Shown: positions 1 to 32,219 of the stretch, in pieces
Layout: each line of letters starts with the position of its first letter
How positions within the stretch are numbered: position 1 is the first letter of the stretch
Source: Gammaproteobacteria bacterium
Lineage (GTDB): Bacteria; Pseudomonadota; Gammaproteobacteria; Steroidobacterales; Steroidobacteraceae
Assembly (NCBI GenBank): GCA_003140135.1
Contig: PLIX01000074.1
Coordinates: 1-32,219, forward strand
DNA: 32,219 nt
Reading direction: 5' to 3'
The notes under the pieces: generated by a model
Databases searched by the model: none
What the model was told of the DNA's origin: nothing
The model's input: only the letters and a program-made list of their open reading frames with translations
Program-made: the position numbers and the translations under genes

Positions 1-2
1 AA

Positions 3-626
3 CAATACGTCCACAAGAAGCAGACCGGCGGCGCGGGCCAGTTTGCCGAGGTTTGGATCGTTTTCGAGCCGCTCGCGCGCAGTGCGGGCTTCGAGTTCGT
101 CGACAAGACCCGCAGCGGCTCCGTGCCGAAGGAATTTGTGCCGGCGGTCGAGAAAGGCTTACGGGTGCAAAAAGAAGACGGCGTGCTCGCCCACTTTCCG
201 ACGGCGGATTTCCGCGCGACGCTCATCGACGGCAGCTATCACGATGTCGATTCCAACGCGCTGACCTTCGAAATCGCTGCCAAAGCCGCTTTCCGCGAAG
301 GCATGCGTGAAGCTGCGCCTATTCTGCTCGAGCCAGTGATGAAGGTTGAGACGGTGACGCCCGGCGATCACCTCGGGGATGTCATCGGCGACCTCAATCG
401 CCGCCGCGGCACCATCCAGGACCAATTGGAGCGCGGCACCAATATCGCGGTCGTGGCCGTCGTACCGCTGTCAGAAATGTTCGGTTATATCGGGCAGTTA
501 CGCAGCATGACGAGCGGCCGTGCCTCGTACACGATGGAGTTCTCGCACTACGAACCCGTGCCGCATCTGGTCGCAGAGGAGGTCATCGCCGAGGTGGCTA
601 AGAAAAGGGCTGCGGCGCAGGCATAG
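3..626 (+). CDS. fusA: Elongation factor G, C-terminal part (5' end outside the window)
   Basis: Frame is open from base 3 ([23 protein letters not shown]...). EF-G domain IV/V signatures: [77 protein letters not shown]. Stop at 624-626. Confidence 0.93.
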
Positions 627-781
627 GCATGCAAGGCGGAATACAGGGCTTCCCTGCACAACGCCCTTGATCTCGGCGTACTCGCGTTTTCAGAATGCGG
701 CCGATGATCTCTTTATTTCGCCCCGGTTGTTTGAAGCCTAACGGTCGGAGGCTAGTCAATGAGTCTACAGGCTCAGGCCTT

Positions 782-1159
782 TTAGCGGATCATGTAGATC
801 TTGGTCACGGTTTCGTGGACGGTGCACACGCCTGCCCAGTTCTGCGGAAAGAAAGCCGTGGTATCGGGCGTGATCTCAATGACCTCACCGCTTTCGTGCA
901 CATAGGTGCAGCGTCCCGCGAGGAAATGACAGAACTCGTCGCGAGTGACATGGCAGGCCCACTTGCCAGGCGTGCAGCGCCAGATGCCGCATTCCGAGCG
1001 TCCCTCAGCGCCCTTGTGCAGCAGTTTGCCCGAAGTTCGGGACTCGCCTTCGAGCATGGTCGGAATGACGCCCCAGTCGACAAGATCGGTGTGGGACAGC
1101 GGGTTCTTAAACTGCGGAGTGACCATATTGAGATCCTTCGCTGAGGGCTGAGTGCTCAT
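782..1159 (-). CDS. Cupin domain protein (cupin_3/DUF861-like)
   Basis: Translation SECGIWRCTPGKWACHVTRDEFCHFLAGRCTYVHESGEVIEITPDTTAFFPQNWAGVCTVHETVTKIYMIR resembles small single-domain cupins. Internal ATG at 1159 (MSTQPSAKDL) preferred over the longer ORF start. Confidence 0.75.
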   Translation of the reverse strand: MSTQPSAKDLNMVTPQFKNPLSHTDLVDWGVIPTMLEGESRTSGKLLHKGAEGRSECGIWRCTPGKWACHVTRDEFCHFLAGRCTYVHESGEVIEITPDTTAFFPQNWAGVCTVHETVTKIYMIR

Positions 1160-1211
1160 GGGCAAGCGTCCAGATGTTGGTTGCACCACTTGCGGCGCTG
1201 ATGAGGGGCGT

Positions 1212-2516
1212 TCAGCCAATGCGCGCCGTGGAATTTAGCAGGCCGACCAGAAGATGTGCCGCCTTGGCAGGGCCGTCCTGCGCGCGCATGTGGGCGCTCG
1301 TCGCAGCGAGTCGTGCGCGCATTGCGGCGTCGTGCAGGCACTCGTCTAAGCGCGCGGCGAGTTCGGCTTCGGTCCAGTCGGCGCGGCTCAGCTTAAAGCC
1401 GTGGCCGGTCTCCTGGACGCGGGTGGCATTGTCGTGGCCATCCCAGGCGAAGGGCATGATGATCGCCGGCTTGCCGAAGAGCAGGCATTCGGTAAACGAA
1501 TTGTTGCCGCCGTGATGGATCACCACATCCACCTGGGGAATCAGCGACGGCTGCGGGAACCAGCTGTCGATCACGACGTTGGCGGGTAGATCGCTGTACT
1601 GGTCCTTGTAAGCGCCGACATTGACGAGCGCCCGATAAGGCAGCCTGCCCAACGCTGCAATCAGACGCTTCAGAAGTCCGACATCTCCGGCTCCCAGGCT
1701 GCCGAACGACAGGTACACCAGCGGCGCCTCACCACGCGCGGGAAAACGCGGGACGGTATACGGGGCTTCCTCGCGCACACACCCCTCGAGGTACTGGAAC
1801 CGCTCAGGAGGCAGCGGCACGGAGCGCTTGAATGCGACCGGCTCGGGGTAGAGCAGCAGGTTGAGGTAGGGCGAGGTCTCGAAGAACTGGCCGAGCGGAT
1901 ACGGCCGCTCGCCCTGCGAGACCAGGAAGGCGTTGAATTGGCCGTGCAGGGCGCGGATGACCTCACTGAAGCGTGCGCGAAAGCGCGCATGGCACTCATG
2001 ATCGTCGGCTGCGCATCCAGAAAGATGCGGCGGAATGGCCGGGTCTTCGATCTCATTTTCCGAGCAGGACACGATGCGCACCCAGGGCACGCCATGCTGC
2101 TTGATCGCCGGAAACAAGATCACGTTATCGACGCAGATGAGGTCGGGCCGCACTTGAGTGAGCACTCCGGGCAGGTCTCTTTGCGCATAGCGGGCGCTGT
2201 CGACGATGGCAGCCCAGCAGTCCTTCACGTAGTTCTCGAGTTGGTCGTACGGCGACTTGTAGAAGTTGGGAATATGGCCGTTGATGAAGTCTTCCCAGAA
2301 CTTGGCCATTTGCTCGGGCGGCATCGGCTCGGATAGATTGACCGGGTACGTTTCAAAGCCGTAGCCGCGATAGACTTCGACGAATCCGGGATCCGAAAGA
2401 AACACGGCCTTTTCACCCCGGCGCGTGAGCGCCTGGGCAATCCCGACCGAATTGAGGGCCGGCCCATAGGCCGCTTCGGGAAAGAACGCGATGGTTCTCG
2501 CGCGGGTGTCTGTCAT
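1212..2516 (-). CDS. Glycosyltransferase, GT1/UGT (macrolide glycosyltransferase-like)
   Basis: C-terminal nucleotide-sugar binding motif HHGGNNSFTECLLFGKPAIIMPFAWDGHDNATRVQETGHG; N-terminal IAFFPEAAYGPALNSVGIAQALTRRGEKAVFLSDPGF. Start chosen at MTDTRARTIAFF (2516) because the upstream extension looks non-coding. Confidence 0.85.
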   Translation of the reverse strand: MTDTRARTIAFFPEAAYGPALNSVGIAQALTRRGEKAVFLSDPGFVEVYRGYGFETYPVNLSEPMPPEQMAKFWEDFINGHIPNFYKSPYDQLENYVKDCWAAIVDSARYAQRDLPGVLTQVRPDLICVDNVILFPAIKQHGVPWVRIVSCSENEIEDPAIPPHLSGCAADDHECHARFRARFSEVIRALHGQFNAFLVSQGERPYPLGQFFETSPYLNLLLYPEPVAFKRSVPLPPERFQYLEGCVREEAPYTVPRFPARGEAPLVYLSFGSLGAGDVGLLKRLIAALGRLPYRALVNVGAYKDQYSDLPANVVIDSWFPQPSLIPQVDVVIHHGGNNSFTECLLFGKPAIIMPFAWDGHDNATRVQETGHGFKLSRADWTEAELAARLDECLHDAAMRARLAATSAHMRAQDGPAKAAHLLVGLLNSTARIG

Positions 2517-2652
2517 GAGGGGTTCCACTCGCGGCCCAAGCCGCTCTTCTGCCAGCCGCACCTGTAGTGTAGCGGAGCTCTGGCGGGCCGACGCTGGGCT
2601 ACAGCTACGAGCTCGTCGGGTGTCGACTGCGGCATTCCCGTAAGCTGCGCGC

Positions 2653-4155
2653 GTGAGCGCGCTGAACTCGATGCACACCGATGCCCCCACGCCGGACAGG
2701 CCGGCCAAGACGCTCTTTGGCCATCCGCGCGGGCTTGCGACTCTCTTCCTGACGGAAATGTGGGAGCGCTTCACCCATTACGGGATGCGGGCTATTCTCG
2801 TCTTGTTCATGGTCACCGCGGTATCGGAGGGAGGTCTCGGCATTGACGACCACGCCGCAAGCTCGATCTATGGTCTCTTTGTCGCATCCTGCTATTTGCT
2901 ATCGCTCTTGGGCGGATGGATAGCCGACCGTCTGATCGGTGCCCAACGCGCGATCATCTGCGGAGCCGTATTCATCTTTTTGGGCAATGCCTTGCTCACC
3001 TCCGGAACCACGCAGGTGTTTTTTCTGGGGCTCACATCCATCGCATTCGGCGTGGGACTGCTCAAGCCCAATATCAGCGTACTGGTCGGTACTCTCTACC
3101 CCGAAGGCGGCGCGCGCCGCGACGCGGGGTTTTCGTTGTTCTACATGGGCATCAATGTGGGGGCGCTGCTGGGTGCTTTGCTGGTGCCCATTTGTGCCGC
3201 GCGCTTCGGCTGGCACTGGGGCTTCGTTCTGCCGGCCCTCGGCATGTTCCTTGGACTCGTGCAGTTCCTGTTGACGCGCCGCTATTTGAGCGCCGCGGCC
3301 GCGAGTATCCCGGTGCATGTCGGCGTACGATCCTGGCTGCCGGTCATCGGCTTCGTTGCAGTGGTGATTGTCATTGCGACCCTCGCCGTCGCGGGCCAAA
3401 TCAGGATCGATGCGCAGGCAGTCGCGATCGCGAGCTCGTGGCTCATCGGGCTCCTCGCGGCTGCGTACTTCGCCTATCTGCTCTTCTTCGCAGGGCTCTC
3501 CGCCACCGAACACAGGCGCGTGTACGTGATGATCGTGCTCTTCATCGCCGCCACCATGTATTACGCGGGCCAGGAGCAGACCGCGACGTCGCTTACGCTT
3601 TTCGCCGACCGCTATACCGATCGCAGTTTCCTCGGCTGGCAGATACCCGCCGGAGTTTTTCAGAGCGTGAGCTCGGTATACATCCTTCTGCTCGCTCCTT
3701 TTTTCAGTGCACTGTGGGTCGCTCTCGATAAGCGCGGCAGGGACCTGTCGATACCCGTCAAGTTTGCCGCCGGCCTCATACTGATGGGACTTGGCTTTTT
3801 GGTGATGTACGTTGCCGCGACTCATGTGCTCGGGGGTCACAAGGTGCTGCCCACGTGGCTGCTACTGTGTTACCTCGTGCAGATGTGCGGCGATCTGTGC
3901 TTGGGGCCCGTGGGACTCTCCTCCATGACCAAGCTCGCTTCTCCCCGGCTCGTCGGCCAGGTCATGGGGATGTGGTTTCTGTCGCTTGCTCTGGGCAATG
4001 ATCTTGCAGGCCAGTTCGCCACGGGCTATGACGCGGCCAATGCCGCATCCATGCCGGCGCTCTTCCTCAAGATGTTCGCCTGGGGTGCGCTGGGAGGCGC
4101 GTTCATGCTGTTGCTCACGCCGCCGCTCAAGCGGCTCATGGCAGGCGTCAGGTAA
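2653..4155 (+). CDS. POT/PTR-family proton-dependent peptide MFS transporter
   Basis: ExxER motif EMWERFTHYGMRAILVLFMV; GGWIADRLIGAQRAI; FYMGINVGALLGALLVP; many hydrophobic TM segments. Confidence 0.88.
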   Translation: MSALNSMHTDAPTPDRPAKTLFGHPRGLATLFLTEMWERFTHYGMRAILVLFMVTAVSEGGLGIDDHAASSIYGLFVASCYLLSLLGGWIADRLIGAQRAIICGAVFIFLGNALLTSGTTQVFFLGLTSIAFGVGLLKPNISVLVGTLYPEGGARRDAGFSLFYMGINVGALLGALLVPICAARFGWHWGFVLPALGMFLGLVQFLLTRRYLSAAAASIPVHVGVRSWLPVIGFVAVVIVIATLAVAGQIRIDAQAVAIASSWLIGLLAAAYFAYLLFFAGLSATEHRRVYVMIVLFIAATMYYAGQEQTATSLTLFADRYTDRSFLGWQIPAGVFQSVSSVYILLLAPFFSALWVALDKRGRDLSIPVKFAAGLILMGLGFLVMYVAATHVLGGHKVLPTWLLLCYLVQMCGDLCLGPVGLSSMTKLASPRLVGQVMGMWFLSLALGNDLAGQFATGYDAANAASMPALFLKMFAWGALGGAFMLLLTPPLKRLMAGVR

Positions 4156-5347
4156 GCGGGCGCGCCTCGCGGGCGGGCTCAATGAGCCGTGCCGCCATCC
4201 AGCGGTGAAAATGGTACGTCGGCTCATCCATGACCGGCGAAAAGACGCCGCCCTCATAGCCCGGCGACGCGCGGCCCTGCTGCATGCCTTCCACGGCGAA
4301 CACATCCTCGCCGAAAACCCCGCGCCAAGCCGCATGTGTCGCGGCGCGGCAGGCGCTGTAGGCATCCGCGCTCGCACCCTCCCCTATATAAAGAATGCGC
4401 AGCTCCTCACGGGTGCGGTCTACGGCGAGTGGCGTCAGAATAACGGCGAAGGCATGGTCCGCATGAAAACCGAGAAGCACATTCGGATATAGCGACGGGT
4501 ACTCGGCAACATGCACGCGATCCGCCGGCCAGTCGGCGAGACGCGGCAGTTTAGTGCCGGCCACATCGCTTAAGCGATAAGCCAGGGACTGCTGACCGGA
4601 GAAATCCTCCGAGTCCGAGAAGCAGCAGTGATCCTCGAGCTTTGAGTAACTGTTGAGCGCGGGATGGACCCAGGGCAGATGATAGGCCTCGCAGTAATTC
4701 TCGACCGCGAGTTTCCAGTTGCAGTGCAGCTCCAAGGTGATGTGCGAGTCGGTAACTCCGGGGCGCAGCTGCGCCCAGCCCCGCTCGCCCATCAAGGCGC
4801 CGGCACGGCTGCGCAGCGGCCGGATATGCTCCTCGAACTCCGGAGCATCACCGCTTAGATTGACGAACAGGATGCCCATGAACTCGGCACTGCGGACTCT
4901 CTTCAGGCCATGCTCTGAATTCTTGAAGCCGGCGCATGAGTTCTGATTGATGCCGCCGATATGCGGCGTGCCCTTCAATTCGCCGCGGGTGCTGTACGAC
5001 CAGCAGTGATAGCGGCAGCTGATCAACCCCGGCACTTCCATGGGCTCCGCGACGAGCTTCATGCCGCGGTGGCTGCAGACGTTGTGAAAGACGTTGAGCT
5101 CGCCGTGCCGGTCGCGCGTAATGAGCAAGGGCAACCCCATGAAATCCACCGGCTGCGCGAAGGATTTCTCCGGAATGGTGTCCGTAAAGGCGCAGCCGGC
5201 CCACGTGCGGCCGATGACCGCATCGCGCTCATACTTGAAGAAATCGGCGCTGGTGTAGGCAGCGTTCGGCAGGCCGCTCGCCTCCCCGATCGGAAGGAGC
5301 ACCCGCTGCAGGCGCTCGACACTGATCGGGCAGTCGCGCTCACGCAT
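4148..5347 (-). CDS. Rieske [2Fe-2S] aromatic-ring-hydroxylating oxygenase alpha-subunit-like protein
   Basis: Rieske motif CSHRGMKL...CRYHCWSY; mononuclear iron region NWKLAVENYCEAYHLPWVHPAL. Confidence 0.9.
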   Translation of the reverse strand: MRERDCPISVERLQRVLLPIGEASGLPNAAYTSADFFKYERDAVIGRTWAGCAFTDTIPEKSFAQPVDFMGLPLLITRDRHGELNVFHNVCSHRGMKLVAEPMEVPGLISCRYHCWSYSTRGELKGTPHIGGINQNSCAGFKNSEHGLKRVRSAEFMGILFVNLSGDAPEFEEHIRPLRSRAGALMGERGWAQLRPGVTDSHITLELHCNWKLAVENYCEAYHLPWVHPALNSYSKLEDHCCFSDSEDFSGQQSLAYRLSDVAGTKLPRLADWPADRVHVAEYPSLYPNVLLGFHADHAFAVILTPLAVDRTREELRILYIGEGASADAYSACRAATHAAWRGVFGEDVFAVEGMQQGRASPGYEGGVFSPVMDEPTYHFHRWMAARLIEPAREARPLT

Positions 5348-5377
5348 GGATCATGGGGCCCCGGCGCGGCACTCGCC

Positions 5378-7912
5378 TCAGAAGATATAGGCGATTCGAA
5401 CCCCAAACTCGCGGGGACGATTTACGACAACGTCGTCGGTGAGGTTATTGAGTTCGTTGAGCTGCGGCGGCGGCACCAGCACCTCCTCCTTATCCAACAG
5501 GTTCTGCACATACGCCATCAAGCGCCAGGGCTTGTGGGTGAGGACGGCCGAGTAATTGAGCGTCTGGAAGGAGCTGCTTTCGCTCACCGCCGTAGCCCCG
5601 AGCGTAGGCGCGAGTGCGAACTTGATGGGAGTGCGATAGTTGGCATTCAATGCGGTCGTCAGCTCGTAGTCCGACGGCATGGAGAAAGCGTAACTCAGGG
5701 TCGCATCGACGCTCGTCTTCGGGCTTCCTGGCAGCTGCTCACCGGCCGTTCCCGTCAGCTCGCCCGGCGTGATGACGCCCGCGCCGTTGTTCGCGGGCAG
5801 CGAGAAATCGCTGGTCAATTTCGCGTCGGCGTAGGAGATGCCGACCGAATAACCAAGTCCGGGCAGGAATAGCGGCCCGCTCGACTGCACCTCGAAACCC
5901 TTCGACTCCGCCGTGTTCGCGTTGTAGACCGCGAGATTCCCGGACGGGAGGCTCGCGAAAATCTGCGGCTTGCTCCATCGGATATCGAAGACTGCGAACG
6001 TGTAGCTTAAGCCATTGTCGAATCGTCCTTTGAGTCCGGCTTCGTAATTATTGGTCTCGTCGGGGGCATAAGTGCGCAGCAGCGGACTCTCCTGGAAAAT
6101 GCCGGCCTCCGGAACCGAGTTGGCGCCGCCGCGGCGAAAACCCTGCGACCACAAGGCGTAGAGATATTGGTGGTCTGCGTATTCGTAGGACGGATTGACC
6201 TTGCCGACAGTCTTCGAGGCGGGCTCGCTGCGCGGCGTCGCCGGCAGGTCGGTCGGGAACGTGTAGTCAAGATAGGACTGCGCGTCGGTGAAACTTTGCG
6301 AGAAATGGCGTGCGCCGAAAGTGATTTGTCCGCGCGGCATGAAATGCCACGTCAGCTCGCCGAAGACTGACCGGTCCTGAAAGGTCTGCCGGTCGATCTG
6401 CACGAACGTGAGATCATTCGGGCCACTCGTGAGCAGGCAGTTGGGCGGGCTCGCGCCAAAGAAGACCGCGCCGGTACAGCCCTCAGCGACCGCGCGCTCC
6501 GGCGAGCCCGGATTTGCGATATACCAGTTGCCGGTGCGCGCCTGGTTTTCGTAGAAGAAACCCAGCGTGTAATCGATAACGCTGGCGGGATCGGCTTTGG
6601 ATACGAGCCGCACCTCCTGGGTGAACGTGTGCGCGGAGTCGGAAAACTGCTGCGCGAACACGAAGCGCGGATTGGCGGGAATGCCGGCGTAGTAGGGGAG
6701 AAAGGCTCCGCCGTCCACTCCCGCTAGATTGTAGGATTGATCTTCGACCGTGAAACCCGACGTCGTGTAATAGGAGCTTGTCGTGGACAGCGTCGCAAAC
6801 CCGGCGTCGTAGCTCAGGTCGAGGCTCGCCAGATTCGTATAGCGCGAGAAGGGCTGATCGATCTGCGTGAATTCCTGATAGCGGCCGCCGGACGGCAGCG
6901 TCGTCAACGGATCGAGCGGCGAGATGCCGCCCGGAAAGGCCATGTTCACCTGCGGGCCGCCGTCACCTTGAACATTCGAATTCAAAAAGGCGAGTTCCGC
7001 GCTGAACGCTTCCACCGGCTTCCACAGCATGCTGGCGCGTCCGGTGAATGTCTTTTCCCAGTTCCAGTCTTCCCGACTTGAGTAGATCGCGGGGCTAGTC
7101 ACCGGATCCGCGGGGTTCGCCTCCAGTGGTATGCCGAGAAAGGACGTACTATTTCGCTTGAAGAGCCCATAGGCGTCGATGAATCCTGGCTCGTACAGGT
7201 ACTTCGCGGAGGCGCGAAATGCGAGGGTATCGCCGAGGGGGGCGTTAATGAGGCCATCCAGGATGTAGCCCGTGCCGCTCGAATGTTCGGTCCTCGATCC
7301 TCCCGCCTCCAACTTTCCGGCCCAGGTACCCAGTTCCGGCGAGTTGGGGATGAGCCGCAGCGCTCCACCGAGTGCACCGGCGCCGTACAAAGTGCCCTGC
7401 GGCCCGCGCAACACTTCCACCTGTTTGAGATCCTGCAGGTCGAAGTAACCGTCGATGGGAGAATTTCCAATGTAGGTGCCTACCGGAGCCTGTTCGAAGG
7501 TGCGAAATCCCCTGGGTTCGCTGTCCGCGTTGATCCCGCGGATAATGGGGACGGTGGCGCCTACCAGCCGCGCGCCGTAATCGTACAGACTCAATCCCGG
7601 CACCTGGCTCGCAAGCGACGCGATATCCGTCACGTTCGACTGCTCCAGTTGCTCCCCACTGATCACTGAAATGCTGTAGGGGACCGCTTCGAGTGTCTGC
7701 GTGCGGCGGGTCGCCGTCACCGTGACTTCAGACAGCTGCTCTGCGATTGGCGCGGCCTGCTGCGCAAGAGCAGCATTCGGCGGCCCGTAGATCGCTAGAA
7801 AGACAGCTGCGCTGACCGGAGTCATCGCGAGGCGGCAACGAGCCTTGGGCTGGATGCGATTCTTGCCGATATGATGCGAGACTCTCGAACGCTTAGTCTT
7901 CATTTCTGGCAT
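5378..7912 (-). CDS. TonB-dependent outer-membrane receptor
   Basis: Signal-like N terminus followed by QLSEVTVTATRRTQTLEAVPYSISVISGEQLEQSNVTDIASLASQVPGLSL (plug), LKQVEVLRGPQGTLYGAGALGGALRLI, and a C-terminal beta-barrel ending REFGVRIAYIF. Confidence 0.93.
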   Translation of the reverse strand: MPEMKTKRSRVSHHIGKNRIQPKARCRLAMTPVSAAVFLAIYGPPNAALAQQAAPIAEQLSEVTVTATRRTQTLEAVPYSISVISGEQLEQSNVTDIASLASQVPGLSLYDYGARLVGATVPIIRGINADSEPRGFRTFEQAPVGTYIGNSPIDGYFDLQDLKQVEVLRGPQGTLYGAGALGGALRLIPNSPELGTWAGKLEAGGSRTEHSSGTGYILDGLINAPLGDTLAFRASAKYLYEPGFIDAYGLFKRNSTSFLGIPLEANPADPVTSPAIYSSREDWNWEKTFTGRASMLWKPVEAFSAELAFLNSNVQGDGGPQVNMAFPGGISPLDPLTTLPSGGRYQEFTQIDQPFSRYTNLASLDLSYDAGFATLSTTSSYYTTSGFTVEDQSYNLAGVDGGAFLPYYAGIPANPRFVFAQQFSDSAHTFTQEVRLVSKADPASVIDYTLGFFYENQARTGNWYIANPGSPERAVAEGCTGAVFFGASPPNCLLTSGPNDLTFVQIDRQTFQDRSVFGELTWHFMPRGQITFGARHFSQSFTDAQSYLDYTFPTDLPATPRSEPASKTVGKVNPSYEYADHQYLYALWSQGFRRGGANSVPEAGIFQESPLLRTYAPDETNNYEAGLKGRFDNGLSYTFAVFDIRWSKPQIFASLPSGNLAVYNANTAESKGFEVQSSGPLFLPGLGYSVGISYADAKLTSDFSLPANNGAGVITPGELTGTAGEQLPGSPKTSVDATLSYAFSMPSDYELTTALNANYRTPIKFALAPTLGATAVSESSSFQTLNYSAVLTHKPWRLMAYVQNLLDKEEVLVPPPQLNELNNLTDDVVVNRPREFGVRIAYIF

Positions 7913-8063
7913 CCCCTGTATCTTCTTTTTGGATTACGGACCGACAGAGAAAAAACACCCTGCAAAATCGGCTGCCGCGGCACATTCGAGTGCACCACCT
8001 CGCGGGTCAGATTCGTGAGTAGGACCCCCGGTATTTCTTTTACTTATAGAGGAACCTGCTGCA

Positions 8064-10085
8064 GTGCGCAACAGCGAAGCCCCGCAGGAGATTACCTCGG
8101 TCGAGACCGTTTGGATTCCAATGGCGGATGGCACACGGCTCGCCGCTCGCATGTGGGTTCCCACATCGGCCCAATCACATCCGGTGCCGGCGATTCTCGA
8201 ATACACGCCCTATCGGCGCCGGGACGGGTCGCGCGACCGGGACGAGCAGATTCACCCGTGGCTCGCTGGGCACGGCTATGGCTGCATCCGCTTGGATATC
8301 CGAGGTACCGGCGACTCGGAAGGGGTGCTCCGGGATGAATATTTGAAGCAGGAGCAGGATGACGCGGTCGAAGCGATTGCATGGATCGCCCGCCAAACCT
8401 GGTGCAGCGGCGCGGTCGGCATGATGGGCATCTCATGGGGTGGATTCAATGCCCTGCAGGTCGCGGCGCAACGGCCGCCGGCTTTGAAAGCCATCGTGAC
8501 CCTCTGTTCGACGGACGATAGATACGCCGATGACATGCACTACATGGGCGGCGCGCAGCTGACGGGGAATCTCGAGTGGGGTTCGACGTTCTTCTCGATC
8601 ATGGCGCGCTCACCGGATCCGCTGATCGTGGGCTGTGAGTGGCGCTCGGCGTGGATGCAGCGCCTTCAGGCGGTGACGCCGATGATCGCGACCTCCCTTT
8701 TGCATCAACGGCGCGATGCGTACTGGCAGCACGGCTCCGTTTGCGAGGATATCGCGGCTATCACCTGCCCCGTCATGGCCGTCGGCGGCTGGGCGGACGG
8801 CTACACCAATGCCGTCTTTAGACTGCTGCGCGATCTGAAATGTCCGCGGCTCGGGATCGTCGGGCCCTGGGGACATAAATATCCGCATATCGGAGTCCCC
8901 GGCCCGGCCATCGCCTTTCTGACCGAGATGCTGCAATGGTGGGATCACTGGCTGAAAGGCATCGCCACCGGCGTCATGCAGGCGCCGATGCTGCGGGTGT
9001 ATATCCAGGAGTGGATCTCGCCGCGCAGTCACTACGACCTGCGACCGGGACGATGGGTCGCGGAAGCGCTGTGGCCGAGCAACTGCATAGAAACGAAGCG
9101 CCTGTACTGTAACCGCGCCGGCCTCGGCGTGAGCGCCATCGCGGGCGCCGCGCTGCGGGTCAGTTCCCCGCAGACGATCGGCGCCGCCGGCGGTGAATGG
9201 TGCGCTTATGCCCTGGGAGGCATCGGTCCGGAATTACCTCTGGATCAGCGGCAGGACGATAGCTATTCGCTGACCTTCGACGGCGCGCCCCTGGAAGCGC
9301 CGCTCGATCTCCTCGGTGCGCCGATCTTGAATGTCGCGTTTCGCTGCGACCGGCCGGTTATGCAGATCGTGGTTCGATTGAGCGACGTCTCCCCCGAGGG
9401 CGAAGTGGCGCGCGTGACATTCGGAGTCCTGAATCTCACCCATCGCAACGGACATGCGCGCCCGGAGAAACTGCTCCCGGGGCGGGAATATACGACCCGG
9501 GTGCAGCTCAACGATGCCGGCCATCGCTTTGCAGCCGGTCATCATTTGCGCATCGCCATCTCCACCTCCTATTGGCCCATGGTCTGGCCGGCTCCCGAAC
9601 AGGGCTGCCTCGACATCGTTCCCGGATCGACCAGTCTCGAACTGCCCGAGCGCAAGACACGCGCAGAAGAGCGCGTCGTCGTCTTTGGGCCGCCGGAGTC
9701 GCTGGCGCCCGCGAAGCGCACCTACCTGCGCACGGGCGAAGTCTTTCGACGCGTGGAATACGATCTGGGGAGCGGCGTGCAGCGCATCCACGTGCGTCGC
9801 GACGATGGCCGGTCGATCATCGACGCCATCGGCGTCGAGACCGAGTTCTGCAAGGACTTGCGTTTTCAGATCCATCCGTCGGACCCGACGAGCGCCCGCG
9901 CCGAGGCCCTGTATGAGCTCGTGCACCGCCATCCCGAAGGTTGGGACATGCGGATAAAGACTCGGTCGGCGATTGAATGCACCGCCGCGGACTACTCCGT
10001 TGAGGCCGATCTGGAGGCCTTCGAGGGCGAGCGCCGCGTTTTTTCCCGCAGCTGGAGGGAGCGCATCGCACGCGATTTGACGTGA
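8064..10085 (+). CDS. CocE/NonD family alpha/beta hydrolase (X-Pro dipeptidyl-peptidase-like), paralog 1; GTG start
   Basis: MADGTRLAARMWVP; PAILEYTPYRRRD; GHGYGCIRLDIRGTGDSEG; nucleophile motif GMMGISWGGFNALQVAA; C-terminal jelly-roll region AGHHLRIAISTSYWPMVWPAPE. Confidence 0.92.
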   Translation: MRNSEAPQEITSVETVWIPMADGTRLAARMWVPTSAQSHPVPAILEYTPYRRRDGSRDRDEQIHPWLAGHGYGCIRLDIRGTGDSEGVLRDEYLKQEQDDAVEAIAWIARQTWCSGAVGMMGISWGGFNALQVAAQRPPALKAIVTLCSTDDRYADDMHYMGGAQLTGNLEWGSTFFSIMARSPDPLIVGCEWRSAWMQRLQAVTPMIATSLLHQRRDAYWQHGSVCEDIAAITCPVMAVGGWADGYTNAVFRLLRDLKCPRLGIVGPWGHKYPHIGVPGPAIAFLTEMLQWWDHWLKGIATGVMQAPMLRVYIQEWISPRSHYDLRPGRWVAEALWPSNCIETKRLYCNRAGLGVSAIAGAALRVSSPQTIGAAGGEWCAYALGGIGPELPLDQRQDDSYSLTFDGAPLEAPLDLLGAPILNVAFRCDRPVMQIVVRLSDVSPEGEVARVTFGVLNLTHRNGHARPEKLLPGREYTTRVQLNDAGHRFAAGHHLRIAISTSYWPMVWPAPEQGCLDIVPGSTSLELPERKTRAEERVVVFGPPESLAPAKRTYLRTGEVFRRVEYDLGSGVQRIHVRRDDGRSIIDAIGVETEFCKDLRFQIHPSDPTSARAEALYELVHRHPEGWDMRIKTRSAIECTAADYSVEADLEAFEGERRVFSRSWRERIARDLT

Positions 10086-10172
10086 GGGGCTGCTGCGGCC
10101 CCGCGCGCCTGGCGCGAATGCGGATGAGATTCCCCGCCACGGGCGTACCGCAGGCATCGCGCGAAGGACCCC

Positions 10173-11627
10173 TTAGGCGTCTTGCGGCAGATCGACGCCG
10201 CAGCGGCGCAGCGCCGCCACGAGAGGCTTCAGATGCTCGCGGTAATGGCGCCAGCGGCCGGATGAGGTGCCATAGATTGGCCGACGCACCTGGGCAGCGC
10301 TCGCGGTCAGCGACACCGCCGTATTTTTCGCAATGTCGATCGCAGCCGGCGTCCAGGCGAGCCCGCAATGATTTGCGATGGCGGCACCGACGGGTTCAGG
10401 CGCTTGCACCAGATCTTCATAGACGACTTCATAGAGCCCCGGGCCGAGCGCCGCGCGCCAATGATTCATGAGTTTCTCGTACGCGGCAAAATAGCGTGCC
10501 AGTTCCTCGAAGTCGTAGCTAAACGGATAGGCCTCGCCAAAAAGGGTGCGATACATGGCAAAGCAGCTGTCCAGAGGAGAGCGCCTCACCCAAAGGATCT
10601 TGGCGTGCGGCAGGGCGCGCTGGATGGCACCGACGTAGAGATAATTCATCGGCAGCTTCTCAATGATGCTGCCGTTCGAGCTGCCTGTGTCCGCCCGTGC
10701 CGCATAGTTCGCAGCGACGCGTTCGGCTTGCGCATGGGCGGCTCGCAGGAACACATCGCCCGTATCTCCCGAGGCAGCCAATAGGGCGCGCGAAAAATTA
10801 TCCGTTTCGCCATTGGATGCAACGCCTGGAATTCCGGTCAGGATTCGCTCGAGGAGAGTAGTCCCCGAACGCGGCAGCCCTACGATGAAAATATATCGGG
10901 GCGCGCCCGTCGTGTGAGGCACCTTTGCCAATGATTCCGACGGATACACCTGCGCGATTCGCCGCATCTTCTCTTCATCAACGGCGACGTCATAGGCCAG
11001 GCGCGACCTGCGCGCGCCTGCGGCCTTCGAAAACCAGTGGAACGCCTCATCGAAGCGCTGCAGGTCGTCCAGTTCCTTGGCGAGCGCGTATCCTAAAAAC
11101 ATGCACGCCCGGTTCTCAGAGCCTTCGGCCGCGAGCCGCAACCGCAATTCTTCAACATGATTGAATTCGGACGTTTGAACTCGTAGTTCCGATCGCAGCA
11201 GATAACTTGGGTATTGCGCCGCCTCGGCAGCTATGGACCGGTCGCACGCAGCCTCCGCATCCTCGAGCCGGCCGACGCTTCGCTCGCTGCACGCCAAGTT
11301 GTACCAGAACCTCGCCGTCTGCGGCGCCAGCTGCGTCGCACGTTGATACAAGGCGCTCGCACGGCGATGATTGCCCAACGCAGCCGAAACATACGCAAGG
11401 CCATCGTACGCGTCCGCGGTGCCGGCCTTGAGCTCCAACGCCCGACAGATCACCGCGTCGGCGTCGCGCACCCGTCCCAATCGCACCAGAATCGTCGCCA
11501 GCAGACCGTGGACGGGCAAGCACATGCCTGCGTTGGCGACCGCTTGCTCAGCGCATACCAGGGCATCCTCCAGCCGTCCGGCGCGGAACAACTGGAACGC
11601 CTCGATGTCCAGCGATGAGGAAGGCAT
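10173..11627 (-). CDS. TPR-containing sulfotransferase
   Basis: PAPS-binding-type motif YIFIVGLPRSGTTLLERILTGIPGV; N-terminal TPR-like helices (ALVCAEQAVANAG, DAYDGLAYVSAALGNHRRASALYQRATQLAP); ILWVRRSPLDSCFAMYRTLF. Confidence 0.9.
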   Translation of the reverse strand: MPSSSLDIEAFQLFRAGRLEDALVCAEQAVANAGMCLPVHGLLATILVRLGRVRDADAVICRALELKAGTADAYDGLAYVSAALGNHRRASALYQRATQLAPQTARFWYNLACSERSVGRLEDAEAACDRSIAAEAAQYPSYLLRSELRVQTSEFNHVEELRLRLAAEGSENRACMFLGYALAKELDDLQRFDEAFHWFSKAAGARRSRLAYDVAVDEEKMRRIAQVYPSESLAKVPHTTGAPRYIFIVGLPRSGTTLLERILTGIPGVASNGETDNFSRALLAASGDTGDVFLRAAHAQAERVAANYAARADTGSSNGSIIEKLPMNYLYVGAIQRALPHAKILWVRRSPLDSCFAMYRTLFGEAYPFSYDFEELARYFAAYEKLMNHWRAALGPGLYEVVYEDLVQAPEPVGAAIANHCGLAWTPAAIDIAKNTAVSLTASAAQVRRPIYGTSSGRWRHYREHLKPLVAALRRCGVDLPQDA

Positions 11628-11675
11628 GCCAGCTGTTTCCTGCTTAAGAAAATATGCACTAATTCGAGCGCCACT

Positions 11676-11696
11676 CGCGAGCCGTGACGGCTCGCG
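11676..11696. promoter_or_regulatory. Perfect 21-bp inverted repeat in a divergent promoter region (candidate operator)
   Basis: cgcgagccgt-g-acggctcgcg: 10-bp arms around a single central base, between divergent genes (sulfotransferase start 11627 and CocE paralog 2 start 11856). Confidence 0.45.
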
Positions 11697-11855
11697 TGCG
11701 GCCCGATTGACTATGGCAGACTAGATTTCATCATGACAACACGCGCGGCGCACCTGATACTCCGCTCCTGGCTTCACCGCGCAGGGCCGCGCCTGAATGA
11801 GCGCATCCCTGCAGCCGCCGCAGTTGGTTCTGCTTGAGCACTCACGATACCCACG

Positions 11856-13892
11856 GTGCCATCGATGTCCCAAGAATCCATCTTGCAGAACGACGTTCGT
11901 GAAATCGAAAACATCTGGATCACGATGACCGACGGCTGTCGCCTGGCGGCGCGCGTCTGGCTGCCCGTGACGTCAGGCCCAACCCCGGCCATTCTCGAAT
12001 ACCTTCCCTATCGCAAGCGCGATTTCACGCGACAACGGGACGAGAGAATGCATCGCTGGTTCGCAGGCCACGGCTACGTCGCGGTGCGCGTCGATATGCG
12101 TGGCTCCGGCGAATCCGATGGCGTGTTGCATGACGAGTATCTCGCACAGGAGCAGGACGACGCGCTCGAGGTCATCGACTGGATGGCTCGGCAGCCCTGG
12201 TGCTCGGGACAGGTCGGCATGATGGGCAAATCCTGGGGCGCCTACAATGCGCTTCAGGTCGCTGCCCGTAGACCTCCTGCATTAAAGGCCATCATTGCGG
12301 TCATGGGTACCGATGACCGATTCGCCGAATGCATTCATTACTCCGGAGGCTGCCTGCTGAACGACAATTTCTGGTGGGGCTGCATCATGCAGGTGTTCAA
12401 CGCCCGTCCGCCGGATCCGCAAATCGTCGGTGAGCGCTGGCGAAGCATGTGGCTGGAGCGGCTCGAGGCGGAGCGGTTCTGGCCGCAAATCTGGCTCGAG
12501 CACCAAACTCTCGATGCGTACTGGAAGCACGGATCGGTGTGCTTCGACTACGACGCGATTGCGTGTCCGATCTGGTTCTGGGGCGGCTGGGCGGATTTAT
12601 TCCGCGATACACCTCTGCGCCTGGCGGCCCATCTTCGCATGCCGCATAAGATCACGGTGGGGCCCTGGGGGCATCTTTATCCACACGAGGCGACTCCGCA
12701 GCCTGCTGTTGGCTTCCTGCAGGAGGCGGTGAAATGGTGGGATCATTGGTTGAAGGGCGAGGACAATGCGGTGATGCACGAACCGCCTATGCGGTTCTAC
12801 ATGATGAACAGCACCCGCCCGCTGCCCTACTACGCCGAACGTTCCGGGCGCTGGGTTAGCGAGCGCGAGTGGCCAAGCCCGCAGGTGCACACGCGGACGC
12901 TTGCCATCAACCCCACGGGTCTGGGTGCGCATGCTGCCGACGAGACAGCGCTCCCACTCACCTCGCCGCAATCAACCGGCCTCGCTGCGGCTGATTGGGG
13001 CAGCTTCAGTATTCCGGGAGACGTTCCCGGCGATCAACGGCTTGATTCATTCGGTTCGCTGGAGTTCGATTTGGAGCCGCTGACCGAGCCGCTTGAAATC
13101 CTCGGCAACGCCCGCGCGATCCTGGAGGTCGCCGCCGACCAGCCAAACGCGCACGTCGCCGTTCGGTTGATCGATGTTGCACCGGATGGCAGCGCGACCC
13201 TCGTGACGCGCGGACTCCTGAATTTGACGCACCGGGAGAGCCGCGAGACACCCTCGCTTCTCCTTCGCGGCCAGCGTTATCGGGTCGATGTTCAGCTTGT
13301 GGCCACGGCCTACGCGTTTCCTTCAGGCCACCGGATCCGGCTCGCCATTTCCAATGCCTACTGGCCGATCATCTGGCCCTCACCGCAGCCCGTCACGCTC
13401 ACGGTGTTTACCGGGGCGTCGCAATTGCTGCTCCCCGTCAGAACACCGCAATTGAGCGATGCAGACTTAACCCCCTACCCCGAGCCGCTGTCCGCGCTTC
13501 CTTCTACCGCGTCAACGCTGCGCAAAGGACGCCTGGAGCGCTCGGTCAATCTCGATCAGCTCACGGGTGAAGTGACTCACCGGCTTTTCATCGATGGCGG
13601 AGTGTTCGGCGACAACGGGAAAATCCTGCTCGATGACATCACGATGGAAATGGGCCATGTTTTCGAGAGGATTTATCGCATCAACGCGGCCGACCCTAAT
13701 TCAGCCTACGCTGCGATGATTCAAACCTACGAAATGGGCCGCAGCGCCTGGCAAGTCAAGGTAGACGCTGGCGCCAAAATGACTTCGAGTGCATCGACAT
13801 TCGAATTGGATGCCTGGATCGAAGCATATGAGGGCGACACCTCGGTATTCCGCCGAGAGTGGCGTTCGAGCATTCCGCGAAACAAAATATAA
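11856..13892 (+). CDS. CocE/NonD family alpha/beta hydrolase, paralog 2
   Basis: Close similarity to 8064..10085 (DGCRLAARVWLP, AILEYLPYRKRD, GHGYVAVRVDMRGSGESDG, GMMGKSWGAYNALQVAARRPPALKAI, HRIRLAISNAYWPIIWPSP). Start near MSQESILQ may lie slightly inside. Confidence 0.92.
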   Translation: MPSMSQESILQNDVREIENIWITMTDGCRLAARVWLPVTSGPTPAILEYLPYRKRDFTRQRDERMHRWFAGHGYVAVRVDMRGSGESDGVLHDEYLAQEQDDALEVIDWMARQPWCSGQVGMMGKSWGAYNALQVAARRPPALKAIIAVMGTDDRFAECIHYSGGCLLNDNFWWGCIMQVFNARPPDPQIVGERWRSMWLERLEAERFWPQIWLEHQTLDAYWKHGSVCFDYDAIACPIWFWGGWADLFRDTPLRLAAHLRMPHKITVGPWGHLYPHEATPQPAVGFLQEAVKWWDHWLKGEDNAVMHEPPMRFYMMNSTRPLPYYAERSGRWVSEREWPSPQVHTRTLAINPTGLGAHAADETALPLTSPQSTGLAAADWGSFSIPGDVPGDQRLDSFGSLEFDLEPLTEPLEILGNARAILEVAADQPNAHVAVRLIDVAPDGSATLVTRGLLNLTHRESRETPSLLLRGQRYRVDVQLVATAYAFPSGHRIRLAISNAYWPIIWPSPQPVTLTVFTGASQLLLPVRTPQLSDADLTPYPEPLSALPSTASTLRKGRLERSVNLDQLTGEVTHRLFIDGGVFGDNGKILLDDITMEMGHVFERIYRINAADPNSAYAAMIQTYEMGRSAWQVKVDAGAKMTSSASTFELDAWIEAYEGDTSVFRREWRSSIPRNKI

Positions 13893-14402
13893 CCGCTGCT
13901 GTGTCGGAGCAGTCGATGAAAGCGTTCTGAGCGGGCTCGACGAAGCGGAACTCGGAGGTTATAGGGAACTGTATCGCTCATCGCCCGTCACTTCGGCGAG
14001 CGACGCGTGAACTCCATTGGCAATAACGGATTGCGATCCACTTCTTAAGCTTCGATGCGATTGTCTGAAACTTCGGCGACGTGACTTTGTCTGCAGCGCA
14101 GCGCTAGTAATTCGAAGGCGAGATAAATCTCGGCGTCGTCTTGGGGTAATCGGCTTGTACCAATCCGCCAACCGGGGTCGCGTACCCTGCGTGTGCCTTT
14201 GCGCCAACCGGAAGCCGCACGTTACATAATCCCATCCTCCAGCGTTTGTGCCGCACAGGTGCATACTTGTCACTGCGCCGCTCGAATGCCGATCGCTGCC
14301 GACCCCGGCGATTCTCGATCGCATAGTGCGGGCGCGACGAGCGCCGACTCTCGTGAGATGCGCCGCGGAACTGACGATTATAAAGATTGCACTCAGCCGC
14401 CT

Positions 14403-16286
14403 ATGACTGAATTCTCCGTAAAGCTTGTCCAGCACGAATTAGAAGAACGCGACGACGGCAAGACCGTTGAACTTCATCCGGCCACAACATCGGCTAGCCG
14501 GGTGACGGAACATATCGCGCAACTCGAAATCGCTGCAGCTGCAGCCGCGCCGGATGAAGCCTACGCCAATCAAATTGGTCGCACTCCTGTTCCAGTACCA
14601 GCCAGTGTGCCAGCAGCAGATCAAAACGCGACGTCGATTAAGCCCACCGGCAGCGATTCGGTGCGGCACGTGCGCGACCTCGATCGCGTCTTAGGCAATC
14701 GTTACGTTCTGGGCAGATTGCTCGGCCGCGGCGGGATGGGCGCTGTATTCCGAGCATTGGATCGGCATCGTGCCGATCTTCCGGAGAAGAATCGCCATGT
14801 CGCGCTAAAGGTTCTCGAGGAAAGCATCAGCCGGCGGCCTGAGATCCTCGCAGACTTGCAACGGGAGTTCTACTGCGCGCAGGCGCTTGCGCACCCCAAT
14901 ATCGTTAAGGTGTACGAAATGCACCATGACGAAGACACCGCCTTTTACACCATGGAATTGTTGGAGGGTCAGCTCCTAAGCAGTGTGCTGGAGCGCGTGC
15001 ATCCGCATCCCCTTGAGCGGCCGTACGCTTGGGCAGTCATTCGGGATGCCGGGGCCGCTCTCGCGCATGCCCACTCGCGCAATGTCGTGCATGGGGATTT
15101 TAAGCCGCAGAACATTATGATTACAGAAGGCGGCGAAGTACGGATACTCGATTTTGGCGCCTCCGGCACTTCAACTCGCCAGTGGACAACTTCCGACCCA
15201 CTTCAAAGAAATCGCGTTCCTGCGGTCACGCTGGCATACGCGTGTTGCGAGCTGTTGGATGGCCAGCAAACCGATCCACGGGACGATCTCTTTGCGCTCG
15301 CGTGTTTATCATACGAATTGCTTGCCGGGGAACATCCATTCGAGCGGCGCCGTTCGACCGAAGCGCGCGAGCTGGGCTTGCAGCCCCGTCGGCCGGTGAG
15401 GTTGACGGACCGCCAATGGCGCGCCCTGCAGGTTGGACTTTCCTGGCGCCGAGAAAGTCGGTCTTTGTCGGTACGCGACTGGCTGGCGATGCTCGGTGTG
15501 GAACCCGCTGCGGAACGCTTGCCGCCATTACATGGTTCGGCCTCGGCGACTGGACATTTTTGGCGGCAGGATGCCGTGCGCCCCGCCTGGTTACTCATTG
15601 TGGTGATCGCTGGGTTAGGCCTATGGGCGGCATTCAGTCACACCAAGTCTGAGAGCGGATTCCTCGGCAAGCCGGGCGCGCTTCCAGCGCAAGTCGACGT
15701 CTCCAGAAGCCCCCCGCCCAGCGCAAGCGATACGATAGCTGCGGCTGCCACAGGCCCATTGCCACAGCCGACGCCGCTAGGATCCGCACTGCAGCCGTCC
15801 TTGCAACCACTTGAGGTTGCGGCGCCCCCAAGCCATGAAGAGCCGGTGTCCGACAGTGCAAGGCACGGCACGCCGGCTCTAGAGTCGCAAGCGCCACTAG
15901 CAGACAAAATTTCCCTCTCTGCCGGTACCTACCGAGTGCCCGCCGGCGAGCACTTCGCAGAGATTCACGTGCACCGTTCCAATGAGCCTCGCGGTAACGG
16001 CAGTTTCGTGTGGTGGACCGATGCTGCATCGGCGAGACCTGGCATCGACTTCGTCCCACAAGACCGCACCACGCAGCTTTTTTTGAAAGGAAGACACTGG
16101 GCGACACTCTTTATAAGAATCCTTCCAAACCCGTCGCGTACACATACGCAGATGTTCTATATAAGGATCGGCGAACCTGGTGCCGGCTACTCGTTAGGCA
16201 CGGTGACGCGTGCTGCGATACTGATACCGCCGCCGGCCTTAGGAGGGGATGGCAAACCTGCTGATTCCACCCAGCAGCAACCCTGA
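14403..16286 (+). CDS. Ser/Thr protein kinase with TM segment and C-terminal Calx-beta-like domain
   Basis: Glycine loop LGRGGMGAVFRA; HVALKVL lysine; VVHGDFKPQNIM catalytic loop; ILDFGAS (DFG); TM PAWLLIVVIAGLGLWAAF; C-terminal GSFVWWTDAASARPGIDFVPQ...FIRIL resembles Calx-beta. Start placed at MTEFSVKL (14403). Confidence 0.85.
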   Translation: MTEFSVKLVQHELEERDDGKTVELHPATTSASRVTEHIAQLEIAAAAAAPDEAYANQIGRTPVPVPASVPAADQNATSIKPTGSDSVRHVRDLDRVLGNRYVLGRLLGRGGMGAVFRALDRHRADLPEKNRHVALKVLEESISRRPEILADLQREFYCAQALAHPNIVKVYEMHHDEDTAFYTMELLEGQLLSSVLERVHPHPLERPYAWAVIRDAGAALAHAHSRNVVHGDFKPQNIMITEGGEVRILDFGASGTSTRQWTTSDPLQRNRVPAVTLAYACCELLDGQQTDPRDDLFALACLSYELLAGEHPFERRRSTEARELGLQPRRPVRLTDRQWRALQVGLSWRRESRSLSVRDWLAMLGVEPAAERLPPLHGSASATGHFWRQDAVRPAWLLIVVIAGLGLWAAFSHTKSESGFLGKPGALPAQVDVSRSPPPSASDTIAAAATGPLPQPTPLGSALQPSLQPLEVAAPPSHEEPVSDSARHGTPALESQAPLADKISLSAGTYRVPAGEHFAEIHVHRSNEPRGNGSFVWWTDAASARPGIDFVPQDRTTQLFLKGRHWATLFIRILPNPSRTHTQMFYIRIGEPGAGYSLGTVTRAAILIPPPALGGDGKPADSTQQQP

Positions 16287-16370
16287 CGCGGTTTTATGCT
16301 CGGAGAACGCCACTCACGCCGACATTGCCCGTCAGAAGCGTCGCAAGTTTGCGAAAACCACTAACACGGA

Positions 16371-17114
16371 TCAGCTGATAGCCGCCCAATTGTCTGGCAG
16401 TAAGTCGAACGTGGCTGTATCGCGGAATGCGAATTGATTGCCTTCTGATGTCTCAACCGGAGTCAGCATATGCCAAACACGGTCGTCGTCGAAGACGTAA
16501 CACTCACCCGCCTCGCGCATGGTAAAGCGATCCATTTCACGCTTGTCATTGTCGGTGATGACGACTTCACCTCCTTTGGCTCCGCACCGTGCCAGGAGAT
16601 GAGTGGCGAGGTACTTTTCACCATCCTTGTGTAAGCCCGGAGGGCTCGTGTCGCACGGCCGAGAAGGAGTCGCCGCAAACCGCGCCACGTGCATGTTGAC
16701 CAGATAACTTGTGCCAACCTGCGACAGCGGCAGGTACATGAGGTGATGGGAAATCAGCTTGCGAACTCCGGCAGAGTCGGCGATCTGCAGGGGCAGCGGG
16801 GCGTACTCGCGCTGCTTGCCTCCCAGTGTAGTGTTGTATTTTTCGAGCTGCACATAGGGCTTAGTGTCGTCGCACGGCCAGATATGTACGCCGCCTGCAG
16901 CAATTTGGGCCTTGAACCGATTTAATGTTCGGAACCTGGTGCCACCCTCGTAGTACTGATCCCTCGGCATAGACCAGGCCGCATGGGCGAGCACGCCCAG
17001 TGCACGCGCGATATCTACGTCAACCCTCAATGGGCGGCGAGTGAACCCCTGTTCGAGAATATCGTCGCGAGCCCGAGTGTCCGCTATGGCCGAGACAAAG
17101 CCATTATTATTCAT
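16371..17114 (-). CDS. 2OG-Fe(II) dioxygenase family protein (PF10014-like)
   Basis: PPGLHKDGEKYLATHLLAR (HxD), GGEVVITDNDK, YVFDDDRVWHMLTPV (distal His), FAFRDTATFDL. Confidence 0.75.
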   Translation of the reverse strand: MNNNGFVSAIADTRARDDILEQGFTRRPLRVDVDIARALGVLAHAAWSMPRDQYYEGGTRFRTLNRFKAQIAAGGVHIWPCDDTKPYVQLEKYNTTLGGKQREYAPLPLQIADSAGVRKLISHHLMYLPLSQVGTSYLVNMHVARFAATPSRPCDTSPPGLHKDGEKYLATHLLARCGAKGGEVVITDNDKREMDRFTMREAGECYVFDDDRVWHMLTPVETSEGNQFAFRDTATFDLLPDNWAAIS

Positions 17115-17614
17115 GCCCTACTCCGCCACATGTATGGCGAGGAACGTTGATCTTCGTTGAGCCCGTAAATCAAAATCCCGAGCCTGGTTTTAGATAGAGC
17201 GGTCCGCGTTGTGCGCCTATATTGGACCGCGTACTTTGCACTAAAACGAGTCACTGGACGCTTGCCGAGGGTACTAAATCAATGTCGTGGTGTCGATCTG
17301 ATGGCACGCGCGATCGCCTCTTGACCGGATCGGTGATCGTCGTTGCCGTCCGCCAGCGGGACGTCTTAAGAGACCGACGACGAAGACGGCTCGCAACGCT
17401 TGCCGCCGGTGATTTCCTTCGACTTGCGGTGACTCTTTAGCGCGCGACAAAGAAGGCTTGTTTTTGCGCTGACTTGTGATATGCAGGTAGCAGTGTGATG
17501 AGTGCGAGACAGACCGATGCATGGGCACATGATCCCCGGAGTCGAGCGCCCCATGACGCTCGATGACCTCGCGCAAGTTGCGACCGGCGACCACTTCGCG
17601 CTGATCATGCCTCG

Positions 17615-18409
17615 ATGAATCCGGGCACCGCAGGCTTTCGGCTGCTCGCTGCCGACGAACCACCGCCCTTTATCGAGGTCGGGCGGCACGGCCGATCGAA
17701 TTTCGTGATCGCAGTCGATCACGCGAGCTCGCGCATCCCCCGGCGTTTGGGGAATCTCGGCTTGCCGTCGTCCCAGTTGCAGCGGCATATCGCCTGGGAC
17801 ATTGGCGCCTTAGGCGTAGCCCGACAGGCTGCCGCAGCGCTCGATGCGGTCGTAGTGGCACAAAATTATTCTCGACTGGTGATCGATTGCAATCGCGACC
17901 CGAAGGTTGCGACATCGATCCCGACACACGGCGAATCGATTGAGATTGCCGGAAATATCGGCTTGAGTGCCGAGGAAGTTATTGCCCGTCGCGTCGAGAT
18001 CTTCGATCCGTATCACAATCATCTGCATGCGCTCTTGGATGAAAGGCTCTCAGCCGGACGCCCCACGATTCTGGTCGCTCAGCACAGTATGACGAACATC
18101 TTCAAAGGCGTTAAACGCGAGATGCACGCCGCGGTGCTGTACAACCGCGACCGCCGTTTCGCGGGCCTCGTGCTTGACATGCTGCGTCGTGACTCCGATC
18201 TGCTCATCGCCGACAATGAACCGTACTTTGTCAGCGATGACACCGACTACACCATTCCGCGCCATGGCGAAGCCCGTGGTCTGCCGCATGTCGAAATCGA
18301 AATCCGACAGGATCTGGTGAGCGACGACGCCGGACAGGCACAGTGGGCGCGGCGAATTGCCCGCGCCCTGCGAGATGCCGAACAGGCATTGGCCGGAGTA
18401 ATCCAATGA
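17615..18409 (+). CDS. N-formylglutamate amidohydrolase family protein
   Basis: NFVIAVDHASSRIPRRLGNLGLP; HIAWDIGALGVAR; NYSRLVIDCNRDP; GLPHVEIEIRQDLV. Typical of the FGase family. Confidence 0.85.
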   Translation: MNPGTAGFRLLAADEPPPFIEVGRHGRSNFVIAVDHASSRIPRRLGNLGLPSSQLQRHIAWDIGALGVARQAAAALDAVVVAQNYSRLVIDCNRDPKVATSIPTHGESIEIAGNIGLSAEEVIARRVEIFDPYHNHLHALLDERLSAGRPTILVAQHSMTNIFKGVKREMHAAVLYNRDRRFAGLVLDMLRRDSDLLIADNEPYFVSDDTDYTIPRHGEARGLPHVEIEIRQDLVSDDAGQAQWARRIARALRDAEQALAGVIQ

Positions 18410-18614
18410 CTTATCCGCTTAGCCGCGAGATCGGGATTGAGCCAGCTCTTGTTCGATCCATGCGGACGGGGTTGGACGGCCAACATCCCCGGATTCGCGT
18501 GCTCACGCAGCCTCCATCAGACCAGGAACCGTTTGCCCTCGGAGCTTCGTAGCTCGTAACATCGAGGTGACCGGTCTTGAGGATCCGTGCGCACGATAAT
18601 CCCGGGCAGGAAGC

Positions 18615-19877
18615 TCAGTCGTTCCTCGCAGCAAGGTTTCCTCGCGCCTTGCGTACTTCGTCCTCCGTCAGGACAGGTCCCGCGTGGCCCCAGCTATTGC
18701 GGATATAAGTCGCGACGGCCGCGACCTGCGCATCGGTCAATTGCCAGCCAAACGAGGGCATGGCAGGACCTGTCGGCTCATCTTTCGTGGCAACGGTTTG
18801 CGCGCCGCGCAGAACGACCCGAATGAGTGTCGTGGGCTCCCGTGAGGCTGCAGTGGATGACGTCGCAAGATCAGGAATCAGATAAGGCACGCCATGTCCG
18901 TCTCCCCGGTGGCAGGCGGAACACAGGTCCTGATAGATCGCCGCGCCCGCCACCATCATCGGATCGTTGACTGCAACGCTGCTTGCCGCGAGTGTTTGTC
19001 CAGAACGCGCCTTGAGATAGGTTGCGATGGCGTTCAGGTCCGCCTCAGTCATCTGGGAACTTGAATCCGCGACCTCCTCCCCCATCGGCCCAGATGCGCC
19101 TGCGATGCGGTTGTGGCCCTTCTTCATGTACTCAGCGACGTCGGCATTCGACCAGCGGCCGAGGCCATGCGCCTCATCGTTCGTGATGTTGGGAGCGAAC
19201 CAGCCCTGAATGGAATAGCCTTGAAATTGCAGCCGGGTTTTATCGCCGCCCAAGAAGGTTTTGGGCGTGTGGCAAGCGCCACAGTGTCCTGGGCCTTCGA
19301 CGAGATAGGCACCGCGGTTCCATATGTCCGATTGCGCTGGATCGGCTTTGAAGGATCCGGGACTGAAATAAAGCGCATCCCAGAGCCACATCGCGGAGCG
19401 GATGTTGAACGGGAACGGCAGTTGGTTGGAGTCCACATCGTTATGAACCGGCGGCAGCGTATTGAGGTAGGCCCGGATGGCGAGCACATCCTCTCGGCTC
19501 ATCTTCGTGTAGTAGGGATAGGGCATCGCGGGATACAGGCGTTTGCCGTCGGGCAACTTACCTTGCCGCACGGCGGTATCGAATTGCCGGTCCGTCCAGC
19601 CGCCGATTCCCGTATCGCGATCGGGCGTGATGTTCGCCGCGAGCACGACACCGAACGGCGTCTCGATCGGGCGGCCGCCGGCGAATGCGGTACTCTGATG
19701 CGGATCCGTGTGGCAGGCCGCGCAATCGGCGGCCACCGTCAGATAGCGGCCGCGCTCGATGATCGCGAAATTCTCGCGGCTCCCGGGATGGTTGGCTGCA
19801 AGCAGGGGAAGAGCAAGCGCCAGCGCCGCCGCGCCGGCGGCCAGTGCCGCAGCACGCTTGCGTAACGCTTCACGCAT
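18615..19877 (-). CDS. Tri-heme cytochrome c, membrane dehydrogenase electron-acceptor subunit
   Basis: Three CxxCH motifs: DCAACHTD, HCGACHTP, LCSACHRG. Signal-like N terminus MREALRKRAAALAAGAAALALALPLLAANHPGS from 19877. Confidence 0.9.
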   Translation of the reverse strand: MREALRKRAAALAAGAAALALALPLLAANHPGSRENFAIIERGRYLTVAADCAACHTDPHQSTAFAGGRPIETPFGVVLAANITPDRDTGIGGWTDRQFDTAVRQGKLPDGKRLYPAMPYPYYTKMSREDVLAIRAYLNTLPPVHNDVDSNQLPFPFNIRSAMWLWDALYFSPGSFKADPAQSDIWNRGAYLVEGPGHCGACHTPKTFLGGDKTRLQFQGYSIQGWFAPNITNDEAHGLGRWSNADVAEYMKKGHNRIAGASGPMGEEVADSSSQMTEADLNAIATYLKARSGQTLAASSVAVNDPMMVAGAAIYQDLCSACHRGDGHGVPYLIPDLATSSTAASREPTTLIRVVLRGAQTVATKDEPTGPAMPSFGWQLTDAQVAAVATYIRNSWGHAGPVLTEDEVRKARGNLAARND

Positions 19878-21648
19878 GGAGAAGCGGACCGGGGTTTTTG
19901 AGATACCTCGAGCGGATTGCCTCAGCGGACCAATACGCAAGCGCGGCGAGAGTCCCCGTCGGGTTGTAGCCCGCGTTCTGCGGAAAGCCGCTGGCACCCA
20001 TGACAAAGAGGTTCGGCACATCCCAGCTTTGCAGATAGCGGTTGATGGCGCTCGTCTTGGGGTCCGTGCCCATCACCGCACCACCGCACAGATGCGTCGT
20101 CTGATAAGCCGTGACGTCGTACGGCCCTTTGCGATATTCCTTCACGACCTGACGTGCGCCCATGGCCTGAAAGACTTCCGCAAACTTGTCGGTGAGAAAG
20201 GCATTTTGCTTCAACTCGTTCTCGTGAAAGTCCATGGTGATGCGCATCAGCGGGCGCTTGAAGCGATCCTGGTACGTCGGGTCAAGATCCAGATACACGT
20301 CGCGATAGCTGTACATGCTGCCGTGCACGCCCGTTCCGGGCTTGAGCGCGCTTTGGTAGCTCTCCCGCACTGCCTGCTTCCACTTGGCACCCCACTTGGG
20401 CGTGCCCGGCGGCGTGGGTGTCGTTTCGATGGGCCGGCCGTTGGTCTGCACCTGTCCCATATAGCCGCCGCCGACGAAGCCGTGCGGGCCATGATCGAAG
20501 TTATCGCCGTTGAACTCATCAATGCACATGCCGATGGAGCCGGAGGCGATGAAGGGATTGAAGATGAATTTCGCAGGATCGAAGAAGCTCGTGACGTCGG
20601 AAATCGTTTGATGCGTGAAATTGCGTCCGATCACGCCCTGGTTCGCCACCGGGTCATAGGCCTTGCCGATGCCGGAGAGGAGCAGGAGCTGCACGTTGAA
20701 AACCGTATAGGCCGAGAGGATCACAAGATCGGCCGGTTGCTCCCACTCCGTACCGCTCGTGTCCACAAAGGTGACACCGGTCGCCCGTTTGCCGGATGAA
20801 TCCAGGTTGATCCGCGTGACTTCAGATTGATCGCGCACCAGGAAATTCGGCTTGCGCACGAGCACCGGCAGGATGGTCGTCTGGGGACTGGCCTTCGAGT
20901 AGTTCGCACAGCCAAACCATTCGCAGAACCCGCAATAGGTGCAGGGGCCAAGCCGCACGCCCAGCGGATTGGTATAAGCCTGGGACATGTTGCCGGAGGG
21001 CTGCGGAAAGGGCTTGTAGCCCAGCTCCCGCGCCGCTTTGGCAAAGAGCGCATGGCTGAACGGCTGCTGCTGCGCGGGGTTCGGATAGGGCCGCGAACGC
21101 GGTCCTTCAAACGGGTTGCCGCCTTCTTGAATCTTGCCTTTGAGATTGCCGGCCGTGCCCGAGGTACCGCACAGGTATTCGAACCGGTCGTAGTAGGGCT
21201 CGAGCTCATCGAAGGTGATGCCCCAATCCTGGATCGTCATGTCGGCGGGCAGAAAGCGCGCGCCGTAGCGCTGCGTCAAATGCGTGCGCAGCACGAAGTC
21301 GGAAGGCAGGAATCGCCAGGTCTCGGCATTCCAGTGCACGCCGCCGCCGCCGACGCCGTTGGGCGGCATGAAGGCGCCCCAGCTGCGGATGGGCAGCGCC
21401 GTCTGGTCCATCTTGTTGCGAAAGGTGAAGGTCGTCTGCTCGGGCTGAAGGAATAGCTCGTGCCGGATGCGATAGCGCAGCTCGTCCTGAACATAGTTGG
21501 GCGGGTAGTCGGTCGCGGTGTTCCGCCAGGGCCCGCGCTCGATCGCGACGACATCGAGTCCCTCCTCCGTCAGCTCGTTCGCCATGATCGAGCCTGTCCA
21601 GCCCAGGCCGACGATGACGACATCTTTCTTGGGCAGCTTGCGTGTCAT
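19870..21648 (-). CDS. GMC-family flavoprotein, gluconate 2-dehydrogenase large-subunit-like
   Basis: FAD-binding DVVIVGLGWTGSIMANELTEEGLDVVAIERG; Cys motif CTYCGFCEWFGC; C-terminal THLCGGAVMGTDPKTSAINRYLQSWDVPNLFVMGASGFPQNAGYNPTGTLAALAYW. Confidence 0.92.
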   Translation of the reverse strand: MTRKLPKKDVVIVGLGWTGSIMANELTEEGLDVVAIERGPWRNTATDYPPNYVQDELRYRIRHELFLQPEQTTFTFRNKMDQTALPIRSWGAFMPPNGVGGGGVHWNAETWRFLPSDFVLRTHLTQRYGARFLPADMTIQDWGITFDELEPYYDRFEYLCGTSGTAGNLKGKIQEGGNPFEGPRSRPYPNPAQQQPFSHALFAKAARELGYKPFPQPSGNMSQAYTNPLGVRLGPCTYCGFCEWFGCANYSKASPQTTILPVLVRKPNFLVRDQSEVTRINLDSSGKRATGVTFVDTSGTEWEQPADLVILSAYTVFNVQLLLLSGIGKAYDPVANQGVIGRNFTHQTISDVTSFFDPAKFIFNPFIASGSIGMCIDEFNGDNFDHGPHGFVGGGYMGQVQTNGRPIETTPTPPGTPKWGAKWKQAVRESYQSALKPGTGVHGSMYSYRDVYLDLDPTYQDRFKRPLMRITMDFHENELKQNAFLTDKFAEVFQAMGARQVVKEYRKGPYDVTAYQTTHLCGGAVMGTDPKTSAINRYLQSWDVPNLFVMGASGFPQNAGYNPTGTLAALAYWSAEAIRSRYLKNPGPLLHA

Positions 21649-21658
21649 GGAGCAGCCT

Positions 21659-22393
21659 TCAGGTCTTTTTCGGAGTCCAATCGGGCCGGCCGGCGATGCT
21701 GACGGGCGGATAGGGGTAGCGCTCGTTGTGGCGGCCCACCCAGTCGCGGTAGTCGTAACGCGCTCCGGGAAAGCCAATCATTTTCCATGCGCACATGTCG
21801 CGGTTACCGCCGTAAATCGGATCGGCGAAGAAACCCTCCTGCATGTCCTTTAAGAGAGTCTCGAAGAAGCTCTTCGTATCGATGCCTTCGAGCTCGACCG
21901 TGCCGCTCTCCACTGCGTGCAGTAGCTCATCCTGCCGCTCGCCCGGAAGCTCAATCCAGGATTTACCGCCCTCCTTGGATTTACAGTACCGATCAAGCGC
22001 TGCCAAAGCCGCTCGGTAGGTCTCGGCCGGGTTCTGCGCAGATTGCGGCCCCTGTTCCTTGATGCCCTTCACGAAAGGCCCACGCGTGTAGAGACCCTGC
22101 CGGTGGCCGTAGGCCCCGGCAAGCTGGCGGTCGATGAAAACCGCACACCCCGCATCCTTGCCGCCCGGGGTCTGCGGGTCAGGCGGAATGATGCGGTCCG
22201 CCAGCGCTTCGACAGCGGCAGCTTCCTGCTCGGTGAAGAACTGCCAGGCGCCGGGTCGGACTGCCTCCGGAGGCGATCCCGCATCGGGGTGCCAGGGCAG
22301 CTGGCCGGAGACGACGCCCGCGCGCGCGACTGTCTCGCTGACAATGACGAGGGCTGTCGCTGCCAGAAGGTCGCGTCGGCTTAGATTTGTCAT
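21659..22393 (-). CDS. Gluconate 2-dehydrogenase subunit 3 family protein with Tat-type signal
   Basis: MTNLSRRDLLAATALVIVSETVARAG twin-arginine leader; WQFFTEQEAAAVEALADRIIPPDPQTPGGKDAGCAVFIDRQLAGAYG; position beside the GMC and cytochrome c genes. Confidence 0.88.
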   Translation of the reverse strand: MTNLSRRDLLAATALVIVSETVARAGVVSGQLPWHPDAGSPPEAVRPGAWQFFTEQEAAAVEALADRIIPPDPQTPGGKDAGCAVFIDRQLAGAYGHRQGLYTRGPFVKGIKEQGPQSAQNPAETYRAALAALDRYCKSKEGGKSWIELPGERQDELLHAVESGTVELEGIDTKSFFETLLKDMQEGFFADPIYGGNRDMCAWKMIGFPGARYDYRDWVGRHNERYPYPPVSIAGRPDWTPKKT

Positions 22394-22647
22394 GCTTTGC
22401 CGTCGAGCGGAAAACCAAAGAACGAAACGAGAACGCAAAAGGTTCCCAGGACGTGAGCTTCGCGCTGCCGCGATCCGCCGACAAGAGGCCTTGACTAATA
22501 AGTGAATAGCCGAGGCGTGTTTCGGCTGGGGTGCATGCAGAAATTGCGCAATTCGCTGGCGCGTTGCAACATCCTGTCGCTTCGTTGAAATGACGCTCCC
22601 GCTAATATCCTGCGCCTGCGAGCCGCGCGCCCATCGGAATATTCGCC

Positions 22648-23376
22648 ATGACTTATGAGCTTTATTACTGGCCCGGCATCCAGGGCCGCGGTGAATTCGT
22701 GCGCCTCGCGCTCGAGGAAGCCGGCGCGTCCTACCGCGACCTGGCGCTCGTGCCGGAGGCGAAGCGCGGCGGAGCGGCTGCGGTCGTGAAGGTGCTCAAT
22801 GCCAGGAGCAATCGGCGTCCGCCGTTCGCGCCGCCGATCCTAAAGGCTGGCCGGCAATTCATCGCGCAGACGCCGAACATCCTGCTGTATCTGGGGGGTC
22901 ACTTACCGCTCGCCCCGCGGGATGAGGCAGGCAAGCTCTGGACGCATCAACTGCAGCTCACGATCTCGGATTTGTACCTTGAGATCTTCAGCACGCATCA
23001 TCCGCTCGGCGACGCCTATGGCTACGAGGAACAGAAATCCGCGGCCAAACGGCGCACCAAGGATTTTCTTTCGACGCGCCTGCCGAAGTTCCTCGGCTAT
23101 TTCGAGCGCGTGCTCGAGCGCAATCGCGCGCGCGGGCCGTGGCTGGTCGGGACACGGCTGAGCTATGCGGACCTCTCGATGGCGCAGGTAATCGCGGGCC
23201 TGCGGTACGCTTTCCCAACAGCCACCGGCAAAGCACTGGGCAGCCGCCCGCGCCTGCGCTCGCTCTACGATCGCGTGTTCGAACGGCCACGCATTGCCCT
23301 CTATGCGGCCTCAGGCCGACGACTTGCATTCAATAACGAGGATCTGTTTCGCCACTACCCGGAACTGGATCGATAA
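22648..23376 (+). CDS. Glutathione S-transferase family protein
   Basis: MTYELYYWPGIQGRGEFVRLALEEAGASYRDLAL (thioredoxin-like N domain) and a C-terminal all-alpha region with GPWLVGTRLSYADLSMAQVI. Confidence 0.87.
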   Translation: MTYELYYWPGIQGRGEFVRLALEEAGASYRDLALVPEAKRGGAAAVVKVLNARSNRRPPFAPPILKAGRQFIAQTPNILLYLGGHLPLAPRDEAGKLWTHQLQLTISDLYLEIFSTHHPLGDAYGYEEQKSAAKRRTKDFLSTRLPKFLGYFERVLERNRARGPWLVGTRLSYADLSMAQVIAGLRYAFPTATGKALGSRPRLRSLYDRVFERPRIALYAASGRRLAFNNEDLFRHYPELDR

Positions 23377-23475
23377 TGCAGCGAATCCAGTCCTGACACT
23401 CGCCTCAGAGCCTTACGAATTTGACCGCGCAACGCCTGAACCGAAAAACGGCTGTGCACGCGGCAGCGTGCTAGC

Positions 23476-23496
23476 CTACGTATCGAGGATACGTAG
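23476..23496. promoter_or_regulatory. 21-bp inverted repeat upstream of the cyclase remnant (candidate operator or hairpin)
   Basis: ctacgtatc-gag-gatacgtag: perfect 9-bp arms with 3-bp spacer, 25 bp upstream of the ATG at 23522. Confidence 0.4.
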
Positions 23497-23521
23497 CTTC
23501 TTTGCGCTAAGGAGCGTCACC

Positions 23522-23872
23522 ATGCGAGCGTGCGTTTGAACTGTTTGTTCTGCCGCGGCCGGCGCCCCGGTCTTGGGTGCTGCCCGCGCGGCGGACACGG
23601 ACAAGTCCGCCTCACTCGGCGACGCGCTGGCCGTCTTGCAATCGCACCATTGCGTCGAGCTTACCCACGCTTTCGCTTCGGATATCCCGCACTGGAAGGG
23701 TGCATCGGATGAGACGGTCAAGGCGCTCAACAGGGTTGAGAAGGATGGCTTTTGGATCAATGAGTACTGCCACGTCGGGCAGTGGGACGCGCATGTGGAT
23801 GCCCCGGCACATTTTCATGCAGCCCTGCACACTGTCGACGCCATCGATCGCGTCTTTGCGATCGCGCCGTGA
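23522..23872 (+). pseudogene. Cyclase-family (kynurenine formamidase-like) protein remnant
   Basis: ATG at 23522 after AAGGAG reads MRACV then in-frame TGA (23537), then TVCSAAAAGAPVLGAARAADTDKSASLGDALAVLQSHHCVELTHAFASDIPHWKG...FWINEYCHVGQWDAHVDAPAHFH (cyclase HxDxxxHF-type motif), then stops at 23872, well short of a typical cyclase. Confidence 0.6.
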
Positions 23873-24264
23873 GCGCGGCCGCGATACCGATCGAGTACGC
23901 CGACGCTTCGCGCGAAGTGCGCGCGGTGTACGACGACATCATGGCGACGCGCAAGACCGACTGGATCAACAACTTCTGGAAGGTGCTCGCGCACGACCCT
24001 GCGACTCTGCGGCGGATGTGGGCCAACGTGAAAGAAGTCATGGCCCCCGGAGCGCTCGATCCCATGACGAAGGAGCTCATCTACATTGCCGTTAGCGTGA
24101 CGAACGGCTGCCGCTACTGCATCGCTTCGCACGGTGCCGGCGCCACCGCCAAGGGTATGACGCCGGCGCAGCATGCCGAGCTTCTGGCCGTCATTGGACT
24201 TGCCAATGAGACGAATCGCTTTGCCGTCGCGCTTGATATGCCAATCGACGAGCGGTTTCGCTGA
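23869..24264 (+). CDS. Carboxymuconolactone decarboxylase/AhpD-like family protein; GTG start overlapping the upstream stop
   Basis: MTKELIYIAVSVTNGCRYCIASHGAGATAKGMTPAQHAELLAVIGLANETNRFA: CxxC...H CMD motif. Confidence 0.85.
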   Translation: MSAAAIPIEYADASREVRAVYDDIMATRKTDWINNFWKVLAHDPATLRRMWANVKEVMAPGALDPMTKELIYIAVSVTNGCRYCIASHGAGATAKGMTPAQHAELLAVIGLANETNRFAVALDMPIDERFR

Positions 24265-24282
24265 AGATAAGGAGAGATCAAT

Positions 24283-24714
24283 ATGGCCATGACACCCGCG
24301 AACACCCCGCGCACCTCGCCACAGGACACGCCCATGATCGACCTCGATCCCGAAGGCGCCCATCACTACCGCTGGGATGATCTGCCCAAAGAGCCGTTGA
24401 AAGGCACCATTTCGCGCCGTCTCATCACGGGCGAGCGCACGATGATCGCGCAGATCTTCCTCCAGAAGGGCGACGACGTGCCGCGGCATTCGCATGAAAA
24501 TGAGCAGGTGACCTACGTCTTGAAGGGCGCTTTGCAGTTCTGGCTGGGGGCAAACGATGAGCGCGAGCTCATCGTCCGGGCGGGTGAAGTGCTCGTAATC
24601 CCGTCGCATCTTCCGCACCGGGCGCTGGCGCTCGAGGACACTCTTGACGTCGACGTCTTCTGTCCGCCACGGCAGGACTGGCTCGCGGGCACCGACTCTT
24701 ATCTAAGAAGCTGA
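24283..24714 (+). CDS. Cupin domain protein
   Basis: AQIFLQKGDDVPRHSHENEQVTYVLKGALQFWLG...VRAGEVLVIPSHLPHRALALEDT. Classic cupin motifs. Confidence 0.88.
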   Translation: MAMTPANTPRTSPQDTPMIDLDPEGAHHYRWDDLPKEPLKGTISRRLITGERTMIAQIFLQKGDDVPRHSHENEQVTYVLKGALQFWLGANDERELIVRAGEVLVIPSHLPHRALALEDTLDVDVFCPPRQDWLAGTDSYLRS

Positions 24715-24715
24715 A

Positions 24716-25837
24716 GTGGCGGCGTATGACGTTGCGCCGGGGGTTGCCGCGGCGCTGCAGAATTTCACGCTTCCGGAGCGGCTCGGTTTCGGGCTCGTGC
24801 CTGCCCCGCTCATGTTCACAGCCGAATGGTCGGACGGCGTTTGGACTCGCGGGACCCTCCAGCCGTTCGGCCCGATTGAAATTCTCCCCGGTGCCCGCGC
24901 GCTGCAATACGCGGAGCTTGTGTTCGAGGGTTTGAAGGCCTACTGCGTCGGCCGTTCCTGGCCCAACCTCTTTCGTCCGCGGGAAAATTGGCAACGCTTC
25001 AAGCGCTCGGCTGAGCGGCTTTCCATGCCTCCTGTCACCGAGGGTCTCTTTTTTGAAGCCATTGACGCGGTCGCCGGCTCCTGTCGCGCCTTTATCCCGC
25101 GCGAATCGGGACGCGCGCTCTACCTGCGGCCATTCCTGTACGGCGTCGAGGATGGCTATCTGTTGCGCAATTCCAACCGCTTTCGCTTCACCCTCATCGC
25201 AAACCCCGTGGAGAGCTATGCCGTGGGCCCGATGCGCGTTGCCCTCGAGCGTGTCGATGTGCGCGCGGCTGTGGGCGGCGTGGGAGCCGCGAAGGCGGCG
25301 GCAAACTATGCGGCGTCGCTGCGCGCATCCAACGCGGCAGTGGCACGCGGCTACACGGTCGCCCTGTGGCTCGATGCGCGCGAACAGCGCTTCATCCAGG
25401 AACTCTCGGGCATGAATCTCTTCGCCGTCATAGACGGCGAACTGCACACTCCGGAACTCGACGGCACCATCCTGCCCGGCATCACTCGTGACTCGCTGCT
25501 CATCCTGGGCAGATATTTGGGCTACCGGGTGATCGAGCGACCGATAGCGATCGATGACCTCCTGGTGCAGGTTGCCGCCGGCGAGTGCAGCGAACTCTTC
25601 GCCTGCGGCACTGCGGCGATTGTCTGCCCCATCAGTGTATTGGCGGACTCGAATTCACGGGAGCACGTTCCTAAGGAGCTCGACGTTGTGGCGTCGCGGC
25701 TGCGGGAGGCGCTGCTTGCAATCCAGGAGCGCCGCGCCAATGATCCATTTGGCTGGACGCGTGACGTGGGACCGCTGCCGCAGAACTGCGATTGGGTTTC
25801 GGCTGCAAACCTGGACCTGCGGCGCGGGGTCGGATAA
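24716..25837 (+). CDS. Branched-chain-amino-acid aminotransferase-like PLP enzyme (fold type IV); GTG start
   Basis: LVFEGLKAYCVG; FRPRENWQRFKRSAERLSMP; LYLRPFLYGVEDGYLL; GGVGAAKAAANYAASLRA (PLP Lys); GYTVALWLDAREQRFIQELSGMNLFAVIDG; ILPGITRDSLL. Confidence 0.88.
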   Translation: MAAYDVAPGVAAALQNFTLPERLGFGLVPAPLMFTAEWSDGVWTRGTLQPFGPIEILPGARALQYAELVFEGLKAYCVGRSWPNLFRPRENWQRFKRSAERLSMPPVTEGLFFEAIDAVAGSCRAFIPRESGRALYLRPFLYGVEDGYLLRNSNRFRFTLIANPVESYAVGPMRVALERVDVRAAVGGVGAAKAAANYAASLRASNAAVARGYTVALWLDAREQRFIQELSGMNLFAVIDGELHTPELDGTILPGITRDSLLILGRYLGYRVIERPIAIDDLLVQVAAGECSELFACGTAAIVCPISVLADSNSREHVPKELDVVASRLREALLAIQERRANDPFGWTRDVGPLPQNCDWVSAANLDLRRGVG

Positions 25838-26001
25838 TGCAGCAGGATCCCATGCCTGCCGGCTTCACCGCCGGTGCGCTGTGGAGGGAAATCATGCAAG
25901 CCTTGGGCGATCTTGAGTGAATTTCCAATAAGGGTCCCAAGGTCGGGAACAGGACTTGCTTAGTCACTTCAACGCTTTAAAAAACTGTAAGGAGTACCGC
26001 A

Positions 26002-26217
26002 ATGGCAGACCGCAAACCCTGGCAACCAAGTCTTGACACCGAACCGGAGGCAAATGCCTTCGCCAACCGGACCCAAGGCGACGGCTCATTCAAGAAGAAG
26101 ATCCGCGATCCGGAGGCAGACACCTCGCCCCTGGAGGGATCCAAAGATATCTCCGATGACGATTCGCTGCTCGACGTGGTCGCTGATGAGAGCAGAGACC
26201 CAGCAGCGAAAAGATAG
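26002..26217 (+). CDS. Small hydrophilic hypothetical protein
   Basis: 71-aa ORF preceded by AAGGAG (about 25990); highly charged, low complexity MADRKPWQPSLDTEPEANAFANRTQGDGSFKKKIRDPEADTSPLEGSKDISDDDSLLDVV. No recognised domain. Confidence 0.5.
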   Translation: MADRKPWQPSLDTEPEANAFANRTQGDGSFKKKIRDPEADTSPLEGSKDISDDDSLLDVVADESRDPAAKR

Positions 26218-26260
26218 CCCCGGCCGAGATCGATTGGCGCAGCGCTGATCGTAGACGCAG

Positions 26261-26647
26261 ATGCTCGATCACTTCGGTATGACGGTCGCGGACTTCGACC
26301 GATCCAAGGCGTTTTACCAGAAAGCGCTCGCGCCACTGTCGATTACGTTGATAAAAGAGCTGACCGCGGCAGACACCGGCGGCCACGCACATGCAGGATT
26401 CGGAAGCGACGGTAAACCTTACTTCTGGATCGGGGACGCAGGCCGACCTTCCGGCACGGTGCACATTGCCTTCGCAGCGCCGAGCCGCGACCATGTCCAC
26501 ACGTTCTATCGCGCGGCCCTTGCCGCGGGCGGCAGGGACAACGGCACTCGGGGCCCGCGTCCGCACTACCACGCCAACTATTTTGGCGCGTTCGTCCTCG
26601 ATCCCGACGGCAACAACATCGAGGCCGTGTGCCACAGGCCTGAGTAG
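26261..26647 (+). CDS. VOC (glyoxalase/bleomycin resistance) family protein
   Basis: MLDHFGMTVADFDRSKAFYQKAL; VHIAFAAPSRDHVHTFYRAALAAGGRDNG; YFGAFVLDPDGNNIEAVCH. Confidence 0.88.
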   Translation: MLDHFGMTVADFDRSKAFYQKALAPLSITLIKELTAADTGGHAHAGFGSDGKPYFWIGDAGRPSGTVHIAFAAPSRDHVHTFYRAALAAGGRDNGTRGPRPHYHANYFGAFVLDPDGNNIEAVCHRPE

Positions 26648-26950
26648 CTGCGTTTAACCTAATTACTGTCCTCGAACGCACGGCGGCTAGCTCGAGATCC
26701 GTCGTCGTCGCGCCGCAGCAATTCTTGCCCAGTTCACGCTGCTGCTGCATACTCGATCGATAATCAATAACATACGCGGCTCTCTTACGAGCTTCAGTAC
26801 CAAGTAGCGACGCGTCGGTCGCCGCGGCCGGCTGAAGCTTGGGGACATCTCGCGTTTGTTGCCAACACATGATATTCAACTCGACCATGTCCGCTTTTAA
26901 TCTTCAGTCCGCTGCTCGACCAGGCGGCACCCACGCATTGGATATTGCGC

Positions 26951-28339
26951 ATGACTAGACTGTCTGTCGTGCCGACGCCGATGTCGACTCTCGATGATGA
27001 CGCCTGGGATGACCTTCTGAGCTTCATCGAGGAGCGCCGCGTGATTCCAATCGTGGGACCGGAGCTCCTGCAGGTCGCAACCGACCGCGGCCCGCGCCTC
27101 CTGTACGACTGGCTCGCCGAGAAACTCGCCGTCCGGCTCAATGTCGATGTCGCCTCACTGCCGCAGCCCTATACGCTGAACGACGTAGTCTGCTGGTTTC
27201 TTGCCGCCCGCGGCCGCCGCGAAGAAGCGTATGTGCGAGTGCGCAGCATCCTGAAGGATGCGAACTTCGAACCGCCGCAGGCGTTGCGTCATCTGGCCGC
27301 GATTACGGACTTCGACCTGTTCGTTTCCACGACATTCGATCCGTTGCTTGAAGGGGCAATCAACCTGCAGCGCTTCGGCGGAGCGCCGACAGCCGAAGTA
27401 CTCTCCTACTCTCCGAACCGCGTCACCGATCTGCCCTCAGAGCGCGACCGTCTGCAGCGACCGGTGGTCTACCATCTCTTCGGCCGGGTTTCCGCCTCGC
27501 CGACCTACGTGATCTCCGATGAGGACCTGCTGGAATTCATCTGCGCGCTGCAGAGCGAGCACCTGGCGCCGGAGAAGCTCTTTCACGAGCTCGAACACAA
27601 TCATCTCCTCTTCATCGGCAGCAATTTCACGAACTGGCTCGCGCGCTTGTTCCTGCGCATGGCGAAGCGCCAGCGCCTGTCAGATCCGCGCGACGTGGGC
27701 GAAGTGCTGGCGGATGACCACTCCAGCGAGGATGACCGGCTCATGGCCTTTCTGCAGCAGGTGAGCGTGCGCACGCGCATCTACATGGGCGCCGAACGCT
27801 TCGTCGAGGAGCTGCACTCCCGCTGGCAGGCGCGCCGCAAGCCTGCGGCGTCCGCCGCAGGGCCTGGAGCGACCGCGCGCTTCCTGCCGCCGGCGCGAGA
27901 AATGCCGGACAACGCGGTGTTCATAAGCTACGCGCGCGAGGACCTGGCGGCAGTGCAGCTCATCAAGGCCGGGCTCGAGGCGGCCGGCATCACCACCTGG
28001 TTCGACTTCGATCGGCTGGAAGTGGGCGACGACTACGATCGCAAGATCCAGCGCAACATCGCCCGCTGCTCGTATTTCATTCCGGTGGTGTCGGTGACCA
28101 CGCAGCGCCGCCTCGAGGGGTACTTCCGTCGCGAGTGGAGTTACGCCATCGATCGGGTGCGCAACATGGCCGACGGTGCGCTCTTCATCCTCCCCGTTAC
28201 CATCGATGCGACGAGCGCGGCGGAGGCACTGGTGCCGGATAAGTTCAAGGCGCTGCATTTCACGCATCTGCCCGGTGGCGAGGTGCAGGCAGACTTCGCG
28301 CAGCGTCTGACCGACTTCATGCAAGCGCGCCAGCAATGA
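26951..28339 (+). CDS. SIR2-like / TIR domain fusion protein
   Basis: N-terminal SIR2_2-like region: RRVIPIVGPELLQV, FDLFVSTTFDPLLEGAINL, PVVYHLFGRV, HNHLLFIGSNFTNWLARLFL. C-terminal TIR: NAVFISYAREDLAAVQLIKAGLEAAGITTWFDFDRLEVGDDYDRKIQRNIARCSYFIPVVSVTTQRRLEGYFRREWSYAID. Start is ATG 26951 or 26981. Confidence 0.82.
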   Translation: MTRLSVVPTPMSTLDDDAWDDLLSFIEERRVIPIVGPELLQVATDRGPRLLYDWLAEKLAVRLNVDVASLPQPYTLNDVVCWFLAARGRREEAYVRVRSILKDANFEPPQALRHLAAITDFDLFVSTTFDPLLEGAINLQRFGGAPTAEVLSYSPNRVTDLPSERDRLQRPVVYHLFGRVSASPTYVISDEDLLEFICALQSEHLAPEKLFHELEHNHLLFIGSNFTNWLARLFLRMAKRQRLSDPRDVGEVLADDHSSEDDRLMAFLQQVSVRTRIYMGAERFVEELHSRWQARRKPAASAAGPGATARFLPPAREMPDNAVFISYAREDLAAVQLIKAGLEAAGITTWFDFDRLEVGDDYDRKIQRNIARCSYFIPVVSVTTQRRLEGYFRREWSYAIDRVRNMADGALFILPVTIDATSAAEALVPDKFKALHFTHLPGGEVQADFAQRLTDFMQARQQ

Positions 28340-31300
28340 ACGCATTGCCCGAAAACGCGGCTGCCCACTCCCCTACTCTCGAGGCGCCCAACGTCGATGA
28401 GCGCAATCCCTGGCTGGGCCTCGCGTCCTTCACGGAGGAGACGCGCGCCTACTTTTATGGCCGCGAGGAGGAGGTCGCTGAGCTTGCTCGGCGCGTGCAG
28501 CGCAAACTCCTGACCGTGCTCTTCGGCCAATCGGGTCTCGGCAAGACTTCCATCCTGCGCGCCGGGCTCGTCCCGCGACTGCGCTCACAGGGCTATTGCC
28601 CGGTCTATGTGCGCATCGATTACGCGCGCGAGGCCCCTGAGCCGGCGGTGCAGATCAAGCAGGCGATTGCCCAGACTGCGCGGCGCTCGGGGCAGTGGAC
28701 TCAGGCGGGTGTCGCGGTCGAGGGGGAGTCGCTGTGGGAGTTCCTGCATCATCGCGATGATGTGCTGCACGATGAGTTCGGCGCGACGCTCATTCCGCTA
28801 CTGATCTTCGATCAATTCGAGGAAATCTTCACGCTCGCGCAAAGCGACGACTTCGGGCGCGCACGCGCGGCGCGCTTCATCGCGGATCTTGCGGACCTTG
28901 TCGAAAATCGTCCGCCGAAGGAGCTCGAGACCAAGCTCGAGGAAGACGAGTCGGCCGCCGAGCGCTTCGATTTCGCACGCAGCGACTATCGCGTGTTGAT
29001 TGCCCTGCGCGAGGACTATCTCGCCCCGATTGAAGGCCTGAAGTCCGCGATGCCGAGCATCACGCAGAACCGTTTGCGGCTCGCTCCGATGACCGGACAG
29101 CAGGCGCTGGCCGCGGTCATGCGCCCCGGTAAGCGCTTGGTCTCCGAGGAGGTTGCAGCCGCCATCGTGCGTTTCGTCGCCGGCGGCGCCGAGATCGCCA
29201 ACGCCGAGGTGGAACCCTCGCTCCTGAGCCTCATCTGCCGCGAGCTGAATGACACCCGCATCGCCCAGGAACGCAACGAGATCTCGCTTGATCTTCTGGC
29301 GGGCTCGCACGCCAGCATCCTGAGCAACTTCTACGAGCGCTCACTCGCCGACCAACCGCCGGCCGTACGCCACATCATCGAGGATGAGCTGCTCACCGCC
29401 TCCGGTTTTCGCGAAAACGTCGCCGAGGAGCGCTTGCTGAGCAGCTTCGCAGCCGCCGGCGCCGCCCCCGATACGCTCGCGGTGCTGGTCAACCGCCGTC
29501 TGCTGCGGATCGAAGAGCGCCTTGACATCCGCCGCGTCGAACTCACGCACGACGTGCTCTGCAGCGTCGTGCGCAGCAGCCGCGATCTGCGCCACGAGCG
29601 CGAGGCGCGCGATGCCACCGAGCGGCTGCTCGCCGAGCAGCGCGAGCGCGAACTCGCAGCACGCCGCTCGCTGGTGCGTGCGCGGCAGGTCGCCGTCGTG
29701 TGTACGGCGCTCGCCATCGGCGCGCTCGCCGCCGCGGTTCTGGCCTATATCAGTAACGAGCGTGCCCATCGCGCCGAGCGCCAGGCGGAGCAGACGCGCG
29801 TCGCAGCCGAACAGGCGCGCGGTCAGGCCGAACATCTCCTTGCTTACCTGGCGGATGACTTCGCGCGCGAGCTGGAAAGTTTCGGCCGGCTGGATGTGGT
29901 TGCGGAACTGTCCAAACGTCAGGTCGATTACTTCAAGGCGCTGCCGGCGGAATTGAAGGGCCCGGAAACCACGCGCAACGGTGCGCTTGCGCTGGTGCAC
30001 TACGCAAAGGCGATGCGCACACTGGGGAATATGCCCGCGGCGGGCCCCGCATCGGCGGAGGCATTGCAGCTGCTTGAGCAGTTGCAGCACGACGGTGACA
30101 CGTCCGAGGCGACGACCATTGCGCTCGCGAGTGCCATGACGGTCGAGGCCAGGGTCCTCAATAACCAGCAGAACTCGGCGGCCCTGCCCACCGCAATGCG
30201 CGCGGTGGCGCTGCTGAAGCCACTCGCCGAAGCGCCGAATGCCTCGGTCGCCGTACGCAGCGCGTATGTTGAGGCACTCGTGCATGCAGGCTTCGAGCAG
30301 GCGAACTCCGTGAGCCTGATCAAGGACGCAGTCGCGACGCTACAGCTTGCCATGCGCACCGCCGCAGCGCTCGGCGCCCGGGATCTCACGAATATCCAGA
30401 TGGCAGCCCAATACGCGGAGGCCGGAGCCTGGCAGACCGGCGCGCTGGGTAATCTCGGGCGCGTTGAGGACGCCCGACGCGTCGGCGCGGACGCGGGCGC
30501 CGTGGTGGAAAAAGTGCTCGACCTGCGCCCCGGGTATCTTCTCGCTCTGCATGCGCAGCAGGTCATGACAGACTCTCTCGGCGGCCTTGCGATTATTGAT
30601 ATGCGTCCAGCGGAGGCGGTGGAACTCGAAAAGCGCAGCGTGGCAATCTCGCACACCCTCATCAAGCTCGATTCCAAGAACACCGTCTCATACAACAATT
30701 TGGCGGTAGCTTTAAACGAGCAGGGCTGGGCGAGCTGGCAGGCGGGGCGGCCTCGAGAGTCGCTGGATTATTCGCGCCAGGCCCTGGAGGCCATTGGTCA
30801 TGCGTCAAAAGCCGGCGCGTCGTTTGTGCTCAACAATACCGTCTATCCCACGGTGATCAGGGCCACGCAGCAGGCTGATATCGGAGACACCGCCGCGGCC
30901 GCCGCCTCGCTCACCGCAGCCACGCGGGAACTGGACAGCGTGCGCCAGAGCGAACCTAACAGCCGGTTTATGCCGGTCTATGGCCAGTGCCTGCTCAAAT
31001 TCGGTGAAGGCACCCTAGCCATGTGGCGTGGCGACTTTGCCGGGGCCCGGCGCGCAGAGACAGAAGCCGTGGGCCTCATGCAGGCCTCCACTGCGCATGG
31101 AGCCACAGAGGAATTCTGGAAGACCGCGTGCGTTGCCTTTGGCGTCGAACAGGCGGGCCAGGCCGAGTACATGCTCGGCGATGCTGCCGCAGCCGAGAAG
31201 AGCATGCGCGCGGCGCTGGACTCGCATAAGCACTGGCCCACGCATAATGACCTTGACCGGCGCGATGACGCGCGCATGGCGACGCTGCTCGCCGTGGCGC

Positions 31301-31617
31301 TTGCGCGTGAGGGACGCTTGGCTGATGCCGAGCATGTGATCACTCCAGTGGTGAAGTTTCATCGCGAGCTCGCGGCCCGCAATCACGGCGACGAATGGCA
31401 GCATGTGGAATTCGCGAGTGCGCTTTACGCGCAGGCGCTTGCCGACAAGCGGCAGCGCCCGGCACTCTTGAAGGAGGCCACTGCGCTCATCTCTGCCGTA
31501 CCTGCGGAAATGCGCGATTTGCACAGCGTACGCCTGTGGCGCGATCGCATTCGCGAGGAACTGCACGCCCGCACCGCCGCAGTGGCGCGCGGCGCGGCGG
31601 AGCGGGGCGCCGGGTGA
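28336..31617 (+). CDS. nSTAND1-type P-loop ATPase with TM segment and C-terminal TPR-like helical region
   Basis: NPWLGLASFTEETRAYFYGREEEVAELARRV; Walker A LFGQSGLGKTSILRAGL; Walker B LLIFDQFEEIF; winged-helix-like RLLRIEERLDIRRVELTHDVLCSVV; TM VAVVCTALAIGALAAAVLAYI; long TPR-like C terminus. ATGA overlap with the upstream gene. Confidence 0.87.
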   Translation: MNALPENAAAHSPTLEAPNVDERNPWLGLASFTEETRAYFYGREEEVAELARRVQRKLLTVLFGQSGLGKTSILRAGLVPRLRSQGYCPVYVRIDYAREAPEPAVQIKQAIAQTARRSGQWTQAGVAVEGESLWEFLHHRDDVLHDEFGATLIPLLIFDQFEEIFTLAQSDDFGRARAARFIADLADLVENRPPKELETKLEEDESAAERFDFARSDYRVLIALREDYLAPIEGLKSAMPSITQNRLRLAPMTGQQALAAVMRPGKRLVSEEVAAAIVRFVAGGAEIANAEVEPSLLSLICRELNDTRIAQERNEISLDLLAGSHASILSNFYERSLADQPPAVRHIIEDELLTASGFRENVAEERLLSSFAAAGAAPDTLAVLVNRRLLRIEERLDIRRVELTHDVLCSVVRSSRDLRHEREARDATERLLAEQRERELAARRSLVRARQVAVVCTALAIGALAAAVLAYISNERAHRAERQAEQTRVAAEQARGQAEHLLAYLADDFARELESFGRLDVVAELSKRQVDYFKALPAELKGPETTRNGALALVHYAKAMRTLGNMPAAGPASAEALQLLEQLQHDGDTSEATTIALASAMTVEARVLNNQQNSAALPTAMRAVALLKPLAEAPNASVAVRSAYVEALVHAGFEQANSVSLIKDAVATLQLAMRTAAALGARDLTNIQMAAQYAEAGAWQTGALGNLGRVEDARRVGADAGAVVEKVLDLRPGYLLALHAQQVMTDSLGGLAIIDMRPAEAVELEKRSVAISHTLIKLDSKNTVSYNNLAVALNEQGWASWQAGRPRESLDYSRQALEAIGHASKAGASFVLNNTVYPTVIRATQQADIGDTAAAAASLTAATRELDSVRQSEPNSRFMPVYGQCLLKFGEGTLAMWRGDFAGARRAETEAVGLMQASTAHGATEEFWKTACVAFGVEQAGQAEYMLGDAAAAEKSMRAALDSHKHWPTHNDLDRRDDARMATLLAVALAREGRLADAEHVITPVVKFHRELAARNHGDEWQHVEFASALYAQALADKRQRPALLKEATALISAVPAEMRDLHSVRLWRDRIREELHARTAAVARGAAERGAG

Positions 31618-32096
31618 GTCCCGCGGCGCCGCCGCCGCTTTTTCATTCAAGCGGACAGCCCGGCTTCTCGAAGGTCGTCAGCACGGATCCGCGCCACGTC
31701 GCGGCGCGCAAGTTTGAGCGCGAGATCCACGTGCGTTTCGCGCCTGAAGCCTGCACGGTACACACTCCCGAAGGCCTCGTGCATGCCAGGGCCGGCGATG
31801 CGATCGTGACGGGCACCGCCGGAGAGACGTGGCGCGTCTCGCAGGCGCGGTTCCTCCACAAATACCGGCCGGTGCCACCCGTATTGGCGGGAGAGGCAGG
31901 CGCTTACATGAGCCTGCCCAATCGCATCCTTGCGCTGCAGATGCAGGAGCCCTTCGAAGTGGTGCTGGCGGATGGCATATCGCACCTCACGGGTCGCGCC
32001 GGCGATTGGCTCGTCGACTACGGCGATGGCAGCCTGGGGATCGTCACCCAACCGATCTTCGCCACGACCTACGAAATCCTCGACGAGCCTTCCTAA
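31614..32096 (+). CDS. Small protein with duplicated PGDYG-like motif
   Basis: GTG start overlaps the upstream TGA (GTGA). Contains ARAGDAIVTGTAGETWRVSQARFLHKYRPV and TGRAGDWLVDYGDGSLGIVTQPIFATTYEIL. Confidence 0.7.
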   Translation: MSPAAPPPLFHSSGQPGFSKVVSTDPRHVAARKFEREIHVRFAPEACTVHTPEGLVHARAGDAIVTGTAGETWRVSQARFLHKYRPVPPVLAGEAGAYMSLPNRILALQMQEPFEVVLADGISHLTGRAGDWLVDYGDGSLGIVTQPIFATTYEILDEPS

Positions 32097-32097
32097 G

Positions 32098-32219
32098 ATG
32101 GCACTGCATCAAGCAATCCAGCGCCTGCTGCTCCTCGGTGTGCGGCTGCACACGGTCCCCGCGCCGCCTGTACCTCGACCACCGCAAAGGCTCACACCGC
32201 TCATTGCCGCCATCGCTCC
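32098..32219 (+). CDS. Start of an unidentified fourth ORF of the operon (truncated by the window)
   Basis: ATG one base after the upstream TAA; frame open to the window end: MALHQAIQRLLLLGVRLHTVPAPPVPRPPQRLTPLIAAIA. Confidence 0.4.
   Translation, partial: MALHQAIQRLLLLGVRLHTVPAPPVPRPPQRLTPLIAAIA

What the first reader, a model, noticed from the sequence alone, without database searches (positions are those of the whole stretch)
26951..32219. Candidate TIR/SIR2-like + nSTAND1 conflict operon with PGDYG-like partner and unseen fourth gene
Seen: three complete ORFs on one strand joined by ATGA (28336) and GTGA (31614) overlaps, plus a fourth starting 1 bp after the third. Products read as SIR2-like/TIR fusion, P-loop STAND ATPase with TM and TPR-like region, and a duplicated PGDYG-like small protein. 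Established: TIR and SIR2-like domains are NAD-depleting effectors in Thoeris, Avs- and DSR-type systems, and STAND ATPases act as sensors. Inference: here the effector is a separate polypeptide from the STAND sensor, with an accessory protein, so this may be an undescribed multi-gene arrangement. Whether it is already catalogued cannot be judged without a search.
Basis: partly seen in the sequence, partly recalled or inferred. Interest (0 to 1): 0.85.

Follow-up and report, generated by a model that had tools for sequence, protein, structure and literature searches.

The report
STAND–TIR alarm operon with membrane partner
A soil bacterium carries a four-gene operon that looks like an immune alarm: a sensor ATPase, a separate protein with an enzyme domain that probably consumes the cofactor NAD, and a probable membrane pore; the sensor-plus-enzyme core recurs in many other bacteria with swappable partner genes, and I found no catalogued system that matches it.

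Summary
The window is a whole contig that ends inside the fourth gene. Gene 1 is a SIR2_2–TIR_2 fusion, gene 2 is nSTAND1 + one TM + a divergent C-terminus, gene 3 is PGDYG, and homologues show that gene 4 is a ~345-aa double-SLATT (4-TM) membrane protein. The gene 1–gene 2 pair is a real conserved system: a genome scan found 353 relatives of gene 2. Nearly all of the best 80 loci have the SIR2–TIR gene directly upstream, and 58 of 80 scored junctions are the exact 4-base ATGA/GTGA overlap. The SIR2 half has lost its catalytic Asn (invariant Thr) and GxGxS motif in every member checked, including distant ones, while the TIR Glu is invariant, so TIR is the likely NADase. The slot beside the pair is modular: PGDYG + bare double-SLATT (window and 10 loci), SLOG-like domain + double-SLATT, or TPR-S + the same SLOG-like domain + nucleotide cyclase. 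PGDYG + double-SLATT also recurs beside unrelated TIR or STAND–TPR genes. Most likely this is a STAND-triggered, TIR/NAD-based conflict system with a membrane output. No PADLOC model matches it and I found no paper describing it. Defence is inferred, not shown.

The parts
26951..28339 (+). Gene 1: SIR2_2-TIR_2 fusion (462 aa from ATG), the putative NAD-acting effector
   Evidence: Pfam SIR2_2 E 2e-12 and TIR_2 E 1e-17; homologue directly upstream of gene 2 in nearly all of 80 loci
27317..27757 (+). SIR2-like domain, predicted catalytically dead; codon 27332-27334 is Thr where the catalytic Asn of TTNxD should be; GxGxS (before the Pfam match) replaced by VGPELL; the His position varies (H/Y/Q) in distant relatives
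   Evidence: Family alignments of 73 and 15 sequences; motif and Asn requirement from PMC12931631
27917..28276 (+). TIR domain; putative catalytic Glu in YFRREW (codon 28133-28135), invariant in the family
   Evidence: Pfam TIR_2; profile matches to NADase TIR structures incl. AbTIR, SPARTA, Cat1, SARM1; invariance
28336..31617 (+). Gene 2: nSTAND1 ATPase, one TM helix, divergent C-terminal region (1093 aa)
   Evidence: Pfam nSTAND1 E 5e-34; TM from residue 452
28525..28551 (+). Walker A (GQSGLGKTS)
   Evidence: sequence and conservation
28798..28824 (+). Walker B region (LLIFDQFEE)
   Evidence: conservation
29833..31614 (+). Putative sensor: C-terminal region with mostly 17-39% identity across loci against 67-85% in the ATPase
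   Evidence: 50-aa bin identities; weak TPR_17 only
31614..32096 (+). Gene 3: PGDYG protein (160 aa), two tandem copies of a small beta-rich unit
   Evidence: Pfam PGDYG E 3e-22; AlphaFold2 pLDDT 93 with repeated strand pattern
32098..32219 (+). Gene 4, N-terminal fragment cut by the contig end; full-length homologues are double-SLATT 4-TM proteins
   Evidence: 60% over 40 aa; profile E 1.5e-9; full-length model and Pfam

Best explanation
This is a STAND-controlled, TIR-based conflict system. The nSTAND1 protein (gene 2) recognises a trigger through its fast-diverging C-terminal region, oligomerises on ATP, and gathers the SIR2-TIR protein (gene 1) so that its TIR domains become active and consume NAD+. 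The SIR2-like half has lost catalysis and most likely serves as an NAD/ADP-ribose-binding or assembly platform. The NAD-derived product, or the NAD loss itself, then engages a membrane output: the double-SLATT protein (gene 4), which opens or disrupts the inner membrane, with PGDYG (gene 3) as its dedicated soluble partner. The likely outcome is growth arrest or death of the invaded cell. Shown here: gene content, motif states, conservation, coupling, modular partners, horizontal spread. Inferred: trigger, NADase activity, ligand, pore function, anti-phage role.
For: Conserved pair: 353 species-level relatives of gene 2, SIR2-TIR directly upstream in nearly all of the best 80, 58 of 80 junctions with the same 4-base overlap, pair kept in relatives only 29-36% identical. 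TIR Glu invariant and SIR2 Asn replaced by invariant Thr in all 15 sequences of the broad alignment. ATPase conserved, C-terminus divergent. Gene 4 is double-SLATT: a non-iterated profile of SLATT proteins from other loci of the same system matches 9 of the 10 gene-4 homologues (E 2e-9 to 5e-4), with one weak off-family match (E 0.03) among 6,861 ORFs; model of two long helical hairpins. The adjacent slot repeatedly holds nucleotide- or membrane-related genes: 10 loci PGDYG + SLATT, 12 of the best 80 (plus distant L018) SLOG-like-SLATT, 10 TPR-S-SLOG-like-cyclase, whereas SLATT_1 occurs in only 10 of 229 genomes of the class. PGDYG + double-SLATT recurs with a TIR gene and a protease in Caballeronia and with a DUF4062-NACHT-TPR protein in G381. 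SLATT was predicted earlier to be an ADP-ribose-derivative-regulated membrane effector (PMC9503650; PMC7159879). Spread across phyla: Verrucomicrobiota nest inside Pseudomonadota; patchy presence, 5 of 369 genomes.
Against: No experiment exists. The pair often occurs with none of these partners, so NAD depletion alone could suffice. The window's version lacks the SLOG-like domain that would bind an ADP-ribose ligand. Window neighbours are metabolic genes, not a defence island. No match in phage records and only one full-length homologue in plasmids. Which TIR residue is the catalytic Glu rests on motif spacing; HMMER's own alignment to AbTIR is ambiguous there.
Confidence: 0.55

Rival explanations
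1. Plain NAD-depletion suicide module: STAND activation makes the TIR destroy NAD+ and that alone stops growth; PGDYG and SLATT are separate add-ons or regulators with no signalling link.
For: Many loci have only the gene 1-gene 2 pair; TIR-based NAD depletion is an established effector mode (PMC12162218 and others).
Against: SLATT or cyclase partners are far commoner beside the pair than in genomes at large, and PGDYG-SLATT travels with other TIR/STAND genes.
Confidence: 0.25
2. Both NAD-acting halves are active: the SIR2-like domain is also an NADase or transferase despite its changed motifs.
For: Pfam SIR2_2 matches above its cut-off and the domain is strongly conserved; one active Avs5 SIR2 lacks the usual His (PMC12931631).
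Against: In that same study the Asn was essential; here Asn is replaced by Thr throughout and the GxGxS motif is absent.
Confidence: 0.08
3. Not defence: an environmental-stress or developmental cell-death signalling system of soil bacteria.
For: No defence island around the window; no PADLOC model; the hosts listed are mostly uncultured environmental MAGs.
Against: Patchy distribution, transfer across phyla and a fast-diverging putative sensor are typical of conflict systems.
Confidence: 0.2
4. PGDYG is a phage-derived bait or guard rather than an output subunit: it monitors phage relatives of the same fold and gates the pore.
For: PGDYG is related to phage families phrog_419, 1810 and 4502 and to phage protein models.
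Against: In this system it is strictly paired with the SLATT protein, and solo cellular PGDYG genes exist in other genomes.
Confidence: 0.12

Closest known systems
Thoeris (ThsB TIR plus ThsA SIR2-SLOG, or macro-domain forms)
   Same: TIR and SIR2-like domains, NAD-based logic, signal-then-effector layout; SLOG-like domains occur on partner genes in other loci of this family
   Different: SIR2 is fused to TIR and is degenerate; a separate nSTAND1 ATPase is the obligate partner; output is SLATT or cyclase, not a SIR2 NADase
Avs/AVAST STAND systems, especially Avs5 (SIR2-STAND)
   Same: STAND ATPase with divergent C-terminal sensor, NAD-acting effector
   Different: Effector and STAND are separate, translationally coupled genes; the SIR2 catalytic Asn essential in Avs5 is missing; effector is TIR
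SLATT (SMODS- and SLOG-associating 2TM) effectors, predicted by Burroughs et al. and Kaur et al.
   Same: Gene 4 family carries two SLATT units; neighbours are TIR and other nucleotide-linked genes as predicted
   Different: Bare double-SLATT without SLOG, tied to PGDYG; a STAND/SIR2-TIR pair as the controller
STAND conflict systems with a TIR encoded separately (e.g. bDLD3 STAND-FGS plus bDLD3-TIR, PMC8195603)
   Same: Effector recruited from a separate gene by a STAND protein
   Different: No shared adaptor domain found on genes 1 and 2; SIR2-like domain on the TIR protein instead; different third components

Membership tests
Thoeris | ThsA protein with catalytic SIR2 (or macro) plus SLOG domain | tested here: not met
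   No such gene in the window operon; SIR2 domain lacks Asn and GxGxS; only a weak ThsB match to the TIR part (E 7e-5)
Thoeris | TIR protein producing a cyclic ADP-ribose signal | not testable with these tools
   TIR present; product unknown
Avs/AVAST | Single polypeptide: N-terminal effector, STAND ATPase, C-terminal sensor | tested here: not met
   Effector is a separate gene in the window and in the homologous loci; no Avs model matched
Avs/AVAST | STAND ATPase with intact Walker motifs | tested here: met
   nSTAND1 E 5e-34; Walker A/B conserved
SIR2-type NADase effectors (DSR, Avs5, ThsA) | Catalytic Asn in TTNxD and GxGxS loop | tested here: not met
   Invariant Thr at the Asn position; VGPELL-type loop; Asn requirement from PMC12931631
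TIR NADases | TIR fold with conserved catalytic Glu | tested here: inconclusive
   TIR_2 E 1e-17; Glu of YFRREW invariant; alignment to AbTIR locally ambiguous; activity untested
SLATT effectors (gene 4) | SLATT 2TM domain by profile | tested here: met
   SLATT_1 E 2.7e-5 in L047, just under the curated cut-off; profile of neighbouring SLATT proteins E 2e-9 to 5e-4 for 9 of 10 homologues; helical hairpin model. Only 40 residues of the window's own copy are visible
Any PADLOC 2.0 defence system | Full-length model matches for its proteins | tested here: not met
   Only partial TIR-domain matches for gene 1, none significant for genes 2-4
DefenseFinder catalogue | System rule match | not tested

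The most novel reading that the evidence does not exclude
A widespread, uncatalogued family of STAND-TIR second-messenger immune systems in which a pseudo-sirtuin-TIR protein makes an ADP-ribose signal and the receiver is exchangeable: SLOG-like-SLATT pores, SLOG-like-cyclases that relay a second nucleotide signal, or, as here, a PGDYG receptor shared with phages that gates a bare double-SLATT pore.
Probability: 0.22. Interest if true: 0.87.

Novelty: new variant of a known kind. Interest (0 to 1): 0.63.

Why it matters
It links three loosely connected ideas with a directly testable locus: STAND sensors that act through a separate TIR protein, pseudo-sirtuin domains kept without catalysis, and SLATT pores as receivers of NAD-derived signals, a long-standing prediction without a clear worked example that I could find. 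The swap of SLATT for a cyclase behind the same SLOG-like domain suggests where the ligand is read. It also gives a functional context for PGDYG, a fold common in phages with no solved relative found here.

Tried and rejected
Extending the contig to the right: impossible, as the window is the whole contig; solved instead through homologues. Foldseek of the gene-4 and PGDYG models against PDB: no significant match. Iterated profiles merged SLATT and cyclase families through a shared SLOG-like domain, so I repeated the test without iteration and with N- and C-terminal parts apart. Direct hhalign of gene 4 with single SLATT proteins was weak except for the Caballeronia protein. Antisense long ORFs in this GC-rich DNA, including 31647-32051 on the minus strand, were rejected as shadows of real genes. 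A promoter/terminator scan upstream of gene 1 found nothing.

Full report
Observation. The three ORFs, both 4-base overlaps and the fourth start codon are exactly where described. The window is a complete contig of a fragmented 3.7-Mb assembly (311 contigs), so the fourth gene is cut after 40 codons. Pfam confirms SIR2_2 + TIR_2, nSTAND1 and PGDYG. PADLOC gives only partial TIR-domain matches for gene 1 (short-Argonaute-associated TIR, SAVED-TIR, ThsB and others) and nothing significant for the other genes.

The conserved core. A scan of one genome per species with gene 2 found 353 relatives; the best 80 loci were fetched. Wherever the contig reaches that far, a SIR2-TIR gene lies directly upstream in almost every case, 66-87% identical to gene 1, while gene 2 homologues are 43-71% identical. 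In 58 of 80 scored junctions the two genes share the same -4 overlap. Much more distant relatives (29-36% identity) in other genomes, including Paraburkholderia, keep the pair. A tree of gene 1 puts Verrucomicrobiota inside Pseudomonadota, which means horizontal transfer, and only 5 of 369 sampled genomes of the class have a match. The tree is a quick one and the place of its long rows is unsure.

Active sites. In sirtuin NADases the GxGxS loop and the Asn of TTNxD are needed; Avs5 loses immunity with the Asn mutated, although its His can be replaced (PMC12931631). Here the loop reads VGPELL or similar, and the Asn position is Thr in every sequence of the 15-member alignment, close and distant; the His is Tyr or Gln in some distant members. 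The SIR2 half is therefore predicted to be a pseudo-enzyme. In the TIR half the Glu of YFRREW is invariant, with an Ala four residues on, as I recall for SARM1 (from memory, a lead rather than a test); the profile matches NADase TIR structures including AbTIR, SPARTA, Cat1 and SARM1. HMMER places the AbTIR Glu slightly differently, so this residue should be tested. Gene 2 has intact Walker A and B; identity to the window is 67-85% in the ATPase and mostly 17-39% in the C-terminal half, as expected for a sensor.

The fourth gene. Ten loci carry PGDYG directly after gene 2, and exactly those ten carry a ~345-aa gene after it; the window's 40-residue fragment is the start of that gene. Pfam gives SLATT_1 at E 2.7e-5 in the best member, just under the cut-off. 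A profile from the C-terminal 300 residues of SLATT proteins in other loci of the system matches nine of the ten gene-4 homologues, most of them across both halves, with one weak off-family hit among 6,861 ORFs. AlphaFold2 gives two long helical hairpins (pLDDT 80). I conclude that it is a double-SLATT protein.

A modular slot. Loci without PGDYG often have another partner beside the pair. Twelve of the 80 loci, plus the distant locus L018, have a longer protein with an N-terminal SLOG-like domain and double SLATT; SLATT_1 and SLATT_3 are both above cut-off in L088, L090 and L097. Ten have TPR-S, most of them with a recognisable nucleotide cyclase domain. Most lie directly downstream or divergently upstream; in L087 and L088 other genes intervene. 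A profile of the SLOG-like domain of the SLATT proteins matches the middle of the cyclase proteins (E 8e-12 to 2e-6): the same receiver sits on two different outputs. The SLOG label itself rests on weak Pfam matches. By contrast SLATT_1 was found in 10 of 229 genomes of the class. On the gene-1 tree the PGDYG label needs at least six changes on well-supported branches, so this module comes and goes.

PGDYG. The family is rare: above cut-off in 1 of 369 genomes in the class sample and 9 of 399 in the phylum sample. Two independent contexts repeat its pairing with double-SLATT. On a Caballeronia plasmid it overlaps a SLOG-like-double-SLATT gene beside a trypsin-like protease and a TIR gene. In genome G381 it lies between a double-SLATT-type protein and a DUF4062-NACHT-TPR protein. 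Seven other genomes have solo copies with no relative of gene 4 detected nearby. The predicted structure is confident (pLDDT 93), a tandem repeat of a small beta-rich unit without a PDB match, but with phage relatives by sequence and by fold.

Mechanism. The best reading is a STAND-activated TIR NADase whose product or NAD loss drives a SLATT membrane output, with PGDYG as the SLATT partner. Earlier work predicted SLATT as an ADP-ribose-derivative-regulated membrane effector and noted TIR-SLATT neighbours in phages and GTPase systems (PMC9503650; PMC7159879). Because the bare gene-4 form lacks SLOG, either PGDYG or the pseudo-SIR2 domain may read the ligand; this is speculation.

Novelty and limits. 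Each component class is known or predicted; this combination, the pseudo-SIR2-TIR effector and the swap of receivers were not found in PADLOC or in the open-licence papers searched. Directly relevant work by Burroughs and Aravind (2020) was not held, their 2015 survey was not read, and DefenseFinder was not at hand, so prior description cannot be excluded. Anti-phage activity is inferred from form and distribution only.

Noticed in passing
G000:C295:1507-1929, G000:C5:8819-9253, G000:C231:470-874 (L021-L023): Three further TIR-containing genes in the same genome, TIR 43-48% identical to gene 1; homologues in Verrucomicrobiota are TIR-TPR proteins that sit in clusters beside the same core (e.g. 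L080, L093).
   Followed up: partly
L017:4406-8066: A relative in which the SIR2-like part, the TIR part and nSTAND1 are three overlapping ORFs; either a natural split of gene 1 or a frameshift in the assembly.
   Followed up: no
L042:6622-7903: The gene 1 homologue matches in two pieces in this MAG, probably an assembly error or a decayed copy.
   Followed up: no
L118-L124: Solo PGDYG genes in seven large proteobacterial genomes, scoring far better against the Pfam model (152-165 bits) than the operon copies; no relative of gene 4 detected nearby, function unknown.
   Followed up: partly
L022:105-1088: Near one of the extra TIR genes in the window's own genome lies a nucleotide cyclase-FHA gene.
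   Followed up: no
window 23782-26647: Upstream genes are metabolic (carboxymuconolactone decarboxylase family, cupin, class IV aminotransferase, glyoxalase); no defence genes seen near the operon.
   Followed up: partly
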